Source: Flavobacterium okayamense (GTDB lineage: Bacteria > Bacteroidota > Bacteroidia > Flavobacteriales > Flavobacteriaceae). Taken from it: 64,000 bases of DNA. The translations under genes were made by a program, and so were the position numbers. Location: NCBI RefSeq assembly GCF_019702945.1, contig NZ_AP024749.1:620001-684000 (forward strand), read 5' to 3'. Within the stretch, counting starts at the first letter, position 1. Each line of letters starts with the position of its first letter. This document shows, in pieces, positions 1 to 64,000 of the stretch. The notes under the pieces are model-generated. The model was not told the DNA's origin. It searched no databases and saw only the letters and a program-made list of their open reading frames with translations.

Positions 1-236
1 CGGCACAAGAAGGAATGAAACTAAGAAAAGACAGAGAAAGGCTGCTTCATAATACTTCGTTCTCTAAATTGCTTATTTTAGGCCAAAAAGATCCTGTTTT
101 AAATTACGAAGAAAATGTTACGCAAATAAATGACACTAATGTTCAACTAGAGACTTTAGCAGATGGACATATGAGTCATTTAGAAAACAAAAAAGAACTT
201 GAAGTTATACTACTAAACTTTCTTCAATCTATTTAA
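1..236 (+). CDS. alpha/beta hydrolase, C-terminal fragment
   Basis: The reading frame is open from the left edge of the window (first full codon at base 3), so only about the last 78 residues of a longer protein are present. The segment LILGQKDPVLNYE followed about 25 residues later by DGHMSHLENKKEL matches the end of the alpha/beta hydrolase fold: a strand ending in the acidic residue of the triad, then the catalytic His in a GHMSH context. The substrate cannot be told. The ATG at 15 is probably internal. Its stop overlaps the convergent mscS stop by 4 bp, and no terminator separates them. Confidence 0.6.
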   Translation, partial: AQEGMKLRKDRERLLHNTSFSKLLILGQKDPVLNYEENVTQINDTNVQLETLADGHMSHLENKKELEVILLNFLQSI

Positions 237-1075
237 CCATTGTATTGTTTAATTTCAACAATATCTGACGGTAAACTAAAGCCTTCTTTTACTAATTTTT
301 CTAATACTTGTTTCATAACTTCGGTTCTAATTCCAGAATGGTAGGTTTTAGAAGTAGAGCTAAAAGTGTCAATCCAAAATAGCACTTTCAAGTTTATTGT
401 ACTCGTTGCAAATTCGTCTAATGCAACTGTAGGCTTTTTTTCACCATCAATAACACCCTCAACACTTTTTACAGTTTCTAAAATAACATTAATTGCTTTA
501 GATATATTACTGCCATAATCTAAACCAATTAAAAAATCGTATCGTAAAAAACCATCAATAGTAAAATTAAACAAGGGGTTTTTTAAAATTTGCCCATTGG
601 GTATAAACACATCTTTCCCGTCAAGTGTTTTAATTCTAGTTTCTCGAACCGATAAATCTACAACATATCCTGTTATACCATTCGACTCTATTAAATCATT
701 AATTTTAAACGGACTTTTAAAGGCCAGGATAATCCCCGCTAAAAAATTTTCTCCAATATCTTTAAATGCAAATCCAATAACAAAAGTTAAAATACCAGCA
801 CCTGCAAGTATGTTTGAAGTTAAGTCTTTAAACCCAATTATTCTAAGAAAAATCACCAAAGAAATTAACTTTATAGAGATACTAACGATTTGAGAAATTA
901 AAGTTTTTGTTAATGCCGCTTCTGGTTTATTTTTTATTCTATTTTCAATTAAAACTTTCACTTTATTAGCAATAAAAAAACCCACAACTAGTATAATTAT
1001 CCCTATTACAATTGATGTAAGATTGTTTTCAATTTTTGAAAAAATTTCGATAAAACTTTCTTTTAAATTTACCAT
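233..1075 (-). CDS. MscS-family small-conductance mechanosensitive channel
   Basis: Inner-membrane tension-gated channel of 280 residues, the usual size for a minimal MscS that releases solutes on hypo-osmotic shock. Three hydrophobic segments are visible at about residues 18-38, 61-82 and 86-118. The third is rich in Gly and Ala (AGAGILTFVIGFAFKDIGENF), as expected for the pore-lining TM3. The beta domain follows at about 122-175, with FIPNGQILKNPLFNF resembling the family's conserved P-N motif. It lies 10 bp downstream of the AddB-like gene on the same strand, so co-transcription is possible. The family call is firm; ion preference cannot be read from sequence. Confidence 0.9.
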   Translation of the reverse strand: MVNLKESFIEIFSKIENNLTSIVIGIIILVVGFFIANKVKVLIENRIKNKPEAALTKTLISQIVSISIKLISLVIFLRIIGFKDLTSNILAGAGILTFVIGFAFKDIGENFLAGIILAFKSPFKINDLIESNGITGYVVDLSVRETRIKTLDGKDVFIPNGQILKNPLFNFTIDGFLRYDFLIGLDYGSNISKAINVILETVKSVEGVIDGEKKPTVALDEFATSTINLKVLFWIDTFSSTSKTYHSGIRTEVMKQVLEKLVKEGFSLPSDIVEIKQYNG

Positions 1076-1085
1076 TGTATTTGCT

Positions 1086-3854
1086 TTAAACTATTTCAAC
1101 AATATTCTTAGATTCATCCAAAATATCATTAATTAATTTTGTTAGTTCTTCTGTAAAGTTACTCAATATTTGATTATCAATTCTTCCTTGTCCTTCAATT
1201 TGAAAAGGAAGAAATCCACATTTAAGATTTTTAAAGGATATTATTCCCGCTTCAATGCCTTCATTAGGTAATCCAAATTTATCTTGGTACATTAATGCGT
1301 AACAAAGCAGTTGAATTACTTTATCGTTCTTGATTTCGCTTGTTAAACCTTCGAAACCTGATGTTTTTAAATTACTTCCAATAACTTTACCGGTTTTGTA
1401 GTCTATAATTCGGATAATTCCATTTCTTTCTTCTATTCGGTCAACTTTACCAGCAATTTTAACAGGATAAGACAACGCTTCGTTTTGAAGAATACATTCT
1501 AAACTTGCTTCTGTTTGCAAAACTTTTATCGTCTCACCATTTTCAATTGAAGCCTTTTCCTGTTTCAAAAAATTAAAAATATTTCTTTTTGCTACTTCAA
1601 AAGCAATATAGTTTTTCCCTCTTGTAATATTACCTTCTTTATATGTTTCTTTGAATCTCTCTAAAACAACACTATTAATATTTTGAAACATCTCTTTGTT
1701 GATTTCTAAAGTCAATACGTGTCCTAAATAAGGTTCATATAGCTTTTCCAAAGAATCATGTATAATTGTTCCAAGAGTATTTACAGCAATATTTTCTTCA
1801 ACATCATCAGCTTCGTTTATTCTTAAAATTCGTTGAAAATAAAATTGCATGGGATTTCTAATATAACTTGTTAATGATGAAGGAGAAAAGCCTTTTTCTG
1901 TAGCAATTTCTTTTAAACGCAAAAGTAAACTCTCAGTTTTTTGAATTTCCATTCTATCGTATGACTTCTGAGGTAAAACCGCATTATAACTTAATGTTTC
2001 AATGCTATGGCTTGACAATTTTTCAATTTCTAATTGCTGTAAAAACCTACTTTTCTCACCAGCATCAATTCCTTCACTATCCGTATTGTATAATAAGAAA
2101 ATATTTTCTGCTCTAAATAATAGATGATAAAAATGGTAACTATAGATAGCGTCTTTCTCTTTATAGGTAGGCAAACCCAATTCTTTCTTTATATCATAAG
2201 GTATAAAAGATTGTTGCGATTTACCAGATGGAAACTTACCTTCATTAACTGATGTAACAATAATGTTCTTAAAATCTAAAACCCTAGATTCTAAAACACC
2301 CATTATTTGAAGTCCAGAGAGTGGTTCACCTTCAAATGAAACTTCTGAAATATCTTGAAGTTGTTTATAAAGAGCTAACAATGAATCAATTGAATCAATT
2401 CGATTGTATTTACTATTATAACTCTCAATTTTATTTACTAGACTATATACAGAAAAAATAAAGGTTTTATTTAGTTTCTCAACATCTTCATTTGGTTGCA
2501 AATAATATTTGATCTTCGATAATATTAGTTTTAACAGTTGTAGAATATCACAAGTACTATAATTTATCCAAGGTTTTAATAGTAATTCAAACAACTCTTC
2601 GTTAATGTAGCTTTCAGCTTTTTTGAGTTTGGTTAATGTGTTATAATTGAAAAAAGTAAAATTATTATTTCTAATTTTTTGAATTATGTTTTCACTTTTA
2701 AGATAAGGTTCAATTAATGGGTGATTAATAACTGAAATAACATCTTTATAATAAAAGATATAATTTGACTCGCTTCTTTTTAAAGCATTGTAATGAAGCT
2801 TTAAGATGTTTAAAACTAATAGGTTGGCTGGATTATTCTTAGTAGGATAACCCATTGTAATATTTAAACTATCCGCTTCATTAGGTAATGAGTTTAAAAC
2901 GGGTAATAATAAATTTTCATCACCTAAAACAATAGCACAATTATCTAGTTTTTCTCCATTAGACAATAAATTTTCAATGGTTTTACCTACAATTTTCGCT
3001 TGTCCTATTGATTTAGGTGTACCAATAATTTGAATTGATTTTTCTTTTTGAAATTCTTGAGAAATCCATTCAAATGGTTTAGTGTAAAATGTTTTCCAAT
3101 CTTTTTTATATCGTCTTATAAAAAGACCTACATCATGATATTCATTATTTAAAAAGTATTCATCAATATCCCAAAAAACATCTGCATTATTAAATTCATT
3201 TAAATGCAAAATAATCTTCTCTTCAGCATCATTCAAGGCATTAAATCCGACAAAGTAGAATTTGTTCTTGTTATTTTCTTTTGAAAATAAACTCAAGTTC
3301 TTAACAGCTTCTCTGTAAATTAACCCTTGGTATCCAATCTTCTTATCTAGTAATGATAAATATAATACTTCATAGTACTTAGGTAATAATTGCCAAAATT
3401 TCAAATGCTTATCAACTAAATCTGTTTTCTTATTTGGTTGGACATTCCATCGTTCCAATGCTTTAATTTCAGTTAAATAAGTAAAAACATTCTTTGGAGA
3501 AATTAGATATCTATCAATTTCATTAAAATCTTGAATTGCAGTTTTAGCCCATGAGGAAAAAAGATCAAATGATTGAGCTTCTTCTTTATCAGTTAATCTT
3601 AAATAAACTTCATAGAACTCAAAAAGGATTTCTATAGCATCAACAGATCGTATCTCAGAAATTTCTTGAATTAATTCTTCAATACTTATAATATTTGGAG
3701 AAAACAAGGAAACATTAGAAACTTTTCTAATTTCATTTAACAAAAAGACCTTAGCTCTTTTATTAGGTAAAACTACTGTTGTATTCTCAAGTGAATTATT
3801 GTTTCGTTTTAATAATTCAATAGCAATCTGCTCTAAAAATGAAGATTTATTCAT
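1086..3854 (-). CDS. AddB/RexB-like PD-(D/E)XK nuclease subunit
   Basis: A 922-residue protein that probably partners the UvrD-type protein at 6644-9814 in a two-subunit double-strand-break processing complex. The N-terminal part resembles an inactivated helicase fold (NTTVVLPNKRAKVFL in place of a Walker A lysine loop). The C-terminus has a RecB-type nuclease: KIAGKVDRIEERNGIIRIID then YKTGK around residues 800-825, giving the D...D-x-K arrangement. The Cys that starts the Fe-S cluster in Bacillus AddB is an Asn here (SYIRNPMQFYFQRIL), so an iron-sulfur cluster is unlikely. It is separated from its presumed partner by ompA and kbl. NCBI-style naming would be PD-(D/E)XK nuclease family protein. 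Confidence 0.8.
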   Translation of the reverse strand: MNKSSFLEQIAIELLKRNNNSLENTTVVLPNKRAKVFLLNEIRKVSNVSLFSPNIISIEELIQEISEIRSVDAIEILFEFYEVYLRLTDKEEAQSFDLFSSWAKTAIQDFNEIDRYLISPKNVFTYLTEIKALERWNVQPNKKTDLVDKHLKFWQLLPKYYEVLYLSLLDKKIGYQGLIYREAVKNLSLFSKENNKNKFYFVGFNALNDAEEKIILHLNEFNNADVFWDIDEYFLNNEYHDVGLFIRRYKKDWKTFYTKPFEWISQEFQKEKSIQIIGTPKSIGQAKIVGKTIENLLSNGEKLDNCAIVLGDENLLLPVLNSLPNEADSLNITMGYPTKNNPANLLVLNILKLHYNALKRSESNYIFYYKDVISVINHPLIEPYLKSENIIQKIRNNNFTFFNYNTLTKLKKAESYINEELFELLLKPWINYSTCDILQLLKLILSKIKYYLQPNEDVEKLNKTFIFSVYSLVNKIESYNSKYNRIDSIDSLLALYKQLQDISEVSFEGEPLSGLQIMGVLESRVLDFKNIIVTSVNEGKFPSGKSQQSFIPYDIKKELGLPTYKEKDAIYSYHFYHLLFRAENIFLLYNTDSEGIDAGEKSRFLQQLEIEKLSSHSIETLSYNAVLPQKSYDRMEIQKTESLLLRLKEIATEKGFSPSSLTSYIRNPMQFYFQRILRINEADDVEENIAVNTLGTIIHDSLEKLYEPYLGHVLTLEINKEMFQNINSVVLERFKETYKEGNITRGKNYIAFEVAKRNIFNFLKQEKASIENGETIKVLQTEASLECILQNEALSYPVKIAGKVDRIEERNGIIRIIDYKTGKVIGSNLKTSGFEGLTSEIKNDKVIQLLCYALMYQDKFGLPNEGIEAGIISFKNLKCGFLPFQIEGQGRIDNQILSNFTEELTKLINDILDESKNIVEIV

Positions 3855-3870
3855 TTTATAAAAATAAAAA

Positions 3871-3895
3871 AAACGTCCCGAAAATCGGGACGTTT
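3871..3895 (-). terminator. rho-independent terminator of the OmpA gene
   Basis: Perfect 10-bp inverted repeat (AAACGTCCCG / CGGGACGTTT) with a 5-nt loop. On the minus strand it is followed by a T-rich run (complement of 3861-3870). It sits 22 bp past the ompA stop and just before the AddB-like start, so it separates the two transcripts. Confidence 0.85.
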
Positions 3896-3916
3896 TAAAT
3901 ATTTATTTAGTGTAAA

Positions 3917-5332
3917 TTATTTTACTAATTTAACTTCAACTCTACGGTTGTTAGCTCTACCTTTAGCAGTTTTGTTAGTATCGATTGGATACTCTTCACC
4001 AAAACCTGTAGCACTTAATCTTGTAGCGTCAATACCATTTTCAATTAAATAAGCTTTAACAGCATCAGCTCTTGAAGCAGATAATTTCTTATTGAATTCT
4101 GCAGCACCTTGGCTATCAGTATGTCCTTCAATAGAGAACTTAGAAGATGGATACTCTTTTAAGATAGCAGTAATAGCTTGTAAAACTGGCATTGTTTGTT
4201 TTTGGAAAGATGATTTACCAGAATCAAACAAAATTGTTTTAGCATAATCATTTAATTTTTTCATTGCCTCTTCAGAAACTTCAGGACATCCGTTATTAGC
4301 AACTGTACCAGCAACTGTTGGACACTGATCATCTTTATCAGCTACACCGTCACCATCTGTATCAGGCCAAGGACAACCATTGTTTTCTTTTGGACCAGCA
4401 ACGTCAACACAGTTATCATCTTTATCAGCTACACCGTCACCGTCAGCATCTGGACAACCATTCATGATTTTTGTACCAGCATCATCAGGACAAGCATCTT
4501 CTGAATTGATGATTCCGTCACCATCGTTATCTGGACATCCATTTAATTCTTTGCTTCCTGCCTCTTCTGGACAAGCATCATCTTTATCTGCAATTCCGTC
4601 ACCATCAGAATCAGGACAACCTTGGAATTCTTCTAAACCAAATACATCTGGACAAGCATCATCTTTATCATAGATACCATCTCCATCTGTATCTTTACCT
4701 CCAAATTTGAAAGTAAGACCAGCCATGTGTTGAATATGAGTTGGAACGTCTGCATCAGGCATTCTCTCGTCATCAAATGAATATTTAAGAGTAGATTGTA
4801 ATTGTAAACCAACTTGCTCAGAGAACCAGAAAGTTAAACCTAATCCACCATTTACAGTACCTGCAGAAGCATCACCAACAAATTGGTAACCTCCTCCTAA
4901 GTTTAATGAAGGATCAAACCATTTTGTTCCTATCATATCCATAAAGCTATACTTAACCATAGCATCAATACCATAGTAAGATAAATTTCCTGGATTGTAA
5001 ACTGAATATTGATGTGTTGCTTTTGTTCCAAATTCTGGATTATCAAGAACAACCCATTTGTCAATTTTATTAACTGAAGCTGTTAAACCTACTGAGAAAC
5101 CATCACCCATGTGTCTAGACACGTTTAGGTAAGAAACAGAAGGTAAAATATTCCAGTTTCTATCAGCGTTAACTAATTGTTCAAAAATTAATTTGTCGTT
5201 ACCGTACATACTAATTTTTGTGTCGACAGCATTTACACCAAATGATACTGCCCATGGATTGTTGCTGTCTTGCGCTTGAGCTGATAAACCAGCAAACATT
5301 AAAGCAGCAGCAAAAATTTTAAGATGTTTCAT
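3917..5332 (-). CDS. OmpA-family outer-membrane protein with thrombospondin type-3 repeats
   Basis: A 471-residue outer-membrane protein. It has a signal peptide (residues 1-20, ending AQAQ), an N-terminal beta-barrel-like region with aromatic alternating strands (about 21-210), five Ca-binding-type thrombospondin type-3 repeats (214-350, DxDGDGxxDxxD then CP) and a C-terminal OmpA peptidoglycan-binding domain (about 360-471). The OmpA domain shows [11 protein letters not shown] and the final RANNRRVEV. It probably anchors the outer membrane to the cell wall. A well-formed promoter lies at 5371-5399 and a strong terminator follows, so it is monocistronic and likely abundant. Confidence 0.93.
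4283..4693 (-). repeat. in-gene tandem repeats encoding five thrombospondin type-3 units
   Basis: Five units of 27-29 codons within the OmpA gene (protein residues 214-350). Each has a DxDGDGxxDxxDxC calcium-site core and ends in GCP. The repetition explains the open reading frame on the opposite strand here. Confidence 0.9.
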
Positions 5333-5370
5333 ACTTTACTAAATTTAATTACAATGCGTTATAATTAGCA

Positions 5371-5399
5371 CAAATGTAGGGTTTTTTTTTAAATACAAA
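5371..5399 (-). promoter_or_regulatory. Bacteroidota-type promoter for the OmpA gene
   Basis: On the minus strand the sequence reads TTTG (complement of 5396-5399), 17-nt spacer, TACATTTG (complement of 5371-5378). This matches the consensus TTTG/TAnnTTTG exactly. The predicted start of transcription is near 5364, about 32 nt before the ATG at 5332. Confidence 0.75.
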
Positions 5400-5434
5400 A
5401 AGTTTTGTTAAAAAAAAGAAAACTTTCACACTGA

Positions 5435-6631
5435 TTAGTTGATTATGTTTAAGTCTTTTCCAACCTCCGTAAAAGCTTTAATTGCTTTATCCAAGTGTTC
5501 TTTAGAGTGAGCCGCTGATAGCTGAACTCTAATCCTAGCTTTTTCTTTTGGTACAACTGGAAAGAAAAATCCTATAACATAAACTCCTTTCTTAAGTAAC
5601 TCATCTGCCATGACTTGCGAAAGCTTTGCGTCATACAACATTACTGGTACAATTGCAGAATCTCCATCTATTATGTCGAAACCTGCTTTTTTCATTCCTT
5701 CTTTAAAATAATTTGTATTCCATTCAAGTTTATCACGTAATGAAGTGTCCTTTTCTAATAATTCAAAAACTTTTAATGAAGCTCCTACAATTGAAGGTGC
5801 TAATGAATTTGAAAACAAATATGGACGTGAACGTTGGCGTAAGATTTCAATAATTTCCTTTTTTGCAGTTGTGTATCCACCCATTGCTCCACCCAATGCC
5901 TTACCTAAAGTTCCTGTGATAATATCTACACGTCCCATCACTCCTTTTGCCTCAAGCGTTCCCTTTCCTGTTGCTCCAATAAAACCTGCAGCGTGACATT
6001 CATCTACCATTACCATTGCATCATATTTGTCAGCCAAATCACAAATTTTATCTAAAGGTGCTACTAAACCGTCCATTGAGAAAACACCATCGGTTACAAT
6101 TAATTTAAAACGATGCCCTTTTTCAGTTGCAACAATTAATTGTGCTTCCAAATCGGCCATATCGTTATTTTGATAACGATAACGCGCCGCTTTGCACAAA
6201 CGAACGCCATCTATAATTGAAGCGTGATTTAAACTGTCCGAAATAATACAATCTTCCTCACCCAATAATGGCTCAAAAACACCTCCATTAGCATCAAATG
6301 CTGCAGCATAAAGAATTGTATCTTCAGTACCGTAAAAATTAGCAATTTTTTGTTCTAATTCTTTATGAATATCTTGAGTACCGCAAATAAAACGCACCGA
6401 AGACATTCCGAACCCATGAGAATCAAGAGCATCTTTTGCTGCTTGAACCACTTCAGGGTGAGATGACAATCCTAAATAATTATTCGCACAAAAATTCAAT
6501 ACTGTTTCGCCTGTTGAAATTGTAATTTCTGCTCCCTGTGGTGAAGTGATAATTCTTTCTTTTTTATAAAGACCATTTTCTTTAATGGTTTCAATTTCGT
6601 TTTGTAAGTGTTGTTTAATTTTACCGTACAT
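5435..6631 (-). CDS. kbl: glycine C-acetyltransferase (2-amino-3-ketobutyrate CoA ligase)
   Basis: Cytosolic PLP enzyme of the alpha-oxoamine synthase family. It cleaves 2-amino-3-oxobutyrate with CoA to glycine and acetyl-CoA, the second step of threonine breakdown. Its 398 residues match the usual length. The PLP-lysine region is [16 protein letters not shown], with the upstream [10 protein letters not shown] and [12 protein letters not shown] motifs typical of Kbl rather than of 8-amino-7-oxononanoate synthase. No threonine dehydrogenase gene is in the window. It starts 13 bp after the stop of the helicase-nuclease gene, so the two are probably co-transcribed. Confidence 0.92.
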
Positions 6632-6643
6632 GATTATTATTTT

Positions 6644-9600
6644 TTACAAAATTACTACTTCTACTTTATCTCCTGTATAAACTAATGCTTTTTTTATAAC
6701 ATTAAAGTTCATCCGCTCTAACACATTTGCATAATTATTAATTTGATAAATATGTGATTTCTTTTTATCTCCTGTTTTATAATCCAATATCATAGCACTA
6801 TTTTCATAAAACACTATTTTATCTGGTTTAATATTTCCTTGTTCACTATCAATAATAGTTTGCTCATTCATCACTTTTGCTTCATCAGAAAAGAATAATT
6901 TTAAACTATTGTGATTTAAAATTTCATGAATTTTCGATTGAATAAAATCAATGTCATTTAACGAAATTAAACCTGTTTCAATCGCTTTATCAATGGCTAG
7001 ATTTATATCTTTTTTTGTTTTAATGTTTGCTAATATTTCGTGAAAAACATTTCCGAAATTAATTGCTTCTTGTTGTTCTGTTCCCCATAATAGAGCCTCT
7101 TTTTGTGCAATTTTAATATTTTCGAAAGGAAATTTATTTTGAACTAATTCAATATTCTTACTTGAATTTATTTTGGGTTTAAACTCTGATATTCTCTTAG
7201 CAAGTCCAAATTCAAATTCTAAATCACCATTAAACTTTCCTTGACTGTCAAGAAAATCAATAAAATAAAAAGACAAATTATTAGTCACAATATCGCCTTT
7301 TTTGGTTTGCAATTTATTTGAAATAACGTAAAGTTGCTCTTCTGCTCTAGTTAAGGCTACATATAAGACATTTATTGTGTCTAAAAGTTCTTCTTGAGTT
7401 TTTTGTTCAAAAACAATTTTTGCACTCTCACTATAAGTTTTTACATCGTTTTTAGAGTTAACAAAAGCTTTGGGAAAATTAATTTCATCCGATTCTTCAA
7501 AATCAACCCAAAGTTTATTGCCTTTATTTCTTGAAAAATTTTCTTCTGCAAATGGAATAATTACTACTGGAAACTCTAAACCTTTCGATTTATGAATAGT
7601 CATAATTCGAATTGCATTAGAACCTTCTGGTGAGGGAATACTTTTTTGAAAACCTATTTTATCCCAATAATCAAGAAATTCAGTTATTCCCAATTGCGAT
7701 TTACTATCCTTCTCCAAAACCAAGTCCATAAAATATTGGACATACGAAGTGTTTGCTTTTTCTTTTACAAATGCATTTACTAAGATTTCAACAGCATCAT
7801 AAAGCGATTTTGTTCGACAATTTTTAAACGAAATCATTATACCTAATCCCTTTAATTCATCTTCAATTTCTAATTCCGATAAATTTTTATTTTTTAAAAT
7901 AAAATCGTGAATTGGTAATTTGTTTTGACAATATCTTCCTACAAAATATAAAATAAAAGCCTTAGACTCTTCATCTTTGCTGTTGTTCAAATACCTTAAC
8001 AATGCAATTATTAGTTTTACTTCCGTTGCATTTTGGATTAACAAAGTTTCCGATGAAAGAATCGGTATGTCGTTCTCGGTAAGATAATTTGCTAATAGAA
8101 CACCTTGATCTTTTCTTCTTGTTAATAAAACAATGTCACCATAAGAAAAACCTTGTTCGACAACTTTTTGAATTGTTTCAATTGTTTTTTCTAAATATTG
8201 AATGTTTTTATATGAATATCCAATTTCGTTTTCATCAAAATCTTCATATTCTTCTTGATTAGATTCAATAAATGAAATATTTACATAGCCTCCTTCTTTT
8301 TGGTTTGTATTTTGAAAAGATGTGTTTTTATATAATTCCGAATAATTTTCATTTTCAAACTTTTGAGATAGAAACGAAAAAAACTTGTTATTAAACTCAA
8401 TTACTTCACTGTAACTTCGGTAGTTAGTGTCTAAATTTTCTACCTTTTTATCCTTATTTGAAAAAGGATTCTCGTCTTTACTTAATTTAATAAATTGCTC
8501 TGCTTTTCCTCCTCGCCATCGATAAATTGATTGTTTAGGATCGCCAACAAGCATTAGTGTTCCTTTTATTCCATTTTCTTCAGAAGCTAAAGCATTATCT
8601 ATTAAAGGAATTAAATTCTTCCATTGCATTTCAGATGTGTCTTGAAATTCATCTATAAAATAATGTCGGTATTTTTCTCCTAATCTTTCATAGATAAATG
8701 GAGTAGGTTCGCCTTGAATTTTATTAAAAATAATTTTATTGAAATCTGAAATAGACAAAACATTTTGCTCTTCTTGAATTCTTCTGAACTCTTTATTTAC
8801 GGTATTTAATAATGAAAGTGAATTAATATTTTGTAAAAAAGCTTTGTAAAAAGCGGTTTTTCCTACTTTACTGTTTATTATTAAAATTTCATGTAATATT
8901 TTATTAGCATTTTCATCTATCCAATCTTTTTCATTTTGTGAAACTGATTTTGAATATCTTTCTTTTTCACCATCGAGATATTTAATAACAGTAGTATTAA
9001 TTGCTAAATCTCCTTCGCTAATTTTTTGAATAAAATTAGTAACATAACTTCTGTAAAAAGATTTCGGATTAACATTCTTATTGATGTTTTGCAAACACAT
9101 TGAAGCTATTTCAACGCAACTTGATTCTATTCTCTTTATGTTTTGTTCGAGCTTTTCCTTTATTTCTACAAAATCATCAAAGTTTTTATCCTCAAAAGCC
9201 TTTATTTCTTGAACGTTATTTTCATTGGTAATTAATTTAGACACTTCAAAAAGCTCATAAGAAATATCCCAATTCTTATCATCGTCTGTTTTGTTTTTTG
9301 TAAACTCTAAAATAAATTGAGTCAATTCTTCGTCTTCCCCTACTTGCGCAATCACACTGTCTACTGCTTCCTGCAATAAAACATCAGTATCTAAAGCAAT
9401 TTCAAAATTTGAAGGTAATTCCAAATCTTGAGCAAAAGTTCTAATAATCTTGTGAGTAAACTTATCTATAGTTGAAATCCCAAAAGCCGAATAATTATGA
9501 ATTATATCTTTTATTATTTTTTTTGACTTTTCTTTTATAGTATTTATTGAAAAACCTGTCTCTATAGAAAGATCTTTCAACAAAGACATGCTTTTTTCAC

Positions 9601-9814
9601 TTGTATTGTCTTTAGAAAATTCAAACAGACTATTAACAACTCTGTTTTTCATTTCTTCAACCGCTTTATTGGTAAACGTAATAGCTAGAATTTTTTTATA
9701 TGCATCATTATTCCTAGATTTTATAAGAATCTTTAAATATTCTTTTGTAAGGGTATACGTTTTACCCGAACCTGCAGAGGCATTATATATAGTAAATGAA
9801 GATGTATTTGACAT
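6644..9814 (-). CDS. AddA/RecB-like UvrD-type helicase-nuclease
   Basis: A 1056-residue superfamily 1A helicase with a C-terminal nuclease, the likely motor of an AddAB-type recombinational repair complex. Walker A is [12 protein letters not shown] (K18), motif [11 protein letters not shown] is near residue 390, motif [18 protein letters not shown] near 420, and motif [14 protein letters not shown] lies downstream. The nuclease motif KPDKIV...ILDYKTG is near 995-1012. I chose the ATG at 9814 ([15 protein letters not shown]) because Walker A then begins at the N-terminus as in relatives; an upstream ATG at 9841 would add nine unlikely residues and crowd the divergent sod promoter. The AddB-like partner is at 1086-3854. 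Confidence 0.88.
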
Positions 9815-9878
9815 ATAAAATTTATAGTAGCATAAGAACAATTTATTATAACCGTTTTCAATTCGCTAGTTTAATTTG

Positions 9879-9886
9879 TAAATTTG
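9879..9886 (+). promoter_or_regulatory. probable -7 element for the superoxide dismutase gene
   Basis: TAAATTTG matches TAnnTTTG and lies 33 bp before the ATG at 9919. I see no good TTTG at the -33 position, so the promoter may be activator-dependent or weak. Confidence 0.45.
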
Positions 9887-9918
9887 GGAAAAATATTACT
9901 AATCTAAAAATTAATATT

Positions 9919-10527
9919 ATGACATTCGAATTACCAAAATTACCTTATGCATACGATGCATTAGAACCACATATTGATGCTAGAACAATGGAAATCCACC
10001 ATACTAAGCATCACAACGCTTATACTACAAACCTTAACAACGCTGTTGCCGGATCTGATTTAGAAGGAAAAACCATTGAAAACATTTTAATTAATTTAGA
10101 CATGAACAATGGAGCAGTTAGAAATAACGGCGGAGGTTTTTATAACCACAATTTATTTTGGACAGTAATGTCTCCAAATGGAGGCGGAAACCCAACAGGA
10201 GATTTAGCTGCTGCTATTGAAAAAGACTTTGGCTCTTTCGATGCATTTAAGGCTGAGTTTGCAAAAGCTGCTGCTACAAGATTTGGTTCAGGGTGGGCTT
10301 GGCTTTGTGTTCATAAAGGCGGAAAATTAGAAGTTTGCTCTTCAGCAAATCAGGACAACCCATTAATGCCAGGTATCGGTTGCGGTGGAACTCCAATTTT
10401 AGGCCTTGATGTATGGGAGCATGCATACTACCTTAATTATCAAAACAGAAGACCAGATTACATTGAAGCATTCTTTAATGTAGTTAATTGGGAAGAAGTT
10501 TCTAGAAGATTTGCTACTGAAAAATAA
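9919..10527 (+). CDS. superoxide dismutase, Fe/Mn type
   Basis: Converts superoxide to peroxide and oxygen in the cytosol. The protein has 202 residues with the full Fe/Mn-SOD pattern: the first ligand His27 in [10 protein letters not shown], a second His in FYNHNLFW, then D and H in [14 protein letters not shown]. Cofactor choice cannot be settled by eye. The ATG at 9919 gives the canonical N-terminus ([20 protein letters not shown]); an ATG at 9796 in the same frame would add 41 residues overlapping the AddA start and is rejected. It is monocistronic, with its own terminator at 10545-10576. Confidence 0.95.
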
Positions 10528-10544
10528 TTTACTTGCTACCAATT

Positions 10545-10576
10545 AAAAAAGGGATTTCTAATTGAAATCCCTTTTT
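10545..10576 (+). terminator. terminator of the superoxide dismutase gene
   Basis: Inverted repeat AAAAAAGGGATTTC / GAAATCCCTTTTTG around a short TAATT loop, ending in a T run, 18 bp past the stop codon. Confidence 0.85.
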
Positions 10577-10594
10577 GTTTTCTACATCTATATC

Positions 10595-10686
10595 AAAATA
10601 AAAAGGTGAAAGATTACTTTCACCCTTTTTGCCCCAAATCTACCATAAAACTTAACCTACTAATTTTCTGGTAAGGCTAAAGTAGT
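10595..10686 (-). ncRNA. repeat copy 1: candidate small RNA ending in a terminator hairpin
   Basis: First of three near-identical 92-bp units in the 594-bp gap between the converging sod and purF genes. Each unit holds an 8-bp perfect stem (GGTGAAAG/CTTTCACC, here 10605-10624) flanked by A5 and T5 runs. Next to it is a conserved stretch of about 56 bp ending GGCTAAAGTAGT. The conserved stretch lies 5' of the hairpin when read on the minus strand, so a minus-strand RNA of roughly 85 nt ending at the hairpin is the simplest reading. No conserved open frame or convincing promoter is visible. Strand and function are inference. Confidence 0.45.
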
Positions 10687-10781
10687 GCAGAACTTATATC
10701 GGTTCATAAAAAAATTGACAACTAACTAAAATACTCGACGAAATACAAAAGTTGTAAGTGTTTATTGATTTAACTTTAATA

Positions 10782-10873
10782 AAAATAAAAAGGTGAAAGA
10801 TCACTTTCACCCTTTTTGCCCCAAATCTACCATAAAACTTAACCTACTAATTTTCTGGTAAGGCTAAAGTAGT
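10782..10873 (-). ncRNA. repeat copy 2: candidate small RNA ending in a terminator hairpin
   Basis: Second copy, the same length as copy 1 and differing by one base in the hairpin loop (ATCA instead of ATTA). The rest of the conserved stretch appears identical. The spacer between copies 1 and 2 also shares motifs with the spacer between copies 2 and 3: an A-rich block before TTGAC, and ACAAAAGTTGTAAGT followed by TTTATTGATT at 10745-10771 and 10932-10958. The duplicated unit is therefore about 181-187 bp, not only the 92-bp core. Confidence 0.45.
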
Positions 10874-10962
10874 CTAGATTCTTAATATCATCACAAAAAA
10901 ATTGACGAGAAACAGAAAAAATCGATAAAAAACAAAAGTTGTAAGTATTTATTGATTTTTTT

Positions 10963-11056
10963 AAATAAAAAAGGTGAAAGATTACTTTCACCCTTTTTGC
11001 CCCAAATCTACCATAAAAACTTAACCTACTAATTTTTCTGGTAGGGCTAAAGTAAT
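10963..11056 (-). ncRNA. repeat copy 3: candidate small RNA ending in a terminator hairpin
   Basis: Third and most divergent copy: one extra A in CCATAAAAAC, an extra T in AATTTTTCTGG, and GTAGGG instead of GTAAGG. The 8-bp hairpin stem (10973-10992) is unchanged. It is the copy nearest the purF stop (11122), so its hairpin may also terminate purF. Sequence to the right of it no longer matches the other spacers. Confidence 0.45.
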
Positions 11057-11121
11057 ATAGGTAGCTTTATGTTTTTTAAAAATTAGATAAACTTCTTAAA
11101 TAATCGATAAAATGCACTTTA

Positions 11122-13017
11122 TTAGTATGCTCTTGCATCTTTTCCTTCATAAAAATTCATAAAAGCTCTGTTTACAACTCGGTTTCCTCCTGGTGTTGGA
11201 TAATCACCAGTAAAATACCAATCTCCTAAATTTTTAGGACATGCTTTATGCAAATCTTCAACCGATTGATAAATTACTTTAACTTTTGCTTTTGTTCCTT
11301 CTGGAGTTAACATTTCAGCAATTTTATCTGATATTTCTTCATCAGTAAATGGTGCATATATTTCTTTTACAAAATTTACAACATCTACATCTTTATAATT
11401 TTCTTGCGCTACTGATTTCTTATAAACCTCTTCAACAATATGGTAAAGATTTCTCTCTTTCAATAATTCTAAAGCTGCTCTAAATGCTACCAAACCTTCA
11501 AGCTTAGCCATATCAATTCCATAACAATCTGGATAACGGATTTGTGGAGCCGATGAAACTACAACAATTTGTTTTGGAGAAAGACGATCCATCATTTTAA
11601 TGATACTTTGTTTTAAGGTTGTACCACGAACAATACTATCATCAATAATTACTAAATTATCATTGGGTTTAACTACACCATACGTAACGTCATAAACGTG
11701 AGCGACTAAATCATCTCTGCTGCTATCTTCTGTAATAAAAGTTCTCAATTTAGCATCTTTAATAGCTACTTTTTCGGTACGAATACTTTCTCCTAAAATA
11801 CTTTTAATTTTATCTTCGCTTAAGTTTTCTGTAGAAAGAATTGCCTTTGTTTTTTTATTATCTAAATACTTATGAGCTGCTTCTACCATTCCGTAAAATG
11901 AAAGTTCTGCTGTATTTGGAATATAAGAAAAAACCGTGTTTTGAGTATCATTATCAATAGATTCTAGAACCTTAGGAAATATTAATTTTCCTAGATCTTT
12001 TCTTTCCTGATAAATTTCTGCATCGCCACCTCTTGAGAAATAAATTCGTTCAAATGAACATGCTTTCTTTTCTAGTGGTGTTCTCACTTCTTGGATTGAA
12101 ACACTTCCATTCTTTTTAATGATGATTGCATTTCCTGGTTCTAATTCCTGAACTTTTTCAAATGGGACATTAAAGACGGTTTGAATAACTGGTCTTTCTG
12201 AAGCTACAACAACAACTTCTTCATCTTCATAAAAGAATGCTGGACGAATTCCAGCAGGATCACGCATAACGAAAGAATCCCCATGACCGAAAAGTCCTGC
12301 CATAGCATAACCGCCATCCCAATTACGAGAAGCACGTTCTAAAATTCGCTGAATATTTAAACGCTCAGCGATAAATGCTGAAGCTTCTTTTTTAGTCATT
12401 CCTTCTTGCTTACACTGCTGATAAATATCGGCAACTTCATCATCTAAGAAATGACCTATTTTTTCCATTACAGTAACAGTATCGGCCATTTGTTTTGGAT
12501 GTTGACCAAGGTTAACCAAATCTTGGAACAACTCTTTAACATTCGTCATATTAAAGTTTCCAGCAACAATTAAATTACGATGCATCCAATTGTTTTGACG
12601 TAAGAATGGATGAACACTTTCGATACTATTTTTACCAAAAGTTCCATAGCGAACATGACCAAGAAATAGTTCAGCAACATATGGAATATGCTCTTTTTGT
12701 AAAGCAACATTATTCACAAATTCTGGATTTTCTTCTAAACCGCGACTAATGCGGTTATTAATTTGAGCAAAAATATCTTTAATAGGTTGTGCATCGTTTG
12801 AACGCACTCTGCTAATATACCGTTGACCAGGCTGAACATCAAGTTTAATACTTGCTAAACCCGCACCATCTTGTCCGCGATTGTGCTGTTTTTCTAAAAG
12901 CAAATACATTTTTTGAACACCATAAAAAGCAGAACCATACTTTTCTTTGTAGTATTCTAATGGTTTTTTTAATCGTAGTAAAGCAATACCACATTCGTGT
13001 TTAATTGCGTCGCTCAT
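11122..13017 (-). CDS. amidophosphoribosyltransferase-type protein, long form
   Basis: Class II glutamine amidotransferase fused to a phosphoribosyltransferase domain. The PurF reaction transfers glutamine nitrogen to PRPP to make phosphoribosylamine, the first committed purine step. The nucleophile Cys9 lies in HECGIALL after eight residues that could be an autoprocessed propeptide. The PRPP loop VIIDDSIVRGTT is near residue 459. At 631 residues it is about 120 longer than typical PurF, with extra sequence in the N-terminal half (around FLDDEVADIYQQCKQEGMTK) and at the C-terminus. Nearby purN supports a purine role, but a second, standard PurF elsewhere in the genome is possible, in which case this is a paralogue. 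Confidence 0.82.
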   Translation of the reverse strand: MSDAIKHECGIALLRLKKPLEYYKEKYGSAFYGVQKMYLLLEKQHNRGQDGAGLASIKLDVQPGQRYISRVRSNDAQPIKDIFAQINNRISRGLEENPEFVNNVALQKEHIPYVAELFLGHVRYGTFGKNSIESVHPFLRQNNWMHRNLIVAGNFNMTNVKELFQDLVNLGQHPKQMADTVTVMEKIGHFLDDEVADIYQQCKQEGMTKKEASAFIAERLNIQRILERASRNWDGGYAMAGLFGHGDSFVMRDPAGIRPAFFYEDEEVVVVASERPVIQTVFNVPFEKVQELEPGNAIIIKKNGSVSIQEVRTPLEKKACSFERIYFSRGGDAEIYQERKDLGKLIFPKVLESIDNDTQNTVFSYIPNTAELSFYGMVEAAHKYLDNKKTKAILSTENLSEDKIKSILGESIRTEKVAIKDAKLRTFITEDSSRDDLVAHVYDVTYGVVKPNDNLVIIDDSIVRGTTLKQSIIKMMDRLSPKQIVVVSSAPQIRYPDCYGIDMAKLEGLVAFRAALELLKERNLYHIVEEVYKKSVAQENYKDVDVVNFVKEIYAPFTDEEISDKIAEMLTPEGTKAKVKVIYQSVEDLHKACPKNLGDWYFTGDYPTPGGNRVVNRAFMNFYEGKDARAY

Positions 13018-13052
13018 ATAGTTGTGTTGTTTATTGTTGTTTTTATAAAAAA

Positions 13053-13072
13053 TGCCCCGAAAATTCGAGGCA
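13053..13072 (-). terminator. terminator of the PfkB-kinase gene
   Basis: On the minus strand TGCCTCGA / TCGGGGCA forms an 8-bp stem with one G-U pair and an ATTT loop, followed by a T-rich run. It begins 6 bp past the kinase stop and lies upstream of purF. Confidence 0.75.
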
Positions 13073-13077
13073 CACTT

Positions 13078-14007
13078 TTATTCTTCTAATTCAATTTCAA
13101 ATTGTGTTAACGCTTTAAATTGTTGTAAGCGCTCTTGAACTTCCTCCTTTGCTAAATTTTCCATTCTTTCAGTACCAAATCTTTCTACACAGAAAGAAGC
13201 TAAATTAGAGCCATAAATGATTCCGTTCTTCATATTATCAAAAGAAATATTTTCACTTTGCGCAATATAACCCGCAAAACCACCTGCAAATGTATCACCA
13301 GCACCTGTTGGGTCGAATACTTCTTCTAATGGTAATGCTGGTGCAAAGAACACATCTTTATTGTGGAACAATAAAGCACCATGTTCACCTTTCTTAATTA
13401 CCACATATTTAGGTCCCATTGCATGAATTTTTTCAGCAGCTTTAACTAAAGAATATTCTCCTGAAAGTTGGCGTGCTTCTTCATCATTAATAGTAATAAC
13501 ATCTACACGTTTAATTACATCCATTAATTCGTTCCAAGCACAATCCATCCAAAAATTCATTGTATCTAACACAACTAACTTTGGTTTTTCAGTTAATTGA
13601 TCTAAAACTCCTGATTGTACAATAGGATGTAAGTTTCCTAAAAGCACCACTTCAGAATTTTTATAATTTTCAGGAACAATTGGATTAAAATCAGCTAATA
13701 CATTTAATTCTGTTACTAAAGTATCGCGAGAATTTAAATCGTTATGATATTTTCCACTCCAAAAGAAAGTTTTCCCGCCTTTTACAACTTCAATTCCTTC
13801 AATATTTACACCTTTATTTTCTAATAAGTCTAAATATTCTTTTGGAAAGTCTTCACCAACTACAGAAACTATAGCCGCATCTACATTAAAAAAGTTTGAA
13901 GCTAAACCAATGTATGTTGCCGCTCCGCCTAAGATTTTATCAGTCTTTCCAAAAGGTGTTTCAATTGCATCAAAAGCAACTGTACCTACTATCAATAATT
14001 TATTCAT
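13078..14007 (-). CDS. PfkB-family carbohydrate or nucleoside kinase
   Basis: A 309-residue ribokinase-family enzyme. The N-terminal GGAATYIG matches the sugar-binding signature, and the C-terminal DPTGAGDTFAGGFAGY near residue 235 carries the catalytic Asp and anion hole. Substrates in this family include ribose, fructose, adenosine and 2-keto sugars. The sequence does not decide between them, though neighbouring purF and purN make a nucleoside or ribose substrate an attractive guess. It lies upstream of purF but is separated from it by a terminator. Confidence 0.85.
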   Translation of the reverse strand: MNKLLIVGTVAFDAIETPFGKTDKILGGAATYIGLASNFFNVDAAIVSVVGEDFPKEYLDLLENKGVNIEGIEVVKGGKTFFWSGKYHNDLNSRDTLVTELNVLADFNPIVPENYKNSEVVLLGNLHPIVQSGVLDQLTEKPKLVVLDTMNFWMDCAWNELMDVIKRVDVITINDEEARQLSGEYSLVKAAEKIHAMGPKYVVIKKGEHGALLFHNKDVFFAPALPLEEVFDPTGAGDTFAGGFAGYIAQSENISFDNMKNGIIYGSNLASFCVERFGTERMENLAKEEVQERLQQFKALTQFEIELEE

Positions 14008-14086
14008 TCTTTTTCTTTTGAAATAAGGCGCAAAGATAAGTTTTTAGTTGCAGAGTTGCAAAGTTTGAAAGTCACAAAGTTTGAAG

Positions 14087-14566
14087 CTATAATAACTTCC
14101 CTTCTTCTTTTTCGTAAAAAGTATCGATATTCAATTTTTCTTGTTCTGAAGCCATTACTGCTAATTGGTCACAGCGTTCATTTTGAGGATGATTGTTGTG
14201 TCCCTTAATCCATTGGAAATGTACTTCATGTTTGCGATATACTTTTAAAAAACGCATCCATAAATCAGGATTTTTTTTACCTGAAAAATACTTTTTTTCC
14301 CAGTTAAAAACCCAGCCTTTTAAAACAGCGTCTACTACATATTTAGAATCGGAAGTTACTAAAACTTTTGTATGCGGCTTTTTTAATTTTTCTAAACCTA
14401 CAATTACCGCTAATAATTCCATTCTGTTATTTGTAGACAAACGAAAGCCTTCAAAAAACTCTTTCTTATAAGATGTTCTAGCCATTTCCATCACAATACC
14501 ATAACCTGCAGGACCAGGATTTCCCTTTGCAGCGCCATCAGTGTATATGTAGACTTCGTAACTCAA
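14087..14566 (-). CDS. rnhA: ribonuclease HI
   Basis: Cleaves the RNA strand of RNA-DNA hybrids in the cytosol. The 159-residue protein has all four catalytic acids in family context: D10 (YTDGAAKGNPGPAGYG), E50 (NNRMELLAVI), D73 (TSDSKYVVDA) and D133 (ERCDQLA). The histidine-bearing IKGHNNHPQNE loop precedes the last Asp. It starts 11 bp after the purN stop and is probably co-transcribed with it. Confidence 0.95.
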   Translation of the reverse strand: MSYEVYIYTDGAAKGNPGPAGYGIVMEMARTSYKKEFFEGFRLSTNNRMELLAVIVGLEKLKKPHTKVLVTSDSKYVVDAVLKGWVFNWEKKYFSGKKNPDLWMRFLKVYRKHEVHFQWIKGHNNHPQNERCDQLAVMASEQEKLNIDTFYEKEEGKLL

Positions 14567-14577
14567 GTAAATAGTGA

Positions 14578-15144
14578 TTAGTTATTCGTAATTAGCTTTT
14601 CAATTACTTGGGGGAAATATTTTTGTTCTAATTCGTGAACTTTTTCAGCGATTTCATCTGCAGTTTTGCAATTTTCAATATTGGTAGCTTGCTGAAAAAT
14701 AAATTCACCTTCATCATAATATTCGTTCACAAAATGAATCGTTATTCCAGTTTCTTTCTCTTTGTTTTCTAAAACGGCTTGGTGAACAAATTTTCCATAC
14801 ATTCCTTTTCCTCCATATTTTGGTAACAATGCAGGATGAATGTTAATTACTTTATTAGGATATTCTTTTATAATGGCTACAGGAAACATCCATAAAAATC
14901 CAGCCAAAACAATTAAATCAGGTTCAATTTTATTGAGTTCGTCTAAAACAAATCCACTATTAAGTTGTTCTTTGTCAAACAAAATCGACTTAACGTTTTG
15001 GTTTTTAGCTCGTTCAAGAACTTTGGCACGAGGATTGTTTACAAACACAGCGACTACAGTTCCTAGGCTTGAATTTTTGAAATGTGTTATAATGTTTTCA
15101 ACATTGGTACCATTACCAGAAGCAAATAGCACTATTTTTTGCAT
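14578..15144 (-). CDS. purN: phosphoribosylglycinamide formyltransferase
   Basis: Third step of purine synthesis: 10-formyl-THF formylates GAR. The 188-residue length is typical. The phosphate-binding ASGNGTNVENI sits at the N-terminus, and the catalytic Asn, His and Asp appear in INIHPALLPKYGG and YYDEGEFIFQ. I chose the ATG at 15144 because MQKIVLFASG is the canonical beginning; an ATG at 15168 adds eight unlikely residues. It is divergent from acpP with a 174-bp intergenic region. Confidence 0.95.
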   Translation of the reverse strand: MQKIVLFASGNGTNVENIITHFKNSSLGTVVAVFVNNPRAKVLERAKNQNVKSILFDKEQLNSGFVLDELNKIEPDLIVLAGFLWMFPVAIIKEYPNKVINIHPALLPKYGGKGMYGKFVHQAVLENKEKETGITIHFVNEYYDEGEFIFQQATNIENCKTADEIAEKVHELEQKYFPQVIEKLITNN

Positions 15145-15259
15145 TATCCTGTAATTTTTATTACGCAAAAAAAAGAATAATAATTGGTAAAAAATAGAAA
15201 ATTAAAGTCTTTGTGAATTATTTTTTTTAAATTCGTAGTCACATTTAGTAACAAAAATG

Positions 15260-15288
15260 TTGTTTTAAAATAAAGTTTTTTATTTTTG
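15260..15288 (+). promoter_or_regulatory. promoter of acpP
   Basis: TTG at 15260-15262, an 18-nt spacer, then TATTTTTG at 15281-15288, matching the Bacteroidota consensus. The ATG lies 30 bp downstream of the -7 element. Confidence 0.75.
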
Positions 15289-15318
15289 CCAACAAATTAA
15301 ATTAAAAATTAAAAGATT

Positions 15319-15555
15319 ATGTCAGACATTGCATCAAGAGTAAAAGCGATTATCGTAGACAAATTAGGTGTTGACGAAAACGAAGTTGTAGCTGAAGCAA
15401 GCTTCACAAACGATTTAGGAGCTGATTCATTAGACACTGTTGAGCTAATCATGGAGTTCGAAAAAGAATTCGATATTCAAATTCCAGATGATCAAGCGGA
15501 AAACATTGCTACTGTTGGTCAAGCTATTTCTTACATCGAAGAAGCTAAGAAATAA
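15319..15555 (+). CDS. acpP: acyl carrier protein
   Basis: A 78-residue acidic carrier of growing fatty acids. The phosphopantetheine serine is S37 in [12 protein letters not shown], the invariant DSL motif. It is preceded by a strong promoter and followed by fabF and rnc on the same strand, the common bacterial arrangement. A hairpin at 15564-15587 right after the stop suggests that much of the transcript ends here, giving more carrier protein than condensing enzyme. Confidence 0.97.
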
Positions 15556-15563
15556 TATTTAAG

Positions 15564-15587
15564 CACCCGTAAGTTAACTTGCGGGTG
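15564..15587 (+). terminator. hairpin after acpP, probably a partial terminator
   Basis: Ten-bp stem CACCCGTAAG / CTTGCGGGTG (one G-U pair) with a TTAA loop, 8 bp past the acpP stop. The following sequence is only moderately T-rich, so it may terminate partially or act as a stability hairpin. Confidence 0.6.
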
Positions 15588-15624
15588 TACTTATTTAGTA
15601 TTTCTGCTAATTTGATTTTTTTAC

Positions 15625-15722
15625 TAGATTTGTAGAAAACATTGATTGTATTACAATCATTAACATACACATGTAATACCCATTGTTTCTTTTGGTTTAA
15701 TAAAGGCACTATGGGTTTTTTT
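15625..15722 (+). promoter_or_regulatory. fabF leader with a -7 element and a terminator-like hairpin
   Basis: TAGATTTG at 15625-15632 matches TAnnTTTG, although no good -33 element is evident. About 45 bp further, ACCCAT (15678-15683) can pair with ATGGGT (15711-15716), and T7 follows at once. The structure ends 22 bp before the fabF ATG, so it could act as an attenuator for fabF and rnc. The stem is only 6 bp with a long loop, so this is tentative. Confidence 0.35.
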
Positions 15723-15744
15723 ATATAAACTTAAATTCTATTCT

Positions 15745-16998
15745 ATGCAATTAAAGCGTGTTGTAGTTACTGGACTTGGAGCCCTAACACCTATTGGCAA
15801 TAACTTACAAGAGTATTGGGATGGGTTAGTAAATGGGAAAAGTGGTGCTGCGCCTATTACATATTACGATACTGAAAAGCACAAAACTAAATTTGCTTGT
15901 GAAATTAAAAACTTCAATGTTGAAGATTTTATTGATCGCAAAGAGGTACGTCGTTTAGATAAATTTGCTCAATATGCTATAGTTGCAAGTGATGAAGCTA
16001 TTAAAGATGCTGGAATTACACTTGAAAATGTAAACAAATATAGAGTTGGAGTAATTTGGGGGGCAGGTATTGGTGGTTTACAAACTTTTCAAGATGAAGT
16101 AATGAATTATGCCGCTGGAGATGGAACTCCACGTTTTAATCCATTCTTTATCCCTAAGATGATTGCTGATATCGCACCTGGTCATATTTCTATGCGTAAT
16201 GGTTACATGGGACCAAACTATACTACTGTTTCTGCATGTGCATCTTCTGCTAATGCCTTAGTAGATGCGTTCAACTACATTCGTTTAGGAATGTGCGATG
16301 TTGTAGTTTCTGGTGGTTCAGAAGCTGCTGTTACAATTGCAGGAATGGGAGGTTTTAACTCAATGCAAGCATTATCTACTCGAAATGATAGTCCAGAATC
16401 TGCTTCAAGACCTTTCGACGCTACTCGTGATGGATTTGTTTTAGGTGAAGGAGCTGGAGCTCTTGTTTTAGAAGAATATGAACACGCCAAAGCGCGTGGT
16501 GCAAAAATATATTGTGAAGTTGGAGGTGGCGGATTATCATCTGATGCGTATCACTTAACGGCTCCACATCCAGAAGGAATTGGTGTTATCGCTGTAATGG
16601 AAAATTGTTTACGCGATGCTGGAATGAAACCGGAAGACGTTGACCACATCAACACTCATGGTACTTCAACGCCACTTGGAGATGTTGCTGAATTAAAAGC
16701 AATTAGTGCTGTTTTTGGAGAACACGCAAAAGACATTAATATTAATTCCACTAAATCGATGACTGGCCATTTATTGGGTGCTGCTGGTGCTATTGAAGCA
16801 ATAGCTTCAATTTTAGCTATGCAAAATGGAATAATTCCTCCTACAATTAACCACACTGTTGTTGATGAAAACATTGACCCATCTTTAAACCTAACTTTAA
16901 ACAAAGCTCAAAAAAGAGAGATTAAAGTAGCTATGAGTAATACTTTTGGTTTTGGTGGACACAATGCATGTGTTTTATTCAAAAAAATTGAAGATTAA
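15745..16998 (+). CDS. fabF: beta-ketoacyl-ACP synthase II
   Basis: Condenses malonyl-ACP with acyl-ACP in fatty-acid elongation. Its 417 residues match the family. The Cys-His-His triad is in SACASSANAL (nucleophile), NTHGTSTPLGD and KSMTGHLLGAAG. The gene lies downstream of acpP, and the rnc start codon is 3 bp after its stop, so translation of the two may be coupled. Confidence 0.97.
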   Translation: MQLKRVVVTGLGALTPIGNNLQEYWDGLVNGKSGAAPITYYDTEKHKTKFACEIKNFNVEDFIDRKEVRRLDKFAQYAIVASDEAIKDAGITLENVNKYRVGVIWGAGIGGLQTFQDEVMNYAAGDGTPRFNPFFIPKMIADIAPGHISMRNGYMGPNYTTVSACASSANALVDAFNYIRLGMCDVVVSGGSEAAVTIAGMGGFNSMQALSTRNDSPESASRPFDATRDGFVLGEGAGALVLEEYEHAKARGAKIYCEVGGGGLSSDAYHLTAPHPEGIGVIAVMENCLRDAGMKPEDVDHINTHGTSTPLGDVAELKAISAVFGEHAKDININSTKSMTGHLLGAAGAIEAIASILAMQNGIIPPTINHTVVDENIDPSLNLTLNKAQKREIKVAMSNTFGFGGHNACVLFKKIED

Positions 16999-17001
16999 TT
17001 C

Positions 17002-17745
17002 ATGCGTCGTTTTTTAAAAAAAATATCGAAAAACTCCCGTTCTAATGAAGACGGGATTTTTTTTGAAAAAATAACTAACATACTTGGGTTTAAACCTAAC
17101 AACATTTATTATTACAAAAAAGCATTTACTCATAGTTCAATTAACAAAGTAGACGACAAAGGAAACCCTTTTAATTACGAACGTTTAGAGTTTTTAGGTG
17201 ATTCAATGTTAGGAAGTGTAATTTCAGCTCATTTATATAATGAAGTACCAACTGGAGATGAAGGATATTTAACCAAAATGCGCTCTAAAATAGTTAGTAG
17301 GGAGCATTTGAATGAACTGGGACGAGATTTAAATTTAATTCAGTTTGTCGAAAGCAAAGTTAACCCACAGCACTTTGGTGAAAATATACATGGCAACATT
17401 TTTGAAGCGCTTATTGGAGCAATTTATCTTGATAAAGGGTTTAAGCATTGCGAAAGTTTTATTCAAAAAAAAGTTATTAAACCCTATGTAGACATCCCAA
17501 AACTTGAAGGTAAAGTTATTAGCTATAAAAGTTTAATTATTGAATGGTGTCAAAAAGAGAAAAAACCTTTTCAATTTGAAACTTTTGAAGACACAGGCAA
17601 TGAAGAACAAAAATATTTTGGCGTAAAACTTCATATTGACAATAAAATTGTCACAAAAGCAAGAGCAACTTCAAAAAAGAAGGCTGAAGAAAAAGCTGCT
17701 CAAAGAGCATATTTTGTATTTCAAGACCAAATAGTTAAAAAATAA
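17002..17745 (+). CDS. rnc: ribonuclease III
   Basis: Double-stranded RNA endonuclease for rRNA and structured-RNA processing. The 247 residues contain the RNase III signature ERLEFLGDSMLG, the second metal-site motif NIFEALIGAIYLDKG, and a C-terminal dsRNA-binding domain with KARATSKKKAEEKAAQRA. It is tightly linked to fabF. No terminator is visible after it, and a -7 element (TATATTTG, 17828-17835) starts the next gene. Confidence 0.96.
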   Translation: MRRFLKKISKNSRSNEDGIFFEKITNILGFKPNNIYYYKKAFTHSSINKVDDKGNPFNYERLEFLGDSMLGSVISAHLYNEVPTGDEGYLTKMRSKIVSREHLNELGRDLNLIQFVESKVNPQHFGENIHGNIFEALIGAIYLDKGFKHCESFIQKKVIKPYVDIPKLEGKVISYKSLIIEWCQKEKKPFQFETFEDTGNEEQKYFGVKLHIDNKIVTKARATSKKKAEEKAAQRAYFVFQDQIVKK

Positions 17746-17852
17746 AAGTATTTTCTGCTATAACGTTTTCGTTAATAAATTAACCTTTTTTTTAAACTAT
17801 TTATTAAAATCTATCTTTTTTAAACACTATATTTGAATAAATTTTTAAAGAA

Positions 17853-18326
17853 ATGGCTGTTCATAAGATTCAAATAAATGAATTTTTAGATGTTGATTAT
17901 GAGTTAATTGCTATACATTCTTCCGTTGAAGATTATAGGTTGGCTTTTTTTTTGAATAAAATATTAGGTATTGAACTCTACAGAGATAAGTTAACAGTAG
18001 AGTTACGAACTAAAAATGGTAAAAGTTGTTTCGAACATTTTCTTTTTAATGATGAAAAAAACGATGTTTGTTGGCATTTAATTTCAAACAAATCCGAGCT
18101 TAAAGCAAATGATTCACAAAACATCGGAATGTTTGACACTATTACCTCATCAACATATTTAGTTCCAGAATTTAAAACTGCAGATTATGTTTTAAAAATT
18201 GAAAATGTTGATCCGCTCTTTAATATTGACAGTGTAATCAAATTAATAAAAGAAATTCCTTTTATAACACTAGTTTACACAATTGAACAAAACAAACTAA
18301 AATCAAAAAATAATTTAATCTTTTAG
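17853..18326 (+). CDS. IPExxxVDY-family protein
   Basis: A 157-residue Bacteroidota-specific protein of unknown function. The family's namesake motif appears as VPEFKTADY near residue 109, followed by VLKIENVD and a C-terminal IPFITLVYTIEQNKLKSKNN. It has no signal peptide or membrane segment, so it is likely cytosolic. TATATTTG at 17828-17835 is a good -7 element, 17 bp before the ATG. It sits 4 bp upstream of pyk, so the two are almost certainly co-transcribed. Its conserved position between rnc and pyk is the only functional hint. Confidence 0.75.
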   Translation: MAVHKIQINEFLDVDYELIAIHSSVEDYRLAFFLNKILGIELYRDKLTVELRTKNGKSCFEHFLFNDEKNDVCWHLISNKSELKANDSQNIGMFDTITSSTYLVPEFKTADYVLKIENVDPLFNIDSVIKLIKEIPFITLVYTIEQNKLKSKNNLIF

Positions 18327-18330
18327 GATA

Positions 18331-19761
18331 ATGCCAATAAGCAAAAAAACTAAAATTGTTGCAACATTAGGACCTGCTAGTAATGAGAAAAGTACTATGC
18401 AAGCTATGATAGAAGCAGGTGTAAATGTATTTAGAATTAACTTTTCTCATGCTGATTATGAAGATGTAAAAACCCGAATTCAATACATTAGAGAATTAAA
18501 TGAAGAATTTGGATACACAACATCTATTTTAGCTGATTTACAAGGTCCAAAATTACGCGTAGGTGTAATGAAAGAGGACGTTGTGGTTAGCAAAGGTGAT
18601 AAAATTACATTTACAACTGCAGAAGATGTTTTAGGAACAGCTGAAAGAGTTTACATGAACTACAAGGAGTTTCCTAAAGATGTGAAAGCAGGAGAACGAA
18701 TTTTACTAGACGATGGTAAACTAATATTTGAAGTTGTAAAAACTGATAAGAAAACTGAAGTTGAAGCAATTGTTGTTCAAGGAGGCCCTTTAAAATCAAA
18801 AAAAGGAGTTAACCTACCTAATACAAAAGTATCATTACCTGCATTAACAGAAAAAGACATACGTGATGCTATTTTTGCAATTGAAAATCAAGTAGACTGG
18901 ATTGCTTTATCTTTTGTTCGTACACCAAAAGATTTAGAAGACTTACAAGATTTAATAGCAAAACACACAGATCATAAAATTCCAATCATTGCTAAAATTG
19001 AAAAACCTGAAGCGGTTGAAAACATAGATAAGATTGTTGCTTTTTGTGATGGTCTAATGGTTGCGCGTGGTGATTTAGGTGTAGAGATGCCTGCAGAAGC
19101 AGTTCCTTTAATTCAAAAGAAACTAATTCACAGGGCCAAAACTGCTCGTATTCCTGTAATTGTTGCCACACAAATGATGGAAACGATGATTACAAGTTTA
19201 ACACCAACAAGAGCCGAAGTTAATGACGTCGCTAACTCTGTTATGGATGGTGCAGACGCTGTAATGCTTTCTGGAGAAACTTCTGTAGGAAATTATCCTG
19301 TTCAAGTTATCCAAACTATGTCGCGAATTGTAGAAAATGTTGAACATTCACCTTTAATTAAAGTACCGTTAAATGCTCCACATATTCGTACTAAACGTTT
19401 TGTAACAAAATCGATTTGTTATCATGCGGCAATTATGGCTGATGATATTGATGCTAAAGCAATTACAACTTTAACAAATTCTGGTTATACTGCATTTCAA
19501 ATTTCAGCGTGGAGACCAAAATCTCACATCTTAGTTTTCACTTCGAATAAACGAATTTTAACACAGTTAAACTTGTTATGGGGAGTTCGTGCATTTTACT
19601 ATAATAAATTTGTAAGTACTGACGATACTATTGATGATTTAAATCAAATATGTATAGATAAAGGTTATGTAAGTAAAGGAGATATGATTGTAAACCTTGC
19701 CTCTATGCCAATTATGAAAAAAGGAATGGTTAATACCTTAAGGGTATCAGAAATTGAATAG
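18331..19761 (+). CDS. pyk: pyruvate kinase
   Basis: Last step of glycolysis, PEP plus ADP to pyruvate plus ATP. The 476 residues show TKIVATLGPAS at the N-terminus, the active-site IIAKIEKPEAVEN with its catalytic Lys, the metal-binding MVARGDLGVEMP, and MMETMITSLTPTRAEVNDVA. The C-terminal regulatory domain is present. It has its own terminator at 19792-19817. Confidence 0.97.
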   Translation: MPISKKTKIVATLGPASNEKSTMQAMIEAGVNVFRINFSHADYEDVKTRIQYIRELNEEFGYTTSILADLQGPKLRVGVMKEDVVVSKGDKITFTTAEDVLGTAERVYMNYKEFPKDVKAGERILLDDGKLIFEVVKTDKKTEVEAIVVQGGPLKSKKGVNLPNTKVSLPALTEKDIRDAIFAIENQVDWIALSFVRTPKDLEDLQDLIAKHTDHKIPIIAKIEKPEAVENIDKIVAFCDGLMVARGDLGVEMPAEAVPLIQKKLIHRAKTARIPVIVATQMMETMITSLTPTRAEVNDVANSVMDGADAVMLSGETSVGNYPVQVIQTMSRIVENVEHSPLIKVPLNAPHIRTKRFVTKSICYHAAIMADDIDAKAITTLTNSGYTAFQISAWRPKSHILVFTSNKRILTQLNLLWGVRAFYYNKFVSTDDTIDDLNQICIDKGYVSKGDMIVNLASMPIMKKGMVNTLRVSEIE

Positions 19762-19791
19762 TTTTTGAATATAGTTTATGTTTAAAGAAGG

Positions 19792-19817
19792 CCAGCTTAT
19801 TTAAGCTGGTTTTTTTT
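19792..19817 (+). terminator. terminator of pyk
   Basis: Perfect 8-bp stem CCAGCTTA / TAAGCTGG with a 2-nt loop followed by eight T. It ends at the stop of the convergent dinB gene. Confidence 0.85.
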
Positions 19818-20925
19818 ATTCTTTAAACTCAAACTTCAACTGAACGGAAATGCTTTTCTGTATTGGTTCTTTCTCTTTTTTAGATTCTGTGTTCAAATTA
19901 TGCAATGAAAGTCCGAGCAATCGAACGGAATTTTTTAATCTTTCTTGGTATAATAATTCCTTCCCAACATCAATAATTAAATTTTTGTCAGCTATAAAAT
20001 AAGGTAAAGTTTTACTTCGCGTTTGTAAGGTAAAATCGGAATATTTCAATTTTAAAGTAATTGTTTTTCCAGCAACTTTACTTTTTTGCAAACGCTTTTC
20101 AAGTTCGTTAGCAATACTTATAATCTTATCTTCCAAAAACACTTCCGAAGTTAAGTTTTCAAAGAAAGTGCGTTCAGCACCAACTGATTTCAAAGTTCTA
20201 TTTGGTTTAACCTGACTTCTATGAATTCCGCGACAAATTTGGTAATAATAATGTCCGCTATTGCTAAAATGCTTCTCTAAGAATTCAAGAGGCTTTTGTT
20301 TTAAATCGTATCCAGTAAATATCCCTAATTGATACATTTTTTCAGCAGTGACTTTACCTACACCATAAAATTTTTTAACATCTAGTTTTTCCAAAAACTC
20401 TTCAACTTCATCAGGGTTTACAGTTTTTTGTCCGTTTGGTTTATTATAATCGGAAGCAACTTTGGCAACAAATTTATTCACAGAAATTCCTGCTGAAGCA
20501 GTTAAGCCAACTTCATCATAAATGCGTTTTCTAATTTCTCGTGCAATTAAAGTGGCGCTCAGTAAATTCTTTTTATTTTCAGTTACATCTAAGTAAGCTT
20601 CGTCTAAAGAAAGCGGTTCAACTAAATCAGTATAGTCTAAAAATATCTTTCTAATTTTCTTTGAAATTTCTTTGTAGCGATCAAATCTTGGTCGAACGAA
20701 AATTAAATCCGGACATAAACGTTTCGCTTGAGCTCCACTCATAGCACTTTTTACACCAAATTTACGAGCTTCGTAACTTGCAGCCGAAACTACACCACGA
20801 ACTTCGCTTCCACCGACAGCTAAAGGTTTTCCTTTGAGTTCAGGATTATCCATTTGTTCTACAGACGCATAAAAGGCATCCATATCGATATGAATAATTT
20901 TTCTTTGTTTTTCTTCCTGACTCAT
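19816..20925 (-). CDS. dinB: DNA polymerase IV (Y family)
   Basis: Error-prone translesion polymerase of 369 residues. Catalytic carboxylates are at D14 (HIDMDAFYASVEQ) and D108/E109 (PLSLDEAYLDVT). The palm segment GISVNKFVAKVASDYNKP follows, then HhH and little-finger regions. The C-terminus ends ISVQLKFEF, which fits a sliding-clamp-binding tail (QLKFEF). It is divergent from the CYTH gene across 40 bp. I see no LexA-type palindrome. Confidence 0.95.
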   Translation of the reverse strand: MSQEEKQRKIIHIDMDAFYASVEQMDNPELKGKPLAVGGSEVRGVVSAASYEARKFGVKSAMSGAQAKRLCPDLIFVRPRFDRYKEISKKIRKIFLDYTDLVEPLSLDEAYLDVTENKKNLLSATLIAREIRKRIYDEVGLTASAGISVNKFVAKVASDYNKPNGQKTVNPDEVEEFLEKLDVKKFYGVGKVTAEKMYQLGIFTGYDLKQKPLEFLEKHFSNSGHYYYQICRGIHRSQVKPNRTLKSVGAERTFFENLTSEVFLEDKIISIANELEKRLQKSKVAGKTITLKLKYSDFTLQTRSKTLPYFIADKNLIIDVGKELLYQERLKNSVRLLGLSLHNLNTESKKEKEPIQKSISVQLKFEFKE

Positions 20926-20965
20926 ATCACAAATTTAATTTATCTTTGGTTAAACTAAATCAAAA

Positions 20966-21427
20966 ATGATTGAAATTGAACGTAAATTTTTAGTCAACAA
21001 CAATTCGTTTTTAGACGATTTTAGTCGCAGTAACAGAATTGTGCAAGGTTATTTGTCGTCTCATCCAGAAAGAACCGTTAGAGTACGAATAAAAGGCGAA
21101 AACGGCTATTTAACCATAAAGGGGAAAAGTGAAGGTTTTTCTCGCTACGAATGGGAAAAAGAAATCGATATTGAAGAAGCCGAAAAATTATTGCAATTAT
21201 GTGAAAGCGGTGTAATTGATAAAATTCGTTACGATGTTATTGTAGGAACACATGTTTACGAGGTTGATGTTTTTTATGGTGAAAACGAAGGTTTGGTTTT
21301 AGCAGAAATTGAGTTACAAGCAGAAGATGAAACTTTTGAAAAACCAGATTGGTTAGGAAAAGAAGTGACAGAAGACATTCGCTATTATAATTCTTATTTG
21401 AGTAAAAATCCGTTTAAAACTTGGTAA
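20966..21427 (+). CDS. CYTH-domain protein (triphosphate tunnel metalloenzyme)
   Basis: A 153-residue single-domain member of the CYTH superfamily, which hydrolyses tripolyphosphate or nucleoside triphosphates in many bacteria. The signature EIERKFLV at residues 3-10 (ExExK) is intact. Alternating charged strands follow (RTVRVRIKGENGYLTIKGKS, YEWEKEIDIEEAE). TATCTTTG at 20941-20948 serves as a -7 element. The YciI-like lipoprotein gene begins 1 bp after its stop. Its physiological substrate is unknown. Confidence 0.9.
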   Translation: MIEIERKFLVNNNSFLDDFSRSNRIVQGYLSSHPERTVRVRIKGENGYLTIKGKSEGFSRYEWEKEIDIEEAEKLLQLCESGVIDKIRYDVIVGTHVYEVDVFYGENEGLVLAEIELQAEDETFEKPDWLGKEVTEDIRYYNSYLSKNPFKTW

Positions 21428-21428
21428 A

Positions 21429-21869
21429 ATGAAATACTTTTTTGGAATACTAATCATTATTTTTTGTTTTTCTTGCGGTTCTAACACTGTTATTTATCCT
21501 GATAAAGCTTTAGAAAAGAAAACGAATCACGAAACTTTTTCCTATAAAGAAGGCGATACAACTTATGTAATGCAAAAATACTTTTTGGTATTATTAAAAA
21601 AAGGTCCGAATAGAAATCAGGATGAAGAAGAGACAACTGAAATTCAAAAAAAGCATATGGCTCATATTTCTTGGTTAGCCGAACAAAATTTTATTAGTAT
21701 CGCTGGACCTAGTGAAAATCATGAAACTGTTTCTGGGTTTTTACTTTTTAATACTGAAACCATGAAACAAGCGGATAGTTTAGCTAAATTAGATCCTGCG
21801 GTTAAAGCAGGTCGACTTGAAGTCGAAACTTTACCTTGGTGGGCTGCAAAGGGAAGTAAATTAAAATAA
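21429..21869 (+). CDS. lipoprotein with a YciI/YCII-type domain
   Basis: A 146-residue protein. A lipobox (FCFSC, Cys16) ends the N-terminal hydrophobic stretch, and a YCII-like domain spans about residues 48-138. The domain features are MQKYFLVLLKKGP, HMAHISWLAEQ, a GFLLFNTETMKQADSLAKLD helix and LEVETLPWW. YCII domains are usually cytosolic, so a lipid-anchored form is unusual. The function is unknown. Its stop codon directly abuts the stop of the convergent RlpA-like gene, with no terminator between them. Confidence 0.75.
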   Translation: MKYFFGILIIIFCFSCGSNTVIYPDKALEKKTNHETFSYKEGDTTYVMQKYFLVLLKKGPNRNQDEEETTEIQKKHMAHISWLAEQNFISIAGPSENHETVSGFLLFNTETMKQADSLAKLDPAVKAGRLEVETLPWWAAKGSKLK

Positions 21870-22343
21870 TTAAAGAGAATCCTGAACGATTTCAAGCTTA
21901 ACTTCAAGAAACCCTCTACGAGAGTTGTGCGTAATTGCTGTAAAAGCTTTTTTTGATAAATCAATTTCACGACCTTTAACAAATGGCCCACGGTCGTTTA
22001 TTCTTACTATAATAGACTTATTGTTAACAGGATTTGTTACTAAAACTTGAGTTCCAAATTTTAGTTTTTTATGCGCTGCAGTTAATTTAGAATTATCAAA
22101 CCGTTCTCCTGAAGCTGTTTTTCTGCCATTAAATTTATCGTGATAATAAGAAGCATGAACGCTATCTTTAAATAGTTTAACGATTTTTCCAGAAATTGAA
22201 TCTATTCGTATTGAGTCAGATTGACTATTATAACCAAAACGAGTAGCTTTTAAACTTTCTCTAACGTTAGGGAAAATTATAAAACTACTCGCAATGATAA
22301 ACAATACAAAAAAAGTGGTTAGTATTGTTATATTTTTTTTCAT
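21870..22343 (-). CDS. RlpA-like double-psi beta-barrel protein
   Basis: A 157-residue exported protein. It has an uncleaved or signal anchor at residues 5-25, then the RlpA core: ASYYHDKFNGRKTASGERFD, NSKLTAAHKKLKFGTQVLVT, and VRINDRGPFVKGREIDLSKKAF, which carries the family's conserved Asp. RlpA proteins act on septal peptidoglycan as lytic transglycosylases or bind it. No SPOR domain is present, so this is the short form. It starts 1 bp after the stop of the upstream membrane-protein gene and is co-transcribed with it. Confidence 0.85.
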   Translation of the reverse strand: MKKNITILTTFFVLFIIASSFIIFPNVRESLKATRFGYNSQSDSIRIDSISGKIVKLFKDSVHASYYHDKFNGRKTASGERFDNSKLTAAHKKLKFGTQVLVTNPVNNKSIIVRINDRGPFVKGREIDLSKKAFTAITHNSRRGFLEVKLEIVQDSL

Positions 22344-22344
22344 A

Positions 22345-22770
22345 TTAATTCATCCAATTAGACCAAGGTAATCTTGATAAAATTAGAATTAAACCTAAAG
22401 TATAAAACACAGCAATTTTTTTGAATTTGCCGTTATTACTTTCTTCTTTTTTATGCTTAGACCAACCTATTGTAATTAAAACAATAGCAATAATATTAAT
22501 TAAAGGATGTTCTAATGAAGTCAATCGTAATGCACTATCACTCATTTGCCCCATTGATTTAAGTCCTAATGGAGAAATAAAATAAATAATAATTCCTAGA
22601 AGCAATTGCAAGTGCGAGACTATCAATGCAAATAGTGACAAACGTAAATCTTTGTCTTTAAATAATCTTTTTCCTGTAAGACCTGTTATGGCATTAACAG
22701 AAGCTAAAAATAACAAAGCTAAAACTATGTAGGCAAAAATAGAATGGGCGGTTTGAATTGCTGTATACAT
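22345..22770 (-). CDS. four-helix membrane protein of unknown function
   Basis: A 141-residue protein with four predicted membrane segments (about 9-29, 46-67, 89-105, 120-135). Histidines sit near helix ends (AHSIFAY, SHLQLLLG, LEHPLINI), which recalls cytochrome b-like four-helix proteins, but no haem motif is certain. I recall relatives in Flavobacteriia being labelled cytochrome B or, wrongly, ribosomal protein L27; the sequence does not resemble L27. A -7 element (TATCTTTG on the minus strand, 22796-22803) gives a start about 20 nt upstream of the ATG. Confidence 0.65.
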   Translation of the reverse strand: MYTAIQTAHSIFAYIVLALLFLASVNAITGLTGKRLFKDKDLRLSLFALIVSHLQLLLGIIIYFISPLGLKSMGQMSDSALRLTSLEHPLINIIAIVLITIGWSKHKKEESNNGKFKKIAVFYTLGLILILSRLPWSNWMN

Positions 22771-22830
22771 AAGTATTTTTTTTTATGTGTTTAAACAAAG
22801 ATACTAAATAAATGTTTTGTTTGTAAAATC

Positions 22831-24471
22831 TTACGAAAGATACCTTCTAATCAAATTAGAAGTTGATGAATCATGGTTTTTAACTTCTTTAGATTCAATA
22901 TCACTTAGAATCGAATTTGCAAGTTCTTTACCAAGTTCAACTCCCCATTGGTCATAACTAAAGATGTTCCAAATAATACCTTGTACAAAAATCTTATGTT
23001 CGTATAAGGCAATTAATGAGCCTAAAGTTTCTGGTGTTAAAGATTCGATTAGAATTGTATTTGTTGGTTTATTTCCTTGGAAAACTTTAAAAGGTAAAAG
23101 ATAGTCAGCAAATTCGCCAGAAATACCTTTCTTCTCAAATTCTGTTTTAACTTGAGCTTCTGTTTTACCCATCAATAAAGCTTCTGTTTGTGCAAAAAAG
23201 TTTGACATTAGCTTATCGTGATGATCTTTATTTTGGTAAAGAGAATTTTTAAATCCAATAAAGTCGGTAGGAATTAATTTTGTGCCTTGATGAATTAATT
23301 GGAAAAATGCATGTTGAGAATTTGTTCCTGGTTCTCCCCAAATAATTGTACCCGTTTGATAATTTGTAATATTTCCATCCCTACCTACACTCTTACCATT
23401 ACTCTCCATAATACCTTGTTGAAGATAAGGTGCTAATTTTTGTAAGTATTGTGTATAAGGAATTAAAGCTTCTGTTTCCGCTCCAAAAAAGTTATTGTAC
23501 CAAATACTTAATAAAGCTAGTACAACCGGAATGTTATTTTCAAACTTCTCATTTCTAAAATGAGTATCCATTTGGTTAGCCCCAAAAAGTAATTTATCGA
23601 AATTATTAAACCCAACTGCTAATGCAATAGATAAACCAACTGCACTCCATAAAGAAAACCTTCCTCCAACCCAATCCCACATTGGAAAGATATTGTTTTC
23701 AGCAATACCAAATTCGGTAACTTTTTGAATATTTGTTGAAACAGCAACAAAGTGTTTAGCTACATCTTCTTGTTTTGCCGATTGTAAAAACCAACTTCTG
23801 ATTGTTTGAGCATTTGACAAGGTTTCTTGTGTTGTAAATGTTTTAGATACAATTACAAAAAGTGTCGTTTCAGGATTTATTTTCTTTATTACTTCATTTA
23901 CGTGGTCGCCATCTACATTTGATACGAAATGAACATTTAAATGATTCTTGTAAAATTGAAGTGATTCCACAACCATTGCAGGGCCTAAATCTGAGCCACC
24001 AATACCAATATTAACCACATCTGTAAATGGCTTTCCGGTAAATCCTTTTGACGAACTAGAAATAATATTGTTTGAAAAGGCTTTAATTTTATCTTTCACA
24101 GCATAAATTTCAGGTATAACATTAACACCATCAACCAAAACTACGTCTTCTTTATTTGCTCGTAAAGCTGTGTGAAGTACTGCTCTATCTTCAGTTTGAT
24201 TTATTTTAGCCCCTGAAAAATACAATTCAATGGCTTCTTTTAAATTCATCTCATTTGCTAATGATAAAAGCAAATCAAGTGTTTTTTCAGAAATTTTATT
24301 TTTTGAATAGTCTACAAAGAATTTATTCCATTCTATAGAGAATTTTTCTGCACGAGTTGCGTCATTTTGAAACAATTCTTGCATTTTGACCGATTGCATC
24401 TCTTCAATGAAATGTTCACGAAGCTTTTGCCAGGCTAATGTTCCCGATGGATTTTGGTTATTTAGTTTCAT
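22831..24471 (-). CDS. pgi: glucose-6-phosphate isomerase
   Basis: Interconverts glucose-6-phosphate and fructose-6-phosphate. The 546 residues contain both family signatures: [14 protein letters not shown] for the phosphate region and [17 protein letters not shown]. The catalytic Glu is in [16 protein letters not shown] and the catalytic Lys in the C-terminal QWGVELGK. It overlaps the upstream M23-peptidase gene by 14 bp, making it the last gene of a four-gene operon that starts at 27442. Confidence 0.96.
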
Positions 24472-25711
24472 CCTTGTTAAACTTTAGTTTTATTATGCTG
24501 TCTAATTCTTTCTTTAATGGCTTAATGTATTCTAAGTATCTTAACCTTTCATTTTCTGGTAATGGTTCTGCATTAGGCAAGTTTTGTCTGAAAGGATCTA
24601 CTTGAACTCCATTTTTCCAAAAACGATAACATACATGAGGCCCTGTTGCTAAACCGGTACTACCAACTTTACCAATTACTTGACCTTGTGTTACATGCTG
24701 ACCTTGTTTTACCAAAATTTTAGACATGTGTAGATATTGTGTAGAGTATGTTCCATTATGGCGAACTTTAACATAGTTACCATTCCCAGCTGTATAACCA
24801 GCTCTTTCAACAACTCCACTAGCCGTTGTTTTAATTGGAGTTCCTGTTGGTGCAGCATAGTCTGTACCATTATGTGCTTTCCATCTTTTTTGAACGGGAT
24901 GAAACCTTCTACCAGAAAAACGAGATGAAATTCTAAAATAATCTAGTGGTGCTTTCAAAAACATGCTCTTTAATGCTTTACCTTCTTCATTATAGTATTG
25001 AGCAACTTTTTGAGAAGCATCTGATTTAAATGGAAATGCGAAGAAATCTTTACCCCGATGCTGAAAATAAGTAGATTCAACTTTTTCAATTCCAGCATAA
25101 ATTGAATCATCTATAAATTTTTCATATAATGTTACGGCAAACTTGTCCCCTTTTTGAATTCGAAAGAAGTCAATTGAAAAAGCATAAACTCCGGCTAACT
25201 TCGGAGCTAAACCAGCACTAACACCTGCTTTATCTAAGGTTTCAGACAATGAACCTTCTATTTCGGCAGCAATTGTTCTTTTACGAATAGTTGTCGGTTT
25301 TGATTTATTAACAACTTGTACAGAATCTCTTAAATCAATTACAGTATAGTCGATATTGTTCTTAACGTATACAAATGCTTTAAGGTTATTTGTATTGTCT
25401 TTATCAAAAAATAAAATGTATGGTTTACCTGCTTTAATTCCCCTTAAATTGAAAGAATCTTTTACTTTTTCAGTTAGTTGATGAACATTCATGCTATCTG
25501 GCAAAATATAATTTTGTAAGATTGTCCCGAAAGTATCTCCAGATTTTATTGTATCGTTAACTACATGAAAATTATTATAAACAAACCCATAGTTTTTAAA
25601 TATGGGTTCTTTAGGTAGGTCTAAATTAGTTTGTTCTTCTTTTTTGTCGGCTTTTTTATCGCAAGAGATAAAAAATATAATCGTGGTTAGTATAGCTAAT
25701 AGGTATTTCAA
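24458..25711 (-). CDS. M23-family peptidoglycan endopeptidase, lipoprotein, variant zinc site
   Basis: Cell-envelope metallopeptidase of 417 residues that probably cuts peptide cross-links. A lipobox (FFISC, Cys17) ends the signal sequence. Segments at about 52-130 resemble a LysM- or OapA-like module. The LytM/M23 domain runs from about 250 to 372. First zinc motif: H280 and D284 ([10 protein letters not shown]). Catalytic His candidates are H328 and H359. The usual HxH is HVC here (GPHVCYRF, H359 and C361), so the third zinc ligand would be Cys. It lies 18 bp after the tryptophan-dioxygenase stop and overlaps pgi. Confidence 0.9.
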
Positions 25712-25729
25712 TTCAATTCGATTTTATTC

Positions 25730-26665
25730 TTAAACATTTTCTCCCCAATTGTCAAACTCTTCTTTTGTCCATAATTCTGGAAAAAAGATACGTTTTTGAT
25801 ACTTTGGCAACATGTATTTCTTCCAGTCACTTCCTCCTGTTGCTTCTCCTGTACCCGTTTTGTCACTTTCAATATACTTTTTTGCAGCATTAAAATGGCC
25901 CATTACCCAAGTTATGTTTACCGTTTTGTCATAATGACGCATTGCTTCAACTAATTCAGGATTTTTTTGATCTGATTCTGGTAATTGCTTGAATTTTCTC
26001 CAAATATTTATGGTATTATATTCTTCCATAAAATCTAGAAATTCCTTTTTGTATTTCTTTTCAAACTGTTGAATTAAATAAGACTTTTCTCCTGTTTTGT
26101 AATCTTTTCCAGCAGCTTGCCAATACAAGTGTTCAAAAGCATGTTCATAAGGAGTATTTCTATCAATTGTTGCTCTAAAACGATAATCAATAAGATTAAT
26201 TAAATCTGTAGAAGCAAATTCTATTAAACGATATTGTGCACTTTGAAAACCACTAGCTGGTGTTAATGTATGACGAAATTTTAAGTATTGTTCGGTTTCC
26301 ATTCCATCCATCATTATGGTGAATGAAGTAGTTAGCATGTCGAAATAACGGCTAATTCGACCTAGCTTTTCAGTAAAATATGCTGTTGAAGGAACTTCAG
26401 TATGACACAACTGATCTATTTCCCACAAAATCATTTTAAACAATAACTCATTTACCTGATGATACATGATAAAAACCATTTCATCAGGTAATGTAGTCCT
26501 TTGTATTTGTAAATTTAGTAAAGCATCTGTTTGAATATAATCCCAATAGGTAATTGGTTTTGACCATAAAAGACCCTCAAGATGAGTTTCAGTATTTTGA
26601 TTTATTCCCTTGAATTTTTCTTCAAGCTTTTCGATTTGGTTTTGATACTTTACTCCGGTTTCCAT
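25730..26665 (-). CDS. kynA: tryptophan 2,3-dioxygenase
   Basis: Haem enzyme opening the indole ring of tryptophan to N-formylkynurenine. The 311 residues show YWDYIQTDALLNLQ, the substrate-pocket segment MVFIMYHQVNELLFKMILWE, FRHTLTPASGFQSAQYR, and the haem-ligand region WVMGHFNAAKKYI, all typical of TDO. Its ATG directly abuts the TAA of the DUF3108 gene, indicating translational coupling. No other kynurenine-pathway gene is in the window. Confidence 0.93.
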   Translation of the reverse strand: METGVKYQNQIEKLEEKFKGINQNTETHLEGLLWSKPITYWDYIQTDALLNLQIQRTTLPDEMVFIMYHQVNELLFKMILWEIDQLCHTEVPSTAYFTEKLGRISRYFDMLTTSFTIMMDGMETEQYLKFRHTLTPASGFQSAQYRLIEFASTDLINLIDYRFRATIDRNTPYEHAFEHLYWQAAGKDYKTGEKSYLIQQFEKKYKKEFLDFMEEYNTINIWRKFKQLPESDQKNPELVEAMRHYDKTVNITWVMGHFNAAKKYIESDKTGTGEATGGSDWKKYMLPKYQKRIFFPELWTKEEFDNWGENV

Positions 26666-27442
26666 TTAGTTTGCTATTACTTTAAAAGAATTCTTTAATC
26701 CTTTAAAAGCTTCAAGATCTGCCTTAAGTGAACCTACGGCTAAACTCGCTTTCAAACGTATCGGAATTCTATTATCATCATCTGATATCCAAACAGTTAA
26801 ACTCTCTTCTTCTTTAAAAACTCTACCTGCTTGAACGTATGGTCTAAATACCATACATGAAATTTTACCAAATTTAGTACTTATATTTTCTCGACCAATG
26901 AATTTTAACTTAAACTTGGTAGTTTCATCATCAAAAAACATATCAATACTTACTGACTCACCAACTTGAAGTTTATCTATTCCTGGGTAATTTCTCAAAT
27001 AATAAAATGAAGAAACAATATCTTGAACGTTTTCTGGGACTGAAAATGTTTTTTCTGTTTGTTTTTTATAGTCTTTAACTAAAACCGTGTTTTTGTCTTG
27101 ATTAAAAAAACCTTCTTGATTTTTAGTATACCCACCTTCATCAATTTTTCTTAAAAATTGATACGGCTTACCTGTTTCTTTATCAAAAAAACTTTGATAG
27201 TCATCTTGAACTTTAAAAAACATTTTGGTCATTCCGGTTGTCCAACCTTTACCTACAACATGATGAACCTTTTTATTATTTCTAGTTGCCTCTTTAATTT
27301 CTAAAGTAGCATAACCTGCATTAACAAAACCATAATGAATTCTTAGTTTAATCCACTCACCTGTAGTAAAGGTTTCGCTTTGCTTTGAAACAAAGGAGTT
27401 TGTACTGATAAATACAATAAGAAGTAATGCTATTTTTTTCAT
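26666..27442 (-). CDS. DUF3108-family exported protein
   Basis: A 258-residue protein with an N-terminal signal sequence (about 1-18) and no further membrane segment, so it is probably periplasmic. The pattern GEWIKLRIHYGFVNAGYATLEI near the N-terminus, then YPGIDKLQVGESVSIDMFFD and a C-terminal beta-rich part, matches DUF3108, whose function is unknown. It is first in the operon with tryptophan dioxygenase, the M23 peptidase and pgi. A terminator hairpin lies upstream at 27497-27530, between the probable promoter and this gene. Confidence 0.8.
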   Translation of the reverse strand: MKKIALLLIVFISTNSFVSKQSETFTTGEWIKLRIHYGFVNAGYATLEIKEATRNNKKVHHVVGKGWTTGMTKMFFKVQDDYQSFFDKETGKPYQFLRKIDEGGYTKNQEGFFNQDKNTVLVKDYKKQTEKTFSVPENVQDIVSSFYYLRNYPGIDKLQVGESVSIDMFFDDETTKFKLKFIGRENISTKFGKISCMVFRPYVQAGRVFKEEESLTVWISDDDNRIPIRLKASLAVGSLKADLEAFKGLKNSFKVIAN

Positions 27443-27496
27443 AATAAATTCCTTTTTGAAGGTATAAGTACAATTTCCATTCCAAAAATAGTAAAC

Positions 27497-27530
27497 AAAA
27501 AAACCCAGCCAAAATAAATGACCAGGTTTT
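27497..27530 (-). terminator. terminator hairpin of the candidate small RNA or leader
   Basis: On the minus strand AAAACCTGGTC pairs with GGCTGGGTTTT: 11 bp with three G-U pairs and a 9-nt loop. A T7 run follows. It lies 55 bp upstream of the DUF3108 ATG. Confidence 0.7.
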
Positions 27531-27608
27531 TATGCTATTAACCAACCAAAAACTATAAATTATGAAAACTTATAAGCAAAATGAGAGAATTATTTTCCTT
27601 TCAATTTG
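27497..27608 (-). ncRNA. candidate small RNA or attenuated leader upstream of the DUF3108-kynA operon
   Basis: The minus strand shows TACTTTTG (27615-27622), preceded by TTG (27644-27646) at 21-nt spacing, which fits a promoter. About 110 nt downstream is a strong terminator hairpin. The predicted transcript holds no ATG-initiated frame. It includes the block TAGTTTTTGGTTGGT just before the hairpin, which recurs next to the hairpin at 57741-57778. It could be a stand-alone small RNA or a premature-termination leader controlling the operon that begins at 27442. Sequence alone cannot decide. Confidence 0.45.
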
Positions 27609-27614
27609 CGAGTG

Positions 27615-27647
27615 CAAAAGTATTATGATTTTTGAATTATTTTCAAC
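27615..27647 (-). promoter_or_regulatory. probable promoter of the small RNA or DUF3108-kynA leader
   Basis: Minus-strand GTTG, 21-nt spacer, TACTTTTG. The -7 matches TAnnTTTG; the spacer is at the long end of what is usual. Confidence 0.5.
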
Positions 27648-27731
27648 AAAAAATTAACTTTAACACTTTTAACACAATAAATGTTTTTTTTAAGGCAGTT
27701 TTATTAAATATTATTCAACTATTTGAGATAT

Positions 27732-28895
27732 TTATAATGTTCCTCTCAATTCTTGTTCTCTTTCAATTGACTCAAAAAGCGCTTTAAAATTACCTGCACC
27801 AAAGCCTTTTGCACCCATTCTTTGAATAATTTCAAAGAAAAGTGTAGGACGATCTTCTACTGGTTTAGTGAAAATTTGTAATAAATAGCCTTCTTCATCA
27901 GCATCAATCATGATTCCTAATTTTTGCAATTCATTAATATCCTCTTTAAATTTAGACATGTGATCTTTCAATCTTTCAGGAATTGCATCATAATAAGCCT
28001 GAGGAGGCGTACTTAAAAATTCAACACCTCTAGCGCGCATATCTGTAACTGTTTTAATAATATCATCCGTTGCAACCGCAATGTGCTGAACACCTTCGTC
28101 TTCGTAGAAATCTAAATATTCTTCAATTTGAGAACGTTTTTTACCATTTGCAGGCTCATTAATAGGGAATTTAATACGTCCATTTCCGTTTGACATAACT
28201 TTAGACATCAATGCCGAATATTCGGTAGTAATTTGCTTATCGTCAAAAGAAAGGAAGTTTACAAATCCCATTACATCTTCAAACCATTTAACAGCTTCAT
28301 TCATTCTATTCCAACCCGTGTTACCTACCATATGGTCGATAAACTTTAATCCAACAGGTTCTGGATTATAATCTGATTTCCACTCGTTATAACCTGGCAT
28401 GAAAATACCGTTATAATTCTTACGTTCAACAAAAACAAAAACAGTTTCACCATAAGCGCCATAAATTCCTGCACGAACAACTTCACCATTTTCATCTTTT
28501 TCAACCATTGGTTCAAAATAAGATTTAGCTCCACGCTTTGTCGTTTCTTCGTATGATTTACATGCATCTTCTACCCAAAGTGCAATTACTTTTACACCAT
28601 CACCATGCTTCTTTACATGTTCTCCAATTGGGGAATTACTATTTAAAGCAGTGGTTAAAACTAAACGAATTTTATCTTGTTTTAACACATAAGATGCTCT
28701 GTCCTTAACACCAGTTTCTAATCCTGCATAGGCTAATGATTGAAAACCAAATGCTGTTTTATAAAAATGAGCGGCTTGTTTTGCATTACCTACATAGAAC
28801 TCAACATAGTCTGTTCCTAATAAAGGCAAAAAGTCTTGCGCTCCTTCAAATATTTTTTCTAAACCGTATTCTACTGATTTTATTTCTGTACTCAT
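27732..28895 (-). CDS. hppD: 4-hydroxyphenylpyruvate dioxygenase
   Basis: Non-haem iron enzyme turning 4-hydroxyphenylpyruvate into homogentisate in tyrosine breakdown. It has 387 residues and two VOC-fold halves. Iron ligands are in FIDHMVGN, GVQHIAVATDDI and LFFEIIQRMG (2-His-1-Glu). I chose the ATG at 28895 (MSTEIKSVEYGLEK) because an upstream in-frame start at 28955 would overlap hmgA by 16 bp and add 20 residues unlike the family. It lies 44 bp downstream of hmgA, which catalyses the next step. Confidence 0.95.
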   Translation of the reverse strand: MSTEIKSVEYGLEKIFEGAQDFLPLLGTDYVEFYVGNAKQAAHFYKTAFGFQSLAYAGLETGVKDRASYVLKQDKIRLVLTTALNSNSPIGEHVKKHGDGVKVIALWVEDACKSYEETTKRGAKSYFEPMVEKDENGEVVRAGIYGAYGETVFVFVERKNYNGIFMPGYNEWKSDYNPEPVGLKFIDHMVGNTGWNRMNEAVKWFEDVMGFVNFLSFDDKQITTEYSALMSKVMSNGNGRIKFPINEPANGKKRSQIEEYLDFYEDEGVQHIAVATDDIIKTVTDMRARGVEFLSTPPQAYYDAIPERLKDHMSKFKEDINELQKLGIMIDADEEGYLLQIFTKPVEDRPTLFFEIIQRMGAKGFGAGNFKALFESIEREQELRGTL

Positions 28896-28939
28896 GATTT
28901 TATTTTTTTTGGTATAAATACCTTGTTGTGTTTGTGTAA

Positions 28940-30100
28940 TTAATCTTCTAACCAAGATTGGTAATATTTTTCATCTGCAATTTTCATCGCTTCTTCAGTA
29001 ACCATTAATGGCTTGAATGTATCTACCATTACAGCTAATTCCAAAGTTTCTTTCTTACCAATACTTCTTTCCGTTGCACCTGGATGCGGTCCATGTGGAA
29101 TTCCTGCTGGATGTAACGAAATATGACCTGCTTCAATATCATTTCGACTCATAAAATCTCCATCTACATAATACAATACCTCATCGCTATCAATATTACT
29201 ATGATTGTATGGTGCAGGAATCGATTCTGGATGATAATCATATAATCGAGGAACAAATGAACAAATTACAAAAGCATCTGTTTCAAATGTTTGATGAATA
29301 GGTGGTGGAAGATGGATTCTTCCTGTTATTGGTTCAAAATCGTGAATTGAAAAAGCATATGGATAGTTATAACCATCATAACCTACAACGTCAAATGGAT
29401 GTGATGCATAAACCATATCGATTATTTCGTCTTTCTTTTTGATTTTAATTAAAAACTCGCCTTTTTCGTTATGTGTTTCTAATTCTTCAGGTCGACGAAT
29501 ATCCCTTTCACAAAATGGTGAATGTTCTAGTAACTGACCAAACCAGTTACGATATCTTTTAGGTGTATATACAGGTCTGTGTGATTCTACAATAAATAAA
29601 CGATTGTCTTCTGTATCAAAATCTATCTTATAAATCATTCCTCTAGGAATAACCAAGTAATCGCCATATTTGAAGTCTAAATTTCCTAACATGGTTCTAA
29701 GTTTACCTGTTCCTTTGTGAATGAAAATTACTTCATCAGAATCTGTGTTTTTATAAAAATATTCTGTTGTTGACTTTTTTGGCGCTGCCAAAACGATATG
29801 ACAATCAGAATTAGTTAAAACGATTTTTCTACTTTCTAAAAAATCATCTTGTGGTGGCACCTGAAAACCTCTTAATCGATAGGATTGAATGTTGTTTTCT
29901 TTTGCAATCTTAGGCGCAACCGAATACTGTCCCTTAATTTCCTTAACCATTGTAGGACGATATTCATGATACATATTGGTTGACATACCATCAAAACCTA
30001 TTGTACCAAATAATTGCTCATAATATAAATCTCCGTTTTCTTTACGGAATTGAATATGACGCTTGTGGGGAATTTTTCCAAGTTTATGATAAATTGGCAT
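28940..30100 (-). CDS. hmgA: homogentisate 1,2-dioxygenase
   Basis: Opens the ring of homogentisate to maleylacetoacetate. The 386 residues belong to the cupin-type family: SDEVIFIHKGTGKL and GDYLVIPRGMIYKID form the N-terminal cupin, and the C-terminal part has PYNHSNIDSDEVLYYVDGDF and SLHPAGIPHGPHPGATE, with His and acidic residues placed to bind iron. It forms a two-gene unit with hppD. Later enzymes (maleylacetoacetate isomerase, fumarylacetoacetase) are not in this window. Confidence 0.93.
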   Translation of the reverse strand: MPIYHKLGKIPHKRHIQFRKENGDLYYEQLFGTIGFDGMSTNMYHEYRPTMVKEIKGQYSVAPKIAKENNIQSYRLRGFQVPPQDDFLESRKIVLTNSDCHIVLAAPKKSTTEYFYKNTDSDEVIFIHKGTGKLRTMLGNLDFKYGDYLVIPRGMIYKIDFDTEDNRLFIVESHRPVYTPKRYRNWFGQLLEHSPFCERDIRRPEELETHNEKGEFLIKIKKKDEIIDMVYASHPFDVVGYDGYNYPYAFSIHDFEPITGRIHLPPPIHQTFETDAFVICSFVPRLYDYHPESIPAPYNHSNIDSDEVLYYVDGDFMSRNDIEAGHISLHPAGIPHGPHPGATERSIGKKETLELAVMVDTFKPLMVTEEAMKIADEKYYQSWLED

Positions 30101-30274
30101 AATTTCAATTTTTAATTAAACAATGTTAAAATGTAGCAAATGAATGTTACATTGAATAATTGACAAATTGACTTACTCACTCAGGATTTCTCTTGATGAG
30201 GAATTTAAGATGTGCTAGTAAACCTTTCCAATTGGTTTTCATACTGTACAAATATCGGAAAAAAATTTGATTTT

Positions 30275-32494
30275 TTAAAACCAAAAACCAATTGCAAACC
30301 AAGTAAAATGATCATGGGTTTCTGGAGACCAAGAGTGTTTGATTTCTAAAGGACCTATTAAAGATTCAATACCATATCCTACTTGATAACCTGTGTATGT
30401 AGGTTTTGAAAACCATTCCTCAGTATTAGTGAAAATTTTATCACCAACATTCGCAAAGTTTCCTGATACATTTATATGATGCTTTTTAAAGATTTCATAA
30501 TCTAATGTAACATCTCCTTTCACATAGCTATCACCAACTAAACCGATAAAATCGTAACCATAAAATGGCCTTAAATTATTTACTTGTGTAAAACCGTAAC
30601 CTCCCAAGGCAAAGTCAAAAAAACCTACTGTATTCTCTCCAACATGAAAACCTCCTTCACATTGTAATTTAACCGTAAATTTTTCTAAAACATTTAAAGC
30701 AATACCCATATCTGCTTTTGCAAACAGAAAATTTTCATAATCATTATTATAGTCTGATGAGTAAACAAACGATTTTATTTCTCCATTAAAATTCCAACCT
30801 TTTTTTGGAAAATACTTTTTATCAAAAGAGTCAAATTTTGCATACCCAAAAAACGAAAGGTAATCGCTATCCTCAAAAACGGGTGTAATATTGGAAATCG
30901 TTTCAGATGTTATTCTCAAATGCTTCAATTCAATACCTGCTCCAATTGAAAATTTCTGAGCAAAAATAGTTTGTAGATATGCTTGGTTTGTCCAATCTAA
31001 ATAATCAACATTTATTGATTTAATACCAAGATTAGAAAGTGTGATTCCGTTATTAAAATCATTAGGTACATTTTTATTAAATCTTTGTAATTTAGAGTTA
31101 ACTCCAAAACTCCAATAAAAACCATTATCTATATAATAGTTAAGATTATATCTGATATTATCTCCTACAATTCCATCAAAAGAAAAAACATCATTCTTAG
31201 CCAAAATTCTTTTTTTAGTGTAATTAATCAAAACACTACTTTTGAACAACTCATCGTAATGTAAACCGAATCGTAAAAATGCTGTGTTTTCTTTTTCAGT
31301 TAATTTAATATATAAAACATCCTCTCCTTCACGAATTTCTTCAAAAGAGTAACTAATCGAGCTAAAATTTTGAGTCGCATTTAGATTGTTAATTCCTTTT
31401 TCTAAGTCTTTAAAACTAATTTTAGAATCCGCTTTAAATTTTAGTTTACCAATCACATATGAGCGAGTGTAATTTTTCATGGAATTAATAGCGATTTCCT
31501 TTACATAGATAGAGTCCTTTTGTTTCACTATTAGAGGTTCTCTTTTATAATTAGGCTCACTTAATCTAATCAAATCATTAATTACTTTTTTCGTGGCTTG
31601 TTCTCCTTTTGGAATTATCTCTTTCCCCTGATCAAATGACAAAACCGTATAACCTTGAATTTCTGGTTTTATGTAAATTGTTGTTAAAGCTCTCTTTTTC
31701 TCCATTTTTTCAATCATGGAAAAATTTGTGATTTGTACTAAAACACTAGTTGCTCCTTTTAATTCCTCTCTGTCTTTTAATCCGTCTTGTACATCTACAC
31801 CAATAATTATATCTGCCCCTAATCTTTTAATTTCCTCAATAGGGTAATTATTTACAACACCCCCATCTACTAAAAGTTTTCCGTTAATCTCAATTGGATT
31901 GTAAAGTGATGGAATAGCACCACTCGCAATCATTGCTTGGGGCAAAATCCCTTTATTTAAAACCACCTCAGTTCCTTTTTCTACATCAGTTGCAATGCAA
32001 AAAAAAGGAATTGGTAATTCATCAAAATAATTAATGTGAGCAACATGTTTTGTTAACCTCGAAAGCAAGTTAAAGTTGTACATTCCTTTTGACAATGCAG
32101 TTGGTAATCCTAGCTTAAATTTATCAAAAGGAAGCGTGAACGCATAGATTTCATCATTTCTTTTTTCGTAAAAATTTTTGGAACCTCTAGGGACGTAATC
32201 TTGAACCAAGGCATCTGTATCAATATTTTGAAATATAGAATCTAATTGTTTACCGGAATAACCAGAAGCATATAAGCCCCCAATAATAGCACCCATACTT
32301 GTACCTCCAATGTAATCAATTTTTATTCCCAAAGAATCGATGACTTTCAGCACGCCAATGTGTGCCAAGCCTTTGGCTCCACCACCACTTAGTACGAGAC
32401 CAATTTTTGGTTTTTGGTTTTCTTGGATAATTTCTTGTCCTAAGCTGATTTGGGTTAAAATTAGTAGGCTTATAAACAAGAATAGTTTCTTCAT
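30275..32494 (-). CDS. patatin-like phospholipase fused to an outer-membrane barrel
   Basis: A 739-residue protein resembling the PlpD-like type Vd autotransporter arrangement. It has a signal peptide (1-19), a patatin domain (about 30-260) with oxyanion loop GLVLSGGGAKGLAHIG, nucleophile S66 in GGTSMG, and the catalytic Asp in VDGGVVNNYPIEE. A POTRA-like segment follows (about 330-400), then a C-terminal barrel ending in an aromatic residue (FAIGFWF). It is probably an outer-membrane lipase. Its ATG overlaps the uvrC stop by 1 bp, so the two are coupled. Confidence 0.9.
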   Translation of the reverse strand: MKKLFLFISLLILTQISLGQEIIQENQKPKIGLVLSGGGAKGLAHIGVLKVIDSLGIKIDYIGGTSMGAIIGGLYASGYSGKQLDSIFQNIDTDALVQDYVPRGSKNFYEKRNDEIYAFTLPFDKFKLGLPTALSKGMYNFNLLSRLTKHVAHINYFDELPIPFFCIATDVEKGTEVVLNKGILPQAMIASGAIPSLYNPIEINGKLLVDGGVVNNYPIEEIKRLGADIIIGVDVQDGLKDREELKGATSVLVQITNFSMIEKMEKKRALTTIYIKPEIQGYTVLSFDQGKEIIPKGEQATKKVINDLIRLSEPNYKREPLIVKQKDSIYVKEIAINSMKNYTRSYVIGKLKFKADSKISFKDLEKGINNLNATQNFSSISYSFEEIREGEDVLYIKLTEKENTAFLRFGLHYDELFKSSVLINYTKKRILAKNDVFSFDGIVGDNIRYNLNYYIDNGFYWSFGVNSKLQRFNKNVPNDFNNGITLSNLGIKSINVDYLDWTNQAYLQTIFAQKFSIGAGIELKHLRITSETISNITPVFEDSDYLSFFGYAKFDSFDKKYFPKKGWNFNGEIKSFVYSSDYNNDYENFLFAKADMGIALNVLEKFTVKLQCEGGFHVGENTVGFFDFALGGYGFTQVNNLRPFYGYDFIGLVGDSYVKGDVTLDYEIFKKHHINVSGNFANVGDKIFTNTEEWFSKPTYTGYQVGYGIESLIGPLEIKHSWSPETHDHFTWFAIGFWF

Positions 32495-34299
32495 TATTTT
32501 TTTTGTTGTTGTATTGTTTTGTAAAAGTCGGAAATTTTTTTTGCTTTTGACACTCCCACGACCTCAGAAATTTCATTTTCTGATGCATTTTGCAACCTTT
32601 TAACACTTTTGAAATGTTTTAATAACGTAATCATGGTTTTTTCTCCTATTCCTGGAATCGTTTCTAAAGAAGTTTGAAGTGCCGATTTACTTCTTTTATC
32701 ACGATGATGTGTAATTCCAAATCGGTGTGCTTCGTTACGTAAATGCTGAATAATTTTCAAGGTTTCCGATTTTTTATCTAAATATAACGGAATTGGATCT
32801 TCGGGATAAAACAATTCTTCTAAACGTTTTGCAATTCCTATAATAGCAATTTTTCCTCGTAACCCTAAATCATCTAAACTTTTTAAAGCCGATGATAATT
32901 GCCCTTTTCCTCCGTCAATGATAATTAATTGAGGTAAAGGCTCTTTTTCGTCGAGTAATCGTTTATATCTGCGATACACTACTTCTTCCATGGAAGCAAA
33001 ATCGTTTGGTCCTTCTACCGTTTTTATATTGAAATGACGATAATCTTTTTTGCTTGGTTTTCCATCTTTAAAAACCACACATGCTGCAACCGGATTTGTT
33101 CCTTGAATATTAGAATTATCAAAACATTCAATATGGCGAGGTTCAATCGAAAGTCGTAAATCTTTCTTCATCTGCGCCATGATTCGATTCGCATGACGAT
33201 CTGGGTCGACTATTTTAATCTGCTTTAATTGGTCTAAACGATAATGTTTCGCATTTCGAATCGATAAATCTAAAATTTGCTTTTTATCGCCTAACTTAGG
33301 AACCGTCACTTTTATATTTTCGCCTAAATCAACTTCAAAAGGAACAATGACTTCTTTAGAAAGTAAATTAAAACGTTCTCTTAATTCGACAATGGCCAAT
33401 TCTAAAAGCTCTTCATCAGTTTCCTCTAATTTCTTTTTTAATTCTAATGTATGCGAACGAATAATTGCTCCATAAGAAATTTGCAAAAAGTTTATATACG
33501 CAATGGTTTCATCTGAAACTATTGAAAACACATCAACATTTGTAATCTTAGGGTTTAGAATAGTCGATTTTGCTTGATAATTCTCTAAAATTTCAATTTT
33601 TTCTTTAACTTTTTGTGCCTCTTCAAACTTCATTTCCATTGCCAAATCTTGCATCAATTGTTTAAAATCCTTTAAACTTTCTTTGAAATTTCCTTTTAGA
33701 ATTTCACGAACAGCTTGAATTTGGTCTTGATAATTTTGCAAGGTTTGAAAACCTTCACATGGTCCTTTGCAATTTCCAATATGATACTCTAAACAAACTT
33801 TATATTTTCCGGAATCAATATTTGCTTTCGATAAATCGTAATTACAGGTTCGTAACGGATACAATTCTTTAATTAAATCGAGAAGTGTGTGAACGGTTTT
33901 TCCACTGGTATATGGCCCAAAATATTCCGAACCGTCTTTTATCATTCTTCTGGTTTGAAAAATTCGAGAAAACGGTTCGTTTTTTATACATATCCACGGA
34001 TAACTTTTGTCATCTTTCAACAAAACATTGTACCGTGGTTGTAATTTTTTTATCAGATTATTCTCTAAAAGTAGCGCATCTGTTTCCGTAGGAACAACAA
34101 TATGTTTTATCGAAACTATTTTCTTTACTAAAACTTTTGTCTTGTAATTATCGTGACTTTTGGTAAAATACGATTGCACTCTTTTTTTTAAATTTTTAGC
34201 TTTCCCAACATATAGAATTTTCCCATCTTTATCATAATATTGATAAACACCTGGACTATCGGGTAAAGTTTGAATTTGAAGTTCGAGTGGTGATTGCAT
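32494..34299 (-). CDS. uvrC: excinuclease ABC subunit C
   Basis: Makes both incisions in nucleotide-excision repair. Its 601 residues hold the GIY-YIG nuclease (SPGVYQYYDKDGKILYVGKA), the four-Cys region after YPLRTCNYDL and KVCLEYHIGNCKGPCEGF, a UVR motif (LAMEMKFEEAQKVKEKIEIL), the RNase-H-like domain (IECFDNSNIQGTNPVAACVV, IIIDGGKGQ) and C-terminal HhH motifs (LETIPGIGEKT). It runs into the patatin-like gene. TATCTTTG on the minus strand (34322-34329) is a possible -7 element. Confidence 0.97.
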   Translation of the reverse strand: MQSPLELQIQTLPDSPGVYQYYDKDGKILYVGKAKNLKKRVQSYFTKSHDNYKTKVLVKKIVSIKHIVVPTETDALLLENNLIKKLQPRYNVLLKDDKSYPWICIKNEPFSRIFQTRRMIKDGSEYFGPYTSGKTVHTLLDLIKELYPLRTCNYDLSKANIDSGKYKVCLEYHIGNCKGPCEGFQTLQNYQDQIQAVREILKGNFKESLKDFKQLMQDLAMEMKFEEAQKVKEKIEILENYQAKSTILNPKITNVDVFSIVSDETIAYINFLQISYGAIIRSHTLELKKKLEETDEELLELAIVELRERFNLLSKEVIVPFEVDLGENIKVTVPKLGDKKQILDLSIRNAKHYRLDQLKQIKIVDPDRHANRIMAQMKKDLRLSIEPRHIECFDNSNIQGTNPVAACVVFKDGKPSKKDYRHFNIKTVEGPNDFASMEEVVYRRYKRLLDEKEPLPQLIIIDGGKGQLSSALKSLDDLGLRGKIAIIGIAKRLEELFYPEDPIPLYLDKKSETLKIIQHLRNEAHRFGITHHRDKRSKSALQTSLETIPGIGEKTMITLLKHFKSVKRLQNASENEISEVVGVSKAKKISDFYKTIQQQKK

Positions 34300-34373
34300 T
34301 TTTTAAAAAAAGTATATAAAACAAAGATAAGAGAATTGTTTTTTTAATTGTCTATTTTTATACTTTTGGCAAT

Positions 34374-35342
34374 ATGAATGCTATAAAACCTTTACATCTT
34401 TTTGGCGAAACCATTTTAGCTGGCGAAAGCAAAACAATTTCTATGGAAATTGCAAAATTGCATACCATGAACAAATTAAAAGTTCCAATTATTGTAGAAC
34501 GCTCTAAATTAGAAGGACCAATAGTTTTATTTTGCGCTGGTTTACATGGAGATGAAATTAACGGAACGGAAACCGTACGCCAAATCATTACCAAAAAAAT
34601 AAACAAACCAAAAAAAGGAACTATTATTTGTATTCCTATCATTAATATTTTCGGATTTATTAATCAAACAAGAGAATTTCCAGATAAACGTGATTTAAAT
34701 CGTGTTTTTCCTGGAAGTAAGACAGGCTCGTTAGCAAGTAGATTTGCCTATTATCTTGTTCATGAAATTTTACCAAACATAGATTACGTAATAGATTTTC
34801 ATGCTGGCGGCGCCCAACGATTTAATGCTCCTCAAATTCGAATCGAGCAAGGCAATTCAGAATTAAAGAAATTAGCCGAAGCCTTTCATGCACCATTTAC
34901 ATTATACTCAAAAAACATTTCAGGTTCTTTTAGAAGTACATGCGATAAATTAGGTGTTAAAATGTTGCTTTTTGAAGGCGGAAAATCATTGGACTTGAAT
35001 GAAGATATTACTCGTGAAGCTTTAGAAGGAACCAAACGCTTTTTAGAGCATTTAGACATGTTGAACTCCCGAAAAAAAGCAAGCGAGCCTAAACACACTT
35101 CTGTTTATATTGAAAAGTCGAATTGGTTACGCGCTAAATATTCGGGAATGTTTCATGGCATTGCAAAAGCAGGTTCATTTGTAAACAAAGGCGATTTATT
35201 AGCTACCATTTCCGATCCGTATGGAAAAGTAGAGCACAATGTAAAAGCACCACACGAAGGCTATTTAATCAACGTAAATCACGCACCTTTTGTATATCAA
35301 GGTGATGCTATTTTTCATATTTCAACACAATTGGAAACCTAA
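34374..35342 (+). CDS. succinylglutamate desuccinylase/aspartoacylase-family protein
   Basis: Zinc carboxypeptidase-like deacylase of 322 residues. Ligands are visible in CAGLHGDEINGTE (H-x-x-E) and VIDFHAGGAQRF (H). The C-terminal part (NWLRAKYSGMFHGI, GDLLATISDPYG) matches the domain that caps these enzymes. The substrate is not deducible; the AstE and aspartoacylase families act on N-acyl amino acids. TACTTTTG at 34361-34368 is a -7 element 5 bp before the ATG, which implies a very short leader or that this element is not used. Confidence 0.85.
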   Translation: MNAIKPLHLFGETILAGESKTISMEIAKLHTMNKLKVPIIVERSKLEGPIVLFCAGLHGDEINGTETVRQIITKKINKPKKGTIICIPIINIFGFINQTREFPDKRDLNRVFPGSKTGSLASRFAYYLVHEILPNIDYVIDFHAGGAQRFNAPQIRIEQGNSELKKLAEAFHAPFTLYSKNISGSFRSTCDKLGVKMLLFEGGKSLDLNEDITREALEGTKRFLEHLDMLNSRKKASEPKHTSVYIEKSNWLRAKYSGMFHGIAKAGSFVNKGDLLATISDPYGKVEHNVKAPHEGYLINVNHAPFVYQGDAIFHISTQLET

Positions 35343-35396
35343 CAAATATCATATTTAGAGATTTTCAAAATTGTAACTTTGCAAAAAAGATTAGGT

Positions 35397-36635
35397 ATGC
35401 AATTTTGGAAAAAACTAACCCACGAACAACGCAAAAATAGAATTCAGCAAGCATTACATGAAAACGTAAACTTTTCTAACGATGCTTCTTTAGGTTATCC
35501 CGCTTCTAAATTAGATGGAAAAGTCTTTTATGATGATGCGCCATTTTTGAAAGATGCACCCACTTTACAAACCTATGTTGCCAATCCAAATAACATTGGT
35601 TGTCACACTTTTGGCACATCCGAAAAAGCATTTAGCGGAACACAAGATATCGAACGTGAAGTTTTAAATGTTTTAGCTGTTGATGTTTTCAAATTAAATG
35701 AAAACGAGTTTGATGGCTATATTGCTCCAGGTGGAACGGAAGCTAATATTCAAGCACTTTGGGTTTTTCGTAATTATTTCTTCAATAAGTATAATGCAAA
35801 ACTTGACGAAATTGCCATTTTAGCATCAGAAGATACGCATTATTCTATTCCAAAAGGTTCTAATCTATTGCAAGTCGAATGGCTTTCTATTCCTGTCGAT
35901 TTTAACACACGAGAAATCAACAAAGAAAAGTTAGATGAAATTATAGCTAATGCTATTTCAAAAGGTAAAAAATACTTTATGGCGGTAGCCAATATGGGAA
36001 CGACAATGTTTGGTTCAGTTGATAATCCCGATGTATATACTGATGCCTTAGAAAAACACAATGCTATTTATAAACTGCACATTGATGGCGCTTATGGCGG
36101 ATTTGTATATCCATTTAGCAATAAAGAATCGAAAATTAACTTTAGCAATCCAAAAATTAGTTCGATTACTATTGATGCGCATAAAATGTTACAAGCGCCT
36201 TACGGAACTGGAATTTTCATCTGCCGAAAAGGTTTAATTGAAAACGTATTGACTAAAGAAGCCGAATATGTAGAAGGAATGGATTTAACACTTTGTGGAA
36301 GTCGTTCTGGAGCTAATGCTGTTGCCGTTTGGATGATTTTATTTACTTATGGCCCGTATAGTTGGTATGAAAAAGTAAGCATTTTACAAATGCGTACTCA
36401 TTTTTTATGTCGAGAACTTGACCAATTAGGTGTTTCTTATTTCCGTGAGCCCAATATGAATATCGTTACCATTCATGCTGAAAATATTCCAGAAGCAATT
36501 GCCGAAAAATACGATTTGGTTCCACAACAACATAACGAGCACAACAAATGGTATAAAATTGTCTTGATGGATCATGTAGAAATTGATCATTTAACTACCT
36601 TTATAGACGATTTGAAATTGGCTATAAATGAATAA
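35397..36635 (+). CDS. PLP-dependent decarboxylase/aminotransferase-like enzyme
   Basis: A 412-residue fold-type I PLP enzyme related to group II amino-acid decarboxylases. The GGTEANIQALW motif near residue 110 contacts phosphate, HIDGAYGGFVYPF supplies the Asp, and the PLP lysine is in TIDAHKMLQAPYGTG. The substrate is unknown; both glutamate- or aspartate-decarboxylase and aminotransferase labels are used for relatives. I use the ATG at 35397 because the upstream TTG (35379) lies inside a -7 element, TAACTTTG (35374-35381). Its end overlaps the next gene by 8 bp. Confidence 0.82.
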   Translation: MQFWKKLTHEQRKNRIQQALHENVNFSNDASLGYPASKLDGKVFYDDAPFLKDAPTLQTYVANPNNIGCHTFGTSEKAFSGTQDIEREVLNVLAVDVFKLNENEFDGYIAPGGTEANIQALWVFRNYFFNKYNAKLDEIAILASEDTHYSIPKGSNLLQVEWLSIPVDFNTREINKEKLDEIIANAISKGKKYFMAVANMGTTMFGSVDNPDVYTDALEKHNAIYKLHIDGAYGGFVYPFSNKESKINFSNPKISSITIDAHKMLQAPYGTGIFICRKGLIENVLTKEAEYVEGMDLTLCGSRSGANAVAVWMILFTYGPYSWYEKVSILQMRTHFLCRELDQLGVSYFREPNMNIVTIHAENIPEAIAEKYDLVPQQHNEHNKWYKIVLMDHVEIDHLTTFIDDLKLAINE

Positions 36636-37191
36636 GAAAACGTTAAGACAAAAGTATAAAGAGAAAAGGCAAAAGTTAAGTATAGAAGAAATTGAAGAAA
36701 AGAGTTTAGCTATAGCAAATAATTTACTTCAACTCAATATTTGGAATAAAACCTATTTCCATATTTTCTTGCCAATTGTTGAACAAAAAGAAGTCGATAC
36801 TGAGTTTATTCTTCAAATTTTAGCAGGAAAAGATAAAGAAATTGTGATTTCGAAAAGTGATTTTGCAACTCGAGAAATGTTGCATTTCTTATTAACTGAT
36901 AACACTAAAATTGTAAAAAACGAATACAACATTCCTGAACCTGTAAATGGTTTACCCGTTCCTGTTGAAATGATTGATGTCGTTTTTGTGCCGCTTTTAA
37001 CGTATGACAAACAAGGTAATCGTGTAGGTTACGGAAAAGGGTTTTACGATAAATTTTTAAGTCAATGCAAACCAGATGTTATTAAAATTGGGTTGTCATT
37101 TTTTGAACCTGAAGAACAAATTGACGATGTTTTAGAAACCGATGTAAAATTGGATTTTTGTGTGACGGGTGAGAAAATTTTACAATTTTAA
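36628..37191 (+). CDS. 5-formyltetrahydrofolate cyclo-ligase
   Basis: Converts 5-formyl-THF to 5,10-methenyl-THF with ATP. The 187 residues include the N-terminal basic helix (KTLRQKYKEKRQKLS), FVPLLTYDKQGNRVGYGKGF and YDKFL, which form the nucleotide and Mg site. It overlaps the upstream PLP-enzyme gene by 8 bp and ends 3 bp before the convergent lipoprotein gene, with no terminator in between. Confidence 0.92.
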   Translation: MNKKTLRQKYKEKRQKLSIEEIEEKSLAIANNLLQLNIWNKTYFHIFLPIVEQKEVDTEFILQILAGKDKEIVISKSDFATREMLHFLLTDNTKIVKNEYNIPEPVNGLPVPVEMIDVVFVPLLTYDKQGNRVGYGKGFYDKFLSQCKPDVIKIGLSFFEPEEQIDDVLETDVKLDFCVTGEKILQF

Positions 37192-37194
37192 TTT

Positions 37195-37590
37195 TTATCT
37201 TATAAAATCAATATTATATTTAGGAAATACTTTTATGAGTATCCATTTTTCATTCTTTTTAACAAATATAAACTCTATTTGTTTTCCTTCTTTAACATTA
37301 TAATTAATGTAATATTCTAAAAAGCCTTTTTTATAGTTACCACCTTTTAAAGTTAAATAGTTTTCTTTTTGATCAAAAAAATCTTTTGAACTTTTAAAAT
37401 ACTGACTTGGTTTATTTACCAAAACAGAATCCAAATAAAAATCTGTTACAGGTCTATTCTTTTCAAGTATACTATCTAAATCTTCAACTGGGCAATTAAC
37501 AATATCCTCTGCTAAATCTAATGCGACCTTATTTTCATCACATGATATTAAAAAGTAAGTTGAAACAATTAATAGAAATATTTTTTTCAT
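37195..37590 (-). CDS. small lipoprotein of unknown function
   Basis: A 131-residue protein with a clear lipobox (YFLISC, Cys17) after a hydrophobic stretch, then a charged, Lys-rich body. It has a WxL-type hydrophobic core near KWILIKVFPKYN, reminiscent of small NTF2-like or DUF4878-type folds, but I do not recognise the family. It lies 7 bp downstream of lspA, whose enzyme would process it, and is likely co-transcribed. Confidence 0.65.
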   Translation of the reverse strand: MKKIFLLIVSTYFLISCDENKVALDLAEDIVNCPVEDLDSILEKNRPVTDFYLDSVLVNKPSQYFKSSKDFFDQKENYLTLKGGNYKKGFLEYYINYNVKEGKQIEFIFVKKNEKWILIKVFPKYNIDFIR

Positions 37591-37597
37591 CTAATAA

Positions 37598-38221
37598 TTA
37601 ATCTTCAACTAAAACCTCTTCATTTTTTGGTGCTCCAAAAGCCTTTTTATTGAAAACAATTAAAATTCCAACACCTGTTGAAATGGCCATATCGGCTACA
37701 TTAAAAATGGCATTAAAAAATGAAAAATGCTTTCCTCCCCAAATAGGCAACCATTCTGGTAAATTACCTTCCCAAAAAGGAAAATAAAGCATATCTACTA
37801 CTTCGCCATGAAACCAAGTTCCATATGGGTCGTCTGAAAATAATGTCGCTACTTGATGGTAACTATCGTTAAAAATAACACCATAAAAAACAGAATCGAT
37901 TATATTACCAACTGCACCAGCTAAAATTAAAGCAATGGCTGTAACTAAATAGCTCGATTGTTTTTTACGAACTGAATCCCATAACCACCAACCAATTCCA
38001 CCAACAGCTACAATTCTGAACAAGGTTAAAAACAACTTGCCATATTCTCCTGGAATTACTGCACCCCAAGCCATTCCTTCGTTTTCAATAAAATGAATAC
38101 GAAACCAATCGAAAACACGAACTTCTTCATTTATAAAAAAATTGGTTTTGATATAGATTTTCGAAACTTGGTCAACTAGTAAAACTAGAAATACTAAAAT
38201 GTAAGCCTTTTTTAACGACAT
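37598..38221 (-). CDS. lspA: lipoprotein signal peptidase
   Basis: Inner-membrane aspartyl protease that removes signal peptides from lipidated prolipoproteins. The 207 residues contain IENEGMAWG (conserved N-x-G-x-A-W/F), AGAVGNIIDSVFYG and FNVADMAISTG with the two catalytic Asp. It is about 40 residues longer than E. coli LspA because of a loop with WFHGEVVDMLYFPFWEGNLPEW, common in Bacteroidota. A terminator separates it from the upstream DksA-like gene. Confidence 0.95.
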   Translation of the reverse strand: MSLKKAYILVFLVLLVDQVSKIYIKTNFFINEEVRVFDWFRIHFIENEGMAWGAVIPGEYGKLFLTLFRIVAVGGIGWWLWDSVRKKQSSYLVTAIALILAGAVGNIIDSVFYGVIFNDSYHQVATLFSDDPYGTWFHGEVVDMLYFPFWEGNLPEWLPIWGGKHFSFFNAIFNVADMAISTGVGILIVFNKKAFGAPKNEEVLVED

Positions 38222-38260
38222 GTTTTAAAATTTGAGCAAAAATATAGATTTATTCCATAA

Positions 38261-38284
38261 AAAACGCTCCTTTCGGAGCGTTTT
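38261..38284 (-). terminator. terminator after the DksA-like gene
   Basis: Perfect stem AAAACGCTCC / GGAGCGTTTT with a 4-nt loop between the DksA-like stop and the lspA start. On the minus strand it is followed by T-rich sequence. Confidence 0.85.
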
Positions 38285-38304
38285 GGTTAATTTTTATGTA
38301 GAAA

Positions 38305-38685
38305 TTAACGTTGTAAGTTCTTAGCTTCTATACTCATAGTTGCATGAGGAACCACTCTCAATCTTTCTTTGCTAATTAATTTCCCCGTTACTTTGCAAAC
38401 ACCATAAGTTTTATTTTCAATACGAATTAACGCATTTTTTAAATCGCGAATAAACTTTTCTTGACGAATCGCTAATTGCGAGTTGGCTTCTTTAGACATT
38501 GTTTCGCTTCCTTCTTCAAACGCTTTAAATGTAGGTGATGTATCATCAGTTCCATTGTTTAAGTCGTTCATATAAGCACTTTTTATCAATTCTAAATCGG
38601 CTTTTGCTTTTTCCATTTTAGCTAAAATCAATTCTTTGAATTCTGCTAAATCTGAATCTGAATATCTTAATTTTTCTTCTACCAT
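38305..38685 (-). CDS. DksA/TraR-family protein lacking the zinc-finger cysteines
   Basis: A 126-residue member of the RNA-polymerase secondary-channel regulator family. It has an N-terminal helix pair (about 10-85, a coiled coil with an acidic turn around NGTDDTSPTFKAFEEG) and a C-terminal globular part. Of the four zinc cysteines only C97 remains: YGVCKVTGKLISKERLRVVP has Thr100 where the second Cys should be, and no later CxxC exists. Zinc binding is therefore improbable. It follows ileS by 8 bp, so it is co-transcribed, and it has its own terminator. Confidence 0.85.
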   Translation of the reverse strand: MVEEKLRYSDSDLAEFKELILAKMEKAKADLELIKSAYMNDLNNGTDDTSPTFKAFEEGSETMSKEANSQLAIRQEKFIRDLKNALIRIENKTYGVCKVTGKLISKERLRVVPHATMSIEAKNLQR

Positions 38686-38693
38686 AATTTCAT

Positions 38694-41600
38694 TTATTTA
38701 GAAATTAATACTACCGTTTTTAAATCATCAAACTCAATTTCTGTACCATTTTCAATTTTAGACACAAAAATAAGTTCGTTTGTTAAAGTTTCCGATTTAA
38801 TGTAACCTTCATTTGCTTTTACAGCCGCTTCAATTATTGGCTCACTCTCTAATTGAACTTTAATTTTATCGGTTACCTCAAACCCAGAATCTTTACGGAT
38901 ATTTTGAATTCTATTCACTAACTCTCTGGCAATACCTTCGTTACGTAATTCATCGGTTAAGGTAATGTCGAGAGCAACTGTTATTCCGTTTGCGTTAGCG
39001 ACTAACCAACCTGGAATATCTTGTGATGAAATCTCTACATCTTCGGTTGTTAAATTAATACTTTTTCCTGAAATATCAAGTGTTAATGCACCTTCACGCT
39101 CAATTTTGTTGATTTGCTCTTGTGTAAAATTTTGTATCTCTTTGGAAATCAGACCCATATCTTTACCGAAACGAGGTCCTAAAGCTTTAAAATTAGGCTT
39201 AATTTGTTTCACTAAAACACCAGAAGCATCGTCAATTAACTGAATTTCCTTCACATTTACTTCTGCTTTAATCAAATCAGAAACAGCGTTAATTTCAGCT
39301 TTTGAAACTTCGTCAAGTACCGGAATCATTACTCTTTGCAATGGTTGACGTACTTTTATCATCTCTTTTTTACGAAGCGAAAGTACTAATGAAGACACTG
39401 TTTGTGCTTTCATCATCTTACTTTCCAATGATTTATTAACAAAGTTTTCAACCGATACTGGGAAATTTGCCAAATGTACACTCTCTACATTTTCCTTATT
39501 TGTAGCACGATTTAAGTCTTTATACAACTGTTCCATAAAGAACGGAGCAATTGGTGCTGAAAGCTTCGCAACCGTTTCTAAACACGTGTAAAGTGTTTGA
39601 TACGCGGCAATTTTATCTGTTCCGTATTCACCTTTCCAGAAACGACGACGACATAAACGCACATACCAATTACTTAAATTCTCTTGAACAAAGTCGGAAA
39701 TAGCACGAGCAGCTTTCGTAGGTTCATAATCAGCATAAGCTTCATCAACCAATTGAATTAATGTATGTAATTCTGATAAAATCCATCTATCAATTTCTGG
39801 TCTATCTTCTATCGCTACTTCGGCTTCACTATATTTAAACCCATCAATGTTTGCATATAACGCAAAGAATGAATAGGTATTATAAAGAGTTCCAAAGAAT
39901 TTACGACGCACCTCAGCAACACCTTCGATATCAAATTTTAAGTTATCCCAAGGATTTGCATTGGAAATCATGTACCAACGCGTAGCATCTGGACCATATT
40001 CTTTTAACGTTTCAAATGGATCGACAGCATTTCCTAAACGCTTCGACATTTTTTGCCCGTTTTTATCTAAAACTAATCCGTTTGAAACTACATTTTTATA
40101 AGCAATACTATCAAAAACTAAAGTCCCGATGGCGTGTAACGTATAAAACCAACCACGCGTTTGATCAACACCTTCTGCAATAAAATCAGCAGGAAATGCT
40201 TTATTTGCATCAATTAACTCTTTGTTTTCAAAAGGATAATGCCATTGTGCATAAGGCATAGAACCTGAATCGAACCAAACGTCAATTAAATCGGTTTCAC
40301 GATTCATTGGTTTACCTGATGCAGAAACTAAAACAATGTTATCTACAATATTTTTGTGTAAATCCACTAAATCGTAGTTCGATTCCTCCATATTTCCGAT
40401 TTGGAAACCTTTATATGGATTATTGCTCATGAAACCAGCAGCAACTGCTTTTTCGATTTCATTATACAATTCTTCAACAGAACCAATGCAGATTTCTTCT
40501 GTTTTATCTTCCGTTCTCCAAATTGGTAATGGAATTCCCCAATAACGTGAACGTGATAAATTCCAATCGTTTGCATTTTTCAACCAATTTCCGAAACGAC
40601 CTTCACCAGTTGCTTTAGGCTTCCAGTTAATCGTTTCGTTTAAATCGAACATTCTGTCTTTAACTTCCGTAATCTTGATGAACCAAGAATCTAACGGATA
40701 GTATAAAATTGGTTTATCAGTTCTCCAACAATGTGGATAACTATGCACATATTTTTCAACCTTAAAGGCTTTATTTTCTTCTTTTAAACGAATAGCGATT
40801 TCAACATCTACTGATTTTTCAGGCGCTTCATCTTCACTATAGTATTCATTTTTCACATATTTTCCAGCGAAATCACCCATTTGGCTTACAAAACGACCTT
40901 GTAAATCTACTAAAGGCACCGGATTTCCGTTTTCGTCTAAAACTAACATTGGTGGCACTTCTGGTGTAGCTTCTTTGGCTACTTTCGCATCATCAGCACC
41001 AAATGTTGGCGCGGTGTGAACAATACCTGTTCCGTCTTCTGTGGTAACGAAATCTCCAGAAATTACACGAAACGCATTTTCAGGATTTTGATACGGTAAT
41101 GTGAATGGTAATAATTGCTCGTATTTGATTCCAACTAAATCAGCTCCTTTTGCTTCCGCTAAAATTTGATATGGAATCTTTTTATCTTCTGATTTATAGT
41201 TAGTAAAATCTTCTTCCGATTCTGCTACAAAATATTTACCTCCAAATTGTTTTCCAACTAAATTTTTAGCTAATACAACATTGATTGGTTCAAAAGTATA
41301 TTGGTTAAATGTTTTTACTAAAACATAATCGATTTTTGGTCCAACTGTTAAGGCTGTGTTACTTGGCAATGTCCAAGGTGTTGTTGTCCAAGCTAAGAAG
41401 TGAACAGTTCCAAAACCTTGTAAAAAACTTGGCAGTGTATTTTCAATTGTTTTGAATTGCGCTACAATAGTTGTATCTGTAACATCACGATACGAACCCG
41501 GTTGGTTTACTTCGTGAGAAGACAAACCAGTTCCTGCTTTTGGAGAATACGGTTGAATTGTGTAACCCTTATACATTAAATCCTTATCGTAGATTTGTTT

Positions 41601-42095
41601 TAACAACCACCAAACCGATTCCATGTATTTTGATTTGTAAGTAACATATGGATCTTCCATATCTACCCAATAACCCATTTTTTCGGTAAGGTCGTTCCAA
41701 ACATCCGTATAACGCATAACGGTTCTTTTACACGCTTCGTTGTATTCTGTAACCGAAATCGTTTTTCCGATATCTTCTTTAGTAATACCTAATTCTTTTT
41801 CCGTTCCTAATTCAACAGGAAGTCCGTGCGTATCCCAACCCGCTTTACGCTTAACTTGGTAACCTTTTTGGGTTTTGTAACGACAAAAAATATCTTTAAT
41901 AGCACGAGCCATAACGTGGTGAATTCCAGGCAATCCATTTGCAGATGGTGGCCCTTCAAAAAACACATAAGGTTGGTTTCCTTCACGAGTGGTCACACTT
42001 TTTTCAAAGATGTTTTCTTTTTTCCAAAAATCAAGAACTTCATCAGCTACTTTTGGCAAGTCAAGTCCTTTGTATTCAGTAAATTTCGTACTCAT
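38694..42095 (-). CDS. ileS: isoleucyl-tRNA synthetase, KMSKR type
   Basis: Charges tRNA-Ile. The protein has 1133 residues, longer than E. coli IleRS (about 938). The HIGH signature is in PPSANGLPGIHHVMARAIKD near residue 55, the editing domain follows, and the second signature reads KMSKRLGN near residue 682. KMSKR rather than KMSKS, with the long C-terminal part, is characteristic of the eukaryote-like IleRS2 group, which is often less sensitive to mupirocin. I chose the ATG at 42095 (MSTKFTEYKGLDLP) over one 21 bp upstream. Confidence 0.96.
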   Translation of the reverse strand: MSTKFTEYKGLDLPKVADEVLDFWKKENIFEKSVTTREGNQPYVFFEGPPSANGLPGIHHVMARAIKDIFCRYKTQKGYQVKRKAGWDTHGLPVELGTEKELGITKEDIGKTISVTEYNEACKRTVMRYTDVWNDLTEKMGYWVDMEDPYVTYKSKYMESVWWLLKQIYDKDLMYKGYTIQPYSPKAGTGLSSHEVNQPGSYRDVTDTTIVAQFKTIENTLPSFLQGFGTVHFLAWTTTPWTLPSNTALTVGPKIDYVLVKTFNQYTFEPINVVLAKNLVGKQFGGKYFVAESEEDFTNYKSEDKKIPYQILAEAKGADLVGIKYEQLLPFTLPYQNPENAFRVISGDFVTTEDGTGIVHTAPTFGADDAKVAKEATPEVPPMLVLDENGNPVPLVDLQGRFVSQMGDFAGKYVKNEYYSEDEAPEKSVDVEIAIRLKEENKAFKVEKYVHSYPHCWRTDKPILYYPLDSWFIKITEVKDRMFDLNETINWKPKATGEGRFGNWLKNANDWNLSRSRYWGIPLPIWRTEDKTEEICIGSVEELYNEIEKAVAAGFMSNNPYKGFQIGNMEESNYDLVDLHKNIVDNIVLVSASGKPMNRETDLIDVWFDSGSMPYAQWHYPFENKELIDANKAFPADFIAEGVDQTRGWFYTLHAIGTLVFDSIAYKNVVSNGLVLDKNGQKMSKRLGNAVDPFETLKEYGPDATRWYMISNANPWDNLKFDIEGVAEVRRKFFGTLYNTYSFFALYANIDGFKYSEAEVAIEDRPEIDRWILSELHTLIQLVDEAYADYEPTKAARAISDFVQENLSNWYVRLCRRRFWKGEYGTDKIAAYQTLYTCLETVAKLSAPIAPFFMEQLYKDLNRATNKENVESVHLANFPVSVENFVNKSLESKMMKAQTVSSLVLSLRKKEMIKVRQPLQRVMIPVLDEVSKAEINAVSDLIKAEVNVKEIQLIDDASGVLVKQIKPNFKALGPRFGKDMGLISKEIQNFTQEQINKIEREGALTLDISGKSINLTTEDVEISSQDIPGWLVANANGITVALDITLTDELRNEGIARELVNRIQNIRKDSGFEVTDKIKVQLESEPIIEAAVKANEGYIKSETLTNELIFVSKIENGTEIEFDDLKTVVLISK

Positions 42096-42178
42096 TTTGT
42101 CGTTTTCTTTAATCAATCTGCGAAAGTAATGATTATAAGTAAAAAGGCAAAAGCAAAAAGGTAAAAGTTAATGGTTTA

Positions 42179-42889
42179 TTAATTGAAAACTTCTTTTAAA
42201 ACATCAAGCGATTTCGGTTTTTTAAAACCATCGATGTTTAAAGTATAATAATCGATAAGTATTTTGAGTAAAATTTGGCGTTGGTTTGCTGAAAAAACCT
42301 TTTGATTGTCGTCGAATTTTAGTTGTAATAATTTCTTAAATAATTGTGTTTCCTCTAGCGACAAGCTACTTAAACTTGAATATTCAGAAAAAACACCTTC
42401 CGTTAATTCAAAATAAGGCTTTTCTGAATCTTGCTCCGGGTAAAAACCTAAATATTTAGAGATTTGAATTAAAGTAATTAAGTGAAAATTAGAAACCTCT
42501 TCGTGATGATCTAACCAAGTAAGTGCAGCTTCTAAAAAAGTAAAAAGTTCTTCGTTTTTCCCTTCTTCTTTTATCGCGTTATGCAAAACTTCTGAAAGAA
42601 AAAGTACAATCGTGGTTTTAAAAATATCGGCTGAAATGGTTTGATAAGGATTTACTAATTTTAGCTCTTTAAAACGCTCTAAAGTTCCTTTGTTTTTATG
42701 ATAGGCTTCAATTTCAAGTTGGTTTAATGGTTGAAAAAAAGCGTTTTTTTGTTGGTTCTTTTTCCCTGAAAATGCATTATTAACAAAATACGTTTTTAAA
42801 CCGTCAGAAAAAGTAAGACATTTTACTATCAAGCTTTTTTCTTGATATTTTAATGCTGAGATAACTATGGCTTTTGTTTTAATGAGCAT
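42179..42889 (-). CDS. recO: DNA repair protein RecO
   Basis: Loads RecA at gaps together with RecR. Its 236 residues have the N-terminal OB-fold beginning IKTKAIVISALKYQEKSLIVKCLT and a helical C-terminal half; there is no zinc-binding Cys cluster. It overlaps the upstream acyltransferase gene by 11 bp. Confidence 0.9.
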   Translation of the reverse strand: MLIKTKAIVISALKYQEKSLIVKCLTFSDGLKTYFVNNAFSGKKNQQKNAFFQPLNQLEIEAYHKNKGTLERFKELKLVNPYQTISADIFKTTIVLFLSEVLHNAIKEEGKNEELFTFLEAALTWLDHHEEVSNFHLITLIQISKYLGFYPEQDSEKPYFELTEGVFSEYSSLSSLSLEETQLFKKLLQLKFDDNQKVFSANQRQILLKILIDYYTLNIDGFKKPKSLDVLKEVFN

Positions 42890-43907
42890 TTTTCAAAGTT
42901 TTATCATTAAACCTACTTATAAATCTTTTCTCAATAAAGAACCAAGATAAGATTGCAAACAGAATTGACATTAAAACAACAACAATAGCAACTAAATAAG
43001 GATTAAATCTTTCAAACAAATTCAAGCTTCTAAACAACTGAATTAAAGGAAAATGAAAAATATACAAACCATAGGTAAAGTCTCCATACTTTCCAAAATT
43101 ATTCAAACTTGAAAAAGTATAGGCCGATAAAATTACTGTAAAACCAAAAGAAACAGGAAATAGAAAATAAAACGAATATATGTAAGAAACAACTGAAAGA
43201 GTTGAACAGAGTAACAAAAATTTAATTTTATGCTTTATTATTTCTGGAAAATATAAAAATATAAAAACACCTGTTCCAAAATACGTTAACACCCCTGGCA
43301 TTTGTTTAGCTATAAGCGGCTTATCTAAGTAAAATTTAAAATATGAATAAAAACAATATGAAACTATGTAAACAATAATGAACCCAATCCATTTAGATTT
43401 AAACTTTTTAAAAAAATAAAAAATAACAGGTAGTATTAAATAAAAACTTTCTTCAACTTTAATTGTCCATAATGCACCATTTACAGCGCATATTAAGTTT
43501 TCTTGAAACAAACCAGGCAAACAAGGTTCCATAAAATTTAAAAAAATTAAATTCCAACCTAAATAACTGTACAATTGAAAAGATGAAAAATACTCTATAA
43601 TTGATAATGTAGAAAAAAATGAAAAGATTACAACAAAAAATAAGATTACAAAAACATAAGCTGGAACTATTCTTTTTATACGTTTTACAAAATATTTTTT
43701 TATTGATTTTGAACTACTATAACTCTTTGCTACTAAAAAACCACTTATAATAAAAAAGCCATTAATTGCTAAAAAAGAATTTGAAATATTTTGTAAAAAC
43801 GATAACTGTTTAGATTGTGAGAGTTCGCCTACATGTGATAATAAAACATTAAATGCGAAAAATGCTCTTAAAAAATCGAAACAATTTTTGTTTAAATCGT
43901 ATTCCAT
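42879..43907 (-). CDS. acyltransferase-3 (OafA-like) membrane O-acyltransferase
   Basis: A 342-residue integral membrane enzyme with about ten hydrophobic segments. The family hallmarks are the N-terminal FDFLRAFFAFNVLLSHVG with its R and catalytic H, and later NGALWTIKVEESFYLILPV (W-x-E). Members acetylate or acylate surface polysaccharides. It overlaps recO by 11 bp at one end and porZ by 1 bp at the other, so the three genes are translationally coupled. The gene is very AT-rich, which may reflect its hydrophobic codons or later acquisition. Confidence 0.9.
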   Translation of the reverse strand: MEYDLNKNCFDFLRAFFAFNVLLSHVGELSQSKQLSFLQNISNSFLAINGFFIISGFLVAKSYSSSKSIKKYFVKRIKRIVPAYVFVILFFVVIFSFFSTLSIIEYFSSFQLYSYLGWNLIFLNFMEPCLPGLFQENLICAVNGALWTIKVEESFYLILPVIFYFFKKFKSKWIGFIIVYIVSYCFYSYFKFYLDKPLIAKQMPGVLTYFGTGVFIFLYFPEIIKHKIKFLLLCSTLSVVSYIYSFYFLFPVSFGFTVILSAYTFSSLNNFGKYGDFTYGLYIFHFPLIQLFRSLNLFERFNPYLVAIVVVLMSILFAILSWFFIEKRFISRFNDKTLKNAH

Positions 43908-46195
43908 TAACGTATTACCATTATCTTCTTAACTGTAGTTTCAAGACCATCTTCGGTTGCAACAAAAACCATATACACTCCTGAAGCAACTTTGTGTTTG
44001 CCAAATGCTCTTCCATCCCATTCAATAGTTCCACCAGCAGAAGTTGTTTCGAAGACTAAATTTCCTTCAATATCAGTAATCTTTACATTACATTTGTCCA
44101 TTAATCCTGATATTTTTATAGTTCCAACATATTCAGGACGAACGGGATTTGGATAAACAAAAACATCTTCTAAATCTTCACTTGGTTTTGTGGATGTTCC
44201 TAGAAAAGAGACCAAGCCTTTGTCGCTTGCAAAATAAACTTCTCCTGTTTCTCCGTTAATTTCAATATCTAAAACATTATTACTAGGTAAAGGTGAATTT
44301 AACTTATCAAACCTATAAATTGTTTGTTGCCCATTTGGAGACACCAAGAAAACTCCTCCATCAGCTATAGAAACCCATTTCCTATTTGCGCCATCAACTG
44401 CAATGTCAATTATAGGTTGCTGGTAAAATAATTCTTGAGCTAAGTCGCCTTCTTGAATTATAATGTTTGTAGCTGTTAATTCATTTTCTGATAAAAACCG
44501 ATTAGCACTTGAAATGATTCTCAAGCCTTGCATTGTGCCCATCCAAACTTGATTATTGTTGTCAATGGCAATACTTTGAACTATTGTAGTAGGTAGGCCA
44601 TTCGTATCATCAATTACAATAAATTTATTATTTAAATCATCATTAAATGCTAAAACTCCGTCGTTACGGGTTGGCAGCCATTTAGTTCCATTTTTATCGA
44701 TCGCAATTGGTGCAAAACGAACAACTTGAGCTTGCTCTAAAATATTAGCTAATTCATACGATTGCCATTGTCCATTAGAACGCAATACTTTCAATCCTTT
44801 AGTAACAAATGCGCTTGTTAACCATAAATTTCCATCTTTATCAAAAGTTGGACTATTCGTTCGTATTGAACCATCAAAAATATTGGTTACAGAGTTGGCT
44901 GGTATTTGTTCTAAACCATTGGTTCCTGTATTTGTATGATTAAATAAAGTAAAACTGTTATCTCCTTCTAATTTTAAAAGTCCGCTATTGTAAGAACTAA
45001 AATAAACTTCACTTGGATTATTGGGATTATAACCAATATCAGAAAAACACTTCACACCTAGCAAGTCATCAATTGGATAAGTAAACCATCCTGTTTCATT
45101 TTGAAAATAACTGATTCCGTAATCATTTATTATAGGATTATATGAAAGTGTATAACTTCCATAAACCGCCCATAATTTGTTTGGCGCACTTTTTACCCGA
45201 AATACATAATTCCTTTCTGGGCCATTAGGTGTAATATTTTCAAAAATAGATTGGTTAGAAATAGCACATGAAAACACGCCATCTTTTTCAGTTCCAATAA
45301 ATAAATTATCATTTACTATTATTGAAGATGAAAATGTTACACTATAATCTGGTATTCCAGTTATATGAGCTACTTGTACTAAACTAGTATTTAAAACAAA
45401 TACATGGTTCGGTGTTGTTATAATGATATAATCGTCTGTAGCTTTTATAAAATTTGCATTTTGAATGGTGTTTAATATTTCCACAAACGATGTTCCATTG
45501 TATCTATAAGTTCTTGAATTAGAATTTTGTGCAACAATTTGATTATTAAATGTTACTATACCTGTCCAAAAACCTGTGTCAAAAGTTTGCCATTGACTAA
45601 AATCGTAAAGAAATGGGTTGTTTAAATTCCCTTTTCTTATTCCAATATTTTCAGTAACCGCATAAATTTCATTATTAAATACTGTCGTTTGAAGAACTTT
45701 TATTTCTTCACCTGCGGTTCCAATGAAATAAGTAATTTCAAATTCTAACGTTTGTAAATTAAGAACTGAAATTCCATAATCTGTTGAGATGTAAAGTTTA
45801 TCATTAAATTCATAGAAATGATTAACTTTTTTTTGATTTGGTGGTACAGGTACTTCTTCAATTATATCAACTTTAGTTACAATATCTCCATTTCCTTTAA
45901 CCGCTAAAATTAATCCATTGGTATTACCAGCAAAAGTTATATTATGTTGAGAGGAATGATAAATACAAGAGATAGCTTCAGGTTTAAATCCGTTTATAGA
46001 ATTCACTTGACTTACATCTCCCAAAATTAAATCTTTATAAAAAAGGCTATTTTCGGTTGCAGCAAAAACCTTATTGTTTCCATTTGCAACATCTACAATC
46101 TCTTTATAAGAAAAATAACCTTTCCACAATTGATTCTGTTGAGAAAAAACAATACTACTTAAAAAAAGCGTAAGTAATAAGTACTTAAATTTCAT
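43907..46195 (-). CDS. porZ: PorZ-like type IX secretion surface protein
   Basis: A 762-residue exported protein. It has a signal peptide (1-18, ending VFSQ), two seven-bladed beta-propeller regions built of YxxxxxGL/LW repeats (about 25-650), and a C-terminal type IX sorting domain (VYPNPVRPEYVGTIKISGLM ... GVYMVFVATEDG). In Porphyromonas gingivalis PorZ belongs to the attachment complex that hands A-LPS to secreted cargo. The two-propeller architecture, recO linkage and length support this call. I chose the ATG at 46195 (MKFKYLLLTLFL), since the longer frame would add an 18-residue tail before the signal peptide. Confidence 0.82.
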   Translation of the reverse strand: MKFKYLLLTLFLSSIVFSQQNQLWKGYFSYKEIVDVANGNNKVFAATENSLFYKDLILGDVSQVNSINGFKPEAISCIYHSSQHNITFAGNTNGLILAVKGNGDIVTKVDIIEEVPVPPNQKKVNHFYEFNDKLYISTDYGISVLNLQTLEFEITYFIGTAGEEIKVLQTTVFNNEIYAVTENIGIRKGNLNNPFLYDFSQWQTFDTGFWTGIVTFNNQIVAQNSNSRTYRYNGTSFVEILNTIQNANFIKATDDYIIITTPNHVFVLNTSLVQVAHITGIPDYSVTFSSSIIVNDNLFIGTEKDGVFSCAISNQSIFENITPNGPERNYVFRVKSAPNKLWAVYGSYTLSYNPIINDYGISYFQNETGWFTYPIDDLLGVKCFSDIGYNPNNPSEVYFSSYNSGLLKLEGDNSFTLFNHTNTGTNGLEQIPANSVTNIFDGSIRTNSPTFDKDGNLWLTSAFVTKGLKVLRSNGQWQSYELANILEQAQVVRFAPIAIDKNGTKWLPTRNDGVLAFNDDLNNKFIVIDDTNGLPTTIVQSIAIDNNNQVWMGTMQGLRIISSANRFLSENELTATNIIIQEGDLAQELFYQQPIIDIAVDGANRKWVSIADGGVFLVSPNGQQTIYRFDKLNSPLPSNNVLDIEINGETGEVYFASDKGLVSFLGTSTKPSEDLEDVFVYPNPVRPEYVGTIKISGLMDKCNVKITDIEGNLVFETTSAGGTIEWDGRAFGKHKVASGVYMVFVATEDGLETTVKKIMVIR

Positions 46196-46262
46196 TCTAG
46201 CAATTTTATACAAATATAATATAAACGTTAAAAATAAAGTTTTATGCATATATAATAAAAAA

Positions 46263-46285
46263 AGAGCGTTCTTTTGAAACGCCCT
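46263..46285 (-). terminator. terminator of gdhA
   Basis: On the minus strand AGGGCGTT / AACGCTCT forms an 8-bp stem with one G-U pair, then a T7 run. It lies 25 bp past the gdhA stop and upstream of porZ. Confidence 0.8.
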
Positions 46286-46309
46286 TTTTATTTTTAGATA
46301 TAGTTTTAA

Positions 46310-47671
<1,362 letters not shown>

Positions 47672-47818
47672 CTAATTTGATAAAAACAAGGTTTATTTTC
47701 GTAGCAAATATATATATTATTAAATCATCAGTATCTTTTTTTACTATTTTTTTAACTAATATTCAGCAAATAATTTTGTTAATTTTTTTCTTTTTTAAAC
47801 ATAATTTTAAGATTTTTT

Positions 47819-47848
47819 TTTGAACTGAACTTTGTTTTTATATATTTG
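47819..47848 (+). promoter_or_regulatory. promoter of the THC0290_0291-family gene
   Basis: TTTG at 47819-47822, an 18-nt spacer, TATATTTG at 47841-47848: an exact match to the Bacteroidota consensus. It also shows that the TTG at 47846 is promoter sequence and not a start codon. Confidence 0.8.
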
Positions 47849-47872
47849 TCCGATAATAGAAAACTTTTAGCG

Positions 47873-48655
47873 ATGACTAAAAAGATAAAATCCCTACTTT
47901 TTTTGTTGCTTCTAGCCCCTATTATGAGTCAAGCACAATTTGGTTTTTCTCATGAAATTGGAGCTTTTGCAGGAGGTGTTGCCTTCCAATCTGACTTTGG
48001 AGTTCGTCATGATTTTGAAACGAATGCTGGAAACACTGGTTTTGGAATTGGTCTTGTTCATTACATGAACTTCTCATATCGAGCTGAGTGTAATTGTTAT
48101 ACACCAGACACTTACTTTAATGATCACTTTAAGTTGCGTTCAGAATTATCTTACAACAGCACTAAACTTGAACATTTTGGTAAATGGGTAGATAAAGAAA
48201 GTGTTTATGGTGAGCAACTTAGAGCAATGAAAGGTGAGGCTAAAGTAACTGATATTGGTATGCAACTAGAATATTTCCCATGGAGTATTAGAGAATTTAC
48301 TGCACGACCTGGTGCTTGGGGACCATTTGTAGCATTAGGTGCACACTATTCAATTTATGACAACAATACATATTCAACTTTACCTGGAGGTTTAGGGAAT
48401 CCCGGAAATGTTTATCCTGATTATTTGCCTGATGGCTGGTCAACAGAAGGAGGGAGTACATGGTCAGTAGTTTCATCGGTTGGAACTCGATACAAGTTAA
48501 CAGAACTTTCTGATTTATTTGTTGAACTAAGATGGCAATATTATGGTGATGATTGGGTTGACGGATTAAAAAAAGACCCTAAATTAAATGAAGAAAATAA
48601 AGCTAACGATTGGAACGTTTGGTTTCATTTTGGTTACATCTACTATTTAGATTAA
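47873..48655 (+). CDS. exported beta-rich protein, THC0290_0291 family
   Basis: A 260-residue protein with a signal peptide (MTKKIKSLLFLLLLAPIMSQ, then AQ), followed by alternating aromatic strands typical of a small outer-membrane barrel: GGVAFQSDFGVRHDF, FGIGLVHYMNF, VSSVGTRYKLTEL, and a C-terminal HFGYIYYLD. I recall it as a Flavobacteriaceae family named THC0290_0291; the function is unknown, though PorT-like barrels are similar in shape. The ATG at 47873 is chosen because the upstream in-frame TTG is inside the promoter. It is divergent from gdhA. Confidence 0.7.
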   Translation: MTKKIKSLLFLLLLAPIMSQAQFGFSHEIGAFAGGVAFQSDFGVRHDFETNAGNTGFGIGLVHYMNFSYRAECNCYTPDTYFNDHFKLRSELSYNSTKLEHFGKWVDKESVYGEQLRAMKGEAKVTDIGMQLEYFPWSIREFTARPGAWGPFVALGAHYSIYDNNTYSTLPGGLGNPGNVYPDYLPDGWSTEGGSTWSVVSSVGTRYKLTELSDLFVELRWQYYGDDWVDGLKKDPKLNEENKANDWNVWFHFGYIYYLD

Positions 48656-48671
48656 CCTTAAAAATATAATA

Positions 48672-48702
48672 AAAAAAGCCTTGAATATTCAAGGCTTTTT
48701 TT
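48672..48702 (+). terminator. bidirectional terminator between converging genes
   Basis: Long palindrome with AAGCCTTGAA / TTCAAGGCTT as its core, A-rich on the left and T-rich on the right. It serves the gene ending at 48655 and the convergent metB ending at 48716. Confidence 0.85.
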
Positions 48703-48715
48703 ATTATATTAGAAT

Positions 48716-49861
48716 TTAACTTAATGCTTGTTCCAAGTCTTGCAATAAATCTTGAATATCCTCAACACCTACACTTAATCTTACCATATCATCTGAAATT
48801 CCAATTTCTGCTCTTTTTTCTGCAGGAACTGAAGCATGTGTCATTAATGTTGGATGATTTGCAAGTGATTCTATACCGCCAAGAGATTCTGCTAATGTAA
48901 ATACTTTTACTTTTTCTAGAAATGAAATAGCGTCTTCCATTTTTCCTGAATTAAACGTAAATGTAACCATTCCGCCATATCCTCCTATCATTTGTTTTTT
49001 TGCAATTTCATGATTTGGATGTGACGCTATACCTGGATAATATACTCTTTTTATTGCAGGATGTTTTTCTAAATATTCTGCTACTTTTTGCCCGTTTTCA
49101 GAATGACGTTGAACTCTTAAATGTAAGGTTTTGATTCCACGTAAAACTAAATAGGAATCCATTGGACCTAATGTTCCTCCAGTGGCGAATTGTGCAAAAT
49201 GTAATTTTTCTCCTAATTCTTTGTCCTTAACAATTAAAGCACCAGCAATAACATCTGAATGTCCTCCTAAATATTTTGTAGCCGAATGCATTACGATATC
49301 AGCACCTAAATCTAATGGCTTTTGTAAGTAAGGCGTTGCAAATGTATTATCGACAGCGAATAACAAATTGTGTTTTTTTGTGATTTTTGCAACTTCAGCA
49401 ATATCCGCTAATTTCATTAGTGGGTTTGTAGGTGTCTCTACCCAAACCAATTTTGTGTTTTCATTAATTAACGATTCCAATTTTTCCAAATCGGTCATGT
49501 CAACAAAATGAAATTTTATTCCAAAATCTTGATAAATACGAGCAAACATACGATACGTTCCTCCGTATAAATCATCCATTGCTATAACCTCATCATTTGG
49601 TTTTAACAATTTCATTACTGAATCGGTTGCCGCTAAACCTGATGAAAAAGCCAATCCACGTGTTCCATTTTCGATACTTGCCAAAGCATCTTCTAATGCC
49701 GTTCGCGTAGGATTTGCTGCTCTACTGTATTCATATTCACCAACAGGTTTTCCGGGAGAAACTTGTGCAAACGTCGATGTTTGAAAAACAGGTGGCATAA
49801 CCGAGCCTGTTACTTTTTCATGATGCTGACCACCATGTATTACTTTTGTATTAAACTTCAT
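48716..49861 (-). CDS. metB: cystathionine gamma-synthase or gamma-lyase-type PLP enzyme
   Basis: A 381-residue trans-sulfuration enzyme. The PLP lysine is in MHSATKYLGGHSDVIAGA. The N-terminus TKVIHGGQHHEKVTGSVMPP and YSRAANPTRTALE carry the phosphate-contact Tyr and Arg from the neighbouring subunit. Cystathionine gamma-synthase, gamma-lyase and O-acetylhomoserine sulfhydrylase are hard to tell apart by eye, so metB is a best guess. A -7 element TACCTTTG (minus, 49878-49885) lies about 17 bp upstream. Confidence 0.85.
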   Translation of the reverse strand: MKFNTKVIHGGQHHEKVTGSVMPPVFQTSTFAQVSPGKPVGEYEYSRAANPTRTALEDALASIENGTRGLAFSSGLAATDSVMKLLKPNDEVIAMDDLYGGTYRMFARIYQDFGIKFHFVDMTDLEKLESLINENTKLVWVETPTNPLMKLADIAEVAKITKKHNLLFAVDNTFATPYLQKPLDLGADIVMHSATKYLGGHSDVIAGALIVKDKELGEKLHFAQFATGGTLGPMDSYLVLRGIKTLHLRVQRHSENGQKVAEYLEKHPAIKRVYYPGIASHPNHEIAKKQMIGGYGGMVTFTFNSGKMEDAISFLEKVKVFTLAESLGGIESLANHPTLMTHASVPAEKRAEIGISDDMVRLSVGVEDIQDLLQDLEQALS

Positions 49862-49889
49862 TTCTTTTTATTTTTTGCAAAGGTAGTAA

Positions 49890-50348
49890 TTAAACAAATT
49901 TTCTTAACTGCAGAATAACACCGATATGAATTCCTTCGTGAAAATTATTAAACTGCATAGCATCTTCTATATTTTTTAATGTAAAATTTGCAGTTGAAAC
50001 TGTGTATTCATAATAATTTTGAAACAATCCATTATCTAAATCTTCTTGAGTTTTGGTAATGGTGCTAAACAATAAGTTTTTAATGGCATCCACTTCTTCT
50101 TGAGATACGTTCCCTTGAGGTGCGGTTCCTTTTTGATATTTTTGAACCATTTCGTCTGTAACCATCATAGATAATCCAGAAAGTTTATAAGCAAGCAATT
50201 GTTGTGTCACAACAATATGTCCAACATTCCAAATAATATTGTTTTTGAATCCCTGAGGGATTTTATTTAATTGTTCTAAAGTGCAACTTTCAATTAATTT
50301 TTTATATAACTCTCTACTTGCTATAGTAACTTGTAAACTTCTATTCAT
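49890..50348 (-). CDS. DinB-superfamily four-helix protein
   Basis: A 152-residue protein of the DinB/YfiT metal-binding fold, unrelated to polymerase IV despite the name. The three metal His positions are suggested by NVGHIVVTQQ and HEGIHIGVILQLR. Members include thiol transferases and stress proteins; no specific role can be given. It stands alone between metB and an intergenic repeat. Confidence 0.8.
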   Translation of the reverse strand: MNRSLQVTIASRELYKKLIESCTLEQLNKIPQGFKNNIIWNVGHIVVTQQLLAYKLSGLSMMVTDEMVQKYQKGTAPQGNVSQEEVDAIKNLLFSTITKTQEDLDNGLFQNYYEYTVSTANFTLKNIEDAMQFNNFHEGIHIGVILQLRKFV

Positions 50349-50410
50349 TTTTATTGTTTTTTACGAAGGTACAAAAAAGAACAGTTAAGATTTTCCTAAA
50401 GTTAACAATC

Positions 50411-50462
50411 TAGCCCCGATGGAAGTAGGCTACCGCGTATTACTAACAGCGGGAATAGGGGT
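50411..50462 (+). repeat. TAGCCCCGAT...GCGGGAATAGGGG intergenic palindromic element
   Basis: A GC-rich patch in an otherwise AT-rich intergenic region. CCCC (from 50414) can pair with GGGG (to 50460), and CCGC with GCGG inside. I recall longer elements beginning TAGCCCCGAT and ending GCGGGAATAGC scattered between genes in Flavobacteriaceae genomes; this would be a short copy. Neither strand nor function is known. Confidence 0.5.
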
Positions 50463-50518
50463 CAAAAAAAAGCCTAAAGATTCGCTTTAAAATTTTATAT
50501 TTTTGTAAAAAATTAGCC

Positions 50519-50875
50519 ATGAGAAAAATTTACTACTTAAAGACTTGTGACACTTGTAAACGTATTTTAAAATCTTTACCTAAACTGGATACATTTATAC
50601 TTCAAGACATTAAGGAAAATAATATTACTGTTAAGCAATTAGAGGGAATGTATGCATTATCTAAAAGCTACGAAGTTTTATTTAGTAAACGTGCTAAATT
50701 GTATAAAGAAATGGGGTTGAAAGACGAAAAATTACAAGAAACTGATTTTAAAAGATACATATTAGAACATTACACTTTTTTAAACCGACCAGTTATTATC
50801 ATTAATGATAAAATATTTGTAGGTAATAGTGCAAAAAACGTTGATGCTGCAATCGATTTACTTAATCATGAATAG
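50519..50875 (+). CDS. ArsC/Spx-family thioredoxin-fold protein
   Basis: A 118-residue ArsC-like protein: YYLKTCDTCKRILKSL gives a CxxC at residues 10-13, and the rest follows the ArsC fold, ending LNRPVIIINDKIFVGNSAK. Arsenate reductases use a single Cys plus conserved Arg, while Spx uses CxxC for redox sensing; the lack of other ars genes makes a redox role as likely. TATTTTTG at 50498-50505 is a -7 element. Its end overlaps the exporter gene by 8 bp. Confidence 0.8.
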   Translation: MRKIYYLKTCDTCKRILKSLPKLDTFILQDIKENNITVKQLEGMYALSKSYEVLFSKRAKLYKEMGLKDEKLQETDFKRYILEHYTFLNRPVIIINDKIFVGNSAKNVDAAIDLLNHE

Positions 50876-51758
50876 TAGAAACTGGGCCTTACTAGGCGCT
50901 ACATTTGTGGCATTAATTTATGGCGCAACTTTTACCATTGCAAAAGATGTAATGCCAACTTATGTGCAGCCTTTTGGGTTAATTTTAATTAGGGTTTTAG
51001 GTGCTTGTACATTATTTTGGATTGTCTCTATTTTTCTAACTAAAGAAAAAGTTGAGAAAAAAGATTTTCCAAGAATCATGGCAGCCGCTTTTTTTGGCGT
51101 TGCTTTTAATCAGTTGACCTTTTTTAAAGGATTAAGCTACACTTCACCCATAAGTGGAGCAGTTCTTATGGTTACGGCGCCAATATTAGTGCTTATTTTA
51201 TCCTCTATCTTACTCAAAGAACGTTTAGAAATTAAAAAAATTCTGGGGATTCTAATTGGTTTAACTGGAGCTTCAGTTTTAATACTTTACGGAAAATCAA
51301 TTGAAAATGCACCAAATGCTAATTGGGGAAATTTTCTCGTTTTTATAAATGCTTCTTCCTATGCTGTTTATTTAATTTTAGTAAAACCAATTGCAGCTAA
51401 ATATAGTCCACTTACATTTATAAAATGGATTTATACATTCGGGTTGGTTTATGTCTTGCCTTTTGGTTTTAGCGAATTTTCATTGATTGAATGGCAAGAG
51501 ATTCCAACAACCATTTATTTTGAAATGGGCTATTTAGTCGTTTTTACAACATTTTTGGCTTACTTAATAAATCTTTCGGCAATTCGTATTTTAAAACCAA
51601 CAACTCTTTCGGTTTTTATTTATTTACAACCGCTATTTGCAAGTATCATTGCAATCAGTTTAGGAAAAGATAGTTTAAATGAAATCAAGATAATTTCAGC
51701 ATTACTCATTTTCGTTGGTGTTTATTTGGTTACCAAAAAACCTAAAACTATTACATAA
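50868..51758 (+). CDS. EamA-family (DMT) inner-membrane transporter
   Basis: A 296-residue protein with ten hydrophobic segments in two EamA repeats (about 5-140 and 155-290). The pattern FKGLSYTSPISGAVLMVTAPI in the first half and LKPTTLSVFIYLQPLFASII in the second is the usual DMT signature. Substrates are usually metabolites or amino acids; none can be assigned. I use the ATG at 50868, inside the end of the ArsC gene, because an upstream one adds 13 residues unlike the family. Confidence 0.88.
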   Translation: MNSRNWALLGATFVALIYGATFTIAKDVMPTYVQPFGLILIRVLGACTLFWIVSIFLTKEKVEKKDFPRIMAAAFFGVAFNQLTFFKGLSYTSPISGAVLMVTAPILVLILSSILLKERLEIKKILGILIGLTGASVLILYGKSIENAPNANWGNFLVFINASSYAVYLILVKPIAAKYSPLTFIKWIYTFGLVYVLPFGFSEFSLIEWQEIPTTIYFEMGYLVVFTTFLAYLINLSAIRILKPTTLSVFIYLQPLFASIIAISLGKDSLNEIKIISALLIFVGVYLVTKKPKTIT

Positions 51759-51821
51759 AGCCTTTTTGCCTTTAATACTAAGGAAATTCTTATCTTTGAA
51801 ACCTTATTTAAGAAATACTGT

Positions 51822-52682
51822 ATGATTGTATCGATGACAGGTTTTGGTAAAGCTTCTAAGCAATTGCCAACAAAAAAAATTACCGTTGAAATAAAATCTT
51901 TAAATAGCAAAGGTCTCGATTTGAATGTTAGAATGCCTTCAGCATTTAGAGAAATGGAGTTGAGTTTGCGCAATACTATTTCACAAGAACTAGAAAGAGG
52001 AAAAGTTGATTTTTCCCTTTTTGTAGAAATATCTGGCGAAGAAACTACTGCAAAAGTAAATGCTCCTATTGTGAAAGGTTATATTTCTCAAATGAAAGAA
52101 ATTCTTCCAAATGCCGATGAAACCGAATTAATGAAAATGGCGGTTCGTATGCCTGACGCGCTTAAAACGGAACGCGAAGAAATAGACAAAGAAGAATTAA
52201 AAGAAATTGAAAGTTTAGTTCGAGAAGCCTTAACAAACATTTCAACCTTTAGAAAAGATGAAGGCTTGTCTTTAGATAAAGAATTCCGTTTTCGAATTGA
52301 AAACATTCGTAACTATATGAATGAAGCGGTTGCATTAGCTCCTGAAAGAATTTCTGCTATTAAAGAGCGTTTGCAAAATGCAATTGATGAATTAAAAGTA
52401 AATGTAGATGAGAACCGATTTGAACAGGAGTTGATTTATTATCTTGAGAAATTAGATATTACTGAAGAAAAAGTTCGTTTAGGTAACCATTTGGATTATT
52501 TTGTTCAAACCATGGATGGAAAAGAAGCAAATGGTAGAAAATTAGGTTTCATTACGCAGGAAATTGGTCGAGAAATTAACACTATGGGTTCAAAATCGAA
52601 TCATGCCGAAATGCAAAAATTAGTGGTAATGATGAAAGACGAATTAGAAAAAATAAAAGAACAGGTTTTAAATGTTCTGTAA
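51822..52682 (+). CDS. YicC-family endoribonuclease-type protein
   Basis: A 286-residue protein with the N-terminal MTGFGKASKQLPTKKITVEI, EIKSLNSKGLDLNVRMP, and the DUF1732 C-terminus LGNHLDYFVQTMDGKEANGRKLGFITQEIGREINTMGSKSNH. E. coli YicC is reported to cut and destabilise the small RNA RyhB, so an RNase role is plausible. TATCTTTG (51791-51798) supplies a -7 element. gmk follows 18 bp later, the usual pairing. Confidence 0.92.
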   Translation: MIVSMTGFGKASKQLPTKKITVEIKSLNSKGLDLNVRMPSAFREMELSLRNTISQELERGKVDFSLFVEISGEETTAKVNAPIVKGYISQMKEILPNADETELMKMAVRMPDALKTEREEIDKEELKEIESLVREALTNISTFRKDEGLSLDKEFRFRIENIRNYMNEAVALAPERISAIKERLQNAIDELKVNVDENRFEQELIYYLEKLDITEEKVRLGNHLDYFVQTMDGKEANGRKLGFITQEIGREINTMGSKSNHAEMQKLVVMMKDELEKIKEQVLNVL

Positions 52683-52700
52683 ATAGATACAACACAACTC

Positions 52701-53273
52701 ATGACTAAAGGAAAATTAATAGTGTTTTCTGCTCCTTCTGGTTCTGGAAAAACAACTATAGTTAGACATTTATTAGGAAAAGAAGATTTAAACTTAGAAT
52801 TTTCAATTTCGTGTACTACGCGTCAACCAAGAGGAGAAGAAGTTAATGGTAAAGATTATTATTTCATTTCTTGGGACGATTTCAAATCGCACATTAAAGC
52901 AGAAGATTTTGTAGAGTGGGAAGAAGTGTATACTGATAATTTCTACGGAACTTTAAAAGCCGAAGTGGAACGAATTTGGGCTCAAGGTAAACACGTTATT
53001 TTTGATATAGATGTAGCTGGGGGATTGCGTATAAAACGTAAATTCCCTGAAGAAACTTTAGCTGTTTTTGTAAAACCACCAAGTGTTGACGAACTAAAAC
53101 GTCGTTTAAAAGAGCGTTCTACTGAAAGTGATGATAAAATTAACATGCGTATTGCAAAAGCGCACGTAGAATTAGCAACAGCCCCTCAATTTGATGTAGT
53201 GATAAAAAACTACGACTTAGATACCGCTAAGGAAGAAGCATATCAGTTAGTTAAAGAATTTTTAAATAAATAA
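52701..53273 (+). CDS. gmk: guanylate kinase
   Basis: Phosphorylates GMP to GDP. The 190 residues show the P-loop FSAPSGSGKTTIVRHL, the GMP-binding SCTTRQPRGEEVNGKDYYFIS and the lid segment RLKERSTESDDKINMR. It is in an operon with yicC and probably continues into the hypothetical gene 4 bp downstream and nadD. Confidence 0.97.
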   Translation: MTKGKLIVFSAPSGSGKTTIVRHLLGKEDLNLEFSISCTTRQPRGEEVNGKDYYFISWDDFKSHIKAEDFVEWEEVYTDNFYGTLKAEVERIWAQGKHVIFDIDVAGGLRIKRKFPEETLAVFVKPPSVDELKRRLKERSTESDDKINMRIAKAHVELATAPQFDVVIKNYDLDTAKEEAYQLVKEFLNK

Positions 53274-53277
53274 AAAG

Positions 53278-53850
53278 ATGAAAAAAATTATTTTACTGGT
53301 ATTGCTTTCAGTTGGTTTAAATAGTAACGCCCAAAAGGAAAAAGGAACTGTTATACTTAAAGATAATACTAAACTTGAAGGATTAGTGAAAATTTCTTCT
53401 AATAAAATTATTTACAAAAAGGATAAAGCTTCTAAATCAATTAATTATGATTATAGCTCTGCACTTTCAGCTGAAATAATTAATAAAGAAAATATAACAA
53501 CAATTTTTGAATTTGTTCCGGTTGAGTATAAAAAAACACCTTTATTGTTACGAGTTGAAATTGATGGATTTTTAAGATTATATTCTGAAAGCACTTCTAC
53601 ATTTAATGGTGTCTCAGGAGTTGGTTTTAGAAGTTCTTCTACTTATCATTTAAAAAGAAAAAAAGATAAATTTGGACAGTACTACGTAGCATTTGGATAT
53701 ATTCCAAAAGTGAGTTTCAATAAAGTAATTGAAGAATATTTTATCGACTGCCCAAATCTTCAAAAAAAAGTAAAAAAAGGAGAATTGAAAAAAAATGACT
53801 ATGCTGAAATAGTAATGTTTTACAATGAAAATTGTGCTCCAGAAGAATAA
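53278..53850 (+). CDS. exported protein of unknown function
   Basis: A 190-residue protein with a signal peptide (about 1-18, ending NSNAQ). It is rich in Lys and Ser and likely beta-structured (VILKDNTKLEGLVKISSNKIIYKK resembles the DUF4369-like or stress-sheet start of several Bacteroidota exported proteins). I do not recognise a family. It begins 4 bp after gmk, interrupting the common gmk-nadD arrangement, so it is transcribed with them. Confidence 0.65.
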   Translation: MKKIILLVLLSVGLNSNAQKEKGTVILKDNTKLEGLVKISSNKIIYKKDKASKSINYDYSSALSAEIINKENITTIFEFVPVEYKKTPLLLRVEIDGFLRLYSESTSTFNGVSGVGFRSSSTYHLKRKKDKFGQYYVAFGYIPKVSFNKVIEEYFIDCPNLQKKVKKGELKKNDYAEIVMFYNENCAPEE

Positions 53851-53882
53851 AAATTTAAAACTAATGACTCGTTACTAAGATT

Positions 53883-54464
53883 ATGAAAATCGGACTTTAC
53901 TTCGGAACGTTTAACCCTATTCACATTGGTCATTTAATTATTGCCAATCATATGGCAGAGCATTCCGATTTAGATCAAATTTGGATGGTGGTTACACCGC
54001 ATAATCCGCATAAAAAGAAAAGCTCTTTACTAGACGATTACCATCGTTTACACATGGTACATTTAGCGACCGAAGAGTATCCAAAAATTCAACCTTCCGA
54101 TATTGAATTTAAATTACCGCAACCCAATTATACGGTAAATACATTAGCACATTTACAAGAAAAATTTCCAACTCATGAGTTTTCATTAATTATGGGCGAA
54201 GACAACTTGAACTCGTTTCATAAATGGAAAAACTACGAAGTCATTCTTCAAAATCATGATATTTATGTGTATCCAAGATTAAACTCTGGAGAGATGGATG
54301 AGCAATTTGTCAATCATCCTAAAATTCATCGTATAGGCGCACCAGTTGTCGAATTATCTTCAACATTTATTCGCAACAGCATTAAGGAAGGAAAAAATAT
54401 AACACCTATGCTACCTTCAAAAGTTTGGGAATATGTAGAACACAATTTATTTTATAAGAAATAA
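53883..54464 (+). CDS. nadD: nicotinate-nucleotide adenylyltransferase
   Basis: Makes deamido-NAD from NaMN and ATP. The 193 residues contain the nucleotidyltransferase motif GTFNPIHIGHLIIAN (HxGH) and the C-terminal VELSSTFIRNSIKEG (SSTxIR). It is last in the yicC-gmk region; no terminator is evident after it. Confidence 0.96.
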   Translation: MKIGLYFGTFNPIHIGHLIIANHMAEHSDLDQIWMVVTPHNPHKKKSSLLDDYHRLHMVHLATEEYPKIQPSDIEFKLPQPNYTVNTLAHLQEKFPTHEFSLIMGEDNLNSFHKWKNYEVILQNHDIYVYPRLNSGEMDEQFVNHPKIHRIGAPVVELSSTFIRNSIKEGKNITPMLPSKVWEYVEHNLFYKK

Positions 54465-54505
54465 GTTTTATATATTTACAAAAAACAAATTGTCACTTTT
54501 TTAAA

Positions 54506-54895
54506 ATGAAAAAATATTTATTTCTTCTAGTTTTAATAAGCTTAGTTTATTCTTGTTCAAAACAAAAAAACAATGTTGAAATCAAAACAAAAAATTTAAC
54601 AATAATTATTAATGAATCTACTTCACTAATAGAAAAAAAGTTAAATATTGAACCCACTAAAGATTCAATAATCAGCAGTGAAAATTTTAGTATTTCAAAT
54701 GTTTCAGATGTTCTAAAAACTTATTATAATGCAAATTCTAAAACTGATAAAATTACTTTTACAAACGCTTCTTCAAATAAATATGACATTTATGTCATCA
54801 ATCATAATAAGAATGAAGACTTCAATAATTTAATAATTGAATTTTGTGAAGTTTTGAAAAAGAAAAATCTATTAGAATATAAAATTGAACCTTAA
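54506..54895 (+). CDS. small lipoprotein of unknown function
   Basis: A 129-residue protein with a lipobox (LVYSC, Cys17). The mature part is low-complexity, Asn-, Lys- and Ser-rich (SKQKNNVEIKTKNLTIIINE), with no recognisable domain. Base composition is very AT-rich. It lies 41 bp after nadD on the same strand. It has few relatives that I can suggest and could be lineage-specific. Confidence 0.55.
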   Translation: MKKYLFLLVLISLVYSCSKQKNNVEIKTKNLTIIINESTSLIEKKLNIEPTKDSIISSENFSISNVSDVLKTYYNANSKTDKITFTNASSNKYDIYVINHNKNEDFNNLIIEFCEVLKKKNLLEYKIEP

Positions 54896-54949
54896 CATTC
54901 CTTTACAACCTGTTCCCAATAGCTTTTTGTAACTTTGAGTCAAAATAAA

Positions 54950-54973
54950 CACTTCGACATGCTCAGTGTGACA
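54950..54973 (+). repeat. short extragenic element CACTTCGACATGCTCAGTGTGACA
   Basis: A 24-bp GC-richer sequence in the AT-rich gap before the alcohol dehydrogenase gene. It resembles the CTTCGACTnCGCTCAGTGTGACA-type elements that I recall as common between genes in Flavobacteriaceae. A related element is at 63189-63214. Ends CACT and AGTG are complementary. Confidence 0.5.
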
Positions 54974-54986
54974 AAAAAGTAATATT

Positions 54987-56147
54987 ATGAACAATTTCGA
55001 ATTATACAATCCTGTTAACTATGTCTTTGGAAAAGGACAAATCGCAAAACTTTCTGATTTAGTAACTTCAAAAAAAATTCTGCTAACGTATGGTGGTGGA
55101 AGTATTTTTAAAAATGGTGTTTACGACCAAGTTAAAGCAGCGCTTTCTGGAGTTGAAGTAATTGAATTTGGTGGAATTGAACCCAATCCACGCTTCGAAA
55201 CGTTACTAAAAGCCATTGAAGTCATTCGTAAAGAAAAAATTGATTTCATTTTAGCTGTTGGCGGCGGAAGTGTGATTGATGGAACTAAATTTATTTCGGC
55301 AGCAGTTCATTTTGAAGGTAACGAAGCTGATATTTTACATAAACGCATCTTATTTAAAGATAATTCAAAAGTAGTTCCTTTTGGAACGGTTTTAACCTTA
55401 CCAGCAACGGGTTCTGAAATGAATTCTGGTGCTGTAGTAACTATTGAAGCTACACAAGAAAAATTGACATTAGGCGGAAGTGCTTTGTTTCCAGTTTTCT
55501 CTATTGTGGATCCTACAGTAATTGAATCATTGCCAAAGAGACAATTGCAAAATGGTGTTGTGGATGCTTTTACACACGTAATGGAACAATATTTAACCTA
55601 TAATCATGATGCGTTACTTCAAGATAGAATTGCAGAAGGCATTTTACAGACTTTAGTAGAAATTGGTCCGAAAGTAATTGAAAATCCAACCGATTATAAA
55701 TTGGCTTCCAACTTTGTTTGGTGTGCAACAATGGCGTTAAATGGTTTACTGAATAAAGGTGTTCCAACCGATTGGGCGACGCACATGATTGGTCACGAAT
55801 TAACCGCTTTATACGAAATCGATCATGCCAGAACATTGGCTATTATTGCTCCAAACTTATATAGAGTAATGTTTGATTCGAAAAAAGAAAAATTAGTACA
55901 ATACGGAAAACGCGTTTGGAATTTAACTGGAACTGATGAAGAAATTGCACAAAAAGCGATTGAAAAAACTACAGAATTTTTCCAAAGTGTAGGCATGAAA
56001 ACAAAACTATCTGAAAACACCGAAAACTATCAAGAAACAGCTTCTTTTATTGTAAATCGATTTGAAGAAAGAGGTTGGAAAGGTTTAGGCGAAAAGCAAT
56101 TGGTAACCTTAGATAAGATAAAAGAAATTGTAGAAATGAGCTATTAA
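54987..56147 (+). CDS. iron-containing alcohol dehydrogenase
   Basis: A 386-residue group III alcohol dehydrogenase. The NAD(P)-binding GGGSVIDGTKFI lies near residue 95 and the metal site in DAFTHVMEQYLTY and THMIGHELTALYEIDHARTLAI (Asp plus three His). The N-terminus NFELYNPVNYVFGKG fits the BdhA/YqhD-like branch that reduces aldehydes or makes butanol. The real substrate is unknown. It is separated from the upstream genes by the extragenic element. Confidence 0.9.
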   Translation: MNNFELYNPVNYVFGKGQIAKLSDLVTSKKILLTYGGGSIFKNGVYDQVKAALSGVEVIEFGGIEPNPRFETLLKAIEVIRKEKIDFILAVGGGSVIDGTKFISAAVHFEGNEADILHKRILFKDNSKVVPFGTVLTLPATGSEMNSGAVVTIEATQEKLTLGGSALFPVFSIVDPTVIESLPKRQLQNGVVDAFTHVMEQYLTYNHDALLQDRIAEGILQTLVEIGPKVIENPTDYKLASNFVWCATMALNGLLNKGVPTDWATHMIGHELTALYEIDHARTLAIIAPNLYRVMFDSKKEKLVQYGKRVWNLTGTDEEIAQKAIEKTTEFFQSVGMKTKLSENTENYQETASFIVNRFEERGWKGLGEKQLVTLDKIKEIVEMSY

Positions 56148-56155
56148 GCTCATTT

Positions 56156-57712
56156 TTACTTTTTAATTAATTGTAAAGTTTCTGTTTTAGAATCAAAATT
56201 TAGTTTTACAAAGTAAACTCCACTATTGTGATTTTTAAAATCAATTTTAGTAAATAAATCTGTTGGTTGTACTTCAACTATTTTTTGACCGAAAGTGTTA
56301 TAAAAAACAACTTCCTTTGGAATTTCATTTTTAAATTCGAAAACTACATCATTCTCAAAAGGATTGGGATAAACTTTAAACGCTTTCTGCTGAAAAGAAT
56401 TTGCAGACAATGTTGCAACTTCGATACTTACAATCGTTGAAGATGTTCCAAACTGATTAGAAATTGAAACCGTGTAATCCGTCATTGGGCTCAATTGTGT
56501 TGGTATCCCAGAAATTTCTCCTGTATTTTCGTTAAAGATTAAACCCACAGGTAAATTAGGTGTAACAGAGTATGTGAAATTAAAAACAGTAGTTTTTTTA
56601 ATTGTATGATTACCGTAATCCGTTATAAATAACTCTCCACTGTTATTAAATGTAACGGCAGACGGTTGCTTGAATTTAGCCAACAATAATTCATCATCTC
56701 TATTCCCAATTGTTCCATCTCCAGCAAATGTTGTTACATTTCCAGAAGTGTCAATTTTTTTTATTTTATGATTTCCATAATCAGCTACAAAAATATTTCC
56801 AAAACTATCCAGCGCTGAAATTGTTGGATTTTTAAATTTAGCTAAAGTTCCAATTCCATTTTCATCACCAGCAACTGAACCTGCTATAGTTGTAACATTA
56901 GCTGATGTATCGATTTTTTTTATTTTATGGTTCCCATAATCGGTCACAAAAATATTTCCGTTCCCATCTAAACAAACTCCTGTTGGCCATTTAAATTTTG
57001 CCAAACTTGCAATACCATCCATATCACCACTCACTCCAGAACCAGCAACTGTTGAAACAATTCCTAGAGGAGTAATTTTTCTAATTCTATTATTTAAATA
57101 ATCTGCAACGAAAATATTATCTAATGCATCAATTGCAATTTCATCAGGATAATAAAATCTTGCAACATTTCCTGGCCCATCTTGAAACCCTCCAACACCA
57201 GTACCTGCAAATGTTGTTACATTACCACTTGCATCAATTTTTCTAATTTTATGATTACTTTGATCACAAACAAATAAATTCCCTTGAGAATCTTCCACAA
57301 TACTTGCTGGATAATTAAATGTCGCAACAGCTAACGATCCATCTAAAGCCCCTAATGCTCCGGTACCCACAAAAGTTTGTACAATTCCGCTAGCGTCAAT
57401 TTTTTTTATTTTATGATTTCCTCTATCAACAATTAATAAATTATTATTACTATCAAAAATTGAAGCAGTAGGCAAATTAAATTCTGCTACTTCTAAAAAT
57501 CCATTAACATCACCTTGAAGACCATTACCTACATGTCTTATTATTCCAGGTCCATTCGGGATAGCACCTCCAGAATTGCCTGGAAAAAGAGGTGTTATCG
57601 GTTGATTAATTTCAAAACTATTTGGTGTAGTATAACTGATATTAGGTTCTTGCGCTAGCACAAGACTAAAATTTAAAATAATAAAAAAATATAGTAACTT
57701 ATTGATATACAT
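56156..57712 (-). CDS. secreted NHL-repeat beta-propeller protein with type IX sorting domain
   Basis: A 518-residue exported protein from the ATG at 57712. It has a signal peptide (MYINKLLYFFIILNFSLVLA), then six NHL repeats of about 54 residues (about 60-390), each with a core like NIFVADYGNHKIKKIDTSGNV and TTFAG. An Ig-like putative-binding segment (PVGLIFNENTGEISGIPTQL) follows, and the C-terminal type IX sorting domain has FKVYPNPFENDV and a terminal QLIKK. It is likely attached to the cell surface or secreted. The longer frame up to 57787 runs through a terminator hairpin and is not a real N-terminus; TACATTTG (minus, 57729-57736) is the -7 element. Confidence 0.88.
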   Translation of the reverse strand: MYINKLLYFFIILNFSLVLAQEPNISYTTPNSFEINQPITPLFPGNSGGAIPNGPGIIRHVGNGLQGDVNGFLEVAEFNLPTASIFDSNNNLLIVDRGNHKIKKIDASGIVQTFVGTGALGALDGSLAVATFNYPASIVEDSQGNLFVCDQSNHKIRKIDASGNVTTFAGTGVGGFQDGPGNVARFYYPDEIAIDALDNIFVADYLNNRIRKITPLGIVSTVAGSGVSGDMDGIASLAKFKWPTGVCLDGNGNIFVTDYGNHKIKKIDTSANVTTIAGSVAGDENGIGTLAKFKNPTISALDSFGNIFVADYGNHKIKKIDTSGNVTTFAGDGTIGNRDDELLLAKFKQPSAVTFNNSGELFITDYGNHTIKKTTVFNFTYSVTPNLPVGLIFNENTGEISGIPTQLSPMTDYTVSISNQFGTSSTIVSIEVATLSANSFQQKAFKVYPNPFENDVVFEFKNEIPKEVVFYNTFGQKIVEVQPTDLFTKIDFKNHNSGVYFVKLNFDSKTETLQLIKK

Positions 57713-57740
57713 ACTCTTCATTAAAAAACAAATGTAAAAC

Positions 57741-57778
57741 AAAAAACAGGATTTAAAATCTTTAAACCCTGTTTTTTT
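57741..57778 (-). terminator. orphan bidirectional terminator-type hairpin
   Basis: AAAACAGGATTTAAA pairs with TTTAAACCCTGTTTT (one mismatch, 3-nt loop), with A6 on one side and T7 on the other. It lies just upstream of the NHL gene's -7 element, where no coding transcript is known to end. ACCAACCAAAACTA follows directly (57779-57792), the block also seen by the hairpin at 27497-27530. Confidence 0.6.
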
Positions 57779-57955
57779 ACCAACCAAAACTAAATAGACT
57801 TAACCCAAAAAAAACTATTAGTGTTAGCTTTAAACATAAAACATAGTTACAACGTTAAGTATAAAGAATAAATTGTCTTTATATTCATTAAATAAATGTT
57901 AATTTTATTTTTTTCAATAATTCAGTACCTTTGAATTTCCTAATATTCAAAACGA

Positions 57956-58951
57956 ATGGAAAATAAACCAAAATTTGCCGTAATAGGCGGCGGAAGTTGG
58001 GCTACTGCTATAGCTAAAATGTTATGTGAAAACCAAGAAAAAATTGCTTGGTACATGCGTAGTACTTATGCTGTTGAGCATTTAAAGCATCAATACCATA
58101 ATCCAAATTATTTAAGTTCTGTAGAGTTTGATATAAATCAACTTGAATTAACCACTGATATTAATGTAGCTGTAAAGTTTGCTGATTATTTAATCTTTGC
58201 CATTCCATCGGCATTCTTAAGTGGTGAATTAGAAAAACTAACGGAAAGTTTAGAAGGAAAAGTAATTTTTTCAGCAATTAAAGGAATTGTTCCAGAAACA
58301 AGTTTAATTGTTGGTGAACATTTTCACAAAGAATATAATATACCTTACGAAAATATTGGTGTTATAACTGGGCCTTGTCACGCTGAAGAAGTTGCACTTG
58401 AGCGTTTATCTTACTTAACCATTGCATGTGGAGATAGGACTAAAGCTAAATTAGTAGCTAAAAACTTAAGTAGTTATTATATTAATGCCAAAACTACAGA
58501 TGATATCATAGGAACTGAATATGCTGCAATGTTGAAAAATATTTACGCTATTGCAGCAGGAATTGCTCACGGATTAGGTTATGGCGATAATTTCCAATCG
58601 GTTTTAATGAGTAATGCCATTCGTGAAATGAAGAAATTCATTAAAGAAGTTCATAAAATGAAACGTAACATAAATAATTCCGCATATTTAGGCGATTTAT
58701 TAGTAACGGGTTATTCTGTGTTCTCAAGAAATAGGATGTTTGGTAACATGATTGGTAAAGGTTACACTGTAAAATCGGCACAAATGGAAATGAGTATGGT
58801 TGCTGAAGGGTATTATGCTACTAAAAGTGCATACAAATTGAACCAAAAATATGGTGCTAAAACACCAATTATTGATGCCGTTTACGAAATTTTATACGAA
58901 AATAAAGAGCCTAAAAAGGTTTTCAAAAAATTAACAGACAAATTAAATTAA
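57956..58951 (+). CDS. gpsA: glycerol-3-phosphate dehydrogenase, NAD(P)-dependent
   Basis: Reduces dihydroxyacetone phosphate for phospholipid synthesis. Its 331 residues have the Rossmann motif AVIGGGSWATAIAKML, the catalytic-Lys regions VIFSAIKGIVPET and TEYAAMLKNIYAIAAGI, and NNSAYLGDLLVTGYS. TACCTTTG at 57926-57933 is a -7 element 22 bp before the ATG. Confidence 0.95.
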   Translation: MENKPKFAVIGGGSWATAIAKMLCENQEKIAWYMRSTYAVEHLKHQYHNPNYLSSVEFDINQLELTTDINVAVKFADYLIFAIPSAFLSGELEKLTESLEGKVIFSAIKGIVPETSLIVGEHFHKEYNIPYENIGVITGPCHAEEVALERLSYLTIACGDRTKAKLVAKNLSSYYINAKTTDDIIGTEYAAMLKNIYAIAAGIAHGLGYGDNFQSVLMSNAIREMKKFIKEVHKMKRNINNSAYLGDLLVTGYSVFSRNRMFGNMIGKGYTVKSAQMEMSMVAEGYYATKSAYKLNQKYGAKTPIIDAVYEILYENKEPKKVFKKLTDKLN

Positions 58952-59067
58952 GTACGTCTTTTAATTTTAAAATATATACCATTGTAATTCAATGTTTTAT
59001 AAAAATTTGTGTATTTTAAAAAACACCTTTAAAGTATTGATTTACAAAAACATACACAAACCCTCTC

Positions 59068-59095
59068 TTGGTTAAAAATACAGACCTTATCTTTG
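59068..59095 (+). promoter_or_regulatory. promoter of the TerC-family gene
   Basis: TTG at 59068-59070, a 17-nt spacer and TATCTTTG at 59088-59095: a full Bacteroidota consensus match. The ATG is at 59110. Confidence 0.78.
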
Positions 59096-59109
59096 CAAAA
59101 AAGTAATGC

Positions 59110-60087
59110 ATGGACCATTTAGTTAATCACCCAGTAATCATAACAGTTTTTGCTGTAACAATTATAATAATGTTGTTACTAGACTTGGGGATTCTAAATA
59201 AGAAAGGACATGCAATTTCAAGTAGAGAAGCGGCTATTTGGAGCGCTATTTGGATTTCACTTGCAATGGGATTTAGTGGAATTATATACCACTACATGGG
59301 GCTTGAAAAATTCACGCAATTTCAAGGTGCCTATTGGATTGAAAAAGCACTTTCTATAGATAATTTATTCGTTTTTATTTTAGTTTTTGGCTATTTCAAT
59401 GTTGCCAAAGAAGCACAACACAAAGTTTTATTTTGGGGAGTTTTAGGTGCTTTATTATTCCGAGCAATTTTCATTTTTTCAGGTGTTTGGATTTTAAATT
59501 ACACCTATTTACCTGAAATGCATTTATTCGGACACGATGTTCAAATCAATTACTTATTGACCCTATTCGGTTTTATTTTAATTGTAGCAGGATTCAAATC
59601 TTGGTTCAGTCACGGAGAAGACGATGGTGATAAAGATTTTTCTAAAAGTCCAGGAGCTAAGCTAATTCATCGCATTTTTAAAGTATCTGATAAATTCGAT
59701 GGAGACAAGTTTTTTACCATTCAAAACGGTATAAAAATGGCTACTCCACTTTTAGTTGTTGTAGCCATAATAGAATTTACCGATTTATTATTTGCTGTAG
59801 ATAGTATCCCTGCAATTTTCGCCATTGCACCCGATGATCCTTTTATTTTATACACTTCAAATATTTTTGCCATTTTAGGGCTTCGTTCGCTTTATTTCTT
59901 GTTGGCCAACTTCATGTATATGTTTAGCCGTTTACACTTCGGATTAGCTCTAATTTTAGCTTTTATCGGAACTAAAATGTTAATAGCGCCATGGGTTCAT
60001 ATCTCTTCACCTATGTCATTAGCTGTTGTTGGGTCAATACTTGTTATTTCAGTGCTTTGGTCGATCTTATTTCCGTTTAAGAAATAG
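59110..60087 (+). CDS. TerC/Alx-family membrane protein
   Basis: A 325-residue integral membrane protein with about nine hydrophobic segments. The TerC signature is clear: KALSIDNLFVFILVFGYF and EFTDLLFAVDSIPAIFAIAPDD, each with the acidic residues thought to bind metal. The Alx branch exports manganese in E. coli; tellurite resistance is only the historical name. It is monocistronic with a strong promoter. Confidence 0.92.
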   Translation: MDHLVNHPVIITVFAVTIIIMLLLDLGILNKKGHAISSREAAIWSAIWISLAMGFSGIIYHYMGLEKFTQFQGAYWIEKALSIDNLFVFILVFGYFNVAKEAQHKVLFWGVLGALLFRAIFIFSGVWILNYTYLPEMHLFGHDVQINYLLTLFGFILIVAGFKSWFSHGEDDGDKDFSKSPGAKLIHRIFKVSDKFDGDKFFTIQNGIKMATPLLVVVAIIEFTDLLFAVDSIPAIFAIAPDDPFILYTSNIFAILGLRSLYFLLANFMYMFSRLHFGLALILAFIGTKMLIAPWVHISSPMSLAVVGSILVISVLWSILFPFKK

Positions 60088-60213
60088 TCTTCAGTGTTCA
60101 GTCGCAGTGTTCAGAATAATACTTCTAGATAAATTGTGATGAAATATTATTATCTCATTTTCTGATTTCCACATTATCTAATTAATTGACACATCGCCTT
60201 ATTGTCAAATTAT

Positions 60214-63084
60214 CTAATTAACCTCAATTTCATCAATAAAGATAAACGCATTTCCATCTTTATAACCATACCCTTGATGCCATTCAGGTAATGCGCCAAA
60301 ATTTTTAGCAACTACCTTCACATATCTGGCTTTTGCTGAAACTTTTGTAGTTAACTTTTGTAGTTGCACTTCATAATTTTGTGGGTCAACCTCATTGCCT
60401 ACGGTTCCTACTTTTGTAAAATTCTTATTATCACTAGAAACATAAAATTCTACTTGAGTTGGCATTAAAATCCAAGCGCGGGTATCTTGTAAAAAGTTCG
60501 CCGAAAACTCATTCACTTGCATTTCTTTTTGCAAATCGATTACAGCTTCAAAATCTTGGTTTTGATAGCCATGCCATTCCCCTTTTCGCCAGTTTTCATT
60601 TCCATAAATTCCATCTAATAAAGCATCTGGACCGCCAGCGTGATATTGTGGATTGTATTTTGATTTAATATTTATTGTATAGTTGTTTGGCTTTTTGAAG
60701 AATTGAGCGGAAACTATATTGCTTTTGTAATATGTTTTTGGAGACTCTATTCTTTGAGGTTCTCCATAATTTTCTTGAATTTTTGAAAAAGCATATACCG
60801 TAGAAGATTTGTCAATTTCAAAAGGTGAAGTATATTTTTTAACGTTATTACTTATGATTAAACTATCTTTTAAATTTAAATCTGAATCTACCCAATAATA
60901 TAATTCATCAATTTCGGAATTTAAATCTGAATTTATTTCAATTGTCATATGATCTTTAAAAGACTTACTATTTGCTTGAATAACTGGTACTCGAGGATAA
61001 GGAGTATGATTAATAATTTGGTCAGGACCATTAGGAAAATAATCTAAATTATGATTTATAAACTTATTTTCACTTTCATCAGTATTTAGAACTACAATTT
61101 TATTTTCATTTATTCTAATTTTTGCATTATTATAAAATGATTTACATGTGTTAAAATATTTTTGCCCTGGCGTAACTTGATAAATTCCCATCGAACTCAA
61201 CACATACCAAGCGCTCATTTGCCCGCAGTCTTCGTTTCCTATTAAACCATCAGGTGAGTTGGTATAAAAATTATCTAAAATATATTTTACTTTATTGTTC
61301 GTTTTTTCAGGTTTCCCTATGTAATTGTACAAATACGCCATGTGGTGACTTGGTTCGTTTCCGTGAGCGTATTGCCCAATTAATCCTGTAACATCAACTT
61401 GTTCTCTTCCTGTTGTTTTGCTTTCACTATTAAACATTTCGTCTAATTTGGCTTCAAATTTTTCTGGTCCACCGTACGCTTCAATCATTCCTTGTATGTC
61501 TTGTGGCACAAAAAAAGTATATTGCCAAGCATTTCCTTCTGTAAAATTATTGTTTACTTCACGAGGGTCGAAAGGTTTGTCCCAACCTCCATTTTTCTTT
61601 GGTCGGATAAATCCTGTTTCCCAATCAAAAAGATTTTTCCAGTTTTGCGAACGCTTCCTGAAATAATTAAAATCTTCTGGTTTATCTAAAATATAAGCCA
61701 TTTGTGCAATACACCAATCGTCATAAGCATATTCCACTGTTTTGGAAACACTTTCATGGTCGTCATCAATCGAAATAAAACCTTGTTTTTTGTAGGCTTC
61801 TAATCCTAAAACATCGCGCATAGCCGAAGCTTTACTCGCTTCATATGCTTTTTCATAATCAAACCCTTTAATGCCTTTTACCATCGCATCGGCAATTACC
61901 GAAACTGAATGATAACCAATCATACAATCGGTTTCATTGGAAGCCAATTCCCAAACAGGTAATCTTCCACCTTGTTCATATTGTTTAATGAAAGTATTGA
62001 TGTAATCGGCAGTACGCTTTTTATCAATCAACGTATACAATGGGTGTGCAGCTCTAAAGGTATCCCAAAGTGAAAAAACTGTATAATAATCGAATCCTTC
62101 TGCTTGGTGAATTTGGTTGTCTCTACCGCGATATTTTCCATCGATATCTTGTGCGATGTTCGGTTGTATCATCGTATGATATAAAGCCGTATAGAAAATC
62201 GCTAATTTGTCTTTGTCATCAGAAGTGACTTCAATTTTAGATAATTCTTTGTTCCAAAGTGCAATAGCTGCTTTATGTGTTTTATCGAAATCCCAATGTT
62301 TAATTTCGGAACTATTCAATTTGGCTCCTTCATAACCCGTTGGAGAAAGCGACACTTTTACTAAAATTTTTTCGCCTTTTTTGACTTGTTTTGAAAAACT
62401 TAAAGCCAATTCAACGCCTTCATAAACTTTTCCTTCGCTTTTATAATTGGTCTTTTCTTTGTTGATTTTCATTGGAACATTAAACTCAATTCGAGCGTAA
62501 ACGTATTGATTGGTTGCCCAAGCTTCGCTTCTTCGAAATACTTCAATGGTTTTATTATCAATGACTCTAATTCTTCCTTCTAATAATTTATCACGATGGT
62601 TTAAATCGAGAATAATATTCGCTTGTCCAGCTCTATTAAAAGTATATTCATGAAAACCGACACGAGTTGAAGTGGTTAAACGCACATCGATGTTGTATTT
62701 GTCTAATTTCACGCTGTAAAATCCAGTAGAGGCATTTTCATTAGCATGTGAAAATGACGAAGAATACACTTTATTATCGAACGAAGGTTCGCCCATGGTT
62801 GGCATTAACATAATATCGCCATAATCGGAAACGCCTGTTCCGTTTAAATGCGTATGAGAAAACCCATAAATCACAGTATCGGAATAATGATAACCCGAAC
62901 AACCATCCCAACTACCATCTATACGTGTATCTGGAGATAATTGTACCATTCCGTAAGGCACTGTTGCGCCAGGAAACGTATGGCCGTGACCGCCTGTTCC
63001 AATAAATGGATTAACGTGTTTGGCAAAGTCTTGTGCAAAAAGAAAACTTGATGAAAAAAATAGTATATAGAAAAACTTCTTCAT
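60214..63084 (-). CDS. GH92 glycoside hydrolase (alpha-mannosidase type)
   Basis: A 956-residue exported enzyme with a signal peptide (about 1-18). The GH92 N-terminal domain shows FIGTGGHGHTFPGATVPYGMVQLSPDT and CSGYHYSDTVIYGFSHTHLNGTG. The catalytic (alpha/alpha) barrel contains SLWDTFRAAHPLYTLI, NFTEGNAWQYTFFVPQD and GNEDCGQMSAWYVLSSMGIYQVTP (acidic catalytic pair). The C-terminus (about 800-956) is a discoidin-like F5/8 domain. GH92 enzymes remove alpha-mannose from glycans in a Ca-dependent way. There is no SusC/SusD pair nearby, so it is not in an obvious polysaccharide-utilisation locus. Confidence 0.93.
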   Translation of the reverse strand: MKKFFYILFFSSSFLFAQDFAKHVNPFIGTGGHGHTFPGATVPYGMVQLSPDTRIDGSWDGCSGYHYSDTVIYGFSHTHLNGTGVSDYGDIMLMPTMGEPSFDNKVYSSSFSHANENASTGFYSVKLDKYNIDVRLTTSTRVGFHEYTFNRAGQANIILDLNHRDKLLEGRIRVIDNKTIEVFRRSEAWATNQYVYARIEFNVPMKINKEKTNYKSEGKVYEGVELALSFSKQVKKGEKILVKVSLSPTGYEGAKLNSSEIKHWDFDKTHKAAIALWNKELSKIEVTSDDKDKLAIFYTALYHTMIQPNIAQDIDGKYRGRDNQIHQAEGFDYYTVFSLWDTFRAAHPLYTLIDKKRTADYINTFIKQYEQGGRLPVWELASNETDCMIGYHSVSVIADAMVKGIKGFDYEKAYEASKASAMRDVLGLEAYKKQGFISIDDDHESVSKTVEYAYDDWCIAQMAYILDKPEDFNYFRKRSQNWKNLFDWETGFIRPKKNGGWDKPFDPREVNNNFTEGNAWQYTFFVPQDIQGMIEAYGGPEKFEAKLDEMFNSESKTTGREQVDVTGLIGQYAHGNEPSHHMAYLYNYIGKPEKTNNKVKYILDNFYTNSPDGLIGNEDCGQMSAWYVLSSMGIYQVTPGQKYFNTCKSFYNNAKIRINENKIVVLNTDESENKFINHNLDYFPNGPDQIINHTPYPRVPVIQANSKSFKDHMTIEINSDLNSEIDELYYWVDSDLNLKDSLIISNNVKKYTSPFEIDKSSTVYAFSKIQENYGEPQRIESPKTYYKSNIVSAQFFKKPNNYTINIKSKYNPQYHAGGPDALLDGIYGNENWRKGEWHGYQNQDFEAVIDLQKEMQVNEFSANFLQDTRAWILMPTQVEFYVSSDNKNFTKVGTVGNEVDPQNYEVQLQKLTTKVSAKARYVKVVAKNFGALPEWHQGYGYKDGNAFIFIDEIEVN

Positions 63085-63188
63085 TTTACAGTTTTTTAGA
63101 AACTATAAAATTGGTGATTTTCTGTAAAGATTACAATTAACTGGGATAAAATAATTGTATTTGTGATGAAATGAATTCAATAATGAGA

Positions 63189-63214
63189 CTTCTCGACTTC
63201 GCTCGAAGTGACAC
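63189..63214 (+). repeat. short extragenic palindrome (ACTTCG-CT-CGAAGT)
   Basis: CTTCTCGACTTCGCTCGAAG then TGACAC. It contains a perfect 6-bp stem ACTTCG / CGAAGT (63196-63209) and belongs to the same type as the element at 54950-54973 (CTTCGAC...CTC...GTGACA). Confidence 0.5.
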
Positions 63215-63247
63215 AAAGTATTTCAAAATTTTTGTTCGGAATGACAA

Positions 63248-63655
63248 TTACACAGCTAAAACTCCACGACGAGCGATAACCGGCAAATCGGTTTGGGCTT
63301 TTTCGTTGATGCTATTGGTTTTGAAAAGGAATTTTTTATCGTACAATTTCCCATCAAGGAAATACGTAACCATAAATTCATTGTTCAATTGTAAAACATT
63401 GTTTTCTAGCAATTCCACTTTTACAGCTGTTTGCGGTGCAACTTCTTTAAAAGCGTGACGAAAGGTTGCTGTTTTACGATTTTCACCATTAATTAATCCG
63501 TATGCGCGTGAAACTACCATTGCCATTTCCAATGTTTGTTCGGTTTCATTCAATAAATAGGCATACCAAGAGTTTTCCTGAAAATCATCGTTCCACTCTT
63601 GTATAGCAACGATTTGAACACCTTCTACTTTAGGAATAATAATATCTTTTTTCAT
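63248..63655 (-). CDS. hypothetical protein of unknown function
   Basis: A 135-residue cytosolic-looking protein without signal peptide or membrane segments. The sequence is mainly beta (EGVQIVAIQEWNDDFQENSW, YAYLLNETEQTLEMAMVVSRAYG, NEFMVTYFLDGKLYDKKFLF). I recall similar proteins next to pheS in Flavobacteriaceae, but no function. I chose the ATG at 63655 (MKKDIIIPKVEG) over one 18 bp upstream. Confidence 0.7.
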   Translation of the reverse strand: MKKDIIIPKVEGVQIVAIQEWNDDFQENSWYAYLLNETEQTLEMAMVVSRAYGLINGENRKTATFRHAFKEVAPQTAVKVELLENNVLQLNNEFMVTYFLDGKLYDKKFLFKTNSINEKAQTDLPVIARRGVLAV

Positions 63656-63732
63656 ATATAAGTCGAAAGTCAAATGTCAAAAGTTATAAAGTAATCTTGA
63701 AACTTTAAAACTTTCAACTTTAGACTAAAAAA

Positions 63733-64000
63733 TTATAAACTTGATTTAAATTGCTCTAAGAAACGTACATCGTTTTCATAGAACATACGAATATCACCAA
63801 TTTGGTACAACAACATTGCAATACGTTCGATTCCCATACCAAAAGCAAAACCTGTATATTCATCTGGATTGATGCCGCAGTTTTTCAAAACATTAGGATC
63901 TACCATTCCACAACCCATAATTTCTAACCAACCTGTTCCTTTTGTGATTCGGTAATCGATCTCATTGTTCAATCCCCAATAAATATCCACCTCAGCACTT
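63733..64000 (-). CDS. pheS: phenylalanyl-tRNA synthetase alpha subunit, C-terminal fragment
   Basis: The last 88 or so residues of PheS; the frame is open to the right edge of the window. Class II motif 3 is seen in [20 protein letters not shown], preceded by [16 protein letters not shown], the active-site strand of this subunit. The stop is at 63733. The beta subunit gene is not in this window. Confidence 0.95.

Follow-up and report, generated by a model that had tools for sequence, protein, structure and literature searches.

A tandem array of putative small-RNA genes between purF and sod in the Flavobacteriaceae, with a LytTR-type operator and a candidate small-protein target outside Flavobacterium

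The window analysed here is a stretch of 64,000 nucleotides of Flavobacterium okayamense (RefSeq assembly GCF_019702945.1, contig NZ_AP024749.1, positions 620,001 to 684,000 of the forward strand), and all positions below count from its first letter. It contains an array of tandem repeat units between a superoxide dismutase gene (sod) and a PurF-like gene, the two being convergent with their 3' ends towards the array. The initial annotation had named these two neighbours, and profile matches agree with it, the PurF-like gene matching TIGR01134 at E 5.3e-37, yet with 128 bits against a cut-off of 350. The features of the locus are the following:

9919..10527, plus strand: Fe/Mn superoxide dismutase, conserved neighbour (Pfam Sod_Fe_N/C)
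10546..10576, plus strand: terminator of sod, outside the array (terminator scan)
10598..10672, minus strand: predicted sRNA copy 1, with its 5' end at about 10672 and an approximate 3' end; it comprises the 5' hairpin, the linker and a terminator hairpin at 10605-10624
10677..10684, minus strand: -7 box TACTTTAG of copy 1
10711..10748, minus strand: operator of copy 1, a direct repeat with the eighth-best PWM score (12.9) of all positions in the 64 kb
10785..10859, minus strand: predicted sRNA copy 2, ends approximate; terminator stem at 10792-10811
10864..10871, minus strand: -7 box TACTTTAG of copy 2
10898..10935, minus strand: operator of copy 2, a direct repeat with the second-best PWM score (15.8) of all positions in the 64 kb
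10965..11042, minus strand: predicted sRNA copy 3, proximal to purF, ends approximate; terminator stem at 10973-10992
11047..11054, minus strand: -7 box TACTTTAG of copy 3
11080..11117, minus strand: operator of copy 3, a direct repeat with the best PWM score (24.9) of all positions in the 64 kb
11122..13017, minus strand: PurF-like amidophosphoribosyltransferase (TIGR01134), a conserved neighbour that precedes the array in the direction of the RNA

The operator matrix was trained on 326 distinct segments that include the window's own three, so that the scores given for the window are slightly self-trained; its best operator-like sites outside the array lie at 20722 on the minus strand (score 15.3) and at 55637 on the plus strand (score 15.1).

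The repeat analysis bears out the proposed layout of three tandem units with a period of about 181-187 bp, as their start-to-start distances are 187 and 181-183 bp. Copies 1 and 2 share 86% identity across 180 nt (repeat pair D1), and repeat families of 63, 27 and 21 nt each occur in 3 copies in the window. The gap had been called non-coding, and the ORF list of the window indeed holds no ORF of at least 60 aa within the array; a scan of the whole window returned no tRNA or tmRNA. An Rfam search, as suggested at the outset, gave 0 matches in the window, and at loose thresholds 20 matches between 10480 and 11130, all unrelated and below the gathering score. Terminator-like sites number 6, compared with a mean of 1.3 in shuffles. 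The 8-bp stem GGTGAAAG/CTTTCACC, with its A and T runs on either side, is identical in all copies of the window as described earlier, except that the flanking run described as A5 is A6 in copy 3. Within the 2.78-Mb single-contig genome, strong matches are confined to these three copies (E 1.2e-32 or better; next E 0.068).

For a family-wide comparison 361 units were collected and, once 12 without a recognised hairpin 1 had been dropped, 349 were aligned; counts over these units are not independent, because close relatives and the window's own three copies are included. On the minus strand the units share one plan, which consists of a direct-repeat operator of about 38 bp, a -7 box TAnnTTTG, a 5' hairpin (hairpin 1), a G-rich linker and an intrinsic terminator. 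The linker AGATTTGGGGCAAA, placed between hairpin 1 and the terminator, is nearly invariant across the 349 units. The loop CAUNAGUAGGUUAAG and the linker segment AGAUUUGGGGCAAA are proposed as the parts with which the RNA would pair.

At -12 to -5 ahead of hairpin 1 the box reads TAnnTTTG with frequencies of T.89, A.89, T.95, T.98, T.66 and G.60 in the 349 units. For Flavobacterium psychrophilum, the sigma-A element is described as TAnnTTTG at -12 to -5 from the start site (PMC9723704); given the same motif at the same distance, the start was placed on the base with which hairpin 1 opens. A TTTG at -33 is not clearly visible across the 349 aligned units; instead, two half-sites GCnTTTnATC are found 20 bp apart. 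Column correlation reaches 0.53 at lag 20 (next best 0.27, at lag 21), and the half-sites of a unit agree at 8.7/16 positions at lag 20 versus 4.1-5.4 at lags 18, 19, 21 and 22. Mean mismatches to GCATTTCAT are 3.85/9 at -73 and 3.87/9 at -53, as against 5.22-7.41 at the other 68 offsets. Binding sites of LytTR regulators are described as repeats of 9-11 nt with gaps of 11-13 nt (PMC4847170, PMC6193735), and the half-site of the LytTR regulator YpdB is given as GGCATTTCAT (PMC4847170). A period of 20 bp corresponds to 9-nt repeats with an 11-nt gap and thus falls within the LytTR spacing class. Compared with YpdB as presented in that report, the array operator is alike in half-site and spacing class, with a period of 20 bp against the 21 counted in the YpdB oligo (PMC4847170). 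The regulator acting at this operator most likely belongs to the LytTR family.

The initial annotation had read the array as a multicopy RNA on the minus strand that ends at the hairpin, a view supported by the conserved block enclosed between the TAnnTTTG box and the putative terminator. Folding alone cannot pick the strand, because the opposite strand folds about equally well (z-scores of -3.5, -3.8 and -5.6, compared with -4.1, -4.8 and -2.4 for the RNA strand of the same three examples); promoter and operator pick the minus strand. That the product could instead be a plus-strand RNA or a tiny ORF (MVDLGQK...) is suggested by an ATG after AGG in the RNA and by the folding of the plus strand, but the position of the -7 box and operator on the minus strand speaks against the former. 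As for a peptide product of the core ATGGTAGATTTGGGG, its five core codons show no synonymous change save GGA in 3/349 units, and the following A-run is of variable length (five A in 143 units, six in 135, seven in 54), so the reading frame shifts, which argues against the peptide. This candidate was rejected, and either form of this explanation appears highly improbable.

Conservation across the family refines the earlier picture of a kept stem amid varying sequence. It applies inside the window, whereas family-wide it is the linker that stays constant and the terminator stem that varies, with paired changes that preserve its pairing. Double-change cells, counted over both helices, amount to 56 as compared with a shuffled mean of 21.8 (a value equalled in 0/500 shuffles); counted by pairs, double changes are unremarkable (6 pairs vs 4.8 expected, a value reached by 91/500 shuffles). 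The suggested search for compensatory changes thus succeeds for the terminator stem and fails for hairpin 1, in which 93% of cells are paired and no compensatory change was found among the 349 units. These observations also bear on the proposal, raised at the outset as an alternative, that the array consists of amplified transcription-terminator modules without small-RNA function. The converging genes and an A/T-flanked hairpin usable on both strands would fit such modules. Against them stands the fact that an operator, a promoter and a nearly unchanging linker recur in every unit along with the hairpin; the loop is repeated and conserved as well, the hairpin varies with paired changes, and sod has its own terminator. 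Simple terminators had been expected to leave homologues that keep the hairpin only, and the opposite is seen, namely a near-invariant linker next to a co-varying stem. We consider this alternative to have very little chance of being correct.

The core was searched across the family as initially proposed, and relatives are widespread. BLAST with the 102-base core matches 242/299 sampled Flavobacteriaceae genomes and 195/236 genera, and BLAST with one unit matches 82/101 sampled genomes of the genus Flavobacterium, tallies that may partly include target leaders (described below) where a match covers linker and loop only; some members of the family are without the RNA gene. A covariance model built on 59 aligned units matches, at E 0.001, 40/246 genomes of the order and 11/247 of the class. 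All its matches of at least 70 bits lie inside Flavobacteriaceae; in the class sample strong ones occur in 5/247 genomes, all Flavobacteriaceae, and those of 35.7-40 bits in 6 other genomes look like chance, as the matches in other families, at 34-40 bits, probably are throughout. An exact-pattern scan returned at least 80 loci, among them Flavobacterium, Winogradskyella, Aquimarina, Formosa and Salegentibacter; the matches listed also include a few generic MAGs and one Lentimicrobium MAG, and viral contigs gave 0 matches. Among these listed loci the upstream ORF is PurF-like in 62/73 and the downstream ORF a dismutase in 55/75, the typical order being purF on the RNA strand with sod opposed. 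Genomes carry 1-6 matches, mostly in one tandem array at purF-sod. Two units are present in 62 of the 98 distinct loci with at least two, three in 22, four in 13 and five in one, at a median spacing of 203 bp (149 spacings). The variable base in TT(T/C)ATGG is C in the first copy and T in the last in 33/98 loci and the reverse in 0, which suggests two old positional types. Three matches (L129, L160, L170) were rejected as sRNA genes at a second locus. With CoA-transferase genes and ABC-transporter genes beside them, they most plausibly represent the target leader read in antisense; the synteny tally enters them under 'other' neighbours, and the 349 units do not include them.

A search of 41 family genomes for the linker complement CCCCAAATCTA yielded 124 matches, a number that includes the arrays, and its reversed control yielded 36. 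Sixty stretches were examined, with 18 sites in G102, G103, G115, G122, G125, G135 and G137 left out; three of them (L347, L359, L368) are further sRNA units, and nine share one gene, a 41-42-aa ORF with a C-terminal end that is mostly KK(I/V/L)FML. This gene is placed between a scoB-type CoA-transferase gene and, nearly always, an oppF-like ABC-transporter gene, both of which flank it in 27/30 loci. Protein profile A2, built from eight of the small-protein sequences, matches 60/120 family genomes at E 0.01 and 37 at 1.3e-8 or better. The unannotated gene of about 40 codons is strongly matched in 37/119 genera other than Flavobacterium, and the remaining 82/119 gave no strong match to profile A2. 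Three examples had no match in Pfam or NCBIfam, and none of 64 homologues bears a functional name. Two side observations stem from the same stretches. In L331 (G105:C12) the small-protein reading frame is broken and the sRNA-complementary sites are still there, and a separate repeated element, CCCCAAATCTACCATAACTTACCT..., occurs three times in two genomes (L365, L367 and L369 in G131 and G107).

The profile search supplied 30 loci, of which 28 were scored, since L403 and L413 hold the ORF but failed the automatic ORF rule. In 28/28 leaders the best duplex with the 45-nt core of the RNA lies between -34 and -56 kcal/mol, compared with means of -17 to -20 and a lowest single value of -30.8 kcal/mol in shuffled controls. 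The longest perfect complement measures 10-24 nt with a median of 15 (shuffled median 7, maximum 12 of 560), and in 5/28 leaders it is no longer than the shuffled maximum; the shuffles behind the duplex, complement and operator scores preserve base, not dinucleotide, content. This complementarity is not built in by the search, because 20/28 leaders are outside the profile's eight, the N-terminus of profile A2 itself overlapping the second pairing site. The main site (...CCCCAAATCTACCATAAACTTA...ACTTATG) stretches between about -38 and the start codon, the second is located near codons 6-12 of the small protein, and some leaders have a third or fourth. Among 20 further loci, 8/8 leaders with a full or near-full ORF pair at -31 to -47 kcal/mol, two diverged target genes keep the operator with weak pairing (-24.5 and -22.5 kcal/mol), and 10 gave no ORF by script.

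Codons at the second pairing site are nearly frozen, with N as AAT in 28/28, L as CTA in 26/28 and P as CCT in 22/23, though variation is seen at its edges, in P9 and T13. Towards the C-terminus, residues conserved to a similar degree are each encoded by more than one codon (four for L36, three for T37, and two each for K39, F41 and L43). Frozen codons in the one region and free ones in the other suggest that the gene seems both to encode a protein and to bear a nucleotide-level constraint at the pairing site. The usual hydropathy threshold for a membrane span is 1.6, and the best 19-residue Kyte-Doolittle mean of the small protein has a median of 0.54 and a maximum of 1.37.

The same operator precedes both partners. 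A weight matrix built from the sRNA promoters only finds it upstream of 28/28 small-protein genes, with a lowest score of 14.2 and a median of 20.5, equal to the sRNA promoters' own median; shuffles give a median of 2.5 and a maximum of 14.0. On the reverse strand of the leaders the median is 4.9, with 8/28 above the 95% shuffled line. The two genes also occur together, as BLAST detects the RNA in 37/37 genomes with a strong small-protein match versus 60/83 others (Fisher p 9e-5), and in 36/37 versus 57/83 at a cut-off of 1e-6 (p 3e-4). Searched as a pattern in 41 genomes, the operator has 85 matches and its reversed control 22; by visual count, arrays account for 19 of the 85 and a target locus for one. 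Further occurrences (L289-L328) precede choice-of-anchor-L, thermolysin-type M4 metallopeptidase and ammonium transporter genes, as well as histidine-phosphatase genes that resemble SixA, below the cut-off of the SixA model. The genes behind the direct-repeat operator form a candidate LytTR regulon.

Judging from sequence evidence, we propose with a probability of roughly three in four that the units are tandem genes for a trans-acting sRNA under a LytTR-type operator, and that outside Flavobacterium this RNA blocks translation of the ~40-aa protein. Each unit would be a complete gene for an RNA of about 75 nt on the minus strand. A response regulator would bind the two half-sites 20 bp apart and activate the TAnnTTTG promoter; we infer that transcription then starts at the foot of hairpin 1 and ends at the terminator hairpin, and the tandem copies may raise dosage. 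In a sizeable share of the genera other than Flavobacterium (37/119), a main target would be the mRNA of the ~40-aa protein, mostly in the scoB/oppF-like setting, and the operator would drive this mRNA as well as the sRNA. Pairing at both sites, the one reaching from about -38 up to the start codon and the other close to codons 6-12, would be expected to block translation initiation, so that the sRNA and the small-protein gene would constitute an incoherent feed-forward pair.

It counts against this mechanism that a leader with several sites could equally soak up the RNA. The main rival explanation takes up this point and regards the scoB-oppF mRNA leader as a sponge whose two to four sites titrate the RNA, with the ~40-aa peptide being secondary. 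The multiple sites in one leader fit a sponge, and so does the presence of the RNA in many genomes without a strong small-protein match, as well as in Flavobacterium, from which it follows that the RNA should have other partners. However, the best site is usually on the start codon, and the C-terminus of the peptide is conserved with synonymous codon change, which makes the sponge unlikely in our view. A trans-encoded type I toxin-antitoxin system, with a toxic peptide and the small RNA as antitoxin, would also join a small-peptide mRNA to a strongly complementary RNA, as found in genera outside Flavobacterium, and a multicopy RNA and peptides of ~40 aa would be in keeping with it. In pairs of the TisB/IstR-1 type the sRNA likewise pairs with the leader of a small-peptide mRNA; unlike these, the pair described here has a peptide of non-membrane type and a shared operator, and its likeness does not imply toxicity. 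By hydropathy the peptide is not membrane-spanning and thus falls outside the hydrophobic class, the conserved synteny at both loci and the shared operator suggest housekeeping control, and 60/97 genomes with the RNA have no strong match to the peptide gene. A toxin-antitoxin system is hence a distinctly doubtful explanation.

CiaR and LisR belong to a regulator class other than LytTR. The array resembles the csRNAs under CiaR (PMC4507080) and LhrC under LisR (PMC4132741, PMC5880928), described as sibling sRNAs with response-regulator-activated copies, in unrelated bacteria. Closer at hand, FopS of Bacteroides thetaiotaomicron is presented as a set of paralogous base-pairing sRNAs of ~65-70 nt that are expressed from sigma-ABfr promoters and repress by pairing near start codons; they are reported in 12-15 copies per genome, intergenic, antisense or 3'UTR-derived, with SusC-type targets, RbpB as partner and a range in the Bacteroidaceae (PMC11697453). 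The array RNA is like FopS, as described there, in being a short multicopy Bacteroidota sRNA with several copies per genome and a TAnnTTTG-type promoter. It differs from that description in its 1-6 matches per genome, mostly in one purF-sod array, in its candidate small-protein target and in its LytTR-type operator. In range, too, it is unlike FopS as described, the covariance model of the array RNA giving no strong match outside Flavobacteriaceae in the class sample. Rfp18 of F. psychrophilum is, according to its description, likewise intergenic, conserved beyond one Flavobacterium species and strongly folded by prediction, and it is said to pair via its third stem-loop with metalloprotease and adhesin mRNAs (PMC9723704). 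For the array RNA two hairpins are predicted; the comparison with Rfp18 is one of descriptions, and the array RNA may be identical with Rfp18 or with another Rfp RNA.

No description of the locus or of the RNA/small-protein pair was found in searches of the open-licence PMC literature. With Rfp18 set beside it by description only, we hold it an even bet that the purF/sod multicopy RNA and the scoB/oppF ~40-aa protein represent an undescribed Flavobacteriaceae pair in which one LytTR-type regulator acts on both, the RNA gates translation at two or more sites, and the partner has been swapped in Flavobacterium for other small-protein mRNAs, of which 3/67 leaders at -36 kcal/mol or better would be instances, with the RNA gene left where it was. 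To our knowledge, few Flavobacteriaceae small RNAs have a known target. The present analysis names a locus, supplies a logic for its promoter and a regulator class that can be tested, and proposes for genera outside Flavobacterium a target with swappable pairing sites. It provides a regulatory setting for a 'hypothetical protein' whose codons are nearly frozen at pairing sites, and points to an RNA gene that is kept at one place in many members of a marine, soil and freshwater family.

The species of the window has an intact RNA gene, and the small-protein gene was not found in the genus Flavobacterium: 24/101 genomes match at E 0.1 or better, which is noise, the best match (E 0.003) falls on the array itself, and the window's genome is absent from the matches of profile A2. 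The linker complement with up to 3 mismatches occurs at 29 sites in this genome, 3 of them in the array, versus 22 for the reversed pattern, and hence without clear enrichment beyond the array; none of the leaders there was conspicuously complementary. One 5' site, in front of an ORF for a small lipoprotein-like product (L239), was left aside as unsupported.

Across 41 Flavobacterium genomes the complement search returned 100 matches, arrays included, against 18 in the control. Forty stretches were examined (two sites in G014 left out), of which L483 is an sRNA unit. One leader is clearly target-like; it precedes a 71-aa ORF and pairs at -40.3 kcal/mol compared with a shuffled mean of -15.4. 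The family of this ORF comprises small proteins present in 93/101 Flavobacterium genomes. As a general target in the genus, the YDYTK family of 60-71 aa was rejected, with only 6/67 leaders at -28 kcal/mol or below and 3/67 at -36 or better, some loci being included twice among the 67; the copy in the window's genome is at shuffled level (-15.1 vs -16.2 kcal/mol). Two examples of the family had no match in Pfam or NCBIfam. Its proteins carry ..DYTKSxLERVSFDPxLFxKELxKA (G000:C1:2380160-2380342, minus strand; loci L457, L487-L516 and L523). A hairpin-like AAGAT-AACCCCAA-ATCTT can be recognised by eye in some of the leaders, and a few copies combine strong sRNA complementarity with the operator. 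At about position 990 on the minus strand of L461 and L467 (G005, G031), inspection by eye shows TTTGCCCCAAATCTATC and, behind it, a hairpin resembling a terminator where a gene has its 3' end; this element is possibly a 3'UTR sponge for the sRNA.
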